DNA of 64,000 nt from NCBI GenBank assembly GCA_021845665.1, contig JAJZVO010000015.1, positions 1 through 64,000 of the forward strand. The letters are read 5' to 3'. Under the pieces are notes generated by a model that was not told the DNA's origin, did not search any database, and saw only the letters and a program-made list of their open reading frames with translations. Source of the DNA: Bacteroidota bacterium (lineage in GTDB: Bacteria > Bacteroidota > Ignavibacteria > Kryptoniales > JAKASW01). How positions within the stretch are numbered: the first letter of the stretch is position 1; each line of letters begins with the position of its first letter. The position numbers and the translations under genes are program-made. Positions 1 to 64,000 of the stretch are shown one piece after another.

Positions 1-526
1 GCATGTGACAGCTTCTTGTATTTTCCCATTCCTCATCAATCTAACGCCTTTCTTCCGGCAAAGCCATTCCCCCATTACCACTGCCATAGGCAGTGGATTT
101 CTACGTCGGATTAAAATGAACGGCTCAAAAAGTCTCAAAACCCCATTCGGGGTTTCGGGCACCTTCACAGGCGTCCATTTTTAATGGATGCCGATGGTGC
201 GTTATATTTTTGTCGCACACCCGCTTTCCACAGTCATCGATTAAAATCGACACCTGCCAAGTCGAGGGCTGCTCTCTCCAGCCGTCTCGCGGAGCGATCC
301 ATTCGGTCAATGCGTTGGATGGCTCCCCGAATGTCGGCCTTACACGGCAACTGAATGATAAATCCGGCAAAGCCATCATCACATTGCCGATACCACATGC
401 AGTGCTTTTCTAAGCCGGATCAAAACCGCACGACGGGAGACGATGGGGGATCCGGTCTTGCCTGGCGTTCTCAGATAGAACTGTGTACCGCCAAAGGCCG
501 CATAGTGCCGCGACCGCAGGGCGGCC
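1..526. other. Non-coding stretch with small hairpins, no gene recognised
   Basis: No open frame here resembles a known protein. The sequence holds several short inverted repeats: ACTGCC/GGCAGT near 80-95, ACCCC/GGGGT near 142-155 and TCCATT/AATGGA near 174-188. It is AT/GC mixed and looks like degenerate intergenic DNA downstream of proS. Confidence 0.5.
54..376. repeat. Direct repeat pair, 14 bp exact within a longer imperfect match
   Basis: The 14-mer TCCGGCAAAGCCAT occurs at 54-67 and again at 363-376. Both copies are followed by similar text (an ATTACCACTGCC-like stretch, then CAGTG), so the imperfect repeat unit is roughly 40 bp. Its origin is unknown; it may be the remains of an intergenic repeat. 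Confidence 0.45.
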
Positions 527-2221
527 TCAGTTCGCCAGAAACTTCTTAATCTCTCCGATCACCTCTCCGGCCGGAACCACCTTACGTTCGCCTGTGTTCC
601 TGAACTTCAGCTCTATGTTGCCATGTTTCAGGTTTCTCTCACCGACGATCACCTGAACGGGCATGCCGAGAAGGTCCGCGTCCTTGAACTTAAACCCGGG
701 GCTGACCCCCTGCCTGTCGTCGTAGAGAACGTCAAACCCCGCTTCCTTTAGATCGTCAAAAACCTTTTCTGCAGCCGCGACAACTTCCTTGTTATCCATA
801 TTGACCGAGGCCAGGTGAACGTCAAACGGCGCTATCGACTTATTCCATTTGATGCCGTTGTCATCGTGGTTCTGCTCTATGTGACACGCGATGATACGCT
901 CGACACCGATCCCATAACTTCCCATGACAACAGGCTTCTCGGCACCTGCCTCGTCGAGGTAATTCGCATGGAGTGCCGCCGAATATTTCGTCCCGAGCTT
1001 GAAGATATGGCCGATCTCTATCGCGTTCACGATGCGAAGCTTCTGGCCGCAGTTCGGACAGCCCTCACCGGGCTCGACGGTACGGAGGTCGTAGTAACCG
1101 TCTATCTTGACATCGCGCTGAAGGTCGATGTGGCCAAGGTGGTAATCGTCCTTGTTTGCACCGCTCACAAGCTCATTTGCATCTTCGAGACGCTTGTCGG
1201 CGATAATCCTGAACTTCTTGAGGCTAACCGGGCCGATCGAGCCCGCGTTCGCGCCCGTAAGCTTCACCAGATCCTCCGGCTGCATTGCGTAGGCGGTCTT
1301 GCCGAGTGCGGTGGCGAGCTTCGACTCGTTGAGCTGGTCGTTCCCGGCCATAAGGATAAGGACGGCCTCGCCGTCGGCGTTGTAGACAAGCGACTTCGCC
1401 AGCCGCTCCGTGGACATCTTAAGAAATCCCGCGACCTGGTCGATCGTCTTAATGTTTGGAGTGTGGATCTCCTCGACAGGCCTGGATTCGCCGACGCGGC
1501 CGACCGGGTCTTTCCTGCTCGATGCGACTTCGAGATTGGCGGCGTAGTCGCAGTTGTCGCAGACGGCGCAAGTGTCCTCACCGTCGGCGGACTCGACCAT
1601 GAATTCCTGTGACCCCGTTCCTCCCATAGCACCGCTGTACGCGCCCACGACGAAGAACTTCAGTCCGCTTCTCGAATATATTTTCTTGTACGCTTCCCTG
1701 TGGAGACCGTAGCTCTTGTCGAGGTCCTCGAAGCTTCGGTCGAACGTATAGGAATCTTTCATGAAAAACTGCCGACCGCGGATGACGCCGGAGCGCGGGC
1801 GCGGCTCGTTGCGGAACTTCGTCTGTATCTGGTACCAGATCTGCGGGAGATCGCGATATGATTTTATGTGGTCTTTCGCTATCGTCGTGAAAATCTCCTC
1901 GTGCGTCGGAGCGAGAACGAGCGGGCGGTTCTTGATGTGGAAGAGCGTATCGCCGAACGCCTCGACGCGTCCCGTCTCCTCCCATATCTCTATCGGGTTC
2001 AACGCGGGGAGCTGGAATTCCTGTGCGCCGATCGCGTCCATCTCTTCGCGGATAATCTCCATGACTTTCTTCATGACACGCCAGCCCAACGGGAGCCAGG
2101 AATAGATGCCTGCTGCCAGCGGCCGGATGAGTCCGGCCCTGACCATCAGTCTGTGGCTGGCCATCGTCGCATCGGCCGGATTTTCTTTTAATGTCGGAAG
2201 GAAATAGGTACTAAGTCTCAT
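527..2221 (-). CDS. proS: Prolyl-tRNA synthetase, bacterial type
   Basis: Charges tRNA-Pro with proline in the cytosol. At 564 residues it matches the bacterial ProS form (about 570). The class II motif 2 region lies around residues 130-165 (FRNEPRPRSGVIRGRQF) and motif 3 near residues 440-460 (MGSYGIGVERI). Between them is the inserted editing domain of bacterial-type enzymes (around residues 225-400, containing LMAGNDQLNESKL), which hydrolyses Ala-tRNA-Pro. The C-terminal anticodon-binding domain ends in FLAN. The frame stays open upstream of 2221, but homology begins at MRLSTYFLPTLKENP, so the ATG at 2221 is chosen. It stands alone on the minus strand, followed by non-coding DNA. Confidence 0.97.
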   Translation of the reverse strand: MRLSTYFLPTLKENPADATMASHRLMVRAGLIRPLAAGIYSWLPLGWRVMKKVMEIIREEMDAIGAQEFQLPALNPIEIWEETGRVEAFGDTLFHIKNRPLVLAPTHEEIFTTIAKDHIKSYRDLPQIWYQIQTKFRNEPRPRSGVIRGRQFFMKDSYTFDRSFEDLDKSYGLHREAYKKIYSRSGLKFFVVGAYSGAMGGTGSQEFMVESADGEDTCAVCDNCDYAANLEVASSRKDPVGRVGESRPVEEIHTPNIKTIDQVAGFLKMSTERLAKSLVYNADGEAVLILMAGNDQLNESKLATALGKTAYAMQPEDLVKLTGANAGSIGPVSLKKFRIIADKRLEDANELVSGANKDDYHLGHIDLQRDVKIDGYYDLRTVEPGEGCPNCGQKLRIVNAIEIGHIFKLGTKYSAALHANYLDEAGAEKPVVMGSYGIGVERIIACHIEQNHDDNGIKWNKSIAPFDVHLASVNMDNKEVVAAAEKVFDDLKEAGFDVLYDDRQGVSPGFKFKDADLLGMPVQVIVGERNLKHGNIELKFRNTGERKVVPAGEVIGEIKKFLAN

Positions 2222-2222
2222 G

Positions 2223-2350
2223 TTTGATTTCGAATTTCGGGTTTCGGATTTAAGAATTACAACCTCGCAGTTACAAGACAACGATAGGAATTGCGGCTCG
2301 AGATTTCGGAAACCAAATCTATCAATCCGCAAGTCGAAATCCGAAATCCC
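2223..2350. repeat. Intergenic inverted element rich in TTTCGGATT-like words
   Basis: Words such as ATTTCGAATTTCGGG and TTTCGGATTT at 2226-2251 recur in reverse complement at 2326-2350 (AAATCCGAAATCCC). The result is an imperfect inverted pair with a roughly 7-base internal periodicity, lying exactly between proS and the tRNA gene. Similar short-period intergenic elements with other words occur elsewhere in this window. Confidence 0.55.
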
Positions 2351-2353
2351 TCG

Positions 2354-2427
2354 TGCCCCCGGCGTGACTCGAACACGCGACACAGAGTTTAGGAAACTCT
2401 TGCTCTATCCAACTGAGCTACGGGGGC
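2354..2427 (-). tRNA. tRNA-Arg (anticodon CCT)
   Basis: On the minus strand the acceptor arms GCCCCCG and CGGGGGC pair over 7 bp. The D arm is GCTC...GAGC. The anticodon stem AGAGT/ACTCT encloses the loop TTCCTAA with anticodon CCT (reads AGG). The T arm is GCGTG-TTCGAGT-CACGC. The length is 74 nt with discriminator A, and the 3' CCA is not encoded in the gene. Confidence 0.95.
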
Positions 2428-2591
2428 GAATTACCATACATAATTTATTCGGTCGGGCGAAGATTTACAACGACCTGAATGGGAGGAATTATGGAATTGT
2501 GTTTCCGATGCCCCCTCCCTTTCCTTGTTTTTTCATCCGCGCGGGAATAAATTGTGCGGACATAAATTCCAATAAGTCAGGCGGGCTAACC

Positions 2592-5351
2592 ATGAACTTT
2601 AGGAAGTTAAACATGTACATCGCCGCGGCGATATTTGCCGTGACGTTGATTATGTACGCTGCAACCACACAATCCTCGGTTGCTTTTTGGGATTGCGGCG
2701 AATTTGCTGCAACCGCGTATTCCATGGAGGTACCTCATCCGCCCGGAGCGCCGCTATTCACACTCATCGGCCGGGTGGCGATGATGACTCCCTTCGTCAG
2801 CGATCCGGGATTCAGAATCAACCTGGTTTCCGCGCTCGCCAGCGCCTTTGCGGTCATGTTTCTCTACCTCATTGGGGTAAGGGTAATTTCAAAATGGAGA
2901 GATTTCCCTTCCGACGCGATGGGTGCGCTTACAGTTTTCGGGGCTTCTGCGATCGGCGCTCTCCTTTTCTCTGTCACAGACACTTTCTGGTTTAACGCTG
3001 TCGAGTCGGAAGTCTACGCGCTGAGCATGTTCATAGTCTCGTGCGTGATCTGGCTTGGTCTCGTCTGGTACGAAAAGGCCGACGAGCCGGGAAGCGAAAA
3101 GCATCTTCTGCTCATCGCCTACCTGATGGGATTATCCATCGGCATACATCAGCTCAGCCTGCTCGCGTATTTCACAGTTGCGCTGTTTATCTACTTTAGA
3201 TATAACGAATTCAATTTGAAGAAATTCATCTACTTCGGCATCATCACCGTGATGTCGTTCGGCATCATTTACCCGGTGATAGTCGAGTGGCTCCCGGGGA
3301 TACTGGATGGCGATGTACAGATCGGGCCGATCCATATTACCGAGAGCATGCTCTTGCAACTACTTCCTTTGGCAGTGGTGGTCGCGGCAATTTACGGCAT
3401 ATACAGATCGGAGAAGGAGCACAGGAGAATTCTCAACGTCTCACTTCTGGCGGCGTTGTTCGTTATTCTTGGGTACTCCACCTACGCTATTATAATCATA
3501 CGCGCGAACGCGCACCCTCCGATAAACGAGAACAATCCCGACACACTTGGGAGGCTGGTGGGCTACTTGAACCGGGAGCAATACGGCGTGCAGCCCTCGA
3601 TTTTCAACAGGCGCTGGGACACTAACGATCCTGGCCATATGCAGAACTACCAGAAATATTCATCCGACTGGGATTTCTTCGCAAAGTACCAGTTCGATCA
3701 CATGTTCCTTCGGTATGTCGGGTGGAATTTCGTAGGACGGTCGGGAGACATCCAGGATGCACCCGTGGCGTATGTAAAATCGGCCGACGGATGGTTCGAC
3801 GGGATTCGCGGTTACCCGGCGAGGTATTTCGCAATACCTTTGTTGATATCGTTGTTCGGTCTATGGTATCATTTCAAAAAAGATTGGAAATTTGGCCTGG
3901 CATTCCTCACCCTGTTCATCGTCATGGGCCCCGCACTGGCTATCTATTTCAACATGGCCGAGCCTCAACCGAGGGAGCGCGACTACTTCTTTGTCGGCGC
4001 GTTCTTCGTCATGGCGTTATGGATTTCGATCGGCGTATCCGGTCTGATTGAAATGGCGGCCGACTACCTGAATGAACGGAGGTCGAAGCTATATGCGGCC
4101 TCGGGTCTCTCTCTGATCTTCTTTCTTATCCTCCCGTTCAACATGTTCGCCGAGAACCGATACAGCCACGACAGGAACGGGAACTACATACCGTTCGACT
4201 ATTCCTACAACATCCTTCAGTCATGCAGGAAGAACGCGATACTCTTCACGAACGGCGACAATGACACATTTCCCCTCTGGTATCTGCAGGAAGTGATGGG
4301 GGTGAGGACCGATATCAGGATTGTCAATCTCAGTCTTCTGAACACAGACTGGTACATCCTGCAACTGAAAAACGAGACACCGCACGGCGCTTTGAAGGTT
4401 CCGATAAGCATAAGCGACGAGGCGATTAAGAACATTGTGCCGGTTCAATGGAACCCGACGACTGTACGCGTTCCGGTACCGAAGGAAGTGTACGCTGGGT
4501 TCGGTGTCATGGATACGTCCATTACAAACAGAGGGAGCATCCAGTTCGTGATGAACCCGACTATCGGCGGGGGGAACGTGGGCGGTGTGCGGGTCCAGGA
4601 CCTTCTGGTAAGAGACATCGTCGAGACCAACAAGTGGGAGAGGCCGGTTTATTTCTCGGTGACGGTCGCAAGCAGCAATTTCATCGGACTGGACAGGTAC
4701 CTGCAAATGCAGGGGATGGCTTTGCAGGTTATGCCGTTCGAAATGAGATCTTCGGACGGGCAATACCCGATTAATAAAGCTATCATGCGACAATGTCTCA
4801 TGGACAGTCCTTCCAAGGTATACACCGGGCCGCATTACGGTTTCAGGTTCACGAACCTGAAAAACCCGAACGTATATTACGACGATAACGCGCGAAGGCT
4901 TAGCCTCAACTACCGCAACCCGTTCATGCGGCTCGCCGTCTACGATCTTCAGCGCGGGGACAGTACCGGTACGATATCGACGCTTCATCGCATGGAGGAA
5001 AAAATTCCGATCGAAGTCATCCCGATGGATTACCGCATCCTTTCGGATGTGGCTCGGATTTATTTGATTGCTGGCGACAGGAAGGATTTCGAGAAATATT
5101 CGGCCATAGTGGAGCGAGATGCGCTGGCGGCGATCCAGCGGAATCCGATGGATGTCAGTTCGGCTTACAACCCATACAGGATACTCCTCGATCTCTACGA
5201 CACTCAGCGGGATTACAACAAAGAGCTCGGCCTGCTGTCGAAACTACAGCCGATGTTTCCCAATGAGAAGGGCATAGAGCTAAGAATAAAACAGCTTCAG
5301 TCTCTGATAGCAGGAAGTGCCAAGGCGGAGGTTGACTCTCTCGGTAAATAG
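2592..5351 (+). CDS. DUF2723 multi-spanning membrane protein (O-mannosyltransferase-like)
   Basis: A 919-residue integral membrane protein of the DUF2723/TMEM260 family, common in the Bacteroidota group. The family belongs to the GT-C glycosyltransferases and probably transfers a lipid-linked sugar to exported proteins; no substrate can be read here. The hallmark N-terminus is present: a first transmembrane helix followed by SVAFWDCGEF and VPHPPGAPLF, with the acidic residue in the first periplasmic loop. About ten more hydrophobic helices run to roughly residue 520, followed by a soluble part with TPR-like C-terminal helices. The frame is open further upstream through the tRNA, so the ATG at 2592 beginning MNFRKLNMY is chosen. 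The methyltransferase and glycosyltransferase that follow suggest a surface-glycan locus. Confidence 0.85.
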   Translation: MNFRKLNMYIAAAIFAVTLIMYAATTQSSVAFWDCGEFAATAYSMEVPHPPGAPLFTLIGRVAMMTPFVSDPGFRINLVSALASAFAVMFLYLIGVRVISKWRDFPSDAMGALTVFGASAIGALLFSVTDTFWFNAVESEVYALSMFIVSCVIWLGLVWYEKADEPGSEKHLLLIAYLMGLSIGIHQLSLLAYFTVALFIYFRYNEFNLKKFIYFGIITVMSFGIIYPVIVEWLPGILDGDVQIGPIHITESMLLQLLPLAVVVAAIYGIYRSEKEHRRILNVSLLAALFVILGYSTYAIIIIRANAHPPINENNPDTLGRLVGYLNREQYGVQPSIFNRRWDTNDPGHMQNYQKYSSDWDFFAKYQFDHMFLRYVGWNFVGRSGDIQDAPVAYVKSADGWFDGIRGYPARYFAIPLLISLFGLWYHFKKDWKFGLAFLTLFIVMGPALAIYFNMAEPQPRERDYFFVGAFFVMALWISIGVSGLIEMAADYLNERRSKLYAASGLSLIFFLILPFNMFAENRYSHDRNGNYIPFDYSYNILQSCRKNAILFTNGDNDTFPLWYLQEVMGVRTDIRIVNLSLLNTDWYILQLKNETPHGALKVPISISDEAIKNIVPVQWNPTTVRVPVPKEVYAGFGVMDTSITNRGSIQFVMNPTIGGGNVGGVRVQDLLVRDIVETNKWERPVYFSVTVASSNFIGLDRYLQMQGMALQVMPFEMRSSDGQYPINKAIMRQCLMDSPSKVYTGPHYGFRFTNLKNPNVYYDDNARRLSLNYRNPFMRLAVYDLQRGDSTGTISTLHRMEEKIPIEVIPMDYRILSDVARIYLIAGDRKDFEKYSAIVERDALAAIQRNPMDVSSAYNPYRILLDLYDTQRDYNKELGLLSKLQPMFPNEKGIELRIKQLQSLIAGSAKAEVDSLGK

Positions 5352-5447
5352 CGGCAAATTTATTTGTCGGATCATCCCAACCGTGTGATTCAATGCCGGT
5401 TTTCCGCATGAGGTGAACCTGACGAGCTAACCAACAGAGAGTGATAG

Positions 5448-6254
5448 ATGAAGATAGATGATGCCGTTTCGGCACCCACCCAGAGAGAATCGACGAAATC
5501 TCACTGGGAAGATTTCTGGGCGAAGAAAAAGGAAGTCCATGAAGTCTATTCGAATGATAACCGGGTTTTGAGGAATCTGGAGAAACTCGCCGGAATGAAG
5601 GGAAAGCGAGTCCTGGAGGTCGGCGCCGGGACCGGACGTGACAGCTTTGGATTGGTCGAGCGTGGCGCCGAAGTCTTCATGCTCGATTACGCCGCGAGCT
5701 CGCTTCAAATCATGAAAAACATCGCGACGGAAGAGCAGATCGATGTCAGCCCTGTAGGTGGAAATGCATTCTCGCTCCCCTTCCCCGACGGCACATTCGA
5801 TATCGTATTTCACCAGGGATTGCTCGAACATTTTCGCGAGAAGGAGGCAGCGAATCTCCTCAGGGAAAACATAAGAGTTCTCCGCAAAGGCGGAATTCTT
5901 CTTGTCGATGTTCCGCAGCGATATCACATTTATACTGTAATGAAGCATATACTGATCGCGATGGACAAATGGTTCGCAGGCTGGGAACGAGAGTTCTCGA
6001 TTCCGGAACTTGACAAGCTTCTTCGTTCACTCGGAGTAGAACCATTTTACAGGTATGGTGAATGGATGTACCCGAGCCTGTTCTACCGGGTCGTAAGGGA
6101 AGCCGCTATGAAAGTCGGCGTGAAGCTTCCGTTAAATCCGACGCCGGTAAAGGCACTCACTCAGGTCAGGAAAAAAATCAGGGAATCTGTCAGGAATACG
6201 CCGATATCCCTGTACACTTCCCTCTCGTGCGGAATAGTCAGCAGAAAACCCTGA
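5448..6254 (+). CDS. SAM-dependent class I methyltransferase
   Basis: A 268-residue cytosolic methyltransferase. The SAM-binding motif I is VLEVGAGTGRDSFGL around residues 50-65. An acidic residue ends the second strand (LDYAAS) and the post-motif HQGLLEHF follows, as in Methyltransf_11/25 proteins. The C-terminal third is basic and partly hydrophobic and may bind a membrane or glycolipid acceptor. The substrate cannot be deduced. It sits 96 bp after the DUF2723 gene and 54 bp before a family 9 glycosyltransferase, all on the same strand, so a role in surface polysaccharide or lipid modification is inferred. Confidence 0.8.
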   Translation: MKIDDAVSAPTQRESTKSHWEDFWAKKKEVHEVYSNDNRVLRNLEKLAGMKGKRVLEVGAGTGRDSFGLVERGAEVFMLDYAASSLQIMKNIATEEQIDVSPVGGNAFSLPFPDGTFDIVFHQGLLEHFREKEAANLLRENIRVLRKGGILLVDVPQRYHIYTVMKHILIAMDKWFAGWEREFSIPELDKLLRSLGVEPFYRYGEWMYPSLFYRVVREAAMKVGVKLPLNPTPVKALTQVRKKIRESVRNTPISLYTSLSCGIVSRKP

Positions 6255-6308
6255 GCACTATCGTCCTTCCGGTAGATTGCCGGGCAAAATGAAAAAAAGC
6301 GGACTGAT

Positions 6309-7370
6309 TTGAGGATACTCGTAATCGCGTTATCCGGGATAGGAGATGCACTTCTCTTCACTCCCGCTGCTCTTCTCCTGCGAAAGAAATTTACCGGCGC
6401 GACTATCGATTCGCTTGTAATGTTCAAAGGAGCTCAGCAGATATACGAGCGAACCGGGGTGTTCGACAACGTCCTATACCACGACTTCCTGAACCGCCCC
6501 AAACTTGAATCACTCAGCGTGGTCCTCCTCTTAAGAGGCAAGTACGATTCATCAATCAATATATATCCCTCCAACCGTAAGGAATATAACCTTATACAAT
6601 ATCTGATCGGTTCAAAGACTCGAGCCGCAATCCGGTACCTGAGGCGGGATACGATGGAGCTCGGCTTTCTGAACAACGCAAGCATCATTGAGAATGACTC
6701 GCTCCACTGCGTAGAAGAGAATGTCGCTCTCTGCGGGAAGGTTTTCGGTTTCAAGGAGGAAGAGATCCCCGATCTTCAATTCCCGCTGACCGAAGGAGAA
6801 TTGCGATTCGCGGAAGGATTCCTTGAATTGCGGAAAATCGGTGAGAGCAAGCTGGTGGTGGGCTTTCACGCGGGTACGGCTACATTCAAGAACCAGATAA
6901 AACGGAGATGGGAACCAGAGAAGTTCGCGGCACTCGCAAAAAGGCTCGCCTCCGAAAACGGCGCGGAGGTACTGGTGTTCGGAGGACCCGACGAGGCGGA
7001 ACTCAAACAGGAAATCGTCACCAGGGCTGAATCTCAAAATGTCATAGGGGTCGATACGCCGGGCCTGCCGGAGACAGCCGCGATATTGAAAAGATGCAAT
7101 CTTTTCGTGACCAACGACTCCAGCTTAATGCACATAGCTTCTGCCATGAAGAGAAAAGTGGTCGCGATCATCGGGCCGACGAATACCAATTACATTCACC
7201 CATGGCACACCGAATACGAGATAGCGTCACTGGACCTGGAATGTTCGCCTTGTTTCGTCTACTCGCCGAGACCGCTGAAGTGCTTCAGAGATGATGTGAA
7301 CTTCAAATGCATTAGGGAACTCGGCGTCGACATGGTGTACGAGAAAGCTGTCTCCCTCCTCCAGCGGTAG
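6309..7370 (+). CDS. Glycosyltransferase family 9 (heptosyltransferase-like)
   Basis: A 353-residue GT9 protein of the ADP-heptose:LPS heptosyltransferase superfamily, which adds sugars to the lipopolysaccharide core on the cytoplasmic face. The N-terminus MRILVIALSGIGDALLFTPA has the family's GxGD loop. The C-terminal nucleotide-sugar domain shows HAGTATF, FGGPDE and NDSSLMHIASA followed by AIIGPTN. The initiation codon is TTG at 6309: no in-frame ATG fits, and a nearby ATG at 6289 opens a different, very short frame. Which sugar is transferred is unknown. Confidence 0.82.
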   Translation: MRILVIALSGIGDALLFTPAALLLRKKFTGATIDSLVMFKGAQQIYERTGVFDNVLYHDFLNRPKLESLSVVLLLRGKYDSSINIYPSNRKEYNLIQYLIGSKTRAAIRYLRRDTMELGFLNNASIIENDSLHCVEENVALCGKVFGFKEEEIPDLQFPLTEGELRFAEGFLELRKIGESKLVVGFHAGTATFKNQIKRRWEPEKFAALAKRLASENGAEVLVFGGPDEAELKQEIVTRAESQNVIGVDTPGLPETAAILKRCNLFVTNDSSLMHIASAMKRKVVAIIGPTNTNYIHPWHTEYEIASLDLECSPCFVYSPRPLKCFRDDVNFKCIRELGVDMVYEKAVSLLQR

Positions 7371-7477
7371 AGCCGCTGTTGCCTCCCAACGTTTATTTCC
7401 TTTCTTCTGGATTTGACCCGATGGAATCCGCTTTCGAGTTGAGGGAAAACAATTCTCGTATTGAAACTGTCAGAGAA

Positions 7478-7505
7478 GTAGCCATCCGATGAATCGGACG
7501 GCTAC
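7478..7505. repeat. Near-perfect 28-nt palindrome (hairpin)
   Basis: The arms GTAGCCATCCGAT and ATCGGACGGCTAC pair at 12 of 13 positions with almost no loop. No T-run follows on either strand, so it is not a standard intrinsic terminator. It could be a repeat unit or a protein-binding operator. Confidence 0.6.
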
Positions 7506-7551
7506 CGACGGTGCTAGTGCCCATCCAACTATCATTTGCTAACTTGGTCCC

Positions 7552-7630
7552 GCAAAGAGCACAAAGAAAGAGCGATAAATGAATAGAGCCCTTCGTGTCC
7601 TTCGTGAAAAATCTTCGTGCTCTCGTGGTT
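7552..7630. repeat. Intergenic element with CTTCGTG/CACAAAG words
   Basis: CTTCGTGTCCTTCGTG at 7591-7606 and CTTCGTGCTCTCGTGG from 7613 form a short-period run. Upstream, AGAGCACAAAG (7556-7566) is the near-reverse complement of CTTCGTGCTCT (7613-7623), so the element can fold. From memory, such words recur in intergenic DNA of many unrelated environmental bacteria; I cannot verify that here. Confidence 0.6.
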
Positions 7631-7741
7631 GGACTTTTCGGCCGCGTCTCTATGGGACTATATCATCCGGCTGCCTCAACCCTGGGGGCGTCATCAATCC
7701 GATGATTTGATTATCTCCGGTTCGCTTTTCAAATTGAAGAC

Positions 7742-8656
7742 ATGCTACGGAAGAGTACGATTGAACGCCCGCTATTGTATTCGATAATTCTTAACGGCCT
7801 GATAGCCTTCACAGAATTGGGAGGCGGGTTGTTCTCGAACAGCCTGGCATTAATATCGGACGCTCTCCATAATTTCAGCGACTTCATCGCGCTCATTATA
7901 AGCTTCGTCGCCGTCAGGGTAATGCGATGGGACAACAACGAGAGGAAGTCATACGGCTATTTCAGGGTAGAAATACTCGCGGCGTTCATCAACGCGACCG
8001 CGCTCGTCCTGATAGGCGTGTACATCATATACGAAGCCGTATCGCGGCTCTATTCTCCCGAAGATATCCATAGCAGACTCATGATCATTATTGCGTCGAT
8101 TGGTTTTGCCGCGAATATCATCTCCGTCTTTTTGATACGTCCTCATAGAAGTGAAAGCCTCAATGCAAAGGGGGCGTTCCTGCACCTCGCTTCGGACGCT
8201 GCTAATTCGGCTGCAGTCATCGTCGTTGGCATTCTCATCTCGATATACAACCTGCGGTTCCTGGACCCGATAATCTCTATCGCAATCGGCCTTCTGATAA
8301 TAAAAAGCTCATGGGATCTCCTCATAGAGTCAGCCAACATATTGACCGAGGGCTCTCCGAAAGGCGTCGACTTAAACGACGTGGCGAATTACATACAGAC
8401 TTACCCCGGCGTGAAAGGTATCCATCACCTTCACATCTGGAGCCTCTCGACGAACTTCAAGGCGCTATCCGTACATATAGTGGTGGACGATATGCAGCTC
8501 AGCCACACTGCGGAAATCACGCAAAGCCTTGAAGGGCAACTTTCGGACAGGTTCGGCATAAATCATCCCACGTTTCAGCTCGAAGCAAGTCCCTGCGAAA
8601 ACGAACTCATCTCGCAGTACAGGGACCGCGATCTCCATACCCGAACAAGTGCATGA
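7742..8656 (+). CDS. Cation diffusion facilitator (Zn/Co/Cd efflux, CzcD-like)
   Basis: A 304-residue CDF transporter of the inner membrane that exchanges a divalent metal (usually zinc) for protons. Six transmembrane helices are evident. The metal site shows as SDALHNFSD in helix 2 and HLASDAANS in helix 5, where the HxxxD pattern is typical of zinc-preferring members. The C-terminal cytoplasmic domain contains GVKGIHHLHIWSL, the conserved dimerisation/metal-sensing strand. The start is the ATG at 7742. The last codons overlap the next gene by four bases (ATGA), implying translational coupling. Confidence 0.93.
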   Translation: MLRKSTIERPLLYSIILNGLIAFTELGGGLFSNSLALISDALHNFSDFIALIISFVAVRVMRWDNNERKSYGYFRVEILAAFINATALVLIGVYIIYEAVSRLYSPEDIHSRLMIIIASIGFAANIISVFLIRPHRSESLNAKGAFLHLASDAANSAAVIVVGILISIYNLRFLDPIISIAIGLLIIKSSWDLLIESANILTEGSPKGVDLNDVANYIQTYPGVKGIHHLHIWSLSTNFKALSVHIVVDDMQLSHTAEITQSLEGQLSDRFGINHPTFQLEASPCENELISQYRDRDLHTRTSA

Positions 8657-11553
8657 CCGCCGAACCGCAACACATCACCGCGGATTTGAAGACCCGTGTC
8701 TCAGGTGAAGTCCTTTTCGACGACGTTTCCAGGTCTCTGTTCAGCACCGCCGCCTGCATATACAAGGTGAAGCCGCTCGGTGTCGTCGTCCCGAGAACGA
8801 TCGAAGACGTCGCTGCAACTCTGAGTTACTGCAATGAGCGGGGTATCCCGGTAACGGGACGCGGAGCGGGAACGAGCCTCGTGGGACAATCCCTCGGGAG
8901 CGGGATAATTATCGTATTCAACAAATATTTCCGTGACATACTCTCGATCGACGAAGAGACTCGCACCGCACGCGTGCAGCCGGGAGTAGTGCTCAATAAC
9001 CTTAACCGGTCGCTGCCGGGGCACAATCTGATGTTCGGCCCGGACCCGTCGAGCGGCAAGCAGTGCGTGATAGGCGGGATGATCGGGACGAACGCCGCGG
9101 GCGCTCATACCGTCAAATACGGCGCGACAAAAGACAACGTCGCTGGGCTGAAAGTCGTAACGGCCGACGGCAATATCCTCGACACGGCAACTGGTGCGGG
9201 CGGCGATTTCGCAAAGGAAATAACGGATGTCCTCAGGCCTCACCGTGATGCTATCGGGAAGTCATGGCCACGCGCCCCAAAGAACTCCTCCGGGTACAAT
9301 CTGAAGGAAACGATCTCCGGCGGCAATGCCGACCTGGCTAAGCTCTTTTGCGGGAGTGAAGGGACGCTGGGATTGACGGTCGAGGCCACACTGAAGCTTC
9401 TACCGGCACCGGTTGAGAGAAGAAACCTTATCGCGTATTTCCCTTCCTACGAAGCGTGTGCGGTCGCGGCAAACGAGTCCCTGCAATTCAGTCCCGCCGC
9501 CGTCGAAATGATCGACAAGACTTTCGCATCCGCCGCGATGGGACTCGATCCGCTGATCGACGAAATACTCCGCGAGGACTTCGTATCTATAATCATATTC
9601 GAATTTGAAGAAGAAGAGAAAGGCCTGGGCGACGACAAGATAGCGAAACTTGCCGCTCATCTTAACAAGCTTGGTCTGCCGAGCAACCTCATCCATCCCC
9701 GGGACACAAGGGATGCAGCCAAACTCTGGCGGGTCAGGAAAGAAGCGTCCGCGATTTTCTATAAGATCGAGAAACCGGGAAAGAAGACTTCGTTCGTCGA
9801 AGACGTTGCGGTTCCTGTCGACAGGCTGTCGGACTATCTCGCGGGCGCTCAATCGATATTCAATAAGCACGATGTGAAGTACGCGCTCTACGGCCACGCC
9901 GGGAGCGGGAACACCCACGCAATAGTCCTCCTGGACCTGAAGAATCAACGCCATCTTGCGAAGATCGATCCTATTGCCAGGGATATATACGGCCTGGCGA
10001 TGTCGCTCGGAGGCACTCTCAGCGGCGAGCACGGCGACGGCTTCCTGAGAACGCCGTTCCTCTCGAAGCTTTACGGCGACGAGATCTATTCCCTTTTCGG
10101 CAAGGTGAAGAGTATATTCGACCCTAACGGGATATTGAACCCGGGTAAGATCGTCGGCGAACAGGGGACCTCCATCGTCCACGACCTGAGGTACGGCGTG
10201 AGCTACCGAAGGTTTGAGACCGGCACTTCGCTGAATGAAGAATCTATCGCGCACGAAATTGAAAAGTGCCACGGCTGCGGGACATGCCTTAGCTACTGCC
10301 CTACCGCGCTTGTAACGTTCGACGAGCGCGCTACTCCGAGGGCAAAGGGAAACATACTTCGTTCGATCATCGACGGGAGTCTCGACGCCGCATACCTGGA
10401 AAAAGAAGAGTTCAAGAGCGTCCTCGATTACTGCTTCAACTGCAAGTTGTGTCTCACCGAATGCCCGACCCAGATCGACATTCCGGGAATTGTCATCGAG
10501 GCAAAGACGATATACCATGAGAGGACCGGGCCGAAGGCTCAGGATAAATTCATCGACAGGCTTCCGACGCTCTCGGCGATCGGCTCGATCACGCCGACGC
10601 TCGCGAATATCACCTCAGGCCTTGGTGTAGTTCGAAAACCGCTGGAGAAGCTCTTCGGCATCGACAGCCGCCGAAAGCTCCCCCGCTTTCATAAACCCCT
10701 TTACAAACGAGTCAGGATAAACAGGAAGACGCCGAACGCACAAGGAAAGGTCATGTATTTCTCTGGATGTTTCGCAAACTTCAATGACCCAACAGGCGAA
10801 GGGCTATCGACAATCGAGATACTACGGCGTAACGGCATCGACGTTCGCGTCCTCGACAGCCTGAGATGCTGCGGCATTGCTAAGATAACAACGGGCCACA
10901 GGTCCGCCGTCCTCGACGACGCAAGCTGGAACGTGTCGGAACTCGCAAAATACGTGCGGCAGGGTTTCGACATAATCGCGTCCGCACCAAGCTGCGGCCT
11001 GGCAATAAAAGAAGATTATCCCGATATCGTAGGCAGCGATGATGCAAGACTTGTCTCTGAACACATCTACGACCTCGCAGATTATCTCGGGAGGCTGGCG
11101 GACGAAGGAAAGCTGAACACGAACTTCGGGGAGTTGAAGAAGCGGGTTACGTATCACAACGCCTGTCACTCGATACCGATGAACGTCGTGAAGCAGCCGG
11201 TCGCCCTGATGAAGCTGGTGCCGGGCCTCGATGTCGTCGAGCTTCCGGAAGACAGCTGCTGCGGGATGGCCGGGACGTTCGGATTGAAGAAGCAGTTTTA
11301 CGATCTGTCCATGAAGGCGGGAGCGAATTTGTTCCAGCAAATCAAGGAGGCCAAGGCCGACTCGGTGGTTACGACATGCGGTACCTGCAACATGCAGATC
11401 GTACAGGGGAGCGGTCAGCGGGTCGAGCACCTGGCGAAGATACTTTGCGATTCGTACCGTGCGTACGACAAATTGGGTGCACCGCAGGCTCCGCGCGATA
11501 CCCGAAAGGGAGAGGAAGAGACTGCACGCGGTGACGTCGAGATAATAGAATAA
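8653..11553 (+). CDS. FAD-linked oxidase fused to Fe-S/CCG subunit (D-2-hydroxyacid dehydrogenase)
   Basis: A 966-residue fusion of a GlcD-like and a GlcF-like protein, the architecture of E. coli YdiJ and related D-lactate/D-2-hydroxyglutarate dehydrogenases. The FAD-binding domain covers about residues 35-210 (RGAGTSLVGQSLG, GGMIGTNAAGAHTVKYG). The FAD-linked oxidase C-terminal domain follows to about 500, with the substrate-site stretch GHAGSGNTHA and the loop GGTLSGEHGDG. Two [4Fe-4S] motifs begin at C539 (CHGCGTCLSYCP) and C594 (CFNCKLCLTECP). Two CCG domains end the protein (RCCGI and SCCGMAG). It probably oxidises a D-2-hydroxyacid and passes electrons to a quinone or carrier. The exact substrate is not readable. 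The start overlaps the CDF gene by 4 bp. Confidence 0.9.
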   Translation: MTAEPQHITADLKTRVSGEVLFDDVSRSLFSTAACIYKVKPLGVVVPRTIEDVAATLSYCNERGIPVTGRGAGTSLVGQSLGSGIIIVFNKYFRDILSIDEETRTARVQPGVVLNNLNRSLPGHNLMFGPDPSSGKQCVIGGMIGTNAAGAHTVKYGATKDNVAGLKVVTADGNILDTATGAGGDFAKEITDVLRPHRDAIGKSWPRAPKNSSGYNLKETISGGNADLAKLFCGSEGTLGLTVEATLKLLPAPVERRNLIAYFPSYEACAVAANESLQFSPAAVEMIDKTFASAAMGLDPLIDEILREDFVSIIIFEFEEEEKGLGDDKIAKLAAHLNKLGLPSNLIHPRDTRDAAKLWRVRKEASAIFYKIEKPGKKTSFVEDVAVPVDRLSDYLAGAQSIFNKHDVKYALYGHAGSGNTHAIVLLDLKNQRHLAKIDPIARDIYGLAMSLGGTLSGEHGDGFLRTPFLSKLYGDEIYSLFGKVKSIFDPNGILNPGKIVGEQGTSIVHDLRYGVSYRRFETGTSLNEESIAHEIEKCHGCGTCLSYCPTALVTFDERATPRAKGNILRSIIDGSLDAAYLEKEEFKSVLDYCFNCKLCLTECPTQIDIPGIVIEAKTIYHERTGPKAQDKFIDRLPTLSAIGSITPTLANITSGLGVVRKPLEKLFGIDSRRKLPRFHKPLYKRVRINRKTPNAQGKVMYFSGCFANFNDPTGEGLSTIEILRRNGIDVRVLDSLRCCGIAKITTGHRSAVLDDASWNVSELAKYVRQGFDIIASAPSCGLAIKEDYPDIVGSDDARLVSEHIYDLADYLGRLADEGKLNTNFGELKKRVTYHNACHSIPMNVVKQPVALMKLVPGLDVVELPEDSCCGMAGTFGLKKQFYDLSMKAGANLFQQIKEAKADSVVTTCGTCNMQIVQGSGQRVEHLAKILCDSYRAYDKLGAPQAPRDTRKGEEETARGDVEIIE

Positions 11554-11678
11554 CGCTCCCCGGTCTTTTCACTCTGCGAGCGAATATTCCACAGGGAGAC
11601 TGAGCAGCACAGTGACACTGAATGTTTCTCTCTTTGATTCCGCGTGGATAACTACTCGAATGGATATTTGAACAACTC

Positions 11679-12917
11679 GTGAATACTGAAGAACATCTAG
11701 ATAATCCACATCACAATCTATACGTCCGGAGGCCCGACGGCACGAGCGGCCTGAGCGGCAAGATCGTTTTCATCATGGCGGTTGCGTGCGGGATCAGCGT
11801 GGCGAACCTGTACTGGGCGCAGCCGCTGCTCGACACTATCGGAGGGGCTTTCCATGTCGGCACCACCGTCGCCGGGATGATCGTCACTTTCACGCAGGTG
11901 GGCTACGTTATCGGGCTGATGTTCATTGTACCGCTCGGAGACCTTCTCGAGCGGAAGAAGCTCATCATTTCGATCTCAGCCTTGATATTCGTGGCGCTTG
12001 TCATCGCGGCATTATCTCCGACGATACACTTCTTCCTTGTCGCCTCGCTGATCGTTGGAATAACATCGGTCGTAGTACAGATACTTGTCCCGTTCGCCGC
12101 CACGCTTGCCATGGACCACGAGCGCGGGAAGGTCGTAGGACAGGTAATGAGCGGCACACTTCTCGGGATTCTATTCGCGAGGACCGTCGCAGGATTTGTT
12201 TCCGAGATCGGCGGCTGGCGGGCCGTGTTTTGGTTTGCGGCGATACTGGTGCTCGCGCTTACGCTGTTACTTGCCAGGACTCTCCCGAAATACAAGCACG
12301 CTCTCGATATGAGTTATCCCCGATTGCTTCACTCCGTCACGCACCTTGTAAGGACGGAGAGAGTCTTGAGGATCCGATCGGTGTACGGGGCCCTGGTGTT
12401 TGCGGACTTCAGCGTCCTCTGGACAAGCCTGACGTTTCTGCTCGCAGGAGCGCCTTACCATTACTCGGATGCGATAATCGGGCTCTTCGGGCTTGTCGGC
12501 GCCGCCGGTGCAATTGCCGCAAACATCACAGGAAGGCTGGCCGACAAAGGTTACGCGAACCGAACCACGATTGTGCTTCTCGTTGTCAACGTGATAGCTT
12601 TCCTGATGATGATACCGGGAACGACGCACATCGTTCCGATTATCATCGGAATACTTATACTCGATGCCGGCGTCCAGGGGACTCACATAACAAATCAAAG
12701 TGAGATATACCGGCTCAGTCCCGAAGCGCGAAGCCGCCTCACCACGGCATACATGACGAGCTACTTCACCGGTGGTGCAATCGGATCTGCGACATCGGCG
12801 GCAATATACGCTTCACACGGGTGGTCAGGAGTCTGCATGCTCGGCGCGGCTTACGCGGTCGCGGCGGTGATATTCTGGATAATGGAACAGACAGTATTCA
12901 GACGGGATGGGCGCTAA
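11679..12917 (+). CDS. MFS transporter
   Basis: A 412-residue major facilitator protein with about twelve transmembrane helices. The cytoplasmic loop after helix 2 reads PLGDLLERKKLI, a form of the MFS signature, and the equivalent loop in the second half is GRLADKGYANR. The N-terminus carries about 25 hydrophilic residues before the first helix. The start is GTG at 11679; a nearby ATG opens a frame that closes after three codons. The family resembles drug or metabolite exporters of the YgaY/AraJ type, but the substrate cannot be assigned. It is separated from the dehydrogenase by 125 bp and may be transcribed alone. Confidence 0.88.
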   Translation: MNTEEHLDNPHHNLYVRRPDGTSGLSGKIVFIMAVACGISVANLYWAQPLLDTIGGAFHVGTTVAGMIVTFTQVGYVIGLMFIVPLGDLLERKKLIISISALIFVALVIAALSPTIHFFLVASLIVGITSVVVQILVPFAATLAMDHERGKVVGQVMSGTLLGILFARTVAGFVSEIGGWRAVFWFAAILVLALTLLLARTLPKYKHALDMSYPRLLHSVTHLVRTERVLRIRSVYGALVFADFSVLWTSLTFLLAGAPYHYSDAIIGLFGLVGAAGAIAANITGRLADKGYANRTTIVLLVVNVIAFLMMIPGTTHIVPIIIGILILDAGVQGTHITNQSEIYRLSPEARSRLTTAYMTSYFTGGAIGSATSAAIYASHGWSGVCMLGAAYAVAAVIFWIMEQTVFRRDGR

Positions 12918-13491
12918 CTGTCGCCTTAACATTCGCGGTTGCGAAAGCAGGAGGCTACCTTCCGCAGGGCAATAGCAACCGAACCAGTCATCAGTAGGCG
13001 AAGAGGCTGTATTTAGGGATCGAACTCCTGCACAGCTTAAGAAGGTGGTTGAGTCCGCCCGAAAGGGCAGACGAAAACCCGCCTTCGCGGAACGATCCCC
13101 GTCTGGAAAGGCCAGCACCACTTTGGAAGAGTCCTCTGATCGAAACGGACGTTCTACGCAGAAAAAAATCCAGCCGCTGCCTTGACTTTCAGAGACGGGG
13201 GGGCATACTTTCCAAGCATCATCGGTGATGCTCCAGCACATTCGGAATTGCAGTCGAAGCCATGGAGCGATGACGCAAACGGAGCGTTGGTTTAGAGGGA
13301 ACAGAGAGGAGAGCGAAAGATGGATAAGAGTTCGGAAGAAGAACCCCAATATACGGAATGGTATCACCGTATCCCTCAGTTTACCGATAATGAACCAGGG
13401 GACCGGTCCAAAGACATCTGAGCATTGTCTGGACGGTAACATGTAAACAAGACCGCAAGATTGCGGTTCATTGAAAAGGGAGGAAACGGAG
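12918..13491. other. Intergenic region upstream of the PorV-like pseudogene
   Basis: No gene is recognised. It contains a hairpin AGCATCA-TCGG-TGATGCT at 13215-13232 and another, ACCGCAA-GA-TTGCGGT, at 13452-13467 just before the ribosome-binding site GGGAGGAAA of the next frame. A TTGACT box at 13182 and an ATACTT box at 13205 are 17 bp apart and could be a sigma-70-type promoter, but this is weak evidence. Confidence 0.45.
13182..13210 (+). promoter_or_regulatory. Candidate sigma-70-like promoter before the PorV-like gene
   Basis: TTGACT (13182-13187), 17-bp spacer, ATACTT (13205-13210). It is followed at once by the 13215-13232 hairpin. The match is by eye only; members of this bacterial group often use other promoter consensus sequences. 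Confidence 0.25.
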
Positions 13492-14830
13492 ATGAGATAC
13501 AGAACGACGATTTGGGTAGCCTCAGCACTGCTCCTCGCTTCGGTACCAAGAGGATGGGCACAGGGCGTCGCCGGCACTATTGTGGGTTTCCTTAATTACC
13601 CTGTTGCACCAGAAATGGCGGCGAGGGGCGATGCAGGCGTGTCTGTTGTAACAAATAATGCGATGTCCGTGATTGCGAACCCCGCCCAATTGGGGATGTT
13701 GAGCATGACCAATAGTCTCTCTATCGGAACCGGTTTCGATATGCATACCGCTACCCAGACCGATACTCCTCTCAACAGGAACTTTGGGACTGCATTTGGA
13801 TTCCGGGATGCGTCTTTTTCAGTTTCCGCTGTCTCTTATGGGGCCAGGCTGAACTCTCTCTGAGAGGCGTTGCCCTCCTGCGTGGGGCTTGGGGCTTGGA
13901 CTACAATACTCATATGAGAAATTCGCATCCCAATCTCCGGTGACGCTGAGCGCCAGCCCGTTCATAATTGAAAACGAGGCTGAGCATGCCAAGGCTTTCA
14001 CCATTGGCCTGGGAATTCACTACTTCCTCAGGCTGGGGCTTGGATATTCCGTGAAGTTCATAAGTGGTGAGAACGGATACTACTTTTCGAATCTAGATCA
14101 GACAGCCCGAGATTTTGGTGCTATCCTTCAGATACCTGTCCTCCGGCTCCTCCACGGATCGCGAGATGGATCATATATTTTCGGCAAAGACATCCAACCG
14201 ATTTTCAATATTACCGCAGGCTACAGCCTAAGAAACGTCGGCGGGTACGTCCACGTGGTTAGGCCTTTGAGTGGCGAAGTGCCTCTTGCCCGCCAGGCGA
14301 ATTTTGGATGGAACTGGGAGCTTGCTTTTCGGTCAAGAGTGGCGGGTTTCAAATGGGACTGGTTCTCCTTTACTTGGGACAGAGAAGCAGCAAATTCACC
14401 TTTCAATACGGATTCAAGTCTTGTGACCAACCCCAACGGATATAGCTACTGGAATTACTTCTGGTCATACTCGAATGGTTTGGGCAGTTTCACCCCATGG
14501 AGCAACCTGATCGTCGGAAGGGGAAGCGCGAGCGTAGCTATAAGCAAAGGCTGGCAAATCGGGCTGGGAGAATTCTTGTATCTGCGGGGAGGGTCGTTGA
14601 CAAATCTGAGCCAAAATCCTTGGTCGTCGACGTTTCCTACTTCCGGATGGGGAATCAAACTGGACGGGCTTGTGAAAGCTCTCGTCTTCCTGCACGGTTT
14701 GAACGCAAATGATTCCTTCACACGGTTCATTCTGCATCACTTTAATCTGGAGTTTGATTACTGCACCGCCTCCGGTGGAGTCTTTGACACTCTCAAGCCT
14801 TTTGAAAGTCTGAATCTGGTGGTGCGGTAG
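13492..14830 (+). pseudogene. Frameshifted PorV/PorQ-like outer-membrane beta-barrel protein
   Basis: The N-terminal piece starts at the ATG at 13492 behind a good ribosome-binding site (GGGAGGAAA). It encodes a signal peptide ending in GWAQG and the PorV-type signature AARGDAGVSVVTNNAMSVIANP. The frame closes at 13861. The homologous beta-strand-rich remainder resumes in another frame from about 13889 and runs to 14830. Between them, a third frame gives LRGVALLRGAWGL, so two indels are likely, one in the CTCTCTCT tract near 13854-13861 and one in the G-rich stretch near 13884-13897. PorV/PorQ proteins serve type IX secretion and surface attachment. Assembly error is the alternative to a real pseudogene. 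Confidence 0.7.
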
Positions 14831-15064
14831 TGATTCGAGTCGCTGGTTGTTTCGCGGCAAACCCGGGAGTGCACCAGAATAAGAAGCACTGCACTTGGCC
14901 GTAACATCCGAGCGGTTGGACGGTCCTAAATTTGTGCGAGGAAAGAGGCGACAGACTGAAACTTAACGGGGGATGAGAGTACGGGCATAGATGGGACTCT
15001 GCGTGTCCCGTCGAATTATTCATAGGTATTCTTCGATGACGGATTAAGATAAAGGATATAAAAG

Positions 15065-15208
15065 ATGGCCCCCTTGAAAGACTACTTAATTGCCTTGTGC
15101 ACGCTTGCGCTCGTTACCACAGCAGCCTTTGCACAAAGTTTCAATGACGTCGTTGTGGACGGCAATTCCGGAGACAGAAGCGAAACCTTGTCGTCACCAG
15201 CTCGGTAA
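15065..15208 (+). pseudogene. Short secreted-protein remnant (signal peptide plus about 24 residues)
   Basis: A 47-codon frame opens with a textbook signal peptide (MAPLKDYLIALCTLALVTTA, then AFA-QS as the probable cleavage site). It stops after a short hydrophilic tail. No longer frame continues it. It looks like the 5' end of an exported protein whose remainder was lost, next to the broken PorV-like gene. A genuine small secreted peptide cannot be excluded. Confidence 0.35.
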
Positions 15209-15526
15209 AAAGCTAAAGGTGGTGACGGTCACCCGCAGTTTCTATGGCATAATTGTTACATCCTGGCAACGAAGCCGATTAAGTGTATCGGAGAACCGCC
15301 CTTTACAGACAAACATAAATCCTCTTCTCGGTGTAACGTAACTACGCCCCTGGCCCGTAATACGTACACTGGACGAAGGACGCATATCTGTAATTAATTG
15401 CCATTTGAGATTCATCACTCCAAACTGAGTCACTACGGGCCATTTGTGTCGGGGCGCGCGTTTGATTACTTTCTTTAAGTTATGAAGACGAATCAGTTCC
15501 ACCGAGTTATGAAATCAGGAGGACAA
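15209..15526. other. Non-coding stretch before the CoA-binding gene
   Basis: No homology-bearing frame is seen downstream of the short exported remnant. The region ends in a strong ribosome-binding site, AGGAGG at 15518-15523, that serves the following gene. Confidence 0.5.
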
Positions 15527-15967
15527 ATGAAAACCGAAGTGCAGGAATTCATCAAGTCGAAGCGCTTTGCCGTCGTTGGCGTGTCGCGGGACCCAAAGAA
15601 GTTCGGGAACGCCATTTACAAAGAGCTGAAGAGCCGCGGATACGAAGTATACGGAGTGCATTCTTCTGCTGATGAAATCGCCGGAGAGAAATGCTATACT
15701 TCACTCTCTGCGCTTCGAGGACATGTCGACGCGGCGATACTCTGTACGAAGCCTGAGAAGGTTGAACCGTTGCTGAAAGACGCGGCCGATGCAGGCATTC
15801 ACAACGTATGGTTGCAGCAGGGGGCAGAAAGCAAAGGGGCTATCGAGGCCGGTAAGAATCTCGGACTGAACCTCGTTGCGGGCAAATGCATACTGATGTA
15901 TGCCGGGCCGGTGAAGTCGTTCCATGCGTTCCACAGGTCGGTCGTAAAACTCTTCGGCAGTTATTGA
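15527..15967 (+). CDS. CoA-binding domain protein (YccU-like)
   Basis: A 146-residue protein with a single Rossmann-type CoA-binding domain, like the N-terminal domain of succinyl-CoA synthetase alpha. Visible motifs are FAVVGVSRDPKKFGNAIYKEL near the N-terminus, DAAILCTKPEKV in the middle and NVWLQQGAES followed by NLVAGKCILM near the end. The frame extends 15 codons upstream, but the start at 15527 is preceded at the right distance by AGGAGG. Function in this family is poorly known; CoA or nucleotide binding is all that can be inferred. Confidence 0.88.
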   Translation: MKTEVQEFIKSKRFAVVGVSRDPKKFGNAIYKELKSRGYEVYGVHSSADEIAGEKCYTSLSALRGHVDAAILCTKPEKVEPLLKDAADAGIHNVWLQQGAESKGAIEAGKNLGLNLVAGKCILMYAGPVKSFHAFHRSVVKLFGSY

Positions 15968-16098
15968 GGGATTATTTGCAGCGGATGCTTAAGGAAACTC
16001 TGTCAATACGCTGAGCTCTCTGCGCCGGTGACGTTACGCGGTGTTAGAAGTATCACCTGCGCCGCCTTGCGAGCCCGCGGGCGGACACGGCGGAAGTG

Positions 16099-18642
16099 TC
16101 AATTCCGGCTTATGCCTTCGGTTTCGATCTTGAACTGAGCAGTTGAAGCCTGAATCTCGTCGGCAAGTCCGGCGAGCCCCTCGGCGATATTGCCGACGTC
16201 TTCCGCCTCCTGGGTTGCCTTCACGGTGTTACCGGAAATTTCGTTTATCGTGTCGGCATTCATCTTACTTATTGCGGCGACGTTGTTGATCATTTCCACC
16301 GTATGCTTCACGCTGGTGCTCAACTCTTCGGTGGCGCTCATATTCTGATCGACGACCGCCGATATCTTCTCGATCGATTTGAGCAGGCCTGCCATCGTTT
16401 TGACGACAGCGTTGTTGGCGGTTGCCATTACGTCGACCTGCTTGTTCATATTCTCCGAAGAAGAGAGAAGTTTGTTAATCGATTCTCCCGACTCGGTCGC
16501 GAGTCTCGAGCCCTCTTTCACTTTGTCGACGATCGTCTTGACGGACTTGCTGGCGTCCTCGATATCCTCTTCCACTTTGTTGATGAGGCTCGATGTTTCC
16601 TTCGTCGCCGCAGCGGAGCGTTCAGCAAGGTTCCGAACCTCATCCGCTACGACTGCAAAGCCTCTGCCGTGCTCCCCAGCCCTTGCCGCTTCGATGGCTG
16701 CGTTCAGCGCAAGAAGATTCGTCTGCTCCGCGATCTGCTCTATATTCTCTATAATACCCTCGATTCGCTCCGATTGTTTGGCCATCCCCTCTATCTTGGA
16801 AGCGAACACAGCGACCGTTTCCTCAATTTTCTTCATCTGATCGAGATTTTCCATGACGGCGCTTGCGCCGGACTTGGATACGCTGATGGCTTCGGACGAT
16901 GCGGAGACGACGGTTCGTGCGCTCGCGCTTGCCGAGTCGATCGCGCGCGATATCTCGACCGCCGATGACGACACCTTCTCCACCGCGAGTCTCTGATCGT
17001 GTGAGTCCCTGGCGATAGTGTCGATCGCAGCCGCGATCTGTTCCATGTTAGCGTTCGCGTTGCTTATGGAGAGCGCTTCTTCGTTAAGGCTCTTCGCCAT
17101 TTCCTGGATCGTGTTGGAATTATAGCTCGACACTTCGACGGACTGTTTGGCCGTCCCTGCAAGATCGTGGCTGAGGCTGAGCAGTTTCTTCGAGCGGCCT
17201 ACGAGCGCTCCGAAAATCCCGCGCAGACTCAGCGGCTCGCTGTTGAAAGTCGAAACGACTATACCTTTTTCGACCGCTTTATTGATAAAGGGGACAAGGT
17301 TCTTGTCAAATATGCCGATGCTTATCGCATCATATCTGTTCCTGATGCAATCTTCGATCGACGGGACATAAATCTCGGCGCTTACATTGATGATACCGTT
17401 GACGAACTGGCCTTTGGGGACTACCCAGTCCACCACACCGTTCACCTGCCTCAATTCTCTCGTCGCGGCATCGACGCCGGCTCTAAACACTTCCCAGAAC
17501 TTGTCGCCATCCCGGCCTAGTACCGCGATCCGGAGTGTTCTTTCACTTCTTCTTATCGGCTTGGGGCGTCTCGCAGCCATGGCCTCCGTCTCGATGATGC
17601 CTTTCCCGGGCTGCCAGAACTGCGAATAGTTCTGGGGAGTAACGACATCCATCCTCGTCAGCATTCTCGATTGTTGGGGCTGCCAGTTGGTGGTGAGCCT
17701 GTTGAAAAGGTGTATTACGGGATCGTGCCCCTGCGCGTAGACGTCCTGCGAAAGCGTCGCAGTAACGACTCCCTGCCTGACAAACTCCATCGTGTTGTCT
17801 GCCAGATCATGGCACACTACCTTGACCAGCCCCGTCTTCCCCATCTCTGCAACGGCCTTCGCAGCGCCAGCCCCTCCGTAAGTCACGTATACGCCGGAAA
17901 GGTCATGATATCTCTTCAGGAAAGTCTTCGTCTGTTCATACGTCAGCTCAAAATTCAAGTTCGTTTCGGCAATATCCAAAACGGATATGGATGGAAACTT
18001 TTCCCTCATGACATTCTGGAAGCCTTTTCGCCTGAGGTCGTGTCCGATGATATTGAACTTCTCGAGCAGGATCACGACTTTGCCTTTTCCGTTCAACGCC
18101 TTCCCCATAGCTTCGCCGCAGGCCTGGCCTTCGAGATAAGAATCGGCGCCGACGTATACGAGTCTCTGGCACGGCCTGTCCGTCGCGGAGTTGAATTCCT
18201 TCGTGGCGTCGTTAAGATGCCCGATTATCGAGTTCAACCCGCGCACCATCTCGCCGACACCCCCGTTGACGGATGAGCTTATCGTGTTGGACTCCATCTT
18301 TATTCCGGCTGTGAGATTGCCATGTGCCATCTCGGTCATGGCGCTCGAAAGTGAAACGAAATCTTTATCGGCCATTTCCTTCACTTTTCCCGAAACGAAT
18401 TTCAGCGGACCGTACACCGTAGAGTTGATATAAACGGCGAGCAATACGGCGACGATGACGCTTCCCAGTATACCAGCAGTCATCAGGATTCTTGCCCCGG
18501 ATATCGACTGCCCCCCCATTGTCGACATCGCGTCCATGAGCTGAAAATATCCTGCCGCCTCGAAGACGAAGAAGAGCAGGATCAGCGATATTCCGATGTG
18601 GAGAGAGTAGCCCTTCAGAAATTTCTTAATTCGGTTCTGCAT
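16099..18642 (-). CDS. Methyl-accepting chemotaxis protein with cytoplasmic, lobe-swapped sugar-binding-protein domain
   Basis: An 847-residue chemoreceptor. Two transmembrane helices (about residues 15-33 and 51-71) are separated by only some 18 residues, so there is no periplasmic sensor domain. A HAMP-like region follows (about 71-125). Residues 155-335 match the second lobe of type I periplasmic sugar-binding proteins ([18 protein letters not shown], then [15 protein letters not shown]). Residues 368-472 match the first lobe ([20 protein letters not shown], then [12 protein letters not shown]). The order is therefore the reverse of the normal fold. A classical signalling domain with the conserved hairpin tip ([20 protein letters not shown], then [12 protein letters not shown]) fills residues 475-847. 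It would sense an intracellular ligand and control CheA. No che genes are nearby. Confidence 0.9.
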
Positions 18643-18834
18643 AACCTACCTGCGATTGGTAATTTTGTGTTTCACGTCCGGATCGTCATTTGCGGATGCA
18701 AGTCGGACTGTTCCTGTGCGCCGAACATATCTTTCATCTGTATGTGAAAGCAGGCCCATAAACCTCTCATTTCTCATATCGGTACTTTAATACCGAACTT
18801 AAGTAAGCTCAATTACGCCCCAACTACGATGATT

Positions 18835-18906
18835 TTCGTCACATTCGGGATGACAACTCAATGAGCCCGGGTGCCGCCTTCTTCGTCATCCCAGAAGTTC
18901 GTCACG
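18835..18906. repeat. Intergenic repeat with GGGATGAC/GTCATCCC arms
   Basis: ATTCGGGATGACA (18842-18854) and CGTCATCCCAGAAG (18883-18896) are inverted relative to each other, and CGTCAC occurs at both edges. The element abuts the point where the adjacent minus-strand gene is cut short. Such CATCCCGAA-type words look like a dispersed intergenic repeat. Confidence 0.5.
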
Positions 18907-19369
18907 GCCGGCCGACAACGCCAGTATATACCAGGTACTCGCGCACCGGAAAAGGAAGGCGGGAGACTTTCTCAAGACTGACTAACTCCCCATCCGGAAG
19001 AGGCGAGAGCCTTGACTGCTCTTCGGACCTGTACTTTCTGTAAAGGCTCGAAGGCAGCGTGCCGACAAATGCGAGGAGTAAGGGAATAAATATCGCCGCA
19101 TTTGCGACGGTGCCTGACTTCACTTCGGACCATCTTGTCGCGATAAGCGTCTGCGACAAGATGATAGCAGCCGGAAGAGGTACCCACCAGATCCGGCTGT
19201 TGAACAGCAGCAGGCCGGAGGGCACTATGAAGAACGCGGCTGACAAAAGGCAAAGAGAGCCGGCTGTTTTCGAAACGTCGAATGGGAGCTTCCGTACACT
19301 TGCAAGCCTGAAAGCCTTCACAAACCCAAGCAAGTGGCTTACACCATGAATGAAAATACGCGCAGACAC
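18902..19369 (-). pseudogene. C-terminally truncated DUF6544-like membrane protein
   Basis: A 155-residue frame with three or four hydrophobic helices (for example SLCLLSAAFFIVPSGLLLF and NAAIFIPLLLAFVGTLP). It ends in LPFPVREYLVYTGVVGRP, then stops. From memory, DUF6544-type proteins carry an LP-PVxRYLxYTGVVGxP motif and continue for well over 100 further residues; here the stop falls directly after it, at the edge of the repeat element at 18835-18906. A plausible reading is that the 3' half was lost. The family match is from memory and only moderately certain. Function is unknown. Confidence 0.45.
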
Positions 19370-19542
19370 ATAACGCCTTCATTTCCCTAACCCTCCACGC
19401 TGCTAATGTATTATCCTGTGATAAAGATAATGAAACTGATGGCAATTCACAGTGCGAGCTGTGTCTAAGCACACACCGTGGGAAGTCAGGCGTACAGAGC
19501 GAATCTTGGATTAACGGCGGAAAATACATAATATAGTGCATC

Positions 19543-20490
19543 ATGGAACAGACACTTGGAAGTCAACTCGTCCTCGACGAGTTGTTTGACCTGACCCTTT
19601 ACAAAAGGATCAGGGAGATCGTATCTGAGGACCTCAGACCTCTATTTGATGAGCTCATCCCGACCGAGACGAAGCATCTGAAATTCTGGCAGGACTTCTT
19701 CTCGCTGGACATGAACCAGCTCGATTTCAGGCGAAGGGTGAAGTTATCGGTTCTGGTATTGGTAGCGCGTCTGTTCGGCAACCTCGGCACGCACCTGGTA
19801 CTCGAAGCGATCGAGGTTTACGGCGTAAGGAAGTACGTCGCAGTGTGGAACAAGTATAAGGGGACTCCCACGGGCGACGCGGTGCACAAGATCCTCGAAG
19901 ATGAATTCCAGCACGAGGATGAAATCGTTTCCTCGGCGAGCAAGCGGCTGATCCACCCGGAGCGGGTACGCGATATTTTTCTCGGTCTTAACGACGGCCT
20001 TGTCGAGATTCTCGGCGCTGTCTCCGGCTTCTTTGCGGCTTTATCGAGCGTGTCCGCGGTCATGGCGGCAAGTGTCGCGGTGGCGGTTGCAGGCTCGATC
20101 TCCATGGCAGCGGGAGCGTTCGGCGCCATCAACTCTGAGAAGGAAGTCGAGCGAGTCGACTCAGCCAAGAAGGAATTCATCGACGGTAGGCAGGAAGTGC
20201 TCTCAGCCTCATCTTCGAGCGCGACCGAATCGGCTTTTGTTGTGGGGTTGTCGTACTTCTTCGGAGCACTCGTGCCGGTGCTGCCGGTACTTCTGGGAGC
20301 GGCGAATATCTGGTGGTCGCTCGGCTTCGCGGCGGTCGTAATGGTATTCATCTCCATAGTTATATCCTTCCTGTCCGGAATGAAGATGCGAAGAAGAATC
20401 GTGACGAACCTCATCATCCTTCTCATTGCTGTAGCGGTGACCTACGGCGTGGGGCTTCTCTCAAGGTCGATTTTCGGAATCAGTATTTAG
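19543..20490 (+). CDS. VIT1/CCC1-family iron or manganese transporter with N-terminal ferritin-like domain
   Basis: A 315-residue protein. The first about 140 residues are helical and carry ferritin-like acidic/histidine pairs (ETKHLKFW and DEFQHEDEIV). The C-terminal part has five hydrophobic helices, beginning with VRDIFLGLNDGLVEILGAVSGFFAA, the hallmark of VIT1/CCC1 transporters, and SISMAAGAFGAINSEKEVE. Related proteins move Fe2+ or Mn2+ out of the cytosol. The ferritin-like part probably delivers or senses the metal. The ATG at 19543 begins MEQTLGSQL. It stands alone on the plus strand and converges with cfa. Confidence 0.85.
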   Translation: MEQTLGSQLVLDELFDLTLYKRIREIVSEDLRPLFDELIPTETKHLKFWQDFFSLDMNQLDFRRRVKLSVLVLVARLFGNLGTHLVLEAIEVYGVRKYVAVWNKYKGTPTGDAVHKILEDEFQHEDEIVSSASKRLIHPERVRDIFLGLNDGLVEILGAVSGFFAALSSVSAVMAASVAVAVAGSISMAAGAFGAINSEKEVERVDSAKKEFIDGRQEVLSASSSSATESAFVVGLSYFFGALVPVLPVLLGAANIWWSLGFAAVVMVFISIVISFLSGMKMRRRIVTNLIILLIAVAVTYGVGLLSRSIFGISI

Positions 20491-20518
20491 CGGCGATGGA
20501 CGAAGTGTCGATCGAGAC

Positions 20519-21640
20519 TTACCTGACAGACACGTACCCCCCCAGAATTCCCTTCTTCGAGAGTACAAGCTGCCACAGCTGATTGGTCCTCGCCCTGAAC
20601 GCACCCGCGCTGGACAGTAAGAAATATTCCCACATCCTGTAGAAGACGTCGTCGTACTTATTTCTCAGCGATTCCCAGCTCCGCCTAAAATTGCCGTACC
20701 AGGCCATGACAGTCTTGTCATAGTCGGCGCCGAAGTTGTGCCAGTCCTCCATCACGAACAGGCCTTCCATTGCTTTCCCAAGCTGCGCAATGGACGGAAG
20801 CATTCCGTTCGGGAAAATGTGTTTGTGAGTCCACGGATCGGTGCTCCTTGCCGAGATTGGATTGCCGATGCTGTGGAGGAGAAACAAGCCGTCATCCTTC
20901 AGACTTCTCTCAGCCACACGGAAATAGTCGCGGTAATTCTTGTACCCTACATGTTCCACCATCCCGACAGAGACAATCCTATCGAACTTCTCGTTCATCT
21001 CCCTGTAGTCCAGCAATCTGAATTGGACGGGGAGGTCTTTGCACAGCTCGGTCCCCAAAGCGACCTGTTCCTTCGACACCGTAATACCCGTTACTTCCGC
21101 ACCGTATTTCTCGGCTGCGTACTTGCCGAAGGCCCCCCACCCGCAGCCGATGTCGAGCACCTTCATGCCGGGCTTGAAATAGAGCTTTTCGCAGATCAGC
21201 TTCAGCTTGTTCTCCTGCGCCTCGTCGAGATTCCCGGCATTCCTCCAGTATCCGCAGCTGTAATTCATCCGCTTGTCGAGCATCTTCACGAAAAGATCGT
21301 TCCCGAGGTCATAATGACGCTCGCCGACGATGAAAGAGCGCTTCCTCGACTGCTTATTCAGAAGGCGGAGCCCGGCCAGCTGCATCATTATCCTGAGATT
21401 GCGGCGGACCTTATTCTGCGAATCGGCCCGCAGTATTCTGAAGATGAACTCGTCCAATCTTCCGGCGTCCCACCACCCCGCCATGTACGACTCGCCGAGA
21501 CCAAGCTCGGCCTCAGTAACCGCCCGCTTGTACATTCTATCGTCATGGACCTGGATATCCCACTGTTTTTTTCCATCCAGCGCGATTCCCGCAAAGCTCA
21601 GCAACTCCCTTACGATTGCCTTGTATTTGCTTTCTCTCAT
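20519..21640 (-). CDS. cfa: Cyclopropane-fatty-acyl-phospholipid synthase
   Basis: Methylenates the double bonds of unsaturated phospholipid acyl chains using SAM. The 373 residues compare with 382 in E. coli Cfa. Motifs are HYDLGNDLF and MNYSCGYW before the SAM site, VLDIGCGWGAFGKYAA (motif I), then VSVGMVEHVGYKNY and LLHSIGNP, followed by HIFPNGMLPS in the C-terminal catalytic part. The start ATG at 21640 has a GAGAGG-type ribosome-binding site. It is convergent with the VIT1-like gene and divergent from the Tat-exported oxidoreductase. Confidence 0.95.
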   Translation of the reverse strand: MRESKYKAIVRELLSFAGIALDGKKQWDIQVHDDRMYKRAVTEAELGLGESYMAGWWDAGRLDEFIFRILRADSQNKVRRNLRIMMQLAGLRLLNKQSRKRSFIVGERHYDLGNDLFVKMLDKRMNYSCGYWRNAGNLDEAQENKLKLICEKLYFKPGMKVLDIGCGWGAFGKYAAEKYGAEVTGITVSKEQVALGTELCKDLPVQFRLLDYREMNEKFDRIVSVGMVEHVGYKNYRDYFRVAERSLKDDGLFLLHSIGNPISARSTDPWTHKHIFPNGMLPSIAQLGKAMEGLFVMEDWHNFGADYDKTVMAWYGNFRRSWESLRNKYDDVFYRMWEYFLLSSAGAFRARTNQLWQLVLSKKGILGGYVSVR

Positions 21641-22061
21641 TTCCTCTCCTACCGTCTGTTAACCGTCGAATACCGCCTTCAACCGTTACCCAAACCAACT
21701 TATGGACTTGCCGAATTTGAAGCAACCTTGAAGCGACGTGTGAAGGTTCTTCGATATTCAGGGAAGATACCGCGCATTTGCTACCCGATGCACATTCTCG
21801 ACGGATACAAGCTCTTTGTAATCAACAGCCACGTTTGCAAAAGAGACCGGGTATTCGTACAATATTCCGTCAGTTAAGTCGCCCGGTTGCAGCGAGAGAT
21901 TCTTTTCCCCTTATTCATAACCTTCCTGAAGACATTCCAAAAGCACAAGCACGTACGAGCGGTAAATCTGGGCAACGACAACCCTGAGATGAGACGCCGC
22001 ACCGGCTTCGATTAGAGTTCGGAGACAGGATTTACAACTAAATCTTTCGGAGGAAACGGCA
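21641..22061. other. Divergent intergenic region, no gene seen
   Basis: About 420 bp between the start of cfa and the start of the FAD oxidoreductase must hold both promoters. I see no recognisable protein, RNA or hairpin in it. The right end carries the ribosome-binding site CGGAGGAAA before 22062. Confidence 0.5.
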
Positions 22062-23483
22062 ATGGGCAAGAAAGGAATCGACAGACGCCATTTTCTGAAG
22101 TATGTCACGGGCAGCGCCGGACTTCTCGCACTCGATTGGAACTCACTCCCGAGAAGAGTCGCGGCACTTGCAAAAGAGGACGAGTACGATGCCGTGATAG
22201 TCGGCTCCGGGCTCGGGGGGCTGAGTTGCGCTGCGGCATTCGCAAGGCAGGGTTTCGAGGTACTGGTGCTCGAACAGCACGACAAGCCGGGCGGGTATGC
22301 CACGGCATTTCAGAGGCCCGGTGGGTTCAATTTCGATGTTTCGCTCCATTCCACGGTCATAGAGGAAAGAAACGGGCTGCACAATTTGATACCGGGCTTT
22401 CCTGAGATTACCGAGGTACAATTTGTCCCGCACCCGAGCCTCTACAGGGTAATATATCCGGACTACGACATAACCGTGCCCCAGAGAGATCCGAAGGCGT
22501 ACACCGCGAAACTCGTCTCGCTCTTCCCTGAAGAGAAGGACGGCATAGAAGGAATCTTGGGCGACATGCAGGGATTACTCGATGAAGTCCAGAAGATGTC
22601 GCGGGCGAATGGACAAATCGACATGGAACGCTTCGCCGTCGATTATCCCCTTATGTCGCGGCTTTACAACAGGACATGGAAGGACATGCTCGATGCCCGT
22701 GTCGGAAAGATTCTGACAAAGGACCACGCCGCGTACGGTGTCCGGACAAGTGAAGGAGAGAAGTTCAAATCGCGGGTAGTCGTCTCCAACGCGAACCCGT
22801 TCGATACGTTCCGAAAGCTGACGGATGAAGAGCAATACCTGTCGACTTACCTGGATCAGCTGGACCATTACAGCGTGAGCCTCTCCTCGTTCCAGATATT
22901 CCTCGGTTTAAAGGACGACATCGTCGGTAAAAGCGGCATCAAGGACTCGGAGATCTTCTACGAGACCGGATACGATATGGAAGAAGGATACCTTGCAGCC
23001 AGGAGGGGCGAAATAGGGACCAACGGTTACGCGCTCACGTTGTACGATAATATGTACAAGGGCTACTCGCCGCAAGGAAAGAATACCGTCAACATTACCA
23101 CTTTCACCGGCTATGATTACTGGAAGAAGTTTGAAGCGGCGTATTTTGCCGGCGACAAAGACGAGTACCGAAAAGAAAAGGAGCGGTTGGCCGACATACT
23201 TATAGACAAGGTCGAGAAGACTTTGCTTCCAGGGCTGTCGGGTGCAATCGAGGTAAGAGAAATCGGCACGCCGCTTACCAACGTGAGATACACGAGTAAT
23301 TATCACGGCGCGATATACGGGCTCGATCAGACCGTGGACAATTCAGGCCCGAGCAGGCTTGGCCACGACACGCCGATCGGGAATCTCTACCTCGCGGGAG
23401 CATGGACGAAGCCGGGACACGGCTACGGAAGCGTACTGTCCAGCGGCGTCGAGTGCTTCGGAGAGATAGTGCAGAAGTTGTGA
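22062..23483 (+). CDS. Tat-exported NAD(P)/FAD oxidoreductase of the phytoene desaturase/RetSat family, internally deleted
   Basis: A 473-residue protein with an N-terminal twin-arginine signal (RRHFLKYVTGSAGLLALD). The FAD-binding motif AVIVGSGLGGLSCAAAFARQ follows and the family's C-terminal GNLYLAGAWTKPGHGYGSVL closes it. Homologues act on carotenoid or retinoid-like polyenes. Around residue 214 (near base 22700) the sequence jumps from KDMLDARV straight to GKILTKDHAAYGV. In full-length relatives, from memory, some 80-90 residues including a GGxxYPxGG motif lie between these blocks. The reading frame is preserved, so a shortened protein would be made; whether it still binds FAD is doubtful. 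Start supported by CGGAGGAAA. Confidence 0.75.
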   Translation: MGKKGIDRRHFLKYVTGSAGLLALDWNSLPRRVAALAKEDEYDAVIVGSGLGGLSCAAAFARQGFEVLVLEQHDKPGGYATAFQRPGGFNFDVSLHSTVIEERNGLHNLIPGFPEITEVQFVPHPSLYRVIYPDYDITVPQRDPKAYTAKLVSLFPEEKDGIEGILGDMQGLLDEVQKMSRANGQIDMERFAVDYPLMSRLYNRTWKDMLDARVGKILTKDHAAYGVRTSEGEKFKSRVVVSNANPFDTFRKLTDEEQYLSTYLDQLDHYSVSLSSFQIFLGLKDDIVGKSGIKDSEIFYETGYDMEEGYLAARRGEIGTNGYALTLYDNMYKGYSPQGKNTVNITTFTGYDYWKKFEAAYFAGDKDEYRKEKERLADILIDKVEKTLLPGLSGAIEVREIGTPLTNVRYTSNYHGAIYGLDQTVDNSGPSRLGHDTPIGNLYLAGAWTKPGHGYGSVLSSGVECFGEIVQKL

Positions 23484-23951
23484 CACACGCGGACGGTTGA
23501 GCGGATTTCTTTCCGGTCCAAGCTTTGTGACATTGCCGCATACCATAGTTCCCTCCGCCTCCGGGGGTAAGCCCGTCCGGCGGAGGGAGGGATTCCCCTG
23601 TTGCGAACGAGGCACTGAAAACACTCATAGGGCACAGCAAATGTTTTTTTGTGAGGATGGGACTTGGAAATCTCGCCCACATTCTCGATTATTGAGCTAT
23701 TGAAGGGACGACACGGAAACGCGAATTTTTCCCGGGAATCCCGAAGCACGGTTCAGGGTAATAGACTCGCGCGGATCAGAGTAAGAATCCCTGGTTGGTT
23801 GCTTTATGCCGTCCGCTGTAGCACTTAAATAGGCATCATCTTCCCGCGCTGAACATCCCTGAGGGACGTTCGGCTGCAAATTCGCACCGGTAACGCCACG
23901 TAGCTCTTTGCGTCCCTTCGGCACTCAGTCGACAATATATCTGGAGGCGTG
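23484..23951. other. Intergenic region with a GC-rich hairpin
   Basis: No gene is recognised between the oxidoreductase and the broken DUF3857 lipoprotein. The main structure is the hairpin at 23550-23588. The right end has GGAGG at 23943 as ribosome-binding site for the following pseudogene. Confidence 0.5.
23550..23588. repeat. GC-rich hairpin TCCCTCCGCC/GGCGGAGGGA
   Basis: Perfect 10-bp arms (23550-23559 and 23579-23588) enclose a 19-nt G/C-rich loop. No T-run follows. It may be a repeat unit or a weak terminator for the oxidoreductase gene. Confidence 0.55.
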
Positions 23952-24802
23952 ATGAAACGCGCACTGTTAAAAGTATCCTTCCTGTTTCTGCCCATCCTTT
24001 TCATATCATGTGCATCGGGGTCATTCATGAATCTCGCCGCTCCCAAGGAGCAGCTTAATATCAAATAGTTCCCGGATCAGAACGACTATCCGGAATCCGA
24101 CGGAGTCGTATTGTACGAGCTCCACGATGTTCAGCTCCGTGTAAATGAAGAGTATGGACTCGAAACTGTCGACAACGTGACAAGGGTTATCAAGATTTTC
24201 AGGAACCTCGACAGGTTTTCCACTATGACAATCGATATACTATGGTCGGATAAACTGACAGACATTTCGGAACGGACCATAAAACCGGACGGTATTACTT
24301 CGCCCCTCAGCTTGTAATCACCGACGAGGTAAGAGACAAGGCGGCCACCCTGACAGCCGGCTGCACGACAGAAATACAAAAGATCCGAGCCGACGAATAC
24401 CTGAATGCGGAAGTGACGAAATACTCATTCAGCGACCTCGACTCGGTGGATTCCGCGCTCACGCTCACCTTCGACTTAAAAGTTCCCAACTCGATCACCC
24501 GCCAGGGAGACATCGTGTTTCTTCACATCGATCCCTTCAGGCTTTCAGACGACTGGGACTGGCTCGGAAGATCGTCGAGGAGATACAACATCGAGTTCAA
24601 TTTCCCTGCGACCATAGAGAAAACTATCAACGTGACGTATCCGGCGAACAGTCATGAAATCATGGACCTTCCCCACAACAGCATACTTCAAACCGACATA
24701 CTTTATTATGAAAAAGATTATTCGCACGACCACCCAGGCAGGATTACTGCCACCGAGAAGTCGGAAATCAGGTCAAAGACCCTCAAAGTTCAGAATTTCT
24801 AG
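23952..24802 (+). pseudogene. Decayed DUF3857/transglutaminase-like lipoprotein
   Basis: The 5' part encodes a lipoprotein signal (FLPILFISCAS) and KEQLNIK, then an in-frame TAG at 24066-24068. Reading through it gives FPDQNDYPESDGVVLYELHD and further DUF3857-like sequence up to TIKPDG. Near 24290 the frame shifts; the second frame runs from YYFAPQLVITDEV to QNF at 24802. These pieces align with the start and the end of the intact paralogue at 28724-30820 (compare GIKHLPVWSEYPDDDAVIIM, and YSLYVDPFPAFENLNWL with the pseudogene's VFLHIDPFRLSDDWDWL). The central transglutaminase domain is missing. At least three lesions are present: amber stop, internal deletion and frameshift. Confidence 0.8.
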
Positions 24803-24910
24803 CAGATAAAAACCTTCGTCCAAAGTATGCAAAGCAAAATAAGAGAGCAGATCATCCTGAAGGCGAAATGACATGCGTCCGGGGATCATTCAATTGCAGT
24901 AACGATTCAG

Positions 24911-24948
24911 AAAGAAAGGCTGTGGCAATTTAGGCCCAGCCTTTCTTT
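24911..24948. terminator. Bidirectional intrinsic terminator
   Basis: Perfect 12-bp arms AAAGAAAGGCTG (24911-24922) and CAGCCTTTCTTT (24937-24948) enclose a 14-nt loop. The arms themselves supply T-rich 3' ends on both strands. It lies between two convergent pseudogenes, the expected place for a shared terminator. Confidence 0.8.
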
Positions 24949-24977
24949 AATAATTCCAATCAGTCGGCTACACGGTC

Positions 24978-26545
24978 TTATCTTTTCTGGTAAGGCGGCT
25001 GCTCGGGAGCAACCGGAGGGTGATCCTTCAGCAGCTGCATCACGACCTCGATTCCCTTTTTCACGCTGCTGGTCGTTGCCCGACGCCAACTCGGCCGGGT
25101 TCTCCACCATATTGAAGTCGGGAGCCACGCCGAGCCCTTCAGCGAACCACTTGCCGTCAGGGGTATACATCCTGAAAGTAGGGACAGTAACGGTACCACC
25201 ATCGATCAGCTGCGGCGCCCCGGTAATGCCGATGAGGCCGCCCCACGTGCGCTCGCCGATAAGCGGGCCGAGCCCCGCTTCACGGAAGTAAAACGGGAAT
25301 GCATCGCCACCCGAGCCGCTCCAGCCGTTTGTCAGCATGACCTTCGGGCCGAAGTTCGCGACAGGGGGGCCAGTTCTTTCCGTCACGCACTGCCCAGAAA
25401 GCGAGCGGTTTCCAGTTGAGCATTTCGATGAACCTGTCGGGAATTTTACCGCCGCTGTTGAAACGCTCATCGATAATCAGCCCCTGTTTTTCGAACTGCG
25501 CGGTGAACTGCCGTCCGAGGTCGTTCTGGCCGGGTATGCTTGTGTCCTGGACATAAACGTATCCGATTTTTTCGCCTGTCGCCTTGTCCACCTTCTCCCT
25601 GTTGGTTTCTATCCAGGCGAGAAGCCGCAGTCTCGCTTCGTCCGCGAATTGTCTTTCTCTCCCGAACCGCTGTTCGGACCTCTAAGGTAAACCACTTTAC
25701 CGGGGACAGCCTGAAGGCCCCTGTAGTTCCCCGCTTCCGGTGGGAGGATAGCCGTGCGTTCCGCGATGCCCTGGAAATTGATCCTGATCTCCTTCGATTT
25801 TTCCGGCGGCTTCTTTTCTTCATTCTTGCCTTCGTCTGCCTTCTTCTCATCGGATCCCTACACCGCTATTGTATCGTTTTTCGGTGAGAGCGGCGAAGCG
25901 AGAGTGTCCTGGAGTGTGACCAGCGCGATCCGGGTGAAGTTTGGATATATGAATGTATCTCCCGTGTCGCTGTATACCGGATCGAAGGTATTGTTCGTCA
26001 GGAAATAGAGAGACTTGCCTTCCGGATCAAAGGACGGATTAGTGTCGCTGTAATAACCGCTCGTAACCCGATAAGCCTTTTTCTCTTTCGTATCGAAGAC
26101 ATATATACCGCTGTGCTGAATATCCATTTCTTTTGCATACGCAATGCAGCGGCTGTCCGAAGACCATGATACCGTACTCGCCCAACCGGTCGCTCCAGTA
26201 TGCCACGTACTTGCCGTTCGGAGACCACGATGGATATCTTTCCGCGACACCGGAAGAATTCGTGAGGTTTACTACATTGCCGTTCTCGGCGGGTACCGAG
26301 ATGAGTTCACCTCGCGCCTCGATTATGGCACGCTTGTCGTCGGGAGAAAGCGAATAGCTCCTTATCATACTCTCGACGTTCTCGCATTTCGGCATGATGG
26401 TGATTTCGTCGGTGACGACTTCGATTTGGACCTCATGATATTTCTCCGTCGCGAGGTCGAGCAGATAGAGTTTGCCTCCGGCTTCAAAGCCCATTTCTTG
26501 CGGCCCGACCGAAGGAAAATGAATTAGGTCCCGGCAAAAGAGCAC
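24978..26545 (-). pseudogene. Truncated, multiply broken tricorn-type S41 protease
   Basis: The minus strand carries pieces of a tricorn protease. Beta-propeller repeats come first (GGKLYLLDLATEK, RYPSWSPNGKYVAYWSDR, then SGIYVFDTKEKKAYRVTSG). A linker rich in Lys/Glu follows, then the catalytic S41 region (NGWSGSGGDAFPFYFREAG, then IGERTWGGLIGITG) and the usual proline-rich end PPVAPEQPPYQKR at 24978. An in-frame TAG lies at 25858-25860. Frameshifts are needed near 26150, 25650, 25370 and 25080. The N-terminal half is absent: homology starts only about 10 bp from the DUF190 stop codon. Intact tricorn proteins exceed 1000 residues. Confidence 0.82.
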
Positions 26546-26554
26546 CGTAATTTA

Positions 26555-26908
26555 TCAGGGGTTTTTTCCGTGGGTATAATGGATCACGTTCACTTTTTCC
26601 TCGGTGATCATGCCGCCGCATCCCGCCTTCTCGAAGAGATCTTCCACGATCGGCAGAAACGCGTCAATTTTTTCTTCAGCATCCACAACCTCAATTACCA
26701 TCGGGAGGTCTTCGCTCAGCTCAAGAAGTTTCGCCGTGTGTATCATGCTTCCCGCCCCGAAGCTTTCCACGCCCCTCAGAACGGTGGCACCGGCCATCCC
26801 CATCTCGCGCGCCTTTTCCACGAAGACGTGGTAGAGAGGCTTCTTGTTAAGATGATCGTCCTCACCAATAAAAATCCTGAGAAGCTTCCCGGTTCCTTCC
26901 AATTTCAT
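26555..26908 (-). CDS. DUF190 family protein (PII-like), fluoride operon
   Basis: A 117-residue cytosolic protein of the DUF190 family, which folds like PII signalling proteins and is often encoded beside CrcB. Typical blocks are LLRIFIGEDDHLNKKPLYHVFVEK at the N-terminus, GMAGATVLRGVESFG in the middle, and LPMVIEVVDAEEKI. It follows crcB by 9 bp on the minus strand, so the two are co-transcribed behind the fluoride riboswitch. Its biochemical role is not established; modulation of fluoride export is an inference from context. Confidence 0.9.
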   Translation of the reverse strand: MKLEGTGKLLRIFIGEDDHLNKKPLYHVFVEKAREMGMAGATVLRGVESFGAGSMIHTAKLLELSEDLPMVIEVVDAEEKIDAFLPIVEDLFEKAGCGGMITEEKVNVIHYTHGKNP

Positions 26909-26917
26909 AGGTACCTC

Positions 26918-27295
26918 CTATATTACAAGTTTTCCTAAAAGACTCCCCAGCCACGCGGCTAATAATGCCACTGTCAACGACAATACGATATTCGCCGCAC
27001 CAAGCAAGAACGAGCCGTCCCTGAAGAGGCCGAGTGTTTCGTAAGTGAATGTCGAGAAGGTGGTAAAACCACCGATGATTCCTATCGCAACGAAAACTCT
27101 GAAATCCGGGCTGACGAGAAATCTGTCTTCGGCGACCGTCAGAAAGAAACCTATCACAAGGCTTCCCAGAATATTCACCGCGAAAGTGCCATAGGGGAAA
27201 CCGGCTCCCATTAGTGAATATACCCAGCCCGACATCAAATATCTTAAAAGAGAACCAATTCCTCCACCTATGAAGACTACCAACGACTTTATCAC
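26918..27295 (-). CDS. crcB: Fluoride channel CrcB/Fluc
   Basis: A 125-residue small membrane protein with four hydrophobic helices that exports fluoride as a dual-topology dimer. Conserved motifs are GGGIGSLLRYLMSGWVY, the helix 2 asparagine in GTFAVNILGSLVIGFF, and the helix 3 break GGFTTFSTFTYET that contains the phenylalanines lining the ion path. It is the first gene behind the riboswitch at 27333-27430 and directly precedes a DUF190 gene. Confidence 0.96.
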   Translation of the reverse strand: MIKSLVVFIGGGIGSLLRYLMSGWVYSLMGAGFPYGTFAVNILGSLVIGFFLTVAEDRFLVSPDFRVFVAIGIIGGFTTFSTFTYETLGLFRDGSFLLGAANIVLSLTVALLAAWLGSLLGKLVI

Positions 27296-27332
27296 TTCAG
27301 CTCCATCCTAAATTATCCAATGTGATACTACA

Positions 27333-27430
27333 CAAAAAAAAACTCCTGCCTTCAAAATATCCTAGACGGCAGGAGTTATTATTCTTTGGATCAAGAAACT
27401 TATTTAGACTGGCGAACTCCATCGCCAGTG
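27333..27430 (-). promoter_or_regulatory. Fluoride (crcB-motif) riboswitch with intrinsic terminator
   Basis: On the minus strand the aptamer begins with an ACTGGCG/CGCCAGT stem enclosing the crcB consensus GGCGATGGAGTTCGCC (27426-27411). CTAAAT, a small TTCTT/AAGAA hairpin and AATAACTCCTGCC follow. GGAGT in the first loop can pair with ACTCC, the conserved pseudoknot. The same AACTCCTGCC (27350-27341 side) can instead pair with GGCAGGAGTT to form a perfect 10-bp hairpin followed by a run of about nine U. Ligand binding would thus prevent termination and switch on crcB-DUF190, which lies immediately downstream. Confidence 0.87.
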
Positions 27431-27489
27431 TGTCTTAAACTAATAACTAAGAGACCGACGAACAAGATACGGCACAGATCGGCACACGG

Positions 27490-27903
27490 TCAGTTGTTCT
27501 TCGCCCCCTGGTTGATCCACGTCCTAATCGTCGCGATCTGGGCCGAGTCGAGCGGATTATGGTTGAGCGGCATACGGGTGCCGGCCTGCCCTGTTATCTT
27601 GAGATAAAGGTAGCTGCTGTCGGCATCGTACGGTTTCACTATCAGGTAAGGCGGCTGTTCGATACTCGGGGCATTAACGATATCCTTGTAAGCAAATCCT
27701 GCCTGAAGACTCATGGGGGCAATCCCGCCGGTAACATGGCATCCCGGGATTGCGCAGCTGTTGGTAAAGATCGGCTGGACCTGGCTTGAAAAGCTGATGG
27801 TTGTATCCGAGGGCGATGGCCCGGTCGGGCTGAGTGCCGCCGTTTTCGAGCAAGCGGCCAAGCCGATCGCCATGAGTAGTACGACCGCTGTCTTCATAGA
27901 CAT
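27490..27903 (-). CDS. Lipoprotein with cytochrome c-like domain (CX4CH)
   Basis: A 137-residue protein with a lipoprotein signal peptide (VLLMAIGLAAC, lipid cysteine C18). A cytochrome c-like domain has the heme-type motif CAIPGCH (C50, C55, H56), spaced CX4CH rather than the usual CX2CH. GTRMPL downstream offers a methionine as possible axial ligand. It would sit in the periplasm or on the outer membrane and might carry one heme. A homologous gene (28294-28698) with the same spacing lies divergently 390 bp away. Whether heme is attached is not shown by the sequence. Confidence 0.75.
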   Translation of the reverse strand: MSMKTAVVLLMAIGLAACSKTAALSPTGPSPSDTTISFSSQVQPIFTNSCAIPGCHVTGGIAPMSLQAGFAYKDIVNAPSIEQPPYLIVKPYDADSSYLYLKITGQAGTRMPLNHNPLDSAQIATIRTWINQGAKNN

Positions 27904-28293
27904 CCTTTTCGAGCTACAACAAAATAGGGCATCTTAAGAGTTTCAGGATCGGGAGTGAAATTACGGACCGGGCATGGCGGACAAAAACGGGAGAAAATTA
28001 CTTAATCGGTTGTTGTACGGCCAGGGGTCAGCCGGAAATACGAATGCGCGAGAGGTTGGAGCAGCGGCGGCGCGGGAGATCCAGCCGCTTTCTCGGCATT
28101 ACGTAAACTATGGCAGGCGGATCGACTGGTCTGGGATCTATGTTCGATATCGCCATGTAGAAACTGAAAGCGAAAAAGAATACCACGTTCTTCATGCATT
28201 CAATCTAAACAATCCATGAATTCTTTTAAAGCATCCGCGGCAAGACACAAATTGATGGCATTGATTGAGAGTGACCGACTGCTAAATTGATCC
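27904..28293. other. Divergent promoter region between two CX4CH lipoprotein genes
   Basis: The 390 bp between the two divergent starts contain no frame with recognisable homology. Promoters for both genes must lie here or in the flanks. I could not identify a confident promoter or operator. Confidence 0.45.
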
Positions 28294-28698
28294 GTGAACA
28301 AATTTAAACTGATAATTCCATTCGCGATCATTGCCGTGTCGCTGGAAGTCTCCTCGTGCAAGAATGTACTCGGACCGACATCCGGTCAATCGACGATCGT
28401 CTTCCCGGATTCCAACGTTAGTTTCTACAGACAGGTTCTACCGCTCTTCGAAGAATCGTGCGACTACTCCGGCTGCCACGATAATGGTACACAGGCCGGA
28501 GGACTAAGCCTTACCACTTATGCCGGTCTCTTCAGCGTCGCCGGCGTTCTCACACCCAAGGACACAGTACACAGCATACTCGTTCAGCGGATCCAGGGAA
28601 TAGGCCCGATAATGCCCCCTCCTCCGCTGTCCGCGCTCAACAGCAACCAGATAGAAGGGATCAAGACCTGGGTAATGGAGGGGGCCCCTGCGAACTGA
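28294..28698 (+). CDS. Lipoprotein with cytochrome c-like domain (CX4CH), paralogue
   Basis: A 134-residue protein starting at GTG 28294, with a lipoprotein signal (IIPFAIIAVSLEVSSC, lipid cysteine C22). Its domain mirrors the neighbour at 27490-27903: VSFYRQVLPLFEESC, then the CX4CH motif CDYSGCH (C56, C61, H62), GGLSLTTYAGLF, and IMPPPP supplying the possible distal methionine, ending in KTWVMEGAPAN versus RTWINQGAKNN. The two genes are clearly paralogous and divergently transcribed. An electron-transfer role in the cell envelope is inferred. Confidence 0.75.
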   Translation: MNKFKLIIPFAIIAVSLEVSSCKNVLGPTSGQSTIVFPDSNVSFYRQVLPLFEESCDYSGCHDNGTQAGGLSLTTYAGLFSVAGVLTPKDTVHSILVQRIQGIGPIMPPPPLSALNSNQIEGIKTWVMEGAPAN

Positions 28699-28723
28699 GA
28701 AGTGGTCCGCTTCACGTCCGTCT

Positions 28724-30820
28724 TCACTTCTTTCTTTCCAGGAGTACCGGTTCGGCCTTTAAAGCGCTCACGCTATCGAAGAAAGCGACTGCTCGACCGT
28801 ATCGCTCTGGCTGAAGCAGCCTGTTCTTCGATGTAAACACGTCGGTGAATACAATCTCACCCGGGTTCTCGTTCCGGTAAGACGAAGAATATCCGAAATC
28901 TGAATCGCGAAACTCAGCTTCCTCCGGCATATGTCCAACCGCAATTGAATCGGCTTCAAAAATCAAAGTCACCCTCTCGCCGAGTACGTAGGGATATTCA
29001 AATTCGACAGGGTATTCTCTAGAGGCGGTAGTCAGCCAGTTGAGATTTTCAAACGCCGGGAACGGATCGACATACAATGAATACGAGCCGGAGCCATCAG
29101 GGACAACATTGTCGCCGCGGAATCGGAAGGACAATGCGAATGGCGTTTGAACAGAATCCGGTGAAGTTGTCGAGCAGGCGATCAGCGTCGAATTCCGAAA
29201 TGTGCCGGCCAGCAGTGACTTACAGTAACTGGCAATTGTCCCGCTGTCCGCATCCGCGAGCTTATTCCGCATTACAATCCCCGCCTCTCCGCCATACTCC
29301 ACTTTCACGCGAAAGTCGCTCAGCAGTGTCAGATGCTCCGCGACTTTTGCCGTAATATCTATCTGGTTATTCCATGCATCCGATCCCGGCGTTGCGACAA
29401 AAAAAGACGTCCCATTATCATTCATGACGAGCGCGGCAGCTACCTCATCTTCGGGCGGAACTTCACCCACCCCACAGAACCGGGCCGATGGATCAAGCCA
29501 TACTATATAGTTGCCGGGGATGAGAACACCGACGATCATCCTGTGAAATCGCCAGCACGGGAATTGCGTGTCGAGATGGCCGTTCGAGCGCGACAAGATC
29601 ACGGCGGGTTTTGCCGGAATACCGACCGCACGGAGAAGGGCCGTCAGAAGGAGCGCCTTTCCCCTGCAATCCCCTTCTCCAGTCTGCATAACTTTCTGTG
29701 GATAGGCTGGCGCCAAATCCCCAAGCAGTTTCTTATTTTCCAAATAGCGAATTCCCTGAACGTACTTCAGAATGTTATCGAGGGTGTCGATTTCGGACGA
29801 AGCTCCATCGACCAGCAGTTCGGCTTTCTTCCTGACAGCGTTAGTGATAACGAGCCGCGGCTCGATGTAATCGTCGAAGTACCATTTGGAGACATCATCC
29901 CAGGATTGCCAATATGACGGTGCAAATTGAACGTAGCCGCGATACCAATCCTCCGGCGGCATATCCGGCTCAGGTTTAAACGGAGGGACATCTTTTAACG
30001 TCCAGGTGAATACGTCGATCTTCCCCTGGTAAGTATCACTCGTTCCTCCTGACCCAAGGACGCCGTCCACTGTCCACGAGGCCAAGTCATGCCAATTTCC
30101 GCCCATAACTCCGGATTTATATTGCCGCTTTACTGACGGCTCTCCAATTTCGGGGTAATTGTACGTCACATAATTCCATCGCCAGTTCTTCGCGTCCTTC
30201 CGGGTGCTGCCAATTACGAATGACGGGACTGCTAGGGTGTAAATGCTTCTCATCACCGGCAGACGGCGCTGAATAACCCACTCTCCCGCCGGGAACGGTA
30301 CGCTCTCTTTGTATGCGTAAGCATATTCGAGTATAGCTCCTCTCACGACGTCGCGGAATCTGAAATTCAGTTCAGCGACATCTGAGTGAAAGACCGACTC
30401 GATACCGCGCCTTCCGTACGTCGTGTGGAAATCTCGTGACCTGACATAGACTTCCTTCCCGTCCGGTTCAACGGTCCGGGCTTTGACCGCGATAAGAGTC
30501 TGGCCCGGACGAAGCCTGATCGCGGCTGAATCTTCCTTCCGGATATTTGAGAACACACGCTCTACCCTATGAACGGTCACAGTCGTATGATAATCATAAT
30601 TCGTATCGAGAACGGTGACCACGTCGGTCCTGTCCATGATGATTACCGCATCGTCGTCCGGATATTCCGACCAGACAGGAAGGTGCTTGATACCCAGCTC
30701 GTTCTGAAGTGAGGAAATGCTCTCGAACGATAAGGTGGCACATGAAGAGATAAGGAAAGCGAGGCATAACAGGATAACGGCATTCATCCGGACAATGATG
30801 CGCTTCCTAAGCATTCTCAT
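28724..30820 (-). CDS. DUF3857/transglutaminase-like lipoprotein
   Basis: A 698-residue exported lipoprotein (signal LCLAFLISSC, lipid cysteine C27). Residues about 45-230 form the DUF3857 beta-domain. A transglutaminase-like papain-fold domain follows with the triad candidates C385 (GEGDCRGKALLLTALLRAVG), H426 (WRFHRMIV) and D443 (WLDPSARF). The C-terminal 200 residues are beta-rich. In the Bacteroidota group such proteins are common periplasmic or surface lipoproteins; the substrate is not known. A second start at residue 12 (MNAVILL) is possible. It ends 26 bp from the convergent cytochrome-like gene. A decayed paralogue lies at 23952-24802. Confidence 0.85.
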   Translation of the reverse strand: MRMLRKRIIVRMNAVILLCLAFLISSCATLSFESISSLQNELGIKHLPVWSEYPDDDAVIIMDRTDVVTVLDTNYDYHTTVTVHRVERVFSNIRKEDSAAIRLRPGQTLIAVKARTVEPDGKEVYVRSRDFHTTYGRRGIESVFHSDVAELNFRFRDVVRGAILEYAYAYKESVPFPAGEWVIQRRLPVMRSIYTLAVPSFVIGSTRKDAKNWRWNYVTYNYPEIGEPSVKRQYKSGVMGGNWHDLASWTVDGVLGSGGTSDTYQGKIDVFTWTLKDVPPFKPEPDMPPEDWYRGYVQFAPSYWQSWDDVSKWYFDDYIEPRLVITNAVRKKAELLVDGASSEIDTLDNILKYVQGIRYLENKKLLGDLAPAYPQKVMQTGEGDCRGKALLLTALLRAVGIPAKPAVILSRSNGHLDTQFPCWRFHRMIVGVLIPGNYIVWLDPSARFCGVGEVPPEDEVAAALVMNDNGTSFFVATPGSDAWNNQIDITAKVAEHLTLLSDFRVKVEYGGEAGIVMRNKLADADSGTIASYCKSLLAGTFRNSTLIACSTTSPDSVQTPFALSFRFRGDNVVPDGSGSYSLYVDPFPAFENLNWLTTASREYPVEFEYPYVLGERVTLIFEADSIAVGHMPEEAEFRDSDFGYSSSYRNENPGEIVFTDVFTSKNRLLQPERYGRAVAFFDSVSALKAEPVLLERKK

Positions 30821-31089
30821 TCCCAGGAAAGAGGCTCGTTATTGGAAAAGGCAAATTGAAGGCTCCGTCAAACCCTCTGCGCCTTCTACCGCTTAGCGCG
30901 CCTCGCGCGAGAGAGAGTAATCTTGCACTGCAAATCATATTTACAAGAAATTACACGCCCAGTCCCAGCTTTGCAAATCGTCCCGCCCCTGTTGAAGAGC
31001 GGGCTGGAATTCCCGAGAAGGCTCAGGGCTCATGCCCGGGTGTTCCGGCGAAAGCAACCCACTTCGTCAAGTAAGAAATTGCACGGTTA

Positions 31090-31338
31090 TCAGGTGAACA
31101 TCTGGTTCATCTCGCCCACTATCGTCATTTGTGCCCTTAGCTCCTCAAGCTGCGCGGTGAGTTGTTCCTTATGCTCCCGTTCCATCTTTGCGAGTGAGAT
31201 AAAGAAATCCCTCACTCTTGTGTCACACGCCAGTCCGGCGGCATGCCTATACTTCTCCTCCGACTCGATCTCGCTTTTGATCGCCTCTTCAAGAATCGAT
31301 ATTATCGTCTCTCTTATTTCGGGTTCATCCTTAGCCAT
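31090..31338 (-). CDS. Small ferritin-like/rubrerythrin-type protein
   Basis: An 82-residue two-helix protein with the rubrerythrin-type pairs ESEEKYRHAA and KMEREHKEQL (ExxY and ExxH), which could bind a di-iron centre when dimerised. The frame extends 10 codons upstream into the preceding gene, but the ATG at 31338 has GAGGAGCGG at the right distance and is preferred. It is the last gene of the 2-oxoacid oxidoreductase operon. A role in protecting oxygen-sensitive Fe-S enzymes is an inference. Confidence 0.75.
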   Translation of the reverse strand: MAKDEPEIRETIISILEEAIKSEIESEEKYRHAAGLACDTRVRDFFISLAKMEREHKEQLTAQLEELRAQMTIVGEMNQMFT

Positions 31339-31348
31339 CTTCCGCTCC

Positions 31349-32695
31349 TCAAATTTCCCCCATGACATGTTCTAGAATTGAAAGAAGCTCTTCAGATCTC
31401 TTCTGAGTTACGGCCACATCCTGGAATGCGAGTGCAGGCAAGATGCCTGTGATTTTCACGGCGGTGAGTATCCCGGCGAACGCGGCTCCGGACGGGAGGT
31501 ACCTTCGCCTGAGCGGCAGCCTGACCACACGCCCGCGACAGCCGGGCAGTTCCAGAGTCTCATCGGCAACTATGAGAGTCTCGTCATTCGCTGCCTCAAA
31601 CACCCCTTTCGTGGCGAGGTCCTTGACACCGTCCTCGGACACGACTATGACGACGTCCGGGATATCTATGCCCGTATAGAGAATCTTGTCGCGAGAGAGC
31701 ACGACCTCCGAAGCGGAGAAGCCGGTACCTTGAGTTATCGGGTTATCGTTTTTCTGAGTAGCGTTTGCGCCCGAAAGCACCGCCGCCTGTACCAGCATAT
31801 ATGCCGCGGACTGAACACGCTCCCCCGCCGTCCCTTCAATGATGAAGCCGGTTTTCTTCTCAAGCGCATTTTCGTACCGCGGCTCCATCCCGGCTCCTTT
31901 GTCTTCTACTTTCCGGCTCTCCATTTTTTCCCTGTAGATCACGCCAAGCTCCTTTCTGTCATCCCTTTGCACGATGATTCCGAGATTCGCCGCCGGTCCC
32001 GCACCGAGTTCTGCGAGTTTGTTCCCCCGTATCGCATTGCCCCGCAGGGCGTACTCGGTACAGAGTTCCAGAACCTCGACGAGAGCGAAGCCGGGATAAG
32101 AGATCGCGGCAGCGATCGTTTCGGCGAGGTCGGCGTCGGTTGCCGTCTTCCGTGCAAGGAAGCCGGCATTTGCTCCTTTTAGGAGCTCTATGATATCCAC
32201 CGGCGGGACTATGTTCCCCCCCGGCGTAGTAGCAGTGACAAATCCAAGCGGCGAGAAGCTGGAATTCTGGCCTCCCGTCATCCCGAACAGGAAATTATTG
32301 TAGAGTATGACGGTAATGTCCAGATTCAGCTGGGCGACGTTGACAAGGTGCAGAAGTCCGATCATCGCTCCGCCGTCTCCGATAACGACGATGCTCTTAA
32401 GCTTCGAATCTGCAAGTATAGAGTCCGCAATCTCAACCCCCATCGCGAAGGCCGTCGACCTTCCGTGAGTAGTGTGAAGCGAGTGTACATTTTCGAATAG
32501 CGTATCCACGAGGCCGACACATCCTATATCACTCGTTATGTTGACGTTGTGCGGTTCGATCTCGAGACGGACAAGGGCGGCGTCGATCGCGTTCGTAATG
32601 TGCTGATGACCGCACCCCTTGCAGAAAGGGAATTTTTGCATAACCTTCAGGTAAGTTTTTCTGTTGGTCGATTTCGGAGTCGTTACTTCGGTCAT
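31349..32695 (-). CDS. 2-oxoacid:ferredoxin oxidoreductase, fused beta-gamma subunit
   Basis: A 448-residue fusion. Residues 1-270 are a TPP-binding beta subunit: FPFCKGCGHQHI, HGRSTAFAMGVEIA and GDGGAMIGLLHLVNVAQLNLDITVILYNN, including the GDG...NN thiamine diphosphate motif. Residues about 285-440 resemble the gamma subunit (TAGERVQSAAYMLVQAAVLSG, then TQKNDNPITQGTGFSASEVV). With the alpha subunit encoded just upstream it would form an enzyme converting a 2-oxoacid and CoA to acyl-CoA and CO2 with reduced ferredoxin. The closest functional type (2-oxoglutarate, branched-chain or aryl) cannot be decided. Confidence 0.85.
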   Translation of the reverse strand: MTEVTTPKSTNRKTYLKVMQKFPFCKGCGHQHITNAIDAALVRLEIEPHNVNITSDIGCVGLVDTLFENVHSLHTTHGRSTAFAMGVEIADSILADSKLKSIVVIGDGGAMIGLLHLVNVAQLNLDITVILYNNFLFGMTGGQNSSFSPLGFVTATTPGGNIVPPVDIIELLKGANAGFLARKTATDADLAETIAAAISYPGFALVEVLELCTEYALRGNAIRGNKLAELGAGPAANLGIIVQRDDRKELGVIYREKMESRKVEDKGAGMEPRYENALEKKTGFIIEGTAGERVQSAAYMLVQAAVLSGANATQKNDNPITQGTGFSASEVVLSRDKILYTGIDIPDVVIVVSEDGVKDLATKGVFEAANDETLIVADETLELPGCRGRVVRLPLRRRYLPSGAAFAGILTAVKITGILPALAFQDVAVTQKRSEELLSILEHVMGEI

Positions 32696-32711
32696 TCAAG
32701 CTCCATTAGTT

Positions 32712-33839
32712 CTACGACAGTACCGCCTTTTCGATTTCCCCAGGCGCGATCATTCTTCCGACGGAATTTATTCCCAGGACTTTCTTATCCGGAAGAACAC
32801 GTTCGATCTGTGCTCTGTACAGCCCCATGATATTCTCTTCGACGACTACAACTTTACTTACTTTCCTTGCCGCCTCTTTGATTTCCTTTTCCGGAATCGG
32901 AAAAAGCGTCAGTAAGTTGCAGAACGAGACACGTTCACCCTTTGCGCGGAGCCCTGCTACGGCCTCTATCGAAGCACGGGCACTTACACCGTAACTGAAT
33001 ACAATTGTGTCGGCTCCATCAGCAGTATCGGTGTCGACCAGTGTGATCTCTTCCGAGTTGGAAATCACCTTTTCCTGAAGATGCCTGAGGACTTCGATGG
33101 TCTCCCGGGAATTCTTCTGAAGCCGCCCGCTCTTGTCGTGAGCCGAGCCGGTGATGGTTGCTTTCTCTTTGCCGCCTATCGGTGAGAATTCGGGGATTTC
33201 GCCTGGAAGTGAGAAGCGATAGTTTCCGAACGACTCACCATTGCTCCGCACAAACATCTTCCGATCAACAGTACCCGATTTAGGAAGGGCAGAATAGTCG
33301 ATATTCTCGGACGTCATCGCGACTTCCTTGTCGGTCAGCAAGATCACCGGGGTGCGCAGTCTTTCGGCTACGTTGAAGGAGTGAATTGTGAGCGTGAAGG
33401 CTTCCACGGGCGTGGAGGGGGAGAAGACAGGGATAGTATATCCGCCGCCGACGGCGTTGCCCGCGAGGAGCACGTCTCCCTGCCCGCCCTGGGTTGCTCC
33501 GCCGGTGGACGGGCCGAGCCGTTGGACGAGTGCGATTACCACCGGGGTTTCGGTCATCAACGCGTATTGGAGCGTTTCGATCATGAGTGAAAAACCGGGG
33601 CCGGAGGTTGCCGTCATCGCTTTGTAGCCTCGTTGAGACGCACCCACGCAGAAGGCCAAAGCGGAAATCTCATCTGGGGCACCAATCGCCACGTCGCCGC
33701 GCTTCGGAAGTTCGTCTATCATGGATTTGTATATGCCGGAAGCAGGGGTGATAGGATAGCCGGCGAAGAACCTGCAACCGGCAACGATTGCCCCCTCGGC
33801 AATCATCTGGTTTCCATTCCTTATCCTGAACTGCGGCAC
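32712..33839 (-). CDS. 2-oxoacid:ferredoxin oxidoreductase, alpha subunit (second set)
   Basis: A 375-residue alpha subunit of the pyruvate/2-oxoglutarate ferredoxin oxidoreductase family. The pyrimidine-binding domain shows CRFFAGYPITPASGIYK, GASQRGYKAMTATSGPGFSLM and QRLGPSTGGATQGGQGDVL. Domain II follows with TIVFSYGVSARASIEAV and NLLTLFPIPEKEI. It pairs with the fused beta-gamma subunit 16 bp downstream. It lacks the N-terminal gamma domain that some KorA proteins carry, consistent with gamma being fused to beta here. Confidence 0.88.
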   Translation of the reverse strand: MPQFRIRNGNQMIAEGAIVAGCRFFAGYPITPASGIYKSMIDELPKRGDVAIGAPDEISALAFCVGASQRGYKAMTATSGPGFSLMIETLQYALMTETPVVIALVQRLGPSTGGATQGGQGDVLLAGNAVGGGYTIPVFSPSTPVEAFTLTIHSFNVAERLRTPVILLTDKEVAMTSENIDYSALPKSGTVDRKMFVRSNGESFGNYRFSLPGEIPEFSPIGGKEKATITGSAHDKSGRLQKNSRETIEVLRHLQEKVISNSEEITLVDTDTADGADTIVFSYGVSARASIEAVAGLRAKGERVSFCNLLTLFPIPEKEIKEAARKVSKVVVVEENIMGLYRAQIERVLPDKKVLGINSVGRMIAPGEIEKAVLS

Positions 33840-33888
33840 GTTTCCTCCGACTGATTCGACAATGATCTAATTCCTTGCACGGAACAAA

Positions 33889-34890
33889 TTACCTTCGCGC
33901 ACTTTGCACTTTTTTCTTTGCGCTATCGGTCTCACGGATGCTAAGCGCTGCAGAAGATCTTCGTTCGCCCTGGAACTCGCCACTTCCGGCGTGATGAGCT
34001 TGTGTCGTTGGTACGCATTTGGAATACAATCTTTCCCACTCCTCGTCGACGTTCTCCTGTATGATTCCGATCCGTTCTTCGTCGAGATGGCGGAACCTTC
34101 CCTGTATCTTAATATAGTCGCGAACCGGAACGCCTTCCGGCTCCTTGGACAGCTTATAGTCTGTTCCATGGAATATCTCGATCAGCGGAAAGACTTTGCT
34201 TTCGATCGCCATGCGGGAAATCTTGATCGAATCTTCGGGTTCGAATTTCCATCCGGGGGGACAGGGGGAAAAGACGTGTATGAATTTGAACCCGCGGATA
34301 TCCTTTGCCTTCCGGATCTTCGAAATCATGTCGTCCGGATAAGCAACGCTGGCAGTGGCAAGGTAAGGTATCCTGTGAGCGGCAAGTATTTCCACTATGT
34401 TCTTCTTCTTCTCCGCTTTCGGGGACTCGGTGGGAGTTGTAGTCGTCCAGGCGCCTAAGGGAGTTGCCGAGCTTCTCTGGATACCGGTGTTCATGTACGC
34501 TTCGTTGTCGTAGCAAATGTAAATGAAATCCTCGTTCCTTTCCGCGGCGCCCGACAGCGCCTGCAGACCGATATCAAACGTGCCTCCGTCACCGGCGAAG
34601 GCGAGGACTGTCGTTTCGTGGTCACCCTGTGCATCGAGGCCTGCCTTGACTCCGCAGGCAGTCGACGCGGCAGTCTCGAAGGCCGTGTGGAAGACCGGAA
34701 CTCCCGCCGCCGAATACGGCACCGGCCCGTCGATTACGGACCAGCAGCATGCCGGTATTACTACCACCGTTTTCCTCCCGAGTGCCTTCAGAGCATACCT
34801 CATGGTCAGAGTTGCACCACAACCCGGGCACGCGAAGTGACCGGGAGCCAGGACCTCCTCCGGAGGCAATTGGTACTTTATTTGTCCCAT
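33889..34890 (-). CDS. porB: Pyruvate:ferredoxin oxidoreductase, beta subunit
   Basis: A 333-residue TPP-binding beta subunit. HFACPGCGATLTMRYAL carries the first Fe-S cysteines, VIPACCWSVIDGP the next, and FAGDGGTFDIGLQALSGAAERNEDFIYICYDNEAYMNTG the thiamine diphosphate site. PTTTP-like residues and FSPCPPGW near the C-terminal third are typical of PorB. The extra C-terminal about 40 residues are polar and unconserved. It follows porA by only 3 bp on the minus strand. Pyruvate is the most likely substrate, by similarity, but other 2-oxoacids are possible. Confidence 0.9.
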   Translation of the reverse strand: MGQIKYQLPPEEVLAPGHFACPGCGATLTMRYALKALGRKTVVVIPACCWSVIDGPVPYSAAGVPVFHTAFETAASTACGVKAGLDAQGDHETTVLAFAGDGGTFDIGLQALSGAAERNEDFIYICYDNEAYMNTGIQRSSATPLGAWTTTTPTESPKAEKKKNIVEILAAHRIPYLATASVAYPDDMISKIRKAKDIRGFKFIHVFSPCPPGWKFEPEDSIKISRMAIESKVFPLIEIFHGTDYKLSKEPEGVPVRDYIKIQGRFRHLDEERIGIIQENVDEEWERLYSKCVPTTQAHHAGSGEFQGERRSSAALSIRETDSAKKKVQSARR

Positions 34891-34893
34891 CTT

Positions 34894-36180
34894 TCAGACT
34901 CCATCCGATCTTTTCATTGCGGCACTGTTTTCAGGAAATGGCGGCTCGGGGCGATCGGCACCGGCAGTTTTCAAACCGACCCAGACAGCCTCACTTACCG
35001 GCTCCTCGTGGTTCATGAGGTATGAAAAGATCTCGTTTATTGTTTCAGGTGTTATGTCTCGCCCGCCGAGCCCGGCGATGAAGCCGAACACAGCCGGCCT
35101 GTCGGGTGCATTATACAGAACCGCTTTCGTTTCTTGGTAAATTATCCCGGTAGCGCCAAACGACACATTGCGATCCATAACGCCGATCTTCCTGACATGC
35201 TTCGCCAGCGCCCTGATCTCGTCGACAGGGAACGGTCTGAAGGTTCGAATCTTCATCAGTCCGACTGGGAATCCCATGCTTCTGAGCTCATCGACTGCGA
35301 TCCTTGCAGTACTGACAGCCGTAGCTGAAGTGATCAGGACCGTCTCGGCATCTTCAGCCATATATTCTTCGACCAATCCTCCGTAGGAGCGGCCGAACAT
35401 ATTGGCAAAATCACGGTCGACTTCCCTTATGACGCTTCTCGCATCCTCCATGGCCTGGTACAGCTTGTAACGCATTTCCATGTACGCTTCCGGCCCGATG
35501 AGTGCGCCAAACGCTCTGGGATCTGATGTGTCGACTTTGAAAGACGCTTTCCTCGCCGGTAGGAATTCATCCACAAGCTCCTGCTTCGGGATGGCGACCG
35601 GTTCGGACGTATGGCTCAATACAAAAGCGTCAAGATTGATCATGACCGGAAGAGACACCGTCTCGGCAATCTTATACGCCTGAAGGACCGTGTCCGTAAC
35701 CTCCTGGTTGCTTTCTGCATAGAACTGGAGCCACCCTGTGTCGCGCTGGGAGAGGCTGTCGTTGTGATCGACATAGATAGACCACGGGGGGGCCATTGCG
35801 CGGTTGACGTTCACCATCACAATCGGGAGCCTGCTTCCCGCGGCCCAGTGGAGAAGCTCGTGCATGAGCGCGAGCCCCTGGGACGATGTCGCCGTGAAGG
35901 CTCGTGCGCCGCTGATCGAGGAGCCGATACAACAAGCCATCGCAGAATGTTCCGACTCGACCTTGATGAATTTCGCGTCGAGCTCGCCGTCGCTTACGAT
36001 CTCGGAAAGTTTCTCCACCACGCTTGTCTGAGGCGTGATGGGATAGGCAGCTATCACCTGCACTCGCGCGAGCTTCACCGCGTACGATGCCGCGTGAGTT
36101 CCTTCCATGACCACGACTTTTTCAATCGATGGATGGAGCAGACCTGAGTTGGTCGTATTCATCCCGTTCCTTCCTTCCAT
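34894..36180 (-). CDS. porA: Pyruvate:ferredoxin oxidoreductase, alpha subunit
   Basis: A 428-residue PorA. The pyrimidine-binding domain has VIAAYPITPQTSVVEKLSE, KVESEHSAMACCIGSSISGARAFTATSSQGLALM and NRAMAPPWSIYVDHNDSLSQRDTG, all standard for this family. The transketolase-C-like domain has RTFRPFPVDEIRAL and GVMDRNVSFGATG. The start at 36180 has an AGGAGGT ribosome-binding site inside the end of the upstream gene; 36162 (MNTTNSG) is an alternative. It lies between the GltD-like gene and porB with almost no spacing. Confidence 0.92.
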   Translation of the reverse strand: MEGRNGMNTTNSGLLHPSIEKVVVMEGTHAASYAVKLARVQVIAAYPITPQTSVVEKLSEIVSDGELDAKFIKVESEHSAMACCIGSSISGARAFTATSSQGLALMHELLHWAAGSRLPIVMVNVNRAMAPPWSIYVDHNDSLSQRDTGWLQFYAESNQEVTDTVLQAYKIAETVSLPVMINLDAFVLSHTSEPVAIPKQELVDEFLPARKASFKVDTSDPRAFGALIGPEAYMEMRYKLYQAMEDARSVIREVDRDFANMFGRSYGGLVEEYMAEDAETVLITSATAVSTARIAVDELRSMGFPVGLMKIRTFRPFPVDEIRALAKHVRKIGVMDRNVSFGATGIIYQETKAVLYNAPDRPAVFGFIAGLGGRDITPETINEIFSYLMNHEEPVSEAVWVGLKTAGADRPEPPFPENSAAMKRSDGV

Positions 36181-36182
36181 GC

Positions 36183-37880
36183 CTAATCCACCTCCTCAGC
36201 CGGTTCCCTCGCCCCTTCTGGAATAAGTTCCATCGCCCCGCGCGGGCACTCTTCCACGCAGATCCCGCAGCCTTTACAGTGATCGTAGTCGATCACATAT
36301 TCACCCGACTCATCCTTGCTGATAGCGACATCGGGACAGAAAGTCATGCAGACATCGCAATGCAGGCAGGTGCCGCAGGTGAAACATCTCTCCGCCTCGG
36401 TAAGCGCCTGCTCCTCCGTAAGCGTTCTATTGACTTCAGAGAACGCCGACTTACTTTTCTGAATGGTTTGCGTTGGTACTTTAACACGATTCCCGTGCGG
36501 GAAATAGAAGGTGTTGACTTCTTCCGGCGTGACAGCGTTGTGTGAAGCACCGTTTGATCTTGAACGCCATCCGAGGAACTCATGTATCGAGATCGCCGCT
36601 TCTTTGCCGGCCCTGATTGCGTTTACTACAGTTCCGTTTGGATTTGTCGCGGCGTCCCCGCCTGCAAATATCCCGGGCACTCCGGTTGTGTAATCGTCGT
36701 CGACGAGAAGTCTTATCCCCTTCTTGAGGAACGAGTACGGAAGGAACGAGAGGTCAGGCTCTTCTCCGACGGCCGATATGATCGTATCGGCCTTCAACGA
36801 GAAATTGGATCCTTTGACCGGGACAGGCCTTTTTCTTCCGCTTTCATCCGGATCCCCGAGTTTCATTTTTACAAGTTCAATCTCGGAGACTTTACCTTTG
36901 TCGCCCGATAATCCGACCGGTGCGACCAGGAATTCGAAGTGCACGCCTTCCTTTTCGGCCTCTTCGATTTCCCCCGGCACTGCCGGCATATCGGCCCTCG
37001 TCCGCCGATAAAGGACAGTTACACGCTTGCCGAGTCGCAGGGCACTTCTTGCCGCATCTATGGCTGTATTGCCTCCCCCGACCACCAGGACGTTTCGTCC
37101 GACCTTCGGCACGTTGCCTGCGTTCAATTCTCTCAGGAAGTGGATTCCGGAATAGACCCCCTTAAGATCCTCGCCGGGGGTTTCCATCTCCCTGCTGTGA
37201 CCGGCGCCTACTGCTACGAACACCGCGTCGTATCTCTCAAGCTCGTTCCACGCCACGTTGCCGCCGATTCTCGAGTCGGTTCTTATTTCGACACCGAGGG
37301 TCTCAATGTCTTTGATTTCCTTATCGAGGATTTTTTTCGGAAGCCGATAATCAGGAATCCCGTACCTTAACATACCACCCGGCTCATGATCCGACTCATA
37401 AATGATTGCGCGATATCCCATCCTCGAAAGCTGATAAGCACATGAAAGACCTGCCGGTCCTGAGCCGATTACCGCTACCTTTTCGCTCTTTGGAGATTCT
37501 ACCGCAGCGGGAAGTTTTTTGTTTTGCAGATTCTTATCTGCGACGTAGCGCTCGATATTGTGTATTGCGACGGCGCCGTCATATCCCGCTCTATTGCACT
37601 GTGCCTCGCACGGATGGTAGCATACTCGCCCGGTAACACCCGGAAGGGGATTGTCTTCGAGTATCTTGTACCATGCTTCCGCATACTTCTTCTGCCGGAC
37701 TAGCTCAAAGTATGCGGGGATCTTTTCGCCCGCAGGGCATGTGATATGGCACGGAGAGTTTTTGTCTCTGTAGACCGGTCTGACGTGGCGCCAACTACCG
37801 GTCGGTATCATGCGAGTCGATTCGAGGGAGAAGGCCAATGGTGGCATCTCTTCGACAGTCGAAAAATTGTATTTGGTCAT
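36183..37880 (-). CDS. GltD-like NAD(P)H oxidoreductase fused to a 2[4Fe-4S] ferredoxin (PorD-like)
   Basis: A 565-residue protein. The N-terminal Fe-S domain has CHITCPAGEKIPAYFELVR and GRVCYHPCEAQCNR. Two nucleotide-binding domains follow: VAVIGSGPAGLSCAYQL for FAD and VLVVGGGNTAIDAARSAL for NAD(P)H, ending in GIFAGGDAATNPNGTVVNAI, as in glutamate synthase small subunit and NfnB. The C-terminus adds CFTCGTCLHCDVCMTFCP and CKGCGICVEECP, a bacterial-type ferredoxin domain that doubles as the PorD subunit. It lies between porG and porA and probably joins ferredoxin chemistry of the Por complex to the NAD(P)H pool. Confidence 0.9.
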   Translation of the reverse strand: MTKYNFSTVEEMPPLAFSLESTRMIPTGSWRHVRPVYRDKNSPCHITCPAGEKIPAYFELVRQKKYAEAWYKILEDNPLPGVTGRVCYHPCEAQCNRAGYDGAVAIHNIERYVADKNLQNKKLPAAVESPKSEKVAVIGSGPAGLSCAYQLSRMGYRAIIYESDHEPGGMLRYGIPDYRLPKKILDKEIKDIETLGVEIRTDSRIGGNVAWNELERYDAVFVAVGAGHSREMETPGEDLKGVYSGIHFLRELNAGNVPKVGRNVLVVGGGNTAIDAARSALRLGKRVTVLYRRTRADMPAVPGEIEEAEKEGVHFEFLVAPVGLSGDKGKVSEIELVKMKLGDPDESGRKRPVPVKGSNFSLKADTIISAVGEEPDLSFLPYSFLKKGIRLLVDDDYTTGVPGIFAGGDAATNPNGTVVNAIRAGKEAAISIHEFLGWRSRSNGASHNAVTPEEVNTFYFPHGNRVKVPTQTIQKSKSAFSEVNRTLTEEQALTEAERCFTCGTCLHCDVCMTFCPDVAISKDESGEYVIDYDHCKGCGICVEECPRGAMELIPEGAREPAEEVD

Positions 37881-37890
37881 AACAGCCGCC

Positions 37891-38502
37891 TTATTTTACA
37901 GTTATAGCCCCGTTCTCCTCCGAAGAAAAACGACTGCGGTCAGAGACATCGATTGCTGCCTCCACGACCTCGTAAGCCTCCAGCGCCGCAGCCGCATTTT
38001 CATCCTGCTTTATCGGGACTCCTTCCCTGATTGCCTCCACTATCGATTCTATGCCGACAAGTCCGGAAAACTTGGCAAATGCTCCGAGGATAGCGGTGTT
38101 CACGATCGGAATGCTCCTGGTGCCGAGTCCGTGTCTGACTGCTATGCCCGCAGCATCTACAGAAGCGGACGGGTAGTCGGCCGGGAAAGCGAATAGCTCG
38201 ACAGGATTGGAGGAATTGACGAGTATGGTCCCACCTCTTTTGAGGCCCGAGAATACGTTGGTGGATTTGATCAAAGTAGCGTCGAGAACTATAAGATGGT
38301 CCGGTTCATAGATAGCAGTTCTCAACCTGATCGGCCTGTCGTCGGCCCTGGTGAATGCGAGAACCGGCGCGCCCCTCCTTTCGACTCCGAAGGATGGAAA
38401 AGACTGCGCGTACTTCCCCTCTTTAAAAATTGCCGACGCAAGAATCTTCGCGGCAATAACCCCGCCCTGACCACCTCTGCCGTGCATCCTGATCTCGATC
38501 AT
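37891..38502 (-). CDS. porG: Pyruvate:ferredoxin oxidoreductase, gamma subunit
   Basis: A 203-residue gamma subunit of the POR family. The N-terminus MIEIRMHGRGGQGGVIAAKILA is the family hallmark. It is followed by FPSFGVERRGAPVLAF and the C-terminal GVPIKQDENAAAALEAYEV. The frame is open 48 codons further upstream, but that stretch contains an intergenic hairpin and no homology, and the ATG at 38502 has a GGGAGGAGA ribosome-binding site. It is the first gene of the seven-gene oxidoreductase operon, 10 bp ahead of the GltD-like gene. Confidence 0.92.
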   Translation of the reverse strand: MIEIRMHGRGGQGGVIAAKILASAIFKEGKYAQSFPSFGVERRGAPVLAFTRADDRPIRLRTAIYEPDHLIVLDATLIKSTNVFSGLKRGGTILVNSSNPVELFAFPADYPSASVDAAGIAVRHGLGTRSIPIVNTAILGAFAKFSGLVGIESIVEAIREGVPIKQDENAAAALEAYEVVEAAIDVSDRSRFSSEENGAITVK

Positions 38503-38980
38503 CCTAGTTCTCCTCCCGCATTGTGTGCCAAAGGCAAGTTTGTCCGCCGGTTTTGTCCCGACTTGTCGGGATATCTTCGTGGGCCCGCCAGACTTGTTCT
38601 GAACCGAAGGATTCACAAACAAGTGCGTCAAATGCCGTGCCCGCAATTAATCGGCATTCCGCTCTGTTTCGGCGAATACGGTCGAAATTTTACTCGTGTC
38701 ATTGCGACAACTTGCCACACACTCTCCGGAATGTGGGCATGCGGTTAGACCAGCACATCCACAAAGGGAGCATCTTTCTTTCAGAAAACCGTCCGCGAAG
38801 CCCGTGAATTTTTGGGAGCTTTTGACGAAATTGTTAACCAAGTGACTGTGGTCCGGCCTCACCAGGATGAGAGTTCCCGAAGTTCAAGTCGGCCCGGCAA
38901 TTCACTCATGGCAGGATCGAAATGCCTTCGTCTTATTATCAACGATCATACTCAACACCATTAATGGATTTCTCGCAAAA
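38503..38980. other. Divergent promoter region with a TCCCGAC palindrome
   Basis: No gene is seen between porG and the TatD-radical SAM gene. It contains the hairpin TCCCGAC-TT-GTCGGGA at 38556-38571. Promoters for the oxidoreductase operon (minus) and for tatD-menA (plus) must lie in it. Confidence 0.55.
38556..38571. repeat. Short perfect palindrome TCCCGAC-TT-GTCGGGA
   Basis: Seven-base perfect arms with a 2-nt loop. The word resembles a dispersed intergenic repeat; it sits about 55 bp upstream of the porG start and could also be an operator. Confidence 0.5.
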
Positions 38981-40390
38981 ATGACTTACATAGTCGACAC
39001 TCACGCTCATCTCAATCATGATAAATTTGCAGACGTAGAAGCTGCTCTCAAAAGATCGTCGGATGCGGGCGTAGAATATGTCATCGTACCGGGCTGGGAT
39101 CTTGCTTCAAGCGAAAAGGCAATCGATCTTGCGGACAGATTCGAGAGAGTTTATGCCGCCGTCGGATTCCATCCTCATGATGCCGCAGGAGCTGACGAAG
39201 TATCGCTCAAAAGAATTGTGGACATGTCTTCGCACCCGAAGGTGGTGGCGATTGGAGAAATAGGACTCGACTATCATTACAACCTCTCCCCTCCGGAGGT
39301 CCAGAAGAGAGTTTTCGAGATGCAGATCGAGATCGCGAAATCGGTGAAGCTCCCGGTCTCGATACACAATCGCGAATCGGACGCCGACTTAATCGCAATA
39401 CTCGAACGGCAGGTGGAAGCCGGCTGGATACTCCCGAGAAGATTCGACTACCAGATCAACTTACAGCCCCGAGGCGTGCTTCACAGCTTCAACTCGACTT
39501 ATGAGATCGCCTGCAGGGCGATAAAGCTCGGTTTCTATCTGGGGTTAAGCGGGATGGTGACTTTCGGGAAATCCGGAGATTCCGAGCTGCAAAAGGTTGT
39601 GCGGACGGTTGAGCCCGAACATTTTCTGGCGGAGACGGATTCACCATACCTCGCGCCGGTTCCCCATCGAGGAAAGACAAACGAGCCTGCATTTGTCCCA
39701 AGCTTAATCGACAAAGTTGCCGCACTCCAGGGATTGTCTGTCGAAGATATCCGGAGAATAACATCGTACAACGCGTACAAACTTTTCGGCGTTGGAGAGA
39801 AACCGCGCCCCAAGATCGCATACCAGATAAGGAACTCGCTTTATCTCAACCTCACGCTGAGATGCGATGCCGACTGCATATTCTGCGACAGGAAGGGGGA
39901 GGCTATGGTGAAAGGACACAATCTGCATATCGACAAGGAACCGTCAGCCGAAGAACTGACCGAGGAAATCGGCGACCCGAGGCGATTCAAGGAAATAGTA
40001 TTCTGCGGATACGGGGAACCCACAATTCGGCTCGACGTCGTGAAGGAAGTCGCACAGTATGTCAAGTCGAACGGCGGGACAACTCGTCTCGACACCGACG
40101 GCCATGGCAACGTGATAAATCATCGTGACATCCTGCCAGAGCTGGGAGGACTCATCGACTCAGTGTCGATAAGCCTGAACTCCACCGATCCCGACGAGTA
40201 CAGGAAGCTAATGGGAACGCCCAATGGGAAGCAATGGGATTCAATGCTCGAGTTTGCAAGCGAAGCAAAGAATTTCATTCCAAGACTTTTCATGAGCGTC
40301 GTAGGCGTGGACGGTCTGGATGCCGAGTCCGCGAAGGAATTCGTTGAAAAGAAGTTCGGCGCCGAGTTCAGGTTCAGGCCTCTCTTCTGA
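38981..40390 (+). CDS. TatD-family metal-dependent hydrolase fused to a TatD-linked radical SAM domain
   Basis: A 469-residue fusion. Residues 1-270 are a TatD-type nuclease/deacylase: IVDTHAHLNHDKF (first metal site), AVGFHPHDAAG, IGEIGLDYHYN, SIHNRES, HSFNSTYE and ETDSPYLAPVPHRGKTNEP. Residues about 290-469 are a radical SAM domain with CDADCIFC (CX3CX2C) and CGYGEPTIRLD. A separate radical SAM protein next to TatD is known in other bacteria; here they form one chain. ATG 38981 is chosen because TatD homology starts there, although the frame is open upstream and no strong ribosome-binding site is visible. It is followed by menA after 6 bp. The radical SAM substrate is unknown. Confidence 0.87.
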   Translation: MTYIVDTHAHLNHDKFADVEAALKRSSDAGVEYVIVPGWDLASSEKAIDLADRFERVYAAVGFHPHDAAGADEVSLKRIVDMSSHPKVVAIGEIGLDYHYNLSPPEVQKRVFEMQIEIAKSVKLPVSIHNRESDADLIAILERQVEAGWILPRRFDYQINLQPRGVLHSFNSTYEIACRAIKLGFYLGLSGMVTFGKSGDSELQKVVRTVEPEHFLAETDSPYLAPVPHRGKTNEPAFVPSLIDKVAALQGLSVEDIRRITSYNAYKLFGVGEKPRPKIAYQIRNSLYLNLTLRCDADCIFCDRKGEAMVKGHNLHIDKEPSAEELTEEIGDPRRFKEIVFCGYGEPTIRLDVVKEVAQYVKSNGGTTRLDTDGHGNVINHRDILPELGGLIDSVSISLNSTDPDEYRKLMGTPNGKQWDSMLEFASEAKNFIPRLFMSVVGVDGLDAESAKEFVEKKFGAEFRFRPLF

Positions 40391-40396
40391 TCGGCT

Positions 40397-41317
40397 ATGG
40401 CTATAGACAAGACTTCCACTTCGAGTTGGCGGACATGGTGGCGCCTGATGAGGCCACACACGCTTACTGCGGCTTTGATGCCCGTGCTGATAGGTACTGT
40501 CATGGCGTGGGCAGATGGATCGTTCCATTTCCTCCTTTTCCTTACCATGTTGCTCGCTTCGGTGCTGATCCAGGCGGCGGTCAACATGTTCAACGAGTAC
40601 TACGATTACAAACGTGGCCTCGATTCGGCGGAATCGGTCGGTATAGGCGGCGTTATCGTCCACAACGAAATGGAAGAGAATACGGTGCTCCGAACGGCAA
40701 TCGCTTTCTTCGTTTTGTCGGTTATGCTCGGCACGTATATTTGTTGGATGACGACATGGTGGATCGCGGTAATCGGCTCGATCGGGATGGGAGTAGGTTA
40801 TTTCTATTCGGGAGGCAAGTCGCCGCTGGCCTATACTCCCTTCGGTGAGGCGGCAGCCGGAATATTCATGGGCCCGGTGATAGTGCTGATTGCCTACTTC
40901 ATTCAAAGGGATACATTAACATTGCCCGCCGTTCTGCTCTCCATTCCAATCTCGATACTCGTCGCGTCGATACTCCTGGCAAACAACATCAGGGATTCCG
41001 AGGTCGATTTGCGGAAAGGGAGAAAAACGCTTGCCATCCTGTTCGGACGCGAGACGGCGATAACTTCGCTTGCCGTAATGTTCGCAGCGACTCTGGCGTG
41101 GACGTTGATGATGGTGACACTCGGAATTGTGACTCCCTGGGTTTTGATCGTCACACTTACGATACCGAAAGCGATCAGCGCCATCAGGATGTTCAGGAAA
41201 GGTCTTAATGCCCGGGAGATGCTTCCCGCGATGAAAGCTACGTCGGTACTTCACACACAATTCGGGATTCTATTTTCAATTGGGATGGTTCTCGGGAAGC
41301 TGTTCTCCTCCAGATAA
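40397..41317 (+). CDS. menA: 1,4-dihydroxy-2-naphthoate polyprenyltransferase
   Basis: A 306-residue UbiA-superfamily membrane enzyme that prenylates 1,4-dihydroxy-2-naphthoate in menaquinone synthesis. The two aspartate motifs are NMFNEYYDYKRGLD (NxxxDxxxxD) in the first half and NNIRDSEVDLRKGRKTLA in the second. The N-terminus WWRLMRPHTLTAALMPVLIGT is typical of MenA, as are about nine transmembrane helices. The start lies 6 bp after the TatD-radical SAM gene, implying co-transcription. It indicates that this organism respires with menaquinone. Confidence 0.92.
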   Translation: MAIDKTSTSSWRTWWRLMRPHTLTAALMPVLIGTVMAWADGSFHFLLFLTMLLASVLIQAAVNMFNEYYDYKRGLDSAESVGIGGVIVHNEMEENTVLRTAIAFFVLSVMLGTYICWMTTWWIAVIGSIGMGVGYFYSGGKSPLAYTPFGEAAAGIFMGPVIVLIAYFIQRDTLTLPAVLLSIPISILVASILLANNIRDSEVDLRKGRKTLAILFGRETAITSLAVMFAATLAWTLMMVTLGIVTPWVLIVTLTIPKAISAIRMFRKGLNAREMLPAMKATSVLHTQFGILFSIGMVLGKLFSSR

Positions 41318-41418
41318 GGGACCCATCCGATTATCTTCACCTCCAAGTTGGATACAAAGTTGTATTTTCAGGAAGATGGGCATAAATTCGTAACAATCCT
41401 CAACGAGATGCAAATTAG

Positions 41419-44400
41419 ATGAAACGACCACCGGCTCGAACCGATTCTCCGAAAATAAATACACTGACTTCGCGCGTCGCAGATATCATAGGGGCGTCGC
41501 CGTTTCTGAGCCTTCGCGGGACGAAGATAAACAGTCTGGTGTCAGAGATCGCCGACGAATTGCGGCGCTTGAGCGGCGCAACGTCCATGTCCGTCGTCTT
41601 GTCCCCTGACGGTGGTACAGATACCGGGTTGATTCAGAGTTCAGGGAAAGCCTCCTTTCTGACGGAAACTCAACTACGCATCATACGGGGCGGCGACGGT
41701 CCTTCGATGAGAACCAAGCGAGGCCTCATCGTGAAGACGGCATCGAGGGAATTTTCGGACATTAAAGAAGTGGTCTTTCCGGATGTCAGCGTCGATTCGA
41801 TAAGCCTTTATCCGCTCAGATACGGCGCGATCCCATTAGGTTACCTGGTTGCGGGTTTCTGGAAGGCCGACGGCAAGGCCGAAAGTGGATCGGCGGCCGA
41901 TCAGACGCTTGAAGCGGCAGCCACACAGCTCTCTCTATTCTTTCATTCGATCAAGGTGAGCTCCGAGCACTCCCTTTTGACTCAAAAATACGAAAACGTT
42001 CTCAGCCAGCTATCCACTGTCGTCTTCGTGTTCAAGATCCCTTCAGGACGGCTTACGGAAGCCAACAATGCATTCTTCACGTCGTTCGGCTATGAACGCC
42101 AGGAAATAGATCACCTTTCCTTGTTCGATCTCGTTTTCGACTCGAGAGAAGATGTCGAAGAGGAGATCAATTCGAGCTTGCACACCGGAAGCGTGCATTG
42201 GGCATCAAAGACATTCAGACATAAAACCGGTTCGGCCATCGAGATGGAAGTCAGAGGAACCGCCATAAAGCACGATGGAGCGACATACGCAGTTGTGACT
42301 GCCGTGGACCTCACTGACCGGAGAAGAGCAGAGATCGAGGCAGAGATGCAGCGGACTCGATACGAGAATTTCATCCGCAATAGCGCCGAGGGAATCTGGC
42401 GGATCGAATTTCCCGACCCGATCGATATAACAGGGGACAAAAGAGGCATCGCTAAAGAGATTGCTGAAAAGGGAATTATAGCGGAGGGTAACCGGGCATT
42501 CGCCAGGATGTACGGGTTCGACGACCCCGAGCAACTGATCGGAAGACGGGCGCTCGATTTCATTGCAGACCTCGACGCATACCAGGAATCCAAACTAGAA
42601 TTCACCGAACGGAACTATTCAATAACGAATATCGAGACGGTTGAACGAGACCGGTTCGGAAACCTGCATCATTTCGAAAACTCGTACATAGGTGAGACGA
42701 GGGGAAATGAACTGTTGAGAATGTGGGGTATTCAGCGAGACATAACTGAAAAGCTGAAGCTCCAGGATCAGTTGCGGGCATCTGAAGACAGATACCGCAA
42801 TCTTGTCGAGCAAGCGAACGATATGGTGCTCCTTTTCAACCGCGATGGAGAGTTCATCTTCGCCAACAAACGTTTCTTCGAGCAAACCGGTTACAGGGTG
42901 GACGAGATTTGGGGGAAACCTGTGTCGGTCATCGCTCATGAAGAAGATGGTGAAGAGATTACGAGCAAGATACGTGAACAATTTACATTCCCTGAAAGGC
43001 GGGTCCGGCACACCTTCAGGCTCATTACAAAACTGCGCGAAGAGAAGATCGTCGAGCTGAGTATGACGACACTCCGATCCACGGAGCGTGCGAACGGTAT
43101 CCTGGCAATCGCGAGGGATGTGACGGTTGAACAGTCGGTCAAGAATGCCCTTCACGAATCAGAGGAGAAATACCGGAGCCTTGTCGAGCATTCCCTTCTG
43201 GGCGTGCTCGTAATCCAGGACGACGTTATTGCTTATGCAAATCCGACTTCGACCGACTTATTCGAGACGGATATGTCGCTTCTCGTGGGTACGCCGCTCA
43301 GTGCGTTCGTCCATCCGAACGATTTCATCCAGGTGTTCGAGAAATTCGAGCAAGCTGCGCTCGCCCCTAACAAAGACATCCAGTTTTCGGTCAGGGTTAT
43401 AACCGCGAACGGAAGGATGAGATCGATTGACGGATGGGCTGCAGGGATAACTTACATGAGGAAGCCCGCCGTCCAGGTTACGGTGGTCGACGTTACCGAC
43501 ACCAAAAAGCTACAGGAGCAGCTATTCCAATCGCAGAAGATGGAGAGCATCGGCCAATTAGCGAGCGGGGTCGCTCACGATTTCAACAATCTCCTCGGCT
43601 CCATCTACGGCGCGATTACGGTGCTAAGGACCAGATTTGCGCGGGACGAAACGGACTTCGTTAAATACGTGGACATACTCGATGCCTCGGCTAGAAGGGC
43701 AGCTGAACTTACATCCCAGCTTTTGACCTTTTCGAGGCAGCGGGAAAGCAACGTCAGACCGGTCCGGCTTAACGATTCCGTCAACGACGCGATGAAGATT
43801 ATCGTACGGAGTATCGGCAAGAATATCAGGGTCGAATACTCGTTGGCTCCGGCTCTATTCAATATAGAGGCCGACCCGAGCCAGATGGAAGGGATCATCA
43901 TAAATCTCTGCATCAACTCCCGCGATGCAATGCCCGACGGAGGTATCTTACGGATCGAGACGACAAACGAAGAGTTCGACAGCTCAATAACCAAACATAT
44001 TGCCGACGCAAGGCCGGGACGCTATGCCTGTCTTTCCGTAACGGACAACGGCCTGGGGATGGATGAGAAGACCAGGCAGAAGATATTTGAACCTTTTTTC
44101 ACAACCAAACCGATGGGAAAAGGCACGGGGCTCGGGCTTTCCATCGTCTACGGCATCGTGAAGGCGCACAGAGGTTTCATTAACGTCTACAGCGAGCCGG
44201 GCCAAGGCACAACATTCAAAGTCTATATCCCATCGACCGATAAGCTCCCCGTCGGCGATGTCTCGCCGGCACTGAGGGACCTCCCTCGGGGCAGCGAGAC
44301 TATACTCCTTATCGACGATGAGGCCACTCTGCTTGATCTTACAAGAGAGCTTCTCGAAGGTCTCGGATACACCGTGATTGCCGCGGAGGGCGCATTGGAA

Positions 44401-44673
44401 GGCATTCGTGAATTCAAGGAAAGCCACGAAGAGGTCGACCTCGTGATCCTCGATATGCTCATGCCGGAGATGACCGGCAACGAAGTTTACCCCGTTCTCA
44501 AAAACATAGACAACAATGTCGCGGTGCTCCTCGCGACTGGGTTGAGTGTCGGCGAGAAAGTCGATGAAATGATCTCAAAAGGGGTGAACGATATTGTCGC
44601 GAAACCTTACTCCGTAAATGATCTCGCGACGCATGTTAGAAAGGTGATTGACTCGAAAAAATTGTTGTGTTAA
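41419..44673 (+). CDS. Hybrid sensor histidine kinase with four PAS domains and a receiver
   Basis: A 1084-residue soluble (no transmembrane helix) signalling protein. The N-terminal about 180 residues resemble a GAF-type domain. About four PAS domains follow (near residues 195-305, 310-455, 460-580 and 585-700). The phosphoacceptor domain has GQLASGVAHDFNNLLGS with H720. The ATPase has NLCINSRDAMPDGG and GTGLGLSIVYGIVKAHRG. A C-terminal receiver (ETILLIDDEATLLDL) has the phosphorylation site D1012 (VILDMLMPEMTG). The HDFNNLLG form belongs to a kinase group common in environmental bacteria. The signal and partner regulator are unknown. It converges with the TonB receptor gene. Confidence 0.93.
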   Translation: MKRPPARTDSPKINTLTSRVADIIGASPFLSLRGTKINSLVSEIADELRRLSGATSMSVVLSPDGGTDTGLIQSSGKASFLTETQLRIIRGGDGPSMRTKRGLIVKTASREFSDIKEVVFPDVSVDSISLYPLRYGAIPLGYLVAGFWKADGKAESGSAADQTLEAAATQLSLFFHSIKVSSEHSLLTQKYENVLSQLSTVVFVFKIPSGRLTEANNAFFTSFGYERQEIDHLSLFDLVFDSREDVEEEINSSLHTGSVHWASKTFRHKTGSAIEMEVRGTAIKHDGATYAVVTAVDLTDRRRAEIEAEMQRTRYENFIRNSAEGIWRIEFPDPIDITGDKRGIAKEIAEKGIIAEGNRAFARMYGFDDPEQLIGRRALDFIADLDAYQESKLEFTERNYSITNIETVERDRFGNLHHFENSYIGETRGNELLRMWGIQRDITEKLKLQDQLRASEDRYRNLVEQANDMVLLFNRDGEFIFANKRFFEQTGYRVDEIWGKPVSVIAHEEDGEEITSKIREQFTFPERRVRHTFRLITKLREEKIVELSMTTLRSTERANGILAIARDVTVEQSVKNALHESEEKYRSLVEHSLLGVLVIQDDVIAYANPTSTDLFETDMSLLVGTPLSAFVHPNDFIQVFEKFEQAALAPNKDIQFSVRVITANGRMRSIDGWAAGITYMRKPAVQVTVVDVTDTKKLQEQLFQSQKMESIGQLASGVAHDFNNLLGSIYGAITVLRTRFARDETDFVKYVDILDASARRAAELTSQLLTFSRQRESNVRPVRLNDSVNDAMKIIVRSIGKNIRVEYSLAPALFNIEADPSQMEGIIINLCINSRDAMPDGGILRIETTNEEFDSSITKHIADARPGRYACLSVTDNGLGMDEKTRQKIFEPFFTTKPMGKGTGLGLSIVYGIVKAHRGFINVYSEPGQGTTFKVYIPSTDKLPVGDVSPALRDLPRGSETILLIDDEATLLDLTRELLEGLGYTVIAAEGALEGIREFKESHEEVDLVILDMLMPEMTGNEVYPVLKNIDNNVAVLLATGLSVGEKVDEMISKGVNDIVAKPYSVNDLATHVRKVIDSKKLLC

Positions 44674-44704
44674 GCCGGTCCGACGGTGCGGGAACGCTCG
44701 ACGG

Positions 44705-46690
44705 TTAATTAAGAAACTGCCAGTTGATCCCGATGCAGAAGCTGTTGTCGAGGGCGGGATAGATCGGGGCAAGCACGTAGTTCTCTCCCGTTATGTTGAA
44801 TATGGTCAGGTAAACTATCGCATCGCCAATATGACCGCGAACGAAGAAGTCGGTGCTTCCTGATGGTCCGAACTCGTCCAGTTCCGACGGATAATAAACA
44901 ATAGCCTGCGGATAGAAGCTGTCTCCCCTGAAAGTGGTTACGAACATTCCTCGCAGCCCGACTTTTAGATCGAGATGTCCGTCGAAAAGGATATTCCGAT
45001 AATACAGTCTACCGGAGGCGGAAACTCCCGGGAGGGTGAACACCTGTTGTCCGTTGTCCTTCTCGTAAATGTAATTGACATTCCCGTCGAGCGTAAATTT
45101 CCACAATGTCAGCCGCGCACTTCCGTCCACACCATATATGTCCCTCTTGTTCAGGTTCACGACCGATATTGTCGGGTATGTCGGCTGATTAGTGTAGTCG
45201 GTTTTGTAGAAAATGGGATCATTTATCATACGTGCGTAGGGCTTTACGAACAGCGAGAAGCTCCTGCCAAGATTAAGAGTAGCCTTAACCTGTATGATCT
45301 TGTCGTTTTCCGCGATCAGACCGGGATTGCCGGTGAAATTCTGCGTGACAAAATACTTCTGAGACATACTTGGAAGGTGCCATGAAACGCTTCCTCCAGC
45401 CTCAACGTTGAAGACCTCATTGCCTAACCCGAAGGAAGCACCGAGCGCGGGATAAAATCTGCGGTTGACAAGATCGCCGCGGCCGAAGACTCCCGCCCTG
45501 ACGAAATGGAACAGAAAAAACTCTTCGTCACCGTAAACCGATAAACGGTCCTGAGAAGGGATACCCGCGTAAGTATTGTAGTAGGACTCGTCCCGGACGG
45601 CATCCGCTCCGTAGTTCAAGGTCGTGCCGACAAAGTCCTCCGTCCCACGGATGCTCAACCCGAACCTTCTGCTGAGATTCGTCAGATAGTACAAGAGCTG
45701 GCTGTCACCGAACTGGAAATTGTAATAATCGAAAAAAGCGGTTGCGGTAAAGACATTTATGGAATCTTTAGGGTCGCATTGCGAATAGGCTACCTGCAGA
45801 TGATGCTGGAGGTAGGTGAGGTTCGCAGACTGGCTCCTTACCAGATTACTGCCGAGAGTCTGGTTGAAGATATCCTGTGTAACGTTATATGGAAGCATCC
45901 CGCCGGTCATACCGCCTTTAGTCCGGTAGTAAAGCTCCGTTGCCGTGATCTGTTGTGTAGAATCGATGCTGTACCTGATCTTGCCGCGAATATTCACTCC
46001 GTCGTACCTCGAGTCCACGAATCTCCCGTCCGTCGTCTGGTGCTCGAAGCCGAGGTCGATATTCGTGTTGTAGCCGATGTTCTGGGAAAAGACTCCGTCG
46101 GTAATGAGGTAATTGTACGGCTCTTCGAGGTGTCTGACCTTCGAATAGGGTACGGGCTCGCTATAAAGATGCGTTTGGAAATTCACGAGTCCGCCGGTTG
46201 CATTGAACGAATAAATTGGAGCCCTGACGGCGTCGATGTACTGCACATTCCTGACGAACTCCAGCGGTATATGGTACAGGTTCATCGTCGAGGTCGTCGG
46301 CTCGTTCATTTCGACTCCGTCCATGAGGTACTTGGTATAACCGCTTCCCAGGCCGTCGAAATAGAGCTCGGAAGGATCGCCCGGCTGATACATATTCGCC
46401 AGGAACGCGCCCGGAATTTTCTGAAGCAACTCACCGGCGTAAGTGTAGTCGCTCCACATTATCGCCGAGTCGGTTATCGAATAGGAAGGATTGGTACTGA
46501 TGACACCCGAGTATTCCACCGGCCTGACCAGATATCTCAGCGGGATGCCCGAGGTGTCGGATTTCGAAGTCTTCAAGGTATCCGTTTGGGAATAGCCGGC
46601 AGAAGCCGTGATCAGAACTACGATCGCTGCACTAAGAATATTGCGGAAATATATGAACCGAGCATGCGCGGTCATCAAGCCCCGTGACAT
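44705..46690 (-). CDS. TonB-dependent receptor-like outer-membrane protein
   Basis: A 661-residue protein with a long signal peptide (about 34 residues, ending in SAGYSQ). A plug-like domain includes YAGELLQKIPGAFLANMYQPGDP and LYFDGLGSGYTKYLMDGVEMNEP, as in TonB-dependent receptors. The remaining 450 residues alternate hydrophobic and polar residues, as expected for a 22-stranded barrel, and end in FCIGINWQFLN with a terminal aromatic strand. The substrate is unknown. I see no obvious N-terminal carboxypeptidase-like domain. It follows namZ by 31 bp on the minus strand. Confidence 0.82.
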   Translation of the reverse strand: MSRGLMTAHARFIYFRNILSAAIVVLITASAGYSQTDTLKTSKSDTSGIPLRYLVRPVEYSGVISTNPSYSITDSAIMWSDYTYAGELLQKIPGAFLANMYQPGDPSELYFDGLGSGYTKYLMDGVEMNEPTTSTMNLYHIPLEFVRNVQYIDAVRAPIYSFNATGGLVNFQTHLYSEPVPYSKVRHLEEPYNYLITDGVFSQNIGYNTNIDLGFEHQTTDGRFVDSRYDGVNIRGKIRYSIDSTQQITATELYYRTKGGMTGGMLPYNVTQDIFNQTLGSNLVRSQSANLTYLQHHLQVAYSQCDPKDSINVFTATAFFDYYNFQFGDSQLLYYLTNLSRRFGLSIRGTEDFVGTTLNYGADAVRDESYYNTYAGIPSQDRLSVYGDEEFFLFHFVRAGVFGRGDLVNRRFYPALGASFGLGNEVFNVEAGGSVSWHLPSMSQKYFVTQNFTGNPGLIAENDKIIQVKATLNLGRSFSLFVKPYARMINDPIFYKTDYTNQPTYPTISVVNLNKRDIYGVDGSARLTLWKFTLDGNVNYIYEKDNGQQVFTLPGVSASGRLYYRNILFDGHLDLKVGLRGMFVTTFRGDSFYPQAIVYYPSELDEFGPSGSTDFFVRGHIGDAIVYLTIFNITGENYVLAPIYPALDNSFCIGINWQFLN

Positions 46691-46721
46691 GATATGCCCT
46701 CTCGCGAAGAACCGTTAAGTT

Positions 46722-47957
46722 TCATCGGTAAAGCAAATACTTTTCCCTCAATTTTTCAAACCTCTCCAGGCCCTCTTTCCATGAAGCGGAAATTTCAGAC
46801 GGCGTCTTACCTTCCTCGAGCATCATCCTCACCGTAGTCGTTCCAGCAAGTAGATCGAAATATGAAGGGATGAACTTAAACTTATCGGGATAGAGCTTAC
46901 GAATCGCCCAGACAATCGTAATTCCCATCTCGACAGGTTTCAGAACATTCCTCTCCGTAACAGTGATTTTAATCCCATGGCAAACTTCGCCCTGGTACTT
47001 CGGCTTAATAGCCCATGGGTAAGGACGAGGCGTGAACGTATCCGCCTTGAAAGCAACGCCGGCAATGTGCTGTTCGTTCAGCAGTGAGACGAGCTCCCTT
47101 GAATTTATGTAAGGGGCGCCAATGACTTCAAAGGGGTGCTTCGTGCCTCGACCTTCAGACACATTCGTCGCCTCGATAAGTACGTTTCCCGGATAGACCT
47201 CGACTGCGTTCATGTCCGGCAGGTTCGGGGACGGGGTTATCCATTTCAGGCCCGTCTGGTCGTACCACATGCTCCGCCGGTAGTGTTCCATCTTAATCAC
47301 TTTAAGATCGGCTTTCACGCCGCCCTCAAGCATTCCGGCGTCGTTTATCATCGTCGCGAATTCGCCGGGGGTCATCCCGTACACACTGGGGATCGGCTGG
47401 ATCCCGATAAAAGACCTGAGCGAGTCGACAAGAACCGGGCCTTCCACGAGGTTCGACCTCAACATATCGGGCCTGTCGAGGACGATGAACTCGATATGCT
47501 GCGCGGCGGCCGCCTGCAGACAATAGTCGAGCGTGCTTATGTATGTGTAAAACCTTGTCCCCACATCCTGTATATCGTACAAAAGGACGTCAATTCCTTT
47601 CAGCATCCTGGCGGTCGGCTTTTTTGTCTTTCCGTACAGGGAATATATCGGCAGCCCGGTTTTCCTGTCGATACTTCCTGACACTCCTTCTCCCGCCGAT
47701 GCCTTCCCTCGTATGCCGTGCTCCGGAGAGAAAAGAGCGACGACTTTAATGCCGGGCTCCTTCGCGAGCACGTCGATGATGCTCTTCCCGTTTTGCAGTC
47801 TTCCGCTCTGGTTGGTTATTATGCCGACGGTCTTTCCTTTAATCATGTTGAGATACTTATCGACTAGAACTTCGTCTCCGGTTTTTACGCGTTCCCGAGC
47901 AAAACTCCCGGATGCGATTGCAATCAGGGAAAACAGTATCACGATTGTGTATTTCAT
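46722..47957 (-). CDS. Exo-beta-N-acetylmuramidase NamZ-like (DUF1343)
   Basis: A 411-residue exported protein (signal peptide MKYTIVILFSLIAIASGSFA) of the DUF1343 family. Characterised members are exo-acting N-acetylmuramidases (GH171) that release MurNAc in peptidoglycan recycling. Conserved blocks are GIITNQSGRLQNG, ALFSPEHGIRGKASAGEGV, VLLYDIQDVGTRFYTYISTL, FIVLDRPDMLRS and EATNVSEGRGTKHPFEVIGAPYI. The gene start overlaps the stop of the upstream Nudix gene by 4 bp (ATGA), so the pair is translationally coupled. Confidence 0.88.
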   Translation of the reverse strand: MKYTIVILFSLIAIASGSFARERVKTGDEVLVDKYLNMIKGKTVGIITNQSGRLQNGKSIIDVLAKEPGIKVVALFSPEHGIRGKASAGEGVSGSIDRKTGLPIYSLYGKTKKPTARMLKGIDVLLYDIQDVGTRFYTYISTLDYCLQAAAAQHIEFIVLDRPDMLRSNLVEGPVLVDSLRSFIGIQPIPSVYGMTPGEFATMINDAGMLEGGVKADLKVIKMEHYRRSMWYDQTGLKWITPSPNLPDMNAVEVYPGNVLIEATNVSEGRGTKHPFEVIGAPYINSRELVSLLNEQHIAGVAFKADTFTPRPYPWAIKPKYQGEVCHGIKITVTERNVLKPVEMGITIVWAIRKLYPDKFKFIPSYFDLLAGTTTVRMMLEEGKTPSEISASWKEGLERFEKLREKYLLYR

Positions 47958-48511
47958 CGACCGTCCCTATTCAGATAATTCAGCACGGACTTTCTGGACA
48001 GCGTCCATGCGGCCAAGGTCATACCGTCCCAGATCTCGCCGCGATCGACGACTTCATCGAACTCGCCAACACTCATCCTGATTATCTCAAATTCCTCGGA
48101 CGCGTCGCGGGCACGAGACGTGACAGTCAAACCGGTAGCAAGATAAACCTTGCACACTTCATCCGTGGCGCCATTGAACGGGTTGAACTCGGCCACCTGC
48201 GCCCAGCCTGAAGCTGCCAGATGCGCCTCTTCGGCAAGTTCGTTTTTCGCCGATCCGAGATAGTCGTCGTTCTTCACACCACCGCAGCTGAATTCAATGC
48301 TTTCCTTTTTCCAGAGATATCTAAACTGCTTCACGAGGACGAGAGAACCATCCTGGTGGACTGGCATGACGAGGGCCGCACCGTGAGAGTGAACATAATG
48401 ATACTCCCCGGCGGTTCCGTCGGGGAGTGTGTAATCGTCTAACCTGTATTCCCAGTAGGGGTTTTTGAAAAGTGTCCTGGAGGCGAGTGTTTCTAGCTTC
48501 TTGAGAGACAA
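47954..48511 (-). CDS. Nudix hydrolase (ADP-sugar pyrophosphatase-like)
   Basis: A 185-residue Nudix protein of the ADP-ribose/ADP-sugar pyrophosphatase type: LVLVKQFRYLWKKESIEF leads into the Nudix box. The box is degenerate, GGVKNDDYLGSAKNELAEEAHL: the usual REL reads NEL, the first Glu is not in its normal place and the Gly near the end is His. The two metal-binding glutamates of ExxEE are kept. Activity is plausible but cannot be assumed. It is 2 bp from ndk and overlaps namZ by 4 bp. Confidence 0.82.
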   Translation of the reverse strand: MSLKKLETLASRTLFKNPYWEYRLDDYTLPDGTAGEYHYVHSHGAALVMPVHQDGSLVLVKQFRYLWKKESIEFSCGGVKNDDYLGSAKNELAEEAHLAASGWAQVAEFNPFNGATDEVCKVYLATGLTVTSRARDASEEFEIIRMSVGEFDEVVDRGEIWDGMTLAAWTLSRKSVLNYLNRDGR

Positions 48512-48513
48512 GC

Positions 48514-48936
48514 TTATTTCAGTTCAACGAGCTCTCGTTCGGAGAAAAAGAAACCTATTTCCCTCTCCGCATTTTCAGGAGAATCCGAACCGTGGACTAT
48601 ATTTTCCCCCTTGCTCTCGGCGAAGTCGCGCCTTATGGTTCCCGCTGCAGCTTCCTTAGGGTCGGTCGCGCCGATTAGCTTCCGGAATTCCTCGAAGGCG
48701 TCTTCCTTCTCCAGCACAATCGGTACACACGGTCCGGAGGTCATGAACTCCACCAACCCGGCGTAGAATGGGCGTTCCTTGTGGACGGCATAAAACTCAC
48801 CGGCGGTTTCCTTCGTCAGCCGGACCATCTTAAGGCCGACGATTTTGAAATTGGCCTTCTGAATTCGTGCGATTACTTCTCCGGCAAGATTCCTTTTTAC
48901 ACAATCGGGTTTCAATATTGCGAGCGTGCGACTCAT
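48514..48936 (-). CDS. ndk: Nucleoside diphosphate kinase
   Basis: A 140-residue enzyme that transfers the gamma-phosphate of ATP to nucleoside diphosphates. The start [21 protein letters not shown] at 48936 matches the family, and a 17-codon upstream extension has no homology. Motifs are [29 protein letters not shown] and the active-site histidine in [20 protein letters not shown]. It belongs to a minus-strand run from gatA to the TonB receptor. Confidence 0.97.
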
Positions 48937-49018
48937 ATAGGGTATACAGTTCCTTTCAGATTTTAGTTTTCGGGAATCGACAGACACCGGAGATCAACCT
49001 GCCGGTTCTCATCCAGTG

Positions 49019-49981
49019 CTATTTTTTCTTTTTGGTGATCGAGTGTGTCCTGGAGCTCCTGGATTTCGTCGCCGGTTTCTTCACGGTGACGGTCGTCTTC
49101 TTCCTGGACTTGGAGCCGAGGACTTTGGCGATTGCCTGCCCGATCAATGCCGGGCTCTCCACGACGACGATTCCCGCTTTTTTCATCGCGCGCATCTTTT
49201 CATCTGCGGTACCGTGTCCGCCCGAGATGATTGCGCCTGCGTGTCCCATCCTTCTTCCGGGAGGGGCGGTACGTCCGGCGATGAAGCCGACGACGGGTTT
49301 TCCAAAATAATTCTTTATGTAAGCGGCAGCTTCCTCCTCGGCAGTTCCTCCTATTTCTCCGATCATCACGACGGCCTCAGTCTGCTCGTCGTCCTTGAAA
49401 AGCTGGAGTGCGTCGATAAACTTCGTCCCAATTATGGGATCTCCGCCGATACCGACACACGTAGACTGTCCATATCCCTGTGCGGTGACTTGGGCGACTG
49501 CTTCATAAGTCAGAGTTCCACTTCTCGATATAAGCCCGACGCTCCCTTTTCGGTGGATGAAACCGGGCATTATTCCGACCTTGGCTCTTCCCGGAGATAT
49601 TACCCCGGGGCAGTTCGGGCCTACCATCCTTACGTTTTTCTTTTTCAGGTAATCGTAAACGCCCACCATGTCCTTTACGGGAATGCCCTCCGTGATGCAG
49701 ACGATGAGCTTAATACCTGCATCCGCAGCTTCGACTACTGCGTCAGGCGCGAACGCGGCGGGAACGAAAATGACGGAAGTGTTGGCGCCTTCTTTTTCGA
49801 CCGCCTCGGCGACGGTGTTGAAGACAGGAACATTCAGATGCTTCGTTCCGCCTTTGCCCGGCGTTACTCCGCCGACGACTTTCGTGCCGTACTCGATCAT
49901 CTGTTCCGTATGGAAGGAACCTTCCCCTCCTGTTATGCCCTGGACCACAAGGCGGGTCGATTTGTCAATCAAGATACTCAT
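49019..49981 (-). CDS. sucD: Succinyl-CoA synthetase alpha subunit with Lys-rich tail
   Basis: A 320-residue SucD that forms succinyl-CoA from succinate with SucC. It has the CoA-binding N-terminus ([23 protein letters not shown]), [36 protein letters not shown] and the phospho-histidine site [20 protein letters not shown]. SucD is usually about 290 residues. Here the last 30 or so (from roughly base 49111 down) are a basic, low-complexity tail of Lys, Arg, Ser and Thr with no known domain. No sucC is adjacent. It follows gatA by 12 bp. Confidence 0.93.
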
Positions 49982-49993
49982 TCTGGCTCTCTT

Positions 49994-51415
49994 TCAGCTC
50001 TTCAAAGATTGTTCGATATGGTTTGCTATAGTCAAGATCGTCTCCTCCTCGAACTGTCTTCCGAGCAGCTGGAGGCCGATCGGCAATGAAGACGAGTCAC
50101 TCCCAACCGGTATGGACACACCCGGTATGCCTGCAAGATTCGCGGAGACGGTGAATATATCGGAAAGGTACATTTTGACGGGATCAGATGTTTTTTCGCC
50201 AATTTTGAAAGCGGTTGTGGGGGCAGTCGGCATCATGATAGCGTCGACATCCCGAAAAGCGTCGTCGAAATCCTTTTTGATTAGGCGCCGCACCCGCTGT
50301 GCTTTCTTGTAATAAGCATCGTAATACCCGGCCGACAGGACGAAGGTTCCGAGCATTATTCTCCGTTTCACTTCTGGCCCGAATCCCTCCGTTCTCGACT
50401 CGACATACATTTCTTCGAGTTCGTCGACGCCCTGTTTCCTGTGCCCGTAACGTGCACCGTCGTATCGCTCGAGATTGGATGACGCTTCCGCGGTAGCGAG
50501 GATGTAATATGCAGGGATCGTATAATCGAGATGCGGAAGTGACACTTCCCTAATCTTCACACCCGCCCCCTTCAGATTGTCGATTTGTTTCTCGACGGTC
50601 TGCCTGACGTCGTCGGCCATTCCTGAGCTCAACGCTTCCTTGGCGACACCGACAGTGAAGCCACCGACTTCGCGTGCGAGGAGCGAAGTATATGATGGAA
50701 CAGGCTTCTCGGCGGAAGTCGAATCTCGCTCATCGTGTCCGGCCATAACCTCCATTATCAGAGCGGCGTCGTAGACGGAGTTTGAGATCGGTCCGATTAC
50801 ATCAAACGAGGAGGCAAACGCGACGAGCCCATATCTCGAGACGCGGCCGTAAGTCGGTTTCAATCCGATGACGCCGCAGAACGAAGCAGGCTGCCGGATC
50901 GAGCCTCCGGTGTCTGTCCCGAGAGCAACATGGCACAGTTCGGCGGCAACCGCCGAAGCGCTTCCACCGCTCGAACCGCCGGGGACCCTTTCGGTGTCCA
51001 CCGGGTTCAGAACGGGACCGAACGCACTGAACTCGGAAGAAGACCCCATGGCAAACTCATCCATGTTAGTCTTACCGATAATAATTGCGTCCTCGGCCTC
51101 AAGACGTTCTACTACGGTAGCATCGTATATCGAACTGAAATTCTCGAGTATCCTGGAACCGCAGGTAAGTCGTTTGTCCTTTACCGCAATTATGTCCTTA
51201 ACCCCCAGTACCAGGCCGGCGAGTTTGCCGGGATTTCCCGCTTTTACCTTCGCATCGACCCGCTCGGCGGCTTCGATTGACTCATCGAAGAGCTGCAGAA
51301 ATGCATTAAGGTTCGATTTGGACCTTGCGCGCCGGAGTAAATTCTCGACAACACCCCTGCACGAGGCTTCTCCGTCGAGAAGTCTTTTTCTGAAATTCTG
51401 ATATGTATCTGTCAA
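49994..51415 (-). CDS. gatA: Glutamyl-tRNA(Gln)/aspartyl-tRNA(Asn) amidotransferase subunit A
   Basis: A 473-residue amidase that supplies ammonia to the GatB subunit, converting Glu-tRNA-Gln (or Asp-tRNA-Asn) to the amide. The Ser-cisSer-Lys triad region is present: LVLGVKDIIAVKD (catalytic Lys), VPGGSSGGSASAVAAEL and LGTDTGGSIRQPASFCGVIGLKPTYG (catalytic Ser). NMDEFAMGSSSE is a typical substrate loop. gatB and gatC are not adjacent. It lies 9 bp after tatA and just before sucD in the minus-strand run. Confidence 0.96.
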   Translation of the reverse strand: MTDTYQNFRKRLLDGEASCRGVVENLLRRARSKSNLNAFLQLFDESIEAAERVDAKVKAGNPGKLAGLVLGVKDIIAVKDKRLTCGSRILENFSSIYDATVVERLEAEDAIIIGKTNMDEFAMGSSSEFSAFGPVLNPVDTERVPGGSSGGSASAVAAELCHVALGTDTGGSIRQPASFCGVIGLKPTYGRVSRYGLVAFASSFDVIGPISNSVYDAALIMEVMAGHDERDSTSAEKPVPSYTSLLAREVGGFTVGVAKEALSSGMADDVRQTVEKQIDNLKGAGVKIREVSLPHLDYTIPAYYILATAEASSNLERYDGARYGHRKQGVDELEEMYVESRTEGFGPEVKRRIMLGTFVLSAGYYDAYYKKAQRVRRLIKKDFDDAFRDVDAIMMPTAPTTAFKIGEKTSDPVKMYLSDIFTVSANLAGIPGVSIPVGSDSSSLPIGLQLLGRQFEEETILTIANHIEQSLKS

Positions 51416-51424
51416 AACCTGCTA

Positions 51425-51685
51425 TTACTTAAGTTCGGAATTTGATTTGGAATCGGAGTTGGAATTCCGTTGTGAGGGAGAATCGACGGCTTTCGAAGAC
51501 GAGGACCTTTCATCGTCGTTGACGGGCTTCTTTATCTCCTCCGAAACGTCATTCATAGCCTTCTTGAATTCCCTGATTCCCTTACCGATCGACTGTGCAA
51601 TATCGGGTATCTTTTTCGGCCCGAAGAAAATGAGCACCAGGACAAGAATGAGAAGGATTTTGCCGATACTAAAATCATCCAACAT
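51425..51685 (-). CDS. tatA: Twin-arginine translocase TatA-family protein (copy 1)
   Basis: An 86-residue TatA: one N-terminal membrane helix (IGKILLILVLVLIFFGPKK), the FGPKK hinge, the amphipathic helix IPDIAQSIGKGIREFKKAM, and a polar Ser/Asn/Lys-rich tail. TatA oligomerises to let folded twin-arginine substrates cross the membrane. It is 9 bp upstream of gatA. Two further TatA-family genes lie about 0.5-1 kb upstream; no tatC is in the window. Confidence 0.93.
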   Translation of the reverse strand: MLDDFSIGKILLILVLVLIFFGPKKIPDIAQSIGKGIREFKKAMNDVSEEIKKPVNDDERSSSSKAVDSPSQRNSNSDSKSNSELK

Positions 51686-52208
51686 CTGATTGTACTCCGG
51701 AGCTGCTTGACGCGCGCTCCATTTGAGTTAAGTTCATCTGAAACACTAGAGAACGTCGGTGCGTCTTCAGAACCTGACGCACTGTAACACGATTAATTTA
51801 AAATTATCGCGGCTTTCTTCAAAGCCATAGGCCGGTAGCGGCCAATTTTGAATCCGATCTCAAAGGCCGGAAGAGGAGAGGATTTTCGACTTCCTTGCGA
51901 ATATTAGGTCGAAATAGATAGGGGAAACCAGCCGGAGGTGGGGATTGTATGCCGGTCGTGGACCCGCAATTAGGCGGCAATCAACGCGCCGTCATCGGGA
52001 CAAACCGGCGTCTGCCTGCCAGGCAGGCGCCGAACCATTTCATGGAGAGACATAGAGAAAGAAAAGAGAGAAACACGGAGAAGAGAATTCTCTCTGCGTC
52101 TCTGTGCCCCTCTCGCTCATTAAAATCACCAAAGTATGATGCGGTCACCGTGGATCGGGATTTCCCCCCTCTGCCATCCACACTTGCAGGGCCGGAGGAA
52201 TCGGTGAA
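51686..52208. other. Repeat-bearing gap between TatA genes
   Basis: No gene is recognised in these 523 bp, which interrupt an otherwise tightly packed minus-strand run. They include the palindrome and short-period repeat at 52014-52117. The gap may contain a promoter for the tatA-gatA-sucD group. Confidence 0.6.
52014..52117. repeat. Composite intergenic repeat: GCCTGCC palindrome plus CTCTGCGTCTCTGTG-type element
   Basis: GCCTGCC-A-GGCAGGC (52014-52028) is a perfect inverted repeat. From about 52047 a purine-rich stretch (GAGAGACATAGAGAAAG and similar) is answered by the pyrimidine-rich TCTCTGCGTCTCTGTGCCCC at 52091-52110, with AGAGAATTCTCT as palindromic centre. It resembles, with different words, the short-period elements at 2223 and 7552. 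Confidence 0.6.
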
Positions 52209-52481
52209 TCAGGACTTGATTCCCGCTTTCGCTTTATCCTCGGAAGTCAATTTCGGTGAAGGAGCCAGCCCTTCGAGTTCCTTCTGATCCTTCTGTGAAT
52301 CTTTCGGCTTCTCGTTCATAGAAGTTGAGACTTCATCCTGAACGTCTTTCATAGCGCGCTTGAACTCCCTTATGCCTTTGCCGATGGACTGCGCGATATC
52401 CGGTATGCGCTTGGGGCCGAAGAACACGACGACCACTATGATTATCAGGAGAATCTCACCAAACCCAAGATTCTCAAACAT
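52209..52481 (-). CDS. tatA: Twin-arginine translocase TatA-family protein (copy 2)
   Basis: A 90-residue TatA with the membrane helix GEILLIIIVVVVFFGPKR, the FGPKR hinge and the amphipathic helix IPDIAQSIGKGIREFKRAM, almost identical to copy 1 through this region but with a different charged tail (EKPKDSQKDQKELEG). It follows the third, shorter copy by about 20 bp and ends just before the repeat-bearing gap. Confidence 0.92.
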   Translation of the reverse strand: MFENLGFGEILLIIIVVVVFFGPKRIPDIAQSIGKGIREFKRAMKDVQDEVSTSMNEKPKDSQKDQKELEGLAPSPKLTSEDKAKAGIKS

Positions 52482-52502
52482 CTATTTGCCCTTTCCCCCT
52501 GT

Positions 52503-52679
52503 TTAGTCCTTCTTCTCTTCCTTTTTTCCCTCTTCTTCCTCGGGTTCTTTCACGGCTTTCTTGAATTCCTTTATCCCTTTACCGATGCCCTGCGCAAGTT
52601 CCGGCAGCTTCTTGCCGCCAAACAACAGAAGGAGTGCAACGATGATGAGGATAATCTCAGTTGGGCCAAAGTCAAACAT
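52503..52679 (-). CDS. tatA: Twin-arginine translocase TatA/TatE-type short protein (copy 3)
   Basis: A 58-residue TatA-family protein: MFDFGPTEIILIIVALLLL is the membrane helix, FGGKK the hinge and LPELAQGIGKGIKEFKKAV the amphipathic helix, followed by a short tail almost entirely of Glu and Lys. It is the shortest of three neighbouring TatA copies and the most TatE-like. It is preceded by a GGAGG ribosome-binding site and lies 18 bp downstream of purQ. Confidence 0.9.
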   Translation of the reverse strand: MFDFGPTEIILIIVALLLLFGGKKLPELAQGIGKGIKEFKKAVKEPEEEEGKKEEKKD

Positions 52680-52697
52680 GGCAGCCTCCTCTTTCCC

Positions 52698-53393
52698 TCA
52701 ATTTAGACTCTGCACGACCGACTTCAAAACAGCCTTCCCCTGTGCGCTTCCAAGTATCTGCTCGCTGGCGCGCTCGGGATGCGGCATCATTCCCAATACA
52801 TTTCGCCTTGAGTTTACAATTCCGGCGATGTTGTAGATCGACCCGTTTGGATTAGCCTCGCGTGTGATCTCACCATCAGCGGTCGAGTACCTGAACACGA
52901 TCTGGTCGCCATCCTCGAGGTTTTTCAGAGTGGACTCATCGGCATAGAAATTTCCGTCGCCGTGAGCTATCGGCACTTTGAGCACCTGCCCCTTTTCGAG
53001 GCCTGAAGTAAAAGGAGTCGCAGTCGTCTCAGTTCTAAGATAAACCTGCCTGCAAACGAATCTCAGGTTGGCGTTTCTCAGGAGTGCACCTGGAAGGAGC
53101 CCTGCCTCCACTAACACCTGGAAGCCGTTGCAAATGCCCATGACCAGACCGCCTTTCGACGCGAATTTTATCACTTCGCTCATGATCGGGGAAAAGCGTG
53201 CGATGGCGCCGGATCGCAAGTAATCACCGTAAGAGAAGCCTCCTGGGAGCACAACTATGTCGACGCCGTTCAAGCTCGTTTCCTTATGCCAGAGAAGTTC
53301 AACTTCCTGATTGAGGACACTCCCGAATGCGTTGTACGCATCCATGTCGCAATTCGACCCCGGGAACACCACCACACCGACTTTTCCGGTCAT
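52698..53393 (-). CDS. purQ: Phosphoribosylformylglycinamidine synthase, glutaminase subunit
   Basis: A 231-residue class I glutamine amidotransferase that supplies ammonia for FGAM synthesis in purine biosynthesis. [19 protein letters not shown] starts the domain. The nucleophile is the cysteine in [12 protein letters not shown] and the His/Glu pair is in [11 protein letters not shown]. Its separate glutaminase form agrees with the presence of purS just upstream, with which it overlaps by 4 bp. purL is not in the window. Confidence 0.96.
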
Positions 53394-53704
53394 GATTTCA
53401 CCTTCGCATCGGAACGCGCTGAATTGGGACTAGAAAACCTCGCCACGGACTTACCGGAAGCATCGAAGAGCTCGCCCTCGTACTCCTCCGTTACCGGATT
53501 CGCGAGCAGTTTCGTGCACGCCGATACTGCCAGCTGCACCGCTTTATCCACTTCAGTTTCATCGACAACTATGTCGATGTTCTTCCCTGTCCTCACTTTG
53601 CTAAGCTTCGAAAAGCCGAGGTTCCTCAGGCTGCTTTCTATTGCCTTTCCCTGCGGATCAAGGATTTTACTTTTCAGGGTAACTTCTATTCTTGCCTTAA
53701 ACAA
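53390..53704 (-). CDS. purS: Phosphoribosylformylglycinamidine synthase subunit PurS
   Basis: A 104-residue PurS that bridges PurL and PurQ in the three-part FGAM synthase. [24 protein letters not shown] followed by [13 protein letters not shown] is the family signature. The C-terminal about 25 residues (after [12 protein letters not shown]) are an extra polar tail beyond the usual 80 residues. Stop and purQ start overlap (ATGA). Confidence 0.92.
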
Positions 53705-53714
53705 CTATACCTCC

Positions 53715-54509
53715 TCAGATATCAAAACTGCTCAACTCAACATCCTCTTCCTCCCCGTCCGGTTTCCGGGGAGAGACAAGCGCCTTAATGTGTTCCGCGA
53801 GCCATCGGACGAGTCCACCGGCAATATACAGCAGGAAGAGCCAGAACAGTGCCTTGCCCATGGTAGCGATTGTGATGATGACACCGATGGTGAAAATTGT
53901 GAACTTCAACGGGTGCGCACGTATCGCCCTTTTGCTAAACTTCGGAAGGGCATCGTACCTTACCGTGCTTACCATCAGGAGCGAGAGGGCCACTGCGAGG
54001 ACCGGGAGAAACGGTGCCGCGTCGGGATTCAGCCAACCAATACTCCGTTCGTAAAAGAGAAGGACGAAAGAACTGATCGTGATCGCGCTCGAAGGAATAG
54101 GAAGGCCTTTGAAATAACTTTTGTCAAAACCGACCAGTTGGACATTGAACCGTGCGAGTCGCAATCCACCGAATACCATTACCATGGCGCTTGCGAGGGT
54201 ACCCATCGGCCCGAGACTATGAAGCCCAATCTGGTAAATCATAAACGACGGGGCGACGCCAAACGACACAAGGTCGGATAAGGAGTCGAGCTCCACACCG
54301 AACTCGCTGGAGCTTTTTGTCAGTCGCGCCATGACGCCATCCAGGCTGTCGAATATCGCAGCGAGCACTATCAGCCAGGAGGCAGACACGAAATCGTGAT
54401 TTGAAGAGGAGAGGATGGACATGAAGCCCGAGAACATATTGAGAATTGTGAAGAAGCTCGGAATTACCGCCCGGGAAATATGGATGTTGTACTTTCGTTT
54501 TCTACTCAT
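53715..54509 (-). CDS. pssA: CDP-diacylglycerol-serine O-phosphatidyltransferase
   Basis: A 264-residue membrane enzyme making phosphatidylserine. The CDP-alcohol phosphatidyltransferase motif is DSLDGVMARLTKSSSEFGVELDSLSDLVSFGVAPS (D-x2-D-G-x2-A-R...G...D-x3-D). Several helices follow. The start MSRKRKYN at 54509 overlaps the end of psd by 8 bp; the frame is open upstream but inside psd. With psd it makes phosphatidylethanolamine. Confidence 0.94.
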   Translation of the reverse strand: MSRKRKYNIHISRAVIPSFFTILNMFSGFMSILSSSNHDFVSASWLIVLAAIFDSLDGVMARLTKSSSEFGVELDSLSDLVSFGVAPSFMIYQIGLHSLGPMGTLASAMVMVFGGLRLARFNVQLVGFDKSYFKGLPIPSSAITISSFVLLFYERSIGWLNPDAAPFLPVLAVALSLLMVSTVRYDALPKFSKRAIRAHPLKFTIFTIGVIITIATMGKALFWLFLLYIAGGLVRWLAEHIKALVSPRKPDGEEEDVELSSFDI

Positions 54510-55176
54510 TTTGCAGAACTCCCAAGATTGTGCTGCCGCCAAAAGTTTTGTCGCCCAGTTTTATTTTTAGTTCGCAATTGAGGGGAAGCATCACGTCGAC
54601 TCGCGAACCGAATTTAATCATCCCAAATCTGTCGCCAGCATTGACCCTCTGACCCTCTTTCAATTCACACACGATCCTTCTCGCGATGAAACCTGCGATC
54701 TGTTTGAAGAGGAGCCGCTGTCCCCTGTTTTCCAAACCGATCAGCATCCGTTCATTTCTCTCGCTCGATTTATCGTCGAATGCTACAACGTATTCACCCT
54801 TCACATATTTCAGGAACTTCACCTCCCCGCTCATCGGTATCCTGTTGACATGCACGTTTGCGGGCGACATGAATATGCTCACCATTTTGGCTCTTGATTC
54901 CAGGTATTCGTTCTCCTCTGTTTCGCCGACAAAAACGACTTTGCCGTCGGCGGGCGCGATTATCACCTCATCGCCCGAATCCTGGGGAACACGATCCGGG
55001 TCGCGAAAGAAATAGAGCGTAAATCCTAACGCGATTAGGGCCGCTACGTCCAAAGCTATCTTAACCGGTTGGATTGGAACCAGGAAGGAAACAAAGACCA
55101 GCAATACGCACGCAACGAGGATAACCGCGATCACGTCGGATCCGTAACGTGCCAACTTAGGGAACATTTGTGTCAA
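54502..55176 (-). CDS. psd: Phosphatidylserine decarboxylase proenzyme (short type)
   Basis: A 224-residue decarboxylase that converts phosphatidylserine to phosphatidylethanolamine. Two N-terminal membrane helices precede IIAPADGKVVFVGE and SIFMSPANVHVNRIPMSGEV. The self-cleavage site forming the pyruvoyl group is GGSTILG near the C-terminus. The length fits the short PsdA-related subclass found in Bacteroidota and archaea. It overlaps purC upstream by 4 bp and pssA downstream by 8 bp. Confidence 0.95.
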   Translation of the reverse strand: MTQMFPKLARYGSDVIAVILVACVLLVFVSFLVPIQPVKIALDVAALIALGFTLYFFRDPDRVPQDSGDEVIIAPADGKVVFVGETEENEYLESRAKMVSIFMSPANVHVNRIPMSGEVKFLKYVKGEYVVAFDDKSSERNERMLIGLENRGQRLLFKQIAGFIARRIVCELKEGQRVNAGDRFGMIKFGSRVDVMLPLNCELKIKLGDKTFGGSTILGVLQNE

Positions 55177-55916
55177 GCCTTGCGCTTAGGCGCCACAGCG
55201 CCACGCGGTGCGGAAGGGAGAATTCGGGTGTAAACCAGTTGATAATATCTTGAAGCTTCCCGCGAATCGTGAGAAGCGGTAACTGAAATTTCTTCGCCGG
55301 TGGTATTGTCTATAACAGTCATGTTCTCAGGTGAAATCTCATCACCCAACATTATCACACCCTTGTACTTCCCAAATTTCATCGTAATATCGACCAGGGT
55401 AAAACCCCGTCTTTCCATAAAACTCTTCATGACAGCGTCGATTTTACTAGCGAGTCTGTTCATCGTCCGGAATTCATCCGGTGTAACATGCTGCAGGGCG
55501 TAGAGATGAGAATCGTTTACAAAATGTTCACCACTCTCATCCTGCAAGAGATACTCGAAGACCGGAAAAGCAAGTGGCTGCTTAGTCTTGAAATGTTTGA
55601 AACGTTTCACAAAAGACTGCGAAGCGATATTCCTTACCGTAACTTCGACCGGGATAACACTCAGTCTCTTGATAAGAAGTTCGCTGCCGTTTTGACTGAA
55701 GAAGTGTGTGGGGATTTGGTAAGTCTCGAGGTAAGCGAAAATAAACGCCTGCAGTTCTGCAGCTATCTTCGGCCTGTCTTTGATCTTGAATATCTTTTTC
55801 CCGTCAACCCCCAACTCCGATCGAAATTCAGCCAAAAGAATATCATCCTGAGGAAGCGAGTAGAGTATCTTCGACCTCCCTCTGGATAGAATCAGTCTTT
55901 TTTCCTTATTCGCCAA
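55173..55916 (-). CDS. purC: Phosphoribosylaminoimidazole-succinocarboxamide synthase
   Basis: A 247-residue SAICAR synthetase of purine biosynthesis. GRSKILYSLPQDDILLAEFRSELGVDG is the ATP-binding start. LLIKRLSVIPVEVTVRNIASQSF and LVDITMKFGKYKGVIMLGDEISPENM follow, the last being the conserved metal/ATP loop. In several relatives GRTKILYxT is seen where SRGRSKILYSL stands here. It is the first gene of a compact purC-psd-pssA-purS-purQ-tatA-tatA group. Confidence 0.95.
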   Translation of the reverse strand: MANKEKRLILSRGRSKILYSLPQDDILLAEFRSELGVDGKKIFKIKDRPKIAAELQAFIFAYLETYQIPTHFFSQNGSELLIKRLSVIPVEVTVRNIASQSFVKRFKHFKTKQPLAFPVFEYLLQDESGEHFVNDSHLYALQHVTPDEFRTMNRLASKIDAVMKSFMERRGFTLVDITMKFGKYKGVIMLGDEISPENMTVIDNTTGEEISVTASHDSREASRYYQLVYTRILPSAPRGAVAPKRKA

Positions 55917-56149
55917 TAAACCTCCGCTGAAATTCTAAAAATAATAACAAAAAGCTTCGGAAAAGTCAAGATGCTAACTTATTGATTCAGCGAAACTTAT
56001 AAAATCTCAGAAGGGCACTCGATTACACTAAAAATTTGGTGGGTTTTTCTTACAAAACAATGGAAGAATGGAATGAAAAAGAGGTTAGATGTATCGTATT
56101 ATCGTACCATTAGATGTGCACTCCGTCACACCTTTAGCCAAATCGCGAC

Positions 56150-56872
56150 TCACGCCGGATCAGCAGACGAGTCAACCCAAAAGGCAAGTTTCCCTTTTAC
56201 CGGTTCAATTCCCCTTGCCGGGAAGAGATGGTAATCACTTTCCGTATTTACCACTTTACTCAGGGCCGGACGCTTGTCGCTGCCCGCAATCAAGAAATAG
56301 ATCGAGGCGGACCTATTGAGAATGGGATAAGTAAGCGTGATTCGGCTAGACGGAGTCGCGGGAACATCGACCGCCGTTACCCATTTGCGGCATTCGTCCA
56401 GCACCTTCGAATGTGGAAAGAGCGACGCAGTGTGCCCCTCCTTCCCCATTCCGAGTAATAGCAAATCGAAAGTCTCGCCCACATCTTGAAAGAAATTCCT
56501 GAGCACTCTCTCATAGGCCGACGCTGCCTTATCCGTTCCCGACAAGTCTGTACGAATCGGATGAATGTTACCCTTCGGTATTGGAACAAGGTCAAGCAGT
56601 GTTTCTTTTGCCATCAGGTAATTGCTTTTCTTATCGGAGTGCGGTACGTACCGCTCGTCTCCGAAGAAGATCGAGACCGAATCCCACGGAATCTCGTCAC
56701 GGTACCGAGTGGCAAGGAGATGATGGAGCGCTCTCGGCGTGTTTCCACCAGAAAGGGCGACAGAACAGGCCCCTTTTCGACTGACGGTTTCAGAGATGAG
56801 GCTGCACACATCTGCAGCGGCAGCCTCGCTCAATTCGTCAAGGTTGTCGAACCTTTTTAATTCTCCTCTCAT
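56150..56872 (-). CDS. pgl: 6-phosphogluconolactonase
   Basis: A 240-residue lactonase of the oxidative pentose phosphate pathway. Motifs are SVALSGGNTPRALHHLL, VSIFFGDERYVPHSDKKSNY and LLLLGMGKEGHTASLFPHS, with the active-site histidine in the last. The ATG at 56872 overlaps the zwf stop (ATGA); the frame allows a start four codons earlier at 56884. It is the last gene of the GH15-gnd-zwf-pgl operon. Confidence 0.95.
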   Translation of the reverse strand: MRGELKRFDNLDELSEAAAADVCSLISETVSRKGACSVALSGGNTPRALHHLLATRYRDEIPWDSVSIFFGDERYVPHSDKKSNYLMAKETLLDLVPIPKGNIHPIRTDLSGTDKAASAYERVLRNFFQDVGETFDLLLLGMGKEGHTASLFPHSKVLDECRKWVTAVDVPATPSSRITLTYPILNRSASIYFLIAGSDKRPALSKVVNTESDYHLFPARGIEPVKGKLAFWVDSSADPA

Positions 56873-58311
56873 ATCGTAGACCACTTTTCGCCTTCCAGCA
56901 GCCTTTCTGCTTCGACCGGGCCCCAGGTGCCTGAGGCGTACCTATGCACATCGAACTTCTGCGACAGTAGCGGAGTATAGAGTTCCCACGAAGACTCGAC
57001 CTCATCCGCGCGAACAAAGAGAGTCTGGTCCCCCCTCAAGACATCCAGGAGCAGAGTCTCGTAGGCATCCGGTATTCTTCCGAACACCTCACCGTACTGG
57101 AAGTGGAGCCTCTGTGTGGAGAGTTTATAAGCATCTCCAGGTTCTTTCACCTTGAAAGAAAGATCGAAGCCTTCATTTGGCTGGAGAGTCATAATCAGTT
57201 TGTTCGGCTGAATGTCCTTTATAGAGAACTGGCCGAAGATTGATACAGGAGGGCGCCTGAAAGTAATCGCGACTTCGGTTATTCCCTTGAACATCCTCTT
57301 TCCGGTCCTGAGAATGAAAGGGACGCCCTGCCAGCGCCAATTTGATATGTTGAGTTTTAGCGCAACATATGTCTCGGTCTTAGAGTCGGGGCTGACTCTC
57401 TCTTCTTCGAGGTATCCCTCCACTTCTCTTCCCTGCACAGCGCCCCGCATATATTGGCCGAACACGACATTGTCGGGAGAGATCGGTGAAATAGCCTTCA
57501 ACACCTTTACCTTCTCATGCCGGACGGCATCGGCCTCGAGAGCAGTCGGGACTTCCATCGCGGTAAGTGTGGTTATTTGCGTGAGATGATTCTGAATCAT
57601 ATCACGAAGGGCGCCGACCCCGTCATAATATCCGCCTCTGTGTTCCGCGCCGACGGTCTCCGCGACGGTGATTTCGACGCGTTCAATTCTATCCCTGTTC
57701 CACAACGACTCGAACATCGCGTTGCTGAAACGGAAGGCAATAAGGTTCTGGACGGTCTCCTTGCCGAGGTAATGGTCGATCCTGTAAATCTGCGACTCGT
57801 TGAAATAGTTGTGCACGAGCGCGTTCAGGTCGCGCGCCGACTGGAGATCCTGGCCGAACGGTTTTTCGACGACAAGCTTCACATCTCCCTTGCTCTTGTT
57901 AAGCCCTACCTCGCCAATGTTCTTGATGGCGTTCGGAAAAACAGATGGAGGTACCGCGAGATAGAAGATCCTGTTGCCTGTGAGATTTGATTTCTTCTCA
58001 AGTTCCAGGATCCGGTCGGACAGCGACTTGTACTCTTCCAGCGAGCCGCCTCCCACAGAGTGGTAGTAAACCCAGTCGAAGGATTCACTTCTTGCGTCGC
58101 GGTCGATCCCCTCCTCTTCGACCGAACGTGCAACGAAATCGCGGTACGAGTCGTCATTGTGTTTCTTTCCGGTTCCCGCGCCGATAAGCAGAAATTCCGA
58201 GAGATGTCTTTCGCGAAGCCTGCAGATGGCGGGGAGAAGTTTCCTCCTTGCCAGGTCGCCGGTGCCGCCAACGATCACGAGCAGATACGGAGGGATCCTT
58301 TTCCCATTCAT
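56869..58311 (-). CDS. zwf: Glucose-6-phosphate 1-dehydrogenase
   Basis: A 480-residue enzyme oxidising glucose-6-phosphate to 6-phosphogluconolactone with NADP+. The N-terminal dinucleotide motif is VIVGGTGDLARRKLLPAI, the active site RIDHYLGKETVQNL, and the substrate region FILRTGKRMFKGITEV. The start MNGKRIPPY at 58311 is chosen because homology begins there; it lies one base beyond the stop codon of gnd. It overlaps pgl by 4 bp. Confidence 0.97.
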   Translation of the reverse strand: MNGKRIPPYLLVIVGGTGDLARRKLLPAICRLRERHLSEFLLIGAGTGKKHNDDSYRDFVARSVEEEGIDRDARSESFDWVYYHSVGGGSLEEYKSLSDRILELEKKSNLTGNRIFYLAVPPSVFPNAIKNIGEVGLNKSKGDVKLVVEKPFGQDLQSARDLNALVHNYFNESQIYRIDHYLGKETVQNLIAFRFSNAMFESLWNRDRIERVEITVAETVGAEHRGGYYDGVGALRDMIQNHLTQITTLTAMEVPTALEADAVRHEKVKVLKAISPISPDNVVFGQYMRGAVQGREVEGYLEEERVSPDSKTETYVALKLNISNWRWQGVPFILRTGKRMFKGITEVAITFRRPPVSIFGQFSIKDIQPNKLIMTLQPNEGFDLSFKVKEPGDAYKLSTQRLHFQYGEVFGRIPDAYETLLLDVLRGDQTLFVRADEVESSWELYTPLLSQKFDVHRYASGTWGPVEAERLLEGEKWSTI

Positions 58312-58312
58312 A

Positions 58313-59221
58313 TTACTTTCCCTCCTTGACTGCGTGGCCGCCGAACTCATGCCTCATCATGGCGAGGAGCCTTCCACCGAACTCTTCGGCGTCCTGACTC
58401 GAGAATCTCTCATACAGCGACTGGGTTATGACCGGAAGCGACACGCCGAGCTCGATAGCTTCCAGCGCAGTCCATCTTCCTTCTCCCGAATCGGCGACAA
58501 ACGGTGCAATCCCCTTAAGATCCTGATCCTTTTTCAGGGCGTCGGCTGTCAAATCGAGCAGCCAGCTTCTTACGACACTCCCGAATCTCCAGATCTCCGC
58601 AATCTGGTGAAGATTAAGGTCAAATTCGCTTTTTTTCTTTAGAAGCTCGAAGCCTTCTGCGTAGGCTTCCATAAGGCCGTATTCGATTCCATTGTGGACC
58701 ATCTTGACGAAATGGCCGGAGCCGCTAGGGCCGACATGCCCCCATCCTTTCTCTTTCCCCGGGGCGAGGGCCTCGAAGACCGGCTTCATGAGATTGACTG
58801 CCCTGGAATCTCCTCCCACCATCATACTATAACCTTCCTTCAGCCCCCAAATACCTCCACTGACTCCGGCGTCAATCATGCTGATTCCATGGTCTTCCAG
58901 CTTTTTCGCCCGTCGGACTGAATCCTTGTAATAAGAATTTCCACCATCGATGAGAACATCTCCCGGCTTGAGCTTCGGGATGAGCATGTCTATTGTATCG
59001 TCGACGGGTTTTCCGGCCGGCACCATAATCCACACGATCTTCGGTGAGGAAAGCTTCGACATCAGATCATCTATGGAATTCGCGCCTTCATTTCCGTCGT
59101 CGACGATTTTCCTTACGGCCTGCGGGTCTCTGTCGAAACCTACTACTTTATGTCCCCCTTCAAGGAGTCTTTTAGCCATATTGGCCCCCATCTTTCCTAA
59201 TCCTATTAGACCTATTTTCAT
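58313..59221 (-). CDS. gnd: 6-phosphogluconate dehydrogenase, decarboxylating (short form)
   Basis: A 302-residue enzyme of the short GndA/YqeC type. MKIGLIGLGKMGANMAKRLLEGGHKVVGFDRD is the NAD(P) site, and the acidic residue in GFDRD, rather than a basic residue, hints at NAD preference. Substrate motifs are DAGVSGGIWGLKEGYSMMVGG and SGHFVKMVHNGIEYGLMEAY, including the catalytic lysine. It lies between the GH15 gene (12 bp) and zwf (1 bp). Confidence 0.95.
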   Translation of the reverse strand: MKIGLIGLGKMGANMAKRLLEGGHKVVGFDRDPQAVRKIVDDGNEGANSIDDLMSKLSSPKIVWIMVPAGKPVDDTIDMLIPKLKPGDVLIDGGNSYYKDSVRRAKKLEDHGISMIDAGVSGGIWGLKEGYSMMVGGDSRAVNLMKPVFEALAPGKEKGWGHVGPSGSGHFVKMVHNGIEYGLMEAYAEGFELLKKKSEFDLNLHQIAEIWRFGSVVRSWLLDLTADALKKDQDLKGIAPFVADSGEGRWTALEAIELGVSLPVITQSLYERFSSQDAEEFGGRLLAMMRHEFGGHAVKEGK

Positions 59222-59233
59222 TTGATTATCTCC

Positions 59234-61621
59234 TTATTCAATTGAAACCGAAAAGTTTGTTCCCTCCCAGTTATTGGACTCTCTCCAATAGAAAGTAAAC
59301 AAAATATTGCCGTCTTCGTTCACTTCAGAAACGTCGATATCCGCGACGTGAAGCCCGAGCAGCGTGTCAATGGTCTGAGTATCGTGGACATTTCTCCAGC
59401 CATCGGAAGACCAATGAATGACCGAAGGGGCCAGGACTTCTATTCTCAGTTTAAGTCCCTTTTTAATCGATCTTATTTTGTGATTGAATCTCCAGGGTGC
59501 GTACGCGGAGGGATGTTTTTCCTTGACGTATCTCTGGACAGTTTGGGGAGGTGTATCGAAGACCGAGCCCTCTTCGAGCGATCTTGCGAGCTTGATGTAC
59601 TCGGCGTGCGCCCAGACGAGCGGCATGGCAGAACCAGACGGGCGTCCAAAGAAGAGTTCTCTCTCCGTAATATCCGGCGAGTCCCAAATCTGTTCCGGTA
59701 GAAGTCCGCCTTCGCCGGCGAATGACTCCATGGCCTTCATGAGTTTCCTGGCGCCGTCCTTGTTTCCATTCGCGAGTTCATAGTGCGCTCTCTCCCCGGT
59801 AAGAAGGGGCCACGCCCGCCCCACGCCGGTGCCGTCAAAAGGCGTACCGTCGTCATGTTCGCCGTAACCATCATCGTTGTACCTGTGCCATGACGAACCG
59901 GTGGGTGTTTCGACGCGAAGCAACTTGTCGATTGCTTTCACGGTGTTAATGATCCTTGGATCGGAGGCGGCGCGAAGTCCGAGCCTGACAAGCGCAAGGG
60001 CGTCAGGGCTGACGATGTGGGTCGCTTTCATATTTGTATCTGCCGGTGGGCGGTTCTTTATCGGCACGTAGCCATCCTTGGGCGAACCGGATTCCGCGAC
60101 ATCAATGGGTGAAATGCGGACGTAGTAGCCTTCCACTCCGAGTTCGCTCGCGAGTTTGGTGTCGCTTACATAGATCCATCTTTCGATGCTCGAGTTCCAG
60201 GCGTCGGCCGACTCCAGAAGGTAATCGGCCATTTTGTCATCTTCAAATCGTCTTGCGTATTCGGCGGCAACGACCAGACCTGCAATTTCGGCAGCGAGCG
60301 TGAAAGGAGTGTAACCGGGATCTTCTTCCCAGCGGTCCTGCTGGCTTATGGGACCATTTCTCACGATAAAGCCTGCCGCACTGCGCACCATCGGCCAGAA
60401 ACGTTCGAGATCATCCGCGGTCAGAGCACCTTCCCTGAAGGCATGATCGACCAGGAGTATCGGAAGGGCGGATTCATCCATCTGTATGCCACCCCAGTAA
60501 GCTCTTCCGTCCATCCACATATTCTGCGGCCAATGGCCATCTATCTCCTGCGTAGCCTCGAGATACGTCAGCGCCTGCCTGACCTCTTCGTTTGCTCCGA
60601 AAGCAAGAAAAGCGCCGCCCGCCTCGACCATGTCGCGCGGCCAGACAAGGTGATATCCGCCAAGGTCGTCGTCACCTTTGGAAAATCCCCAGGGTATTGA
60701 AAGGCTGGCGATTATGCCGCCGGGCATATATACTCCGAGGTGAGCCTTGAGAACAACCTTGCTTATGCCATACAATTGCGGCTTCTGCTTGAACCTGGTC
60801 TTATCCTTGTTCCAGTTTTCCCAGAATGCAATGTATCTTTTATAAGAGCTATCGAATCCATCAAATAGAGATGCGAGCGCGTGATGTGCAGCTTCGTCGG
60901 GAGTTCTCCCGAAGCCAAGTGCCAGAACAAATTCACCGCCCGCCGATATGGCATCCAGTTCAGCTGTGAGCGCAATATTCCCGTCCTCCGCCTGATCGTA
61001 AAGTCTGGTTAGCTGCTTGTTGGCCTTAAGATCCTGCCATCCATCCGAGCTTCCGACAAATCCCGCCGAAGCTTTTTTGAAAGGTACGGAGGCGATCATC
61101 ACAAGCGCAAAACCGTCCCTGGAAGCGGTAAGGGCCTTCTTTCCTTTGAATTCACCAATCCACCCGGTATTCCCGGCGCCCCGGTTGGCAATATGAGGAG
61201 ACAATATTACGTGGACCCGGTAGTCCGACAAGTTGCCTATGAGAGGTGAGAACTTCACTCTCTGCAGGACGACGGGGCGTCTCGGGTCCGTTATTACACT
61301 TTTCTCGACCAGGTAGCGGTCTTGGTGACATTTATTTGTTAGAAGATAAGCCGGGATATCGGGCTCCAGGAAAGTTACTGAATGTTCGGTATCTCTCTTT
61401 TCCTCAGAAAAGAAGTCGTCTCCACTCGTAATTATGAGCTCCGCATCGCGGATCATTGCCTGATCCATACGCGGATAATAGACTTCGTTAAGTATACCGT
61501 GGGACAGCGTGAACAAAACTGGACTCACACCGGCGAAGGCGACGCCAATTCCTTCCTTTGCGCTGGACGTCCATCTGGCAGGTATGCCCGGCCATCCGGG
61601 CGCCATATTTGAAGTTGACAT
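59234..61621 (-). CDS. Glycoside hydrolase family 15 (glucoamylase-like), cytosolic
   Basis: A 795-residue GH15 enzyme with no signal peptide, so probably cytosolic. The N-terminal beta-sandwich (about residues 20-270) precedes an (alpha/alpha)6 barrel with GGYHLVWPRDMVEAG and the two catalytic-acid regions GGIQMDESALPILL and GEGGLLPEQIWD. Such enzymes release beta-glucose from alpha-glucans, dextran or trehalose. A C-terminal beta-rich extension of about 110 residues follows the barrel. It is the first gene of an operon with gnd, zwf and pgl, so released glucose could feed NAD(P)H production. Confidence 0.88.
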   Translation of the reverse strand: MSTSNMAPGWPGIPARWTSSAKEGIGVAFAGVSPVLFTLSHGILNEVYYPRMDQAMIRDAELIITSGDDFFSEEKRDTEHSVTFLEPDIPAYLLTNKCHQDRYLVEKSVITDPRRPVVLQRVKFSPLIGNLSDYRVHVILSPHIANRGAGNTGWIGEFKGKKALTASRDGFALVMIASVPFKKASAGFVGSSDGWQDLKANKQLTRLYDQAEDGNIALTAELDAISAGGEFVLALGFGRTPDEAAHHALASLFDGFDSSYKRYIAFWENWNKDKTRFKQKPQLYGISKVVLKAHLGVYMPGGIIASLSIPWGFSKGDDDLGGYHLVWPRDMVEAGGAFLAFGANEEVRQALTYLEATQEIDGHWPQNMWMDGRAYWGGIQMDESALPILLVDHAFREGALTADDLERFWPMVRSAAGFIVRNGPISQQDRWEEDPGYTPFTLAAEIAGLVVAAEYARRFEDDKMADYLLESADAWNSSIERWIYVSDTKLASELGVEGYYVRISPIDVAESGSPKDGYVPIKNRPPADTNMKATHIVSPDALALVRLGLRAASDPRIINTVKAIDKLLRVETPTGSSWHRYNDDGYGEHDDGTPFDGTGVGRAWPLLTGERAHYELANGNKDGARKLMKAMESFAGEGGLLPEQIWDSPDITERELFFGRPSGSAMPLVWAHAEYIKLARSLEEGSVFDTPPQTVQRYVKEKHPSAYAPWRFNHKIRSIKKGLKLRIEVLAPSVIHWSSDGWRNVHDTQTIDTLLGLHVADIDVSEVNEDGNILFTFYWRESNNWEGTNFSVSIE

Positions 61622-61787
61622 AAGGTAGTTCCTCTCTTTCCCTTATCTCATTTTAAGACACCTTAAGTATTATGGCAAGGAAGAGAAGGTTAAAACGAGA
61701 TTAAAGTCTTTTCATGGACATGGACGAGGCAATAACGCAGAGAGAAGTGCGCGTGTCTTTGAACCGGGCGGCCCGTCGCGGGTCAGA

Positions 61788-64000
61788 TCAGCGGGAGCGG
61801 CGATCCAGTATTTTTCTTACCGTGTCCGAGAATTCGAATGCGGTGAACGGCTTCTGAAGGAAATCCGTCTTATCGTCTAAAACAAAGCCGCGATGTACCG
61901 TACTATCCGTATAGCCGCTTATGAATAGGAATTTCCTGCCGGGCCATTTTCTATCCAGAGAATCCTTCAGCTCCCTGCCGTTCATTCTCGGCATAACGAC
62001 ATCAGAAATCACGAGCGCTATTTCCCCGGAATGACTGTCGAACACCGCAATACCTTCCTCTCCTTCAGAGGCGGTAAGGACCGAGTACCCGCTTTCTGTC
62101 AGGAGCATCCTCATGAATTCCCTAAGTTCCTCGTTATCCTCCACCACGAGGATAGTCTCGGATCCTTTCCTTAACGATTTCATGTCGTGATGTTTATCCG
62201 GAATTTTTTCGGCGGTCTGGTTGACGGCAGGGAAATATACTTTGAAAGTTGTTCCCCGGCCTACTTCGCTGTACGCGTTGATCGCCCCGCCATGTTGTCT
62301 GATTATTCCGTGAACGACGGACAAACCGAGTCCGGTTCCTTTTCCGATTTCTTTGGTCGTATAGAACGGCTCGAATATTCTTTCGATGGCTTCCGGAGCG
62401 ATCCCCATCCCCGTGTCGCTCATACTAAGCTGGACATATTCTCCAGGCTTCACATCTACGTGTGTGCGGCAATAGAACTCGTCCAACGTAACGTTATTAG
62501 TATTGATCGCGAGCAGCCCTCCGGATTGCATGGCGTCCCCGGCGTTAACGGCAAGATTAAGGATCACCTGTTCAATCTGGGACGGATCGGCCAGGATTGT
62601 GCTGAGGCCACCGCCCGGAGTGAACTCTATCTGGATTTGCTCTCCGAGCAGCCGCTTCAGGAGCTCCAATATATCACTTACCAGCTGGTTAAGATCCAAA
62701 ACTTTCGGCATTAATATCTGGCGCCGGGCGAAAGCAAGGAGCTGTTTCGTTATCTTCGCGGCCCTGTCCGCCAAACCGTAGATTCGCATCAAGTAGTTGT
62801 GAACAGGATGGGAATTCTCGATTTTGCCGAGCGCAAGTTCAGTGAATCCTATTATACCACCCAGCACATTATTGAAGTCGTGCGCTATCCCGCTGGTCAG
62901 TTGGCCCAGACTTTCGAGCTTCTGAGACTGGAGAAGCTGCTCCTCCAGCTTCTTCTTGTCTGTAACGTCTTTCAATATTCCCCGGTACGCGACTATTCTC
63001 CCTGTAGCGTCCCGCAGCAAGGTCGAAGAGTCCTGGACTATGAGCCGGGTACCGTCTCTTCTCTTCATCGAAACCTGATTATCCCTTATGAGGCCCTCGG
63101 CATCGAGGATTGCCAAAGCCTTCTGCCTGTCAACAGGATCTTCATAAAGGCCGATCACGCTTTCCAGTTCGAGCATTTGATCTCTTGAATCGAATCCGAA
63201 CATTCTGACGCCCGCAGGGTTAATATCGAGTATTTTTCCCGAAGGAGTCGTCAGGTAAATCGTATCGAGAGACTCCTCGAAAAGATTCCTGTACCTCTCT
63301 TCCGAACGCCGCAGCATTTCCTCGGAGAGCTTTCTTTCGGTTATATCTTCGGCGGTGCCGATTACGGCAGGTCGACCATGATACGTGGGGTTCGAGCCGA
63401 TTATCTCCACACGCATCATCTTGCCCGACTTCTTCAAAGCACCGAAGTCAAACTTCAGCGATTCGGTTTTGCCCGCAATCAACTTACTGAAGTTTTCAGC
63501 AACCGATTCCCTGTCGTCCAGCGCAACCGTCTCGATAAAGGAAGGGAGTGCGATGAGCTCCTCGTCCGAATGCCCGAAAATCCTTTGCATGGCGGGGTTC
63601 ACGTATGCGAAGCGGCCGTCCTGTATGATGTAGACTCCGACGAGCGACGATTCGACCAGCGTCCGGAATTTCTCCTCGCTCTCTCTTATCGTCGCTTCGG
63701 CCCTTGTCATGTCGGTAAGGAGCCTTGCATTCTCCAAAGCGACTGCCGCACTCGCGGCGAGTCCCTCCAGCATCTCGACATCGCTTTCGCTGAACCGTTT
63801 TCCGTCCTTGCTGTTATGGATCGCGAAAGCACCGAGGACTTCTCCTTCCCGGTTCACGATAGGCACATCGATGACGTTGTATATACCGAGCTTGTCATGT
63901 AATTCCCTGATAGCCAGCGGATCATGTTTCGAGTCGTTGCTGATCCTGGAGCGCTTGGTGGACACGACAAAACCGGGAGTTCCCTGACCCGGAGCGAATC
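61788..64000 (-). CDS. Hybrid sensor histidine kinase (GAF, PAS, PAS, HisKA, ATPase, receiver), partial
   Basis: The 5' end lies beyond the window: the frame is open to base 64000 and upstream codons read FAPGQGTPGFVVSTKRSR, part of a GAF domain, so the GTG at 63965 is internal. After the GAF domain come two PAS domains (FRTLVESSLVGVYIIQDGRF and YRNLFEESLDTIYLTTPSG). The phosphoacceptor domain GQLTSGIAHDFNNVLGG and the ATPase (GTGLGLSVVHGIIRQHGG) follow. The C-terminal receiver has its aspartate in LVISDVVMPRMNG. The order parallels the kinase at 41419-44673. No transmembrane helix is visible in this part. Confidence 0.92.
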   Translation of the reverse strand, partial: FAPGQGTPGFVVSTKRSRISNDSKHDPLAIRELHDKLGIYNVIDVPIVNREGEVLGAFAIHNSKDGKRFSESDVEMLEGLAASAAVALENARLLTDMTRAEATIRESEEKFRTLVESSLVGVYIIQDGRFAYVNPAMQRIFGHSDEELIALPSFIETVALDDRESVAENFSKLIAGKTESLKFDFGALKKSGKMMRVEIIGSNPTYHGRPAVIGTAEDITERKLSEEMLRRSEERYRNLFEESLDTIYLTTPSGKILDINPAGVRMFGFDSRDQMLELESVIGLYEDPVDRQKALAILDAEGLIRDNQVSMKRRDGTRLIVQDSSTLLRDATGRIVAYRGILKDVTDKKKLEEQLLQSQKLESLGQLTSGIAHDFNNVLGGIIGFTELALGKIENSHPVHNYLMRIYGLADRAAKITKQLLAFARRQILMPKVLDLNQLVSDILELLKRLLGEQIQIEFTPGGGLSTILADPSQIEQVILNLAVNAGDAMQSGGLLAINTNNVTLDEFYCRTHVDVKPGEYVQLSMSDTGMGIAPEAIERIFEPFYTTKEIGKGTGLGLSVVHGIIRQHGGAINAYSEVGRGTTFKVYFPAVNQTAEKIPDKHHDMKSLRKGSETILVVEDNEELREFMRMLLTESGYSVLTASEGEEGIAVFDSHSGEIALVISDVVMPRMNGRELKDSLDRKWPGRKFLFISGYTDSTVHRGFVLDDKTDFLQKPFTAFEFSDTVRKILDRRSR

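Follow-up and report, generated by a model that had tools for sequence, protein, structure and literature searches.

The core of the repeat at 7551–7653 of the window (the whole 64,000-nucleotide stretch of DNA analysed) belongs to a repeat class that crosses phyla and also forms both arms of cassettes around GxxExxY genes. Words of this AACC-RCRRAG class bracket genes of the family (TIGR04256/PF13366), with forward words before the gene and reverse words after it. By analogy with REPIN/RAYT, the feature would be a decayed satellite of a similar hairpin-based mobile system linked to a PD-(D/E)XK nuclease, a reading to which we give a little under an even chance.

The window copy lies between two genes and is one of the partial members of its family, retaining only the right of the two outer repeats (Table 1). 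The DNA at its left junction is also found directly right of another family copy (C63). The words named by the initial annotation were all present (CTTCGTGTCCTTCGTG at 7591–7606, CTTCGTGCTCTCGTGG at 7613–7628 and, upstream, AGAGCACAAAG at 7556–7566) and lie inside the interval it gave, but that interval was too short: the remnant extends to 7653, taking in the right outer repeat. The description of the element as foldable holds for an intact sibling and not for the window copy. As single-stranded DNA, an intact copy reached −31.4 kcal/mol (z −4.68, 0 of 200 shuffles as good), with the family ends paired in the fold, whereas 7551–7653, which has lost most of its left arm and for that reason folds no better than shuffled sequence, gave a z of +0.57 (matched or beaten by 143 of 200 shuffles). 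Loss of the left half also explains why repeat finding within 7300–7900 of the window alone returned nothing. A small hairpin with CACAGAG/CGCAGAG words at 52020–52140 of the window (minus strand) falls outside this family.

Table 1. Features of the repeat remnant and its surroundings, in window positions.
Feature	Position	Strand	Evidence
Right-hand remnant of dispersed palindromic element (consensus 63–165 of 166)	7551..7653	+	98% identity, E 3.2e-44
Left-arm words left over, CGCAAAG AG CACAAAG	7551..7566	+	Sequence; intact copies have the same words
Right-arm word pair CCTTCGTGTCCTTCGTG	7590..7606	+	21 exact genome copies
Right-arm words CTTCGTGCTCTCGTGG (in many siblings CTTCGTGCTCTTTGTGG)	7613..7628	+	Sequence, siblings
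Right outer inverted repeat TTTTCGGCCGCGTCTCTAT (CTAG at sibling ends)	7635..7653	+	Genome-wide pattern count
Foreign left junction in place of the element's left ~62 bp	7514..7550		47-bp match, 91%, over 7514–7560
Upstream gene, glycosyltransferase family 9	6309..7370	+	PF01075, E 1.2e-30; start codon mechanical
Downstream gene, cation efflux family	7742..8656	+	PF01545, E 4.2e-45

Exact copies of the 17-mer CCTTCGTGTCCTTCGTG number 21 in the 4.64-Mb source genome, where about 0.0005 would be expected for a random 17-mer; allowing up to three mismatches gave 67 matches, versus 16 for the backwards pattern. Every one of the 21 falls inside one element of about 166 bp, which reads, in order, CTAGGGACGTGGCCGAAAA (variant CTAGAAGCCGGGCCGAAAA), a AACCACAAAGGTCACGAAG... 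arm, a CCTTCGTGTCCTTCGTG...CTTTGTGGTT arm and TTTTCGGCCGCGTCTCTAG. The 166-bp consensus, searched against the genome, yielded 22 near-complete and 4 partial copies that were 87–99% identical; these 26 are among 39 matches obtained with an E limit of 1. The family is palindromic, with imperfect 19-bp terminal inverted repeats around a core of inverted CACGAAG/CACAAAG word arrays. Cores of this class are inverted arrays of 7-bp words, mostly at 8–12 bp spacing and often ending AACC...GGTT.

The initial annotation had placed such words in intergenic DNA of many unrelated environmental bacteria, suggesting, if true, a widespread mobile or conserved class, and had proposed a cross-phylum search and a test for association with particular nucleases or transposases. 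Enrichment was clear: the pattern CRCRRAGGRCRCRRAG matched 635 times in 296 genomes of the phylum, versus 96 times for the reversed pattern, all matches in each genome being counted. The GxxExxY family was present in 152 of these genomes, which held 560 of the matches, with 75 in the 144 genomes without the gene (reversed pattern, 37 and 59, respectively). At least one match was found in 90/152 genomes with the gene and 45/144 without it, and all word-rich genomes (at least 10 matches) were gene carriers (15/152 versus 0/144). At two loci, L356 (genome G313) and L368 (genome G070), word matches recur locally every 100–420 bp as a clustered hairpin array.

TIGR04256 was searched for on the presumption that short words of this kind lie near GxxExxY genes, which was then tested. 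We collected 132 GxxExxY loci (30 of the best of the phylum search, 80 named loci from a genome-collection scan, 20 from the genus and 2 from the source genome itself) and analysed 119, the other 13 being partial or near a contig end; the loci came from the best-scoring GxxExxY matches and were not randomly drawn. Within 150 bp upstream of the gene there were 222 forward and 62 reverse words, and within 150 bp downstream 244 reverse and 64 forward words, while a backwards-word control gave 26 upstream and 18 downstream, both strands together. Both arms were correctly oriented in 75/119 loci, with the reverse arrangement in 15/119. Word density at 0–50 bp from the gene was 20.0 per kb (forward, upstream) and 24.7 per kb (reverse, downstream), and beyond 500 bp it was about 40-fold lower, at 0.2–0.8 per kb. 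In 27 control permease loci without a GxxExxY gene there was no peak (0.63 words per kb; reversed word, 0.61). An inverted-repeat score of at least 20 between a locus's own arms was reached in 64/119 loci; shuffles reached it in 0.7% of cases and mismatched partners in 5.5%. The association with a nuclease, for which the initial annotation had proposed a test, proved strong and specific in orientation.

In the reverse direction, among 30 loci picked by words alone (one per genome), three contained a GxxExxY gene, each beside words; many of the other 27 were gene-less hairpins, and some matches fell inside genes. Whole hairpins adjoin some GxxExxY genes. The source genome has two members: L077, whose flanking word arrays share the CACGAAG/CACAAAG class of the window family, and L076, which lies between CATGATT-type words. 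Several loci without CRCRRAG words carry other inverted arrays of short words, for example CACAGATT, TCACCGATT and CGAATT. The class is widespread, as the initial annotation had proposed: word-flanked GxxExxY genes occur in many Bacteroidota, including the isolates Mucilaginibacter psychrotolerans (L191) and Gracilimonas amylolytica (L254), in a 97-kb contig of Pyrinomonadaceae (L188, Acidobacteriota; AACCGCAAAG...CTTTGCGGTT around the gene) and in Planctomycetota (L190). They also occur in short MAG contigs labelled Treponema (L221), Spartobacteria (L239) and Rhizobium (L205), which may be mis-binned, and the Acidobacteria locus L226, like L239, has words on the upstream side only. At L343 (genome G070), a GxxExxY gene is flanked on both sides by an unrelated inverted repeat (GCTATCATT...), with no word array.

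Orthologous junctions were found both filled and empty, which together with the dispersed near-identical copies supports mobility of the class. At the first junction, compared among eight genomes of a genus, the cassette with its arms was present in G104, G146, G208 and G081; G090 had a decayed gene with the outer words retained, and in G219, G117 and G113 the site was empty, with 14–15 bp between the matched gene ends. At a permease–arsC junction, readable in 11 of 30 loci, the cassette was present in three genera (G122, G278 and G304) and absent from seven genomes, and G258 had CACAGAT-type words only. The gene itself shows a different pattern. Median identity between GxxExxY copies was 39% within one genome (63 pairs) and 40% between genomes (1,263 pairs), so copies within a genome are as diverged as those between genomes and the gene is not amplifying in the genomes compared, whereas the window's hairpin family has amplified. 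In single queries, the protein was rare on plasmids (6 of 72,556 records) and absent from 50,697 phage records.

The GxxExxY protein is a small predicted PD-(D/E)XK nuclease resembling Cas4 and lambda exonuclease in its modelled structure. Both source-genome members score above the TIGR04256 cut-off, and L077, L076 and L125 match PF13366, of PD-(D/E)XK fold, over its curated cut-off. A structure predicted for the L188 protein, aligned with 37 others, had a pLDDT of 96.1. Foldseek returned no match to this model at E 0.001 or better, its best being Cas4 (4r5q, E 1.4e-3) and lambda exonuclease. A second structural comparison gave Cas4 SSO0001 (Z 10.3, rmsd 3.1 over 99 residues) and ranked Holliday-junction resolvases and restriction enzymes lower. 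Sequence comparison found no solved relative for L077. No link of GxxExxY/PF13366 to repeats was found in the literature searched, which lacked most subscription journals; where the family is named, it appears once in a gene table and once in a list of expanded families.

Protein and words vary together. Across loci with CRCRRAG words, protein similarity tracked word similarity (Spearman 0.21, reached in 0 of 500 permutations), and nearest protein neighbours of less than 80% identity shared a word class in 94/100 loci (maximum of 1,000 null sets, 91); 100 of 148 loci were used and 48 left out, and these statistics ignore host relationship. As a comparison of sequences in which host relationship is still included, this coupling favours a putative recognition of the words by the protein.

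The repeat family, the architecture of the cassettes, the co-occurrence of words and gene, and the filled and empty sites are direct observations. We infer the action of the nuclease on hairpins, and every enzymatic step that follows, by analogy with REPIN/RAYT, in which gene-less palindromic dimers are dispersed, the enzyme gene is flanked by repeats in inverted orientation, repeats are commoner in genomes with the gene, and hairpins amplify while the gene does not (PMC8049555, PMC3733652). The GxxExxY protein would recognise the word hairpin, as a cruciform or a single-stranded snap-back, and cut at its foot, so that hairpins would be copied or moved into gaps between genes. Its gene would sit between two arms as a cassette that rarely copies itself, and gene-less hairpins would relate to it as satellites, in the way that REPINs do to RAYT transposases. 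In the source genus, word cores would in addition travel inside the outer inverted repeat.

Like the REPIN/RAYT arrangement (REPtron), the system described here has an enzyme gene between inverted repeats and dispersed gene-less dimers; it also resembles that arrangement in having more repeats where the gene is present and hairpins that amplify without the gene, and the hairpin system may work in the same way. Unlike RAYT, which is a Y1 tyrosine transposase, the flanked gene studied here belongs to the PD-(D/E)XK superfamily (PF13366), and word arrays take the place of short stems. We saw no GTAG or CGTC tag of the REP/RAYT kind, the outermost words being preceded mostly by AAC (65 arms), TTA (17) or TAC (12). 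Lacking both the tag and a Y1 transposase as the flanked gene, the system was not filed under REP/RAYT. More tentatively, and well short of an even chance, we propose that hairpins of inverted short-word arrays, mobilised by a stand-alone GxxExxY protein, may form a new type of mobile DNA without its own transposase, integrase or reverse transcriptase. Its range would cover several phyla, and many intergenic repeats of the CACAGAG/CGCAAAG/CACGAAG type in environmental genomes would belong to it.

Several observations count against the nuclease reading. Direct repeats between the two flanks were also raised (score of at least 20 in 30/119 loci), and genomes without the gene can contain pattern matches, as noted above. 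Neither target duplications nor exact empty sites were recovered, and the window family yielded no empty site. In L077 an asparagine replaces the nearly invariant lysine of ExK, while L076 retains ELK. Several word classes surround the GxxExxY genes of a single genome, and in six genomes the dispersed words matched the gene-flanking words of their own genome weakly (0.63, versus 0.47 for other genomes). The window family's outer repeat was found on both sides of a GxxExxY gene in 0 of 21 genus loci.

Because of its outer repeat, the window family could still be served by an ordinary transposase. We consider it unlikely, but deserving of weight, that the family is an ordinary MITE, moved by a DDE transposase through the outer repeat CTAGRGACGYGGCCGAAAA, with the word core as a passive hairpin spacer. 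As in MITEs with TA or CTAG ends, the elements are short (166 bp) and without an open reading frame, with inverted terminal repeats and many near-identical copies. The outer repeats lie at constant places, with CTAG at the left end of 18 of 21 copies, the right end of 17 and both ends of 15, though CTAG could belong to the repeat itself. Allowing three mismatches at most, the right outer repeat TTTTCGGCCGCGTCTCTAT had 49 matches in the genome, versus 5 for the reversed pattern. Matches to the 166-bp consensus (E up to 0.001) occurred in 10 of 61 genomes searched, the source genome included. Among 13 genomes of the genus, 7 carry the outer repeat, which there encloses quite different core words (CACAGAG, CACCAAG, CACAGAT and others) and, at L091 and L098, cores with no words of the CRCRRAG kind; the repeat and the core it encloses are thus separable parts. 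Left and right halves of 23 outer-repeat elements gave 13.8 for own and 10.3 for mismatched pairs, a comparison to which we give no weight because related subfamilies raised the 95th percentile of mismatched pairs to 21. Counting against a MITE, no gene bounded by CTAGRGACGYGGCCGAAAA and no cognate transposase was recognised at five loci where the outer repeat is unpaired, in draft genomes with reading frames judged by eye. In addition, and unlike in MITEs, the core words recur in arrays without the outer repeat around GxxExxY genes, in the same genus and elsewhere.

Rather improbable, in our assessment, is a scheme in which some other process spreads the hairpins and GxxExxY inserts into existing hairpin loops as a passenger or homing gene. 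It would accommodate the unrelated word classes around GxxExxY genes, even within one genome, and the resemblance of the predicted fold to junction- and end-processing nucleases. It would also fit the presence, in two contigs, of group II introns whose ends abut the right outer repeat, as these introns also use hairpin sites. Yet word class follows protein relationship, and empty sites at the two junctions lacked a left-over hairpin in 3/3 and 7/8 genomes. The intron 3′ ends (RF00029, 54 bits) lie directly before the right outer repeat at L058:10–99 and L059:9–98, where contigs C76 and C22 of the source genome begin, so intron insertion has taken place within or alongside such elements.

We give little credence to a non-mobile RNA or DNA structure, in which the hairpins would be terminators or mRNA stabilisers arisen by local duplication: they are intergenic and fold strongly, and GxxExxY genes are co-directional with the upstream neighbour in 93/115 and the downstream neighbour in 90/113 cases (raw counts with no baseline), but transitions between arms had no strand bias (169 of the wobble versus 188 of the A.C kind, p 0.34), a result unfavourable to selection for a hairpin in the mRNA, Rfam gave 0 matches in 7300–7800 of the window at E up to 1 and none to the intact copy L031 at gathering score, and near-identical copies are dispersed and vary in presence at orthologous sites.

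The link between words and gene joins common, unexplained intergenic short-word repeats with a widespread nuclease family for which we found no assigned role. Should the nuclease move or edit hairpins, it would mobilise DNA without belonging to the DDE, HUH, tyrosine, serine or reverse-transcriptase enzymes; even mere homing into hairpins would provide a concrete candidate substrate for GxxExxY proteins. Other lone nucleases may keep company with such hairpin elements, as does a GIY-YIG nuclease gene (PF01541, E 1.8e-17) beside an outer-repeat element with CTCTGTG words in genome G004 (L073:1057–1413). In the same genome, at L071:1010–1695, an IS200-like (Y1) transposase gene is apparently split by an outer-repeat element; the Pfam match of the gene, at 16.7 bits, is below the cut-off of 23.

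Follow-up and report, generated by a model that had tools for sequence, protein, structure and literature searches.

The window analysed here is a stretch of 64,000 nucleotides, on whose minus strand positions 16099-18642 encode a chemoreceptor of 847 amino acids plus the stop codon. Read from the N- to the C-terminus, this receptor consists of two membrane helices, a HAMP-like segment, a type I periplasmic binding protein (PBP) domain whose two blocks are swapped, and a canonical MCP signalling domain. A hydropathy scan places the membrane helices at approximately residues 8-33 and 52-72; in nucleotide positions, with approximate boundaries, the first is mapped to 18544-18600 (about residues 15-33) and the second to 18427-18489. 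The loop between them has about 18 residues, in agreement with the initial annotation, which had described two membrane helices with an 18-residue loop. The following segment (residues 76-150; 18193-18417) forms two helices in an extended structural model of 467 residues (pLDDT 78, pTM 0.67), and the HAMP profile is matched by eight of 27 family members (best E 8.6e-7). On these grounds the segment looks HAMP-like, but the case for HAMP is weaker than the initial annotation implied, as Pfam finds no HAMP match in the receptor itself. The PBP domain begins with a block (residues 155-345; 17608-18180) that comes second in the native fold, where it runs from hinge 1 to the C-terminus (PF13407 profile 92-244; PDB 2qvc 91-258). 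A less conserved linker (residues 346-365; 17548-17607) leads from the native C-terminus to the native N-terminus, and is followed by the N-terminal part of the native fold, which reaches as far as the hinge strand VVSTFNSEP (residues 366-470; 17233-17547; PF13407 profile 6-89; PDB 2qvc 2-92). The MCP signalling part (16354-17232) has a Pfam match to MCPsignal (PF00015, residues 589-763, E 6.9e-40) and a hairpin tip of canonical sequence. In the extended model its long helix begins, with low confidence, about six residues past the hinge strand. The initial annotation had given no strand; once the gene is read on the minus strand, its interval for the binding domain fits residues 155-472.

Elsewhere in the window, at 24907-26545 on the minus strand, several overlapping frames carry pieces of a peptidase S41 and PD40 propeller gene, a pattern expected if a single tricorn-like protease gene had been broken by frameshifts or assembly errors. 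On the plus strand, at 13471-14830, a frameshift appears to have divided one outer-membrane-type protein into two neighbouring open frames of 130 and 313 amino acids, which have no Pfam match.

The order of the two PBP blocks was analysed by profile searches. Peripla_BP_4 (PF13407) matches the receptor in two pieces, with 115 bits compared to a curated cut-off of 35.1, and residues 157-306 correspond to profile positions 92-244. A profile search of the genome gives the same order, profile 91-244 first and 6-89 second. When the blocks are re-joined by hand in the native order, they yield a single Peripla_BP_4 match over profile 6-244 with 135 bits. The same is seen with the best solved relative by sequence, the glucose-binding protein of T. 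maritima. The blocks as found cover chain 91-258 and 2-92 of PDB 2qvc and abut at the hinge, and the re-joined blocks give one colinear match over chain 2-256 with 88.6 bits. As a control, family profiles built in both orders were searched against 70 ordinary PBPs from the fetched genomes. The re-joined profile scored higher than the as-found order in all 70 (median 110.9 versus 83.7 bits). This count depends on the re-joined profile, with which the proteins were chosen; the two orders are nevertheless compared protein by protein. Model coverage was 0.95 for the re-joined and 0.58 for the as-found order. Moreover, the lobe-1 block lies ahead of the lobe-2 block in 70/70 ordinary PBPs, with a median gap of eight residues where lobe 1 exceeds 10 bits. 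The PBP domain of the receptor does not have this native PF13407 lobe order; it has the reverse one, with the second lobe first, as had been noticed from the sequence alone.

Two Pfam stretches in the as-found protein could also mean that two unrelated or separately acquired half-domains came to lie side by side by chance. This reading is very improbable and we rejected it: the halves are complementary, do not overlap and abut at one hinge of the same homologue, they re-join to one match, the structure prediction packs them into a single domain, and the control gave the same answer in 70/70 proteins. The profile search thus returned a single domain in two parts and not a pair of unrelated domains: the blocks are adjacent halves of one Peripla_BP profile in swapped order. 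The receptor carries a circularly permuted type I PBP domain, and the permutation put forward in the initial annotation is borne out by both the Pfam and the PDB matches. The tripeptide FNS is found at both ends of the domain, at residues 150-152 and 466-468, with N151 present in 27/27 and N467 in 24/27 family members. This doubling would be in keeping with a tandem duplication as the source of the permutation, but a match of three residues is no proof.

An AlphaFold2 model of the domain, built from 17 family sequences, predicts one compact domain with a mean pLDDT of 86.1 and a pTM of 0.83, and confidence is low only at the two ends, including the N-terminal 17 residues and the helix starts. 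In Foldseek alignments against the PDB, which keep sequence order, ordinary PBPs among the top 50 hits align over approximately 180-241 columns. Nearly full-length alignments in this top 50 were obtained only with TpMglB-2 (364-388 columns) and 5ER3 (315 columns). TpMglB-2 (Tp0684) of Treponema pallidum and its 'Type Ic / Cluster Bc' relatives are natural circular permutants of the type I PBP fold (PMC4990184; PDB 5jx2, 6bgc, 6bgd). As in the receptor domain, the native N-terminal part has moved to the C-terminal end, and the two proteins share 13-14% identity in Foldseek. The cut points differ, however: in TpMglB-2 the chain is cut just before the hinge strand, so that the equivalent of N91 is N19 at the N-terminus (PMC4990184 Table 2), whereas in the receptor it is cut just after this strand and N467 is C-terminal. 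Unlike the receptor, TpMglB-2 is an extracytoplasmic lipoprotein of an ABC transporter with no MCP fusion (PMC4990184). In 5er3, a solute-binding protein of Rhodopirellula baltica, family profile positions 81-328 correspond to chain 29-267 in one stretch and query positions 11-71 to chain 269-330. By this pattern, 5er3 appears to be a further circular permutant of the type I PBP fold, cut at a third position, and a literature search found no paper on it.

MCPs work as dimers, and sequence order alone does not distinguish pairing in cis from pairing in trans. The main structural rival to a permuted single-chain domain is therefore a lobe swap between subunits, in which two binding domains would form in trans, each from the first block of one chain in the dimer and the second block of the other, the block order being an adaptation to the dimer. 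We consider this unlikely, because the single-chain model is compact and confident (pTM 0.83), the linker has about 20 residues, and the data on TpMglB-2, in which this fold is also permuted, are consistent with a monomer (PMC4990184). A permuted domain folded within one chain remains our preferred reading, and the AlphaFold2 prediction agrees with the compact two-lobed domain that the initial annotation had anticipated.

On which side of the membrane the domain lies follows from the hydropathy scan. The PF13407 proteins that serve ABC transporters are nearly all extracytoplasmic, which would speak for a periplasmic domain that senses the outside of the cell. Such a location is barely credible here and was rejected: the MCP domain must be cytoplasmic, and in all members scanned the stretch from the PBP blocks to the MCP domain is free of membrane helices; in the receptor, no hydrophobic segment follows the second membrane helix. 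Moreover, L058, a relative from an Acidobacteria MAG, has neither a membrane helix nor a hydrophobic stretch just upstream. L059 likewise scores without membrane helices, yet another frame just upstream encodes a hydrophobic stretch, so that only L058 is taken as a clean helix-free case. Nor does the receptor domain fall under the description of extracytoplasmic PF13407 proteins with a signal peptide. Thus, since no membrane helix lies between it and the MCP part and L058 has none at all, the PBP domain is cytoplasmic. The earlier proposal of a cytoplasmic location stands, and nothing in the scan assigns residues 150-475 to the periplasm.

We then considered whether the domain is likely to bind a ligand, using conservation over 27 family members with pairwise identities down to 30%. 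The residues R204 (27/27), D279 (26/27), Q299 (25/27), F382 (26/27), W383 (26/27) and N467 are kept, which we take to be, by hand assignment from known motifs, the equivalents of R141, D215, Q235, F15, F16 and D89 of the ribose-binding protein. The position of N190 in the ribose-binding protein, in contrast, is Gly in 23/27 members and its Asn is not conserved. Because this position is lost, the ligand may be other than the usual pentose or hexose. The same loss could be taken to mean that small-molecule binding has been given up and that the domain has become a spacer or a docking site for another protein. This is the main functional rival, and it too appears improbable: the six other pocket residues are kept in at least 24/27 members, and conservation is higher in the PBP blocks than in the membrane or HAMP-like parts (0.62 and 0.58 for the two blocks, 0.45 for the linker). 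The conservation of the pocket residues across 27 members suggests that the pocket is probably in use by some ligand. A receptor that senses an intracellular sugar or metabolite and is wired into chemotaxis, as initially suggested, would be in line with this.

The gene neighbourhood was surveyed as well. No sugar-related genes are evident near the receptor within the window, and no neighbour is constant across the loci of the relatives. Four loci (L057, L129, L139 and L059) have a HAD hydrolase gene close to the receptor, and four (L057, L129, L135 and L139) have one for an M23 peptidase. These recurrences are too weak to name a ligand, and the attempt to derive one from the neighbourhood was dropped.

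More than 30 receptors with the swapped-PBP architecture were found, so the block order is shared by other receptors. They occur in Kryptoniota, in other members of the class, in one Acidobacteria genome, in the phylum of L057 and on a Chloroflexota plasmid. Eight of the 13 genomes of the genus, the source genome included, have orthologues, which in the seven others are approximately 850 amino acids long; five further genomes of the class also have orthologues, and relatives are present in MAGs labelled Melioribacter. The Acidobacteria genome, the sole positive one among 347 genomes of this phylum searched, has four copies, and ten genomes of the L057 phylum have up to four copies each. The plasmid relative, from Leptolinea sp. 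HRD-7 (Chloroflexota), shows 35% identity over 757 residues and is annotated as 'hypothetical protein' (BCY19493.1). Standard annotation splits these receptors or labels them hypothetical. No relatives were found in viral contigs. The 27 permuted domains grouped together (support 95/98) in a tree that included 54 ordinary PBPs, so that a single origin is the simplest reading. The architecture represents a real family. Among the large open frames checked, none is a native-order PBP fused to an MCP domain; L092, L124 and L125 are other things. At L125:2801-5347 (G415), a Peripla_BP_4 domain in native order is attached to the C-terminal end of a family 32 glycoside hydrolase. The MCP tip of the receptors from the Acidobacteria genome and the L057 phylum (L056, L058, L059, L057, L128-L142) is non-canonical (KLLGINAAIEAAHAG, VNVLALNA), even though CheW-domain proteins occur there.

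The source genome encodes a CheW of 166 amino acids and a CheA-sized CheW-domain protein of 610 amino acids, close together on one contig (C94), as well as FlhA. It has three MCPs, two of which share the contig with the CheW/CheA genes while the swapped-PBP receptor stands alone. FlhA was unmatched in four of six tested genomes with swapped-PBP receptors. Thus, the output need not be flagellar everywhere, and in the genomes without an FlhA match the array may have a non-flagellar role.

Circular permutation of the PBP fold and cytoplasmic sensing by MCPs are each already known separately. In HemAT and Aer2, a cytoplasmic sensor domain, globin or PAS, is fused to a canonical MCP signalling domain; the receptor resembles them in having an intracellular sensing domain but differs in its bilobed sugar-binding fold. 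LacI-family regulators likewise use the type I PBP fold as a cytoplasmic metabolite sensor, although in native order and with a DNA-binding output. A LacI-type origin of the receptor domain is not favoured, as PF13407 is found in 27/27 members and the LacI-type PF00532 only weakly in 6/27. The Foldseek hits include further sensors with a type I PBP fold as input, namely Bacteroides hybrid two-component sensors (BT1754, PDB 2x7x) and XylFII-LytS (5xsj), which, unlike the receptor, are extracytoplasmic, have the native order and use a kinase output. The closest solved relatives by sequence in both blocks are structures of the CUT2-type glucose/xylose-binding protein of T. maritima (PDB 2h3h, 2qvc, 3c6q; 27-28% identity in Foldseek), but this protein has the native order, is extracytoplasmic and serves transport. 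Finally, engineered permuted or domain-insertion PBP biosensors couple ligand closure to an output module (PMC4974565, PMC6335823); these are man-made, whereas the receptor family is natural and old. The literature searched, whose partial coverage is not proof of absence, contained no report of a cytoplasmic permuted PBP, cut at the hinge, within a chemoreceptor.

Taken together, we propose, with a probability of roughly 0.7, that the protein is a chemoreceptor anchored in the membrane, whose permuted CUT2-type sugar-binding domain detects an intracellular small molecule and, by closing at the hinge, drives the signalling helix. The permuted domain sits in line between the HAMP-like segment and this helix and, because the cut is at the first hinge crossing, entry and exit of the chain are both at the hinge. 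The two lobes would close on a sugar or sugar-like metabolite bound in the cleft. The resulting hinge movement would shift or rotate the signalling helix a few residues beyond the hinge strand, and the moved helix would in turn change CheA activity through the canonical tip. A broader version of this proposal, for which we see about even odds, is that the receptors form a natural family with one origin, act as chemoreceptors for intracellular metabolites and use the permutation at the hinge itself as the coupling device, lobe closure being read directly by the signalling helix as in the engineered permuted sensors. In the proposed receptor, a sugar-binding fold of the transport type would be re-used inside the cell as the sensor of an MCP, and the placement of both chain ends at the hinge suggests a reason why circular permutation may have been selected. 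The family would thus provide a natural, testable counterpart of the engineered permuted-PBP sensors.
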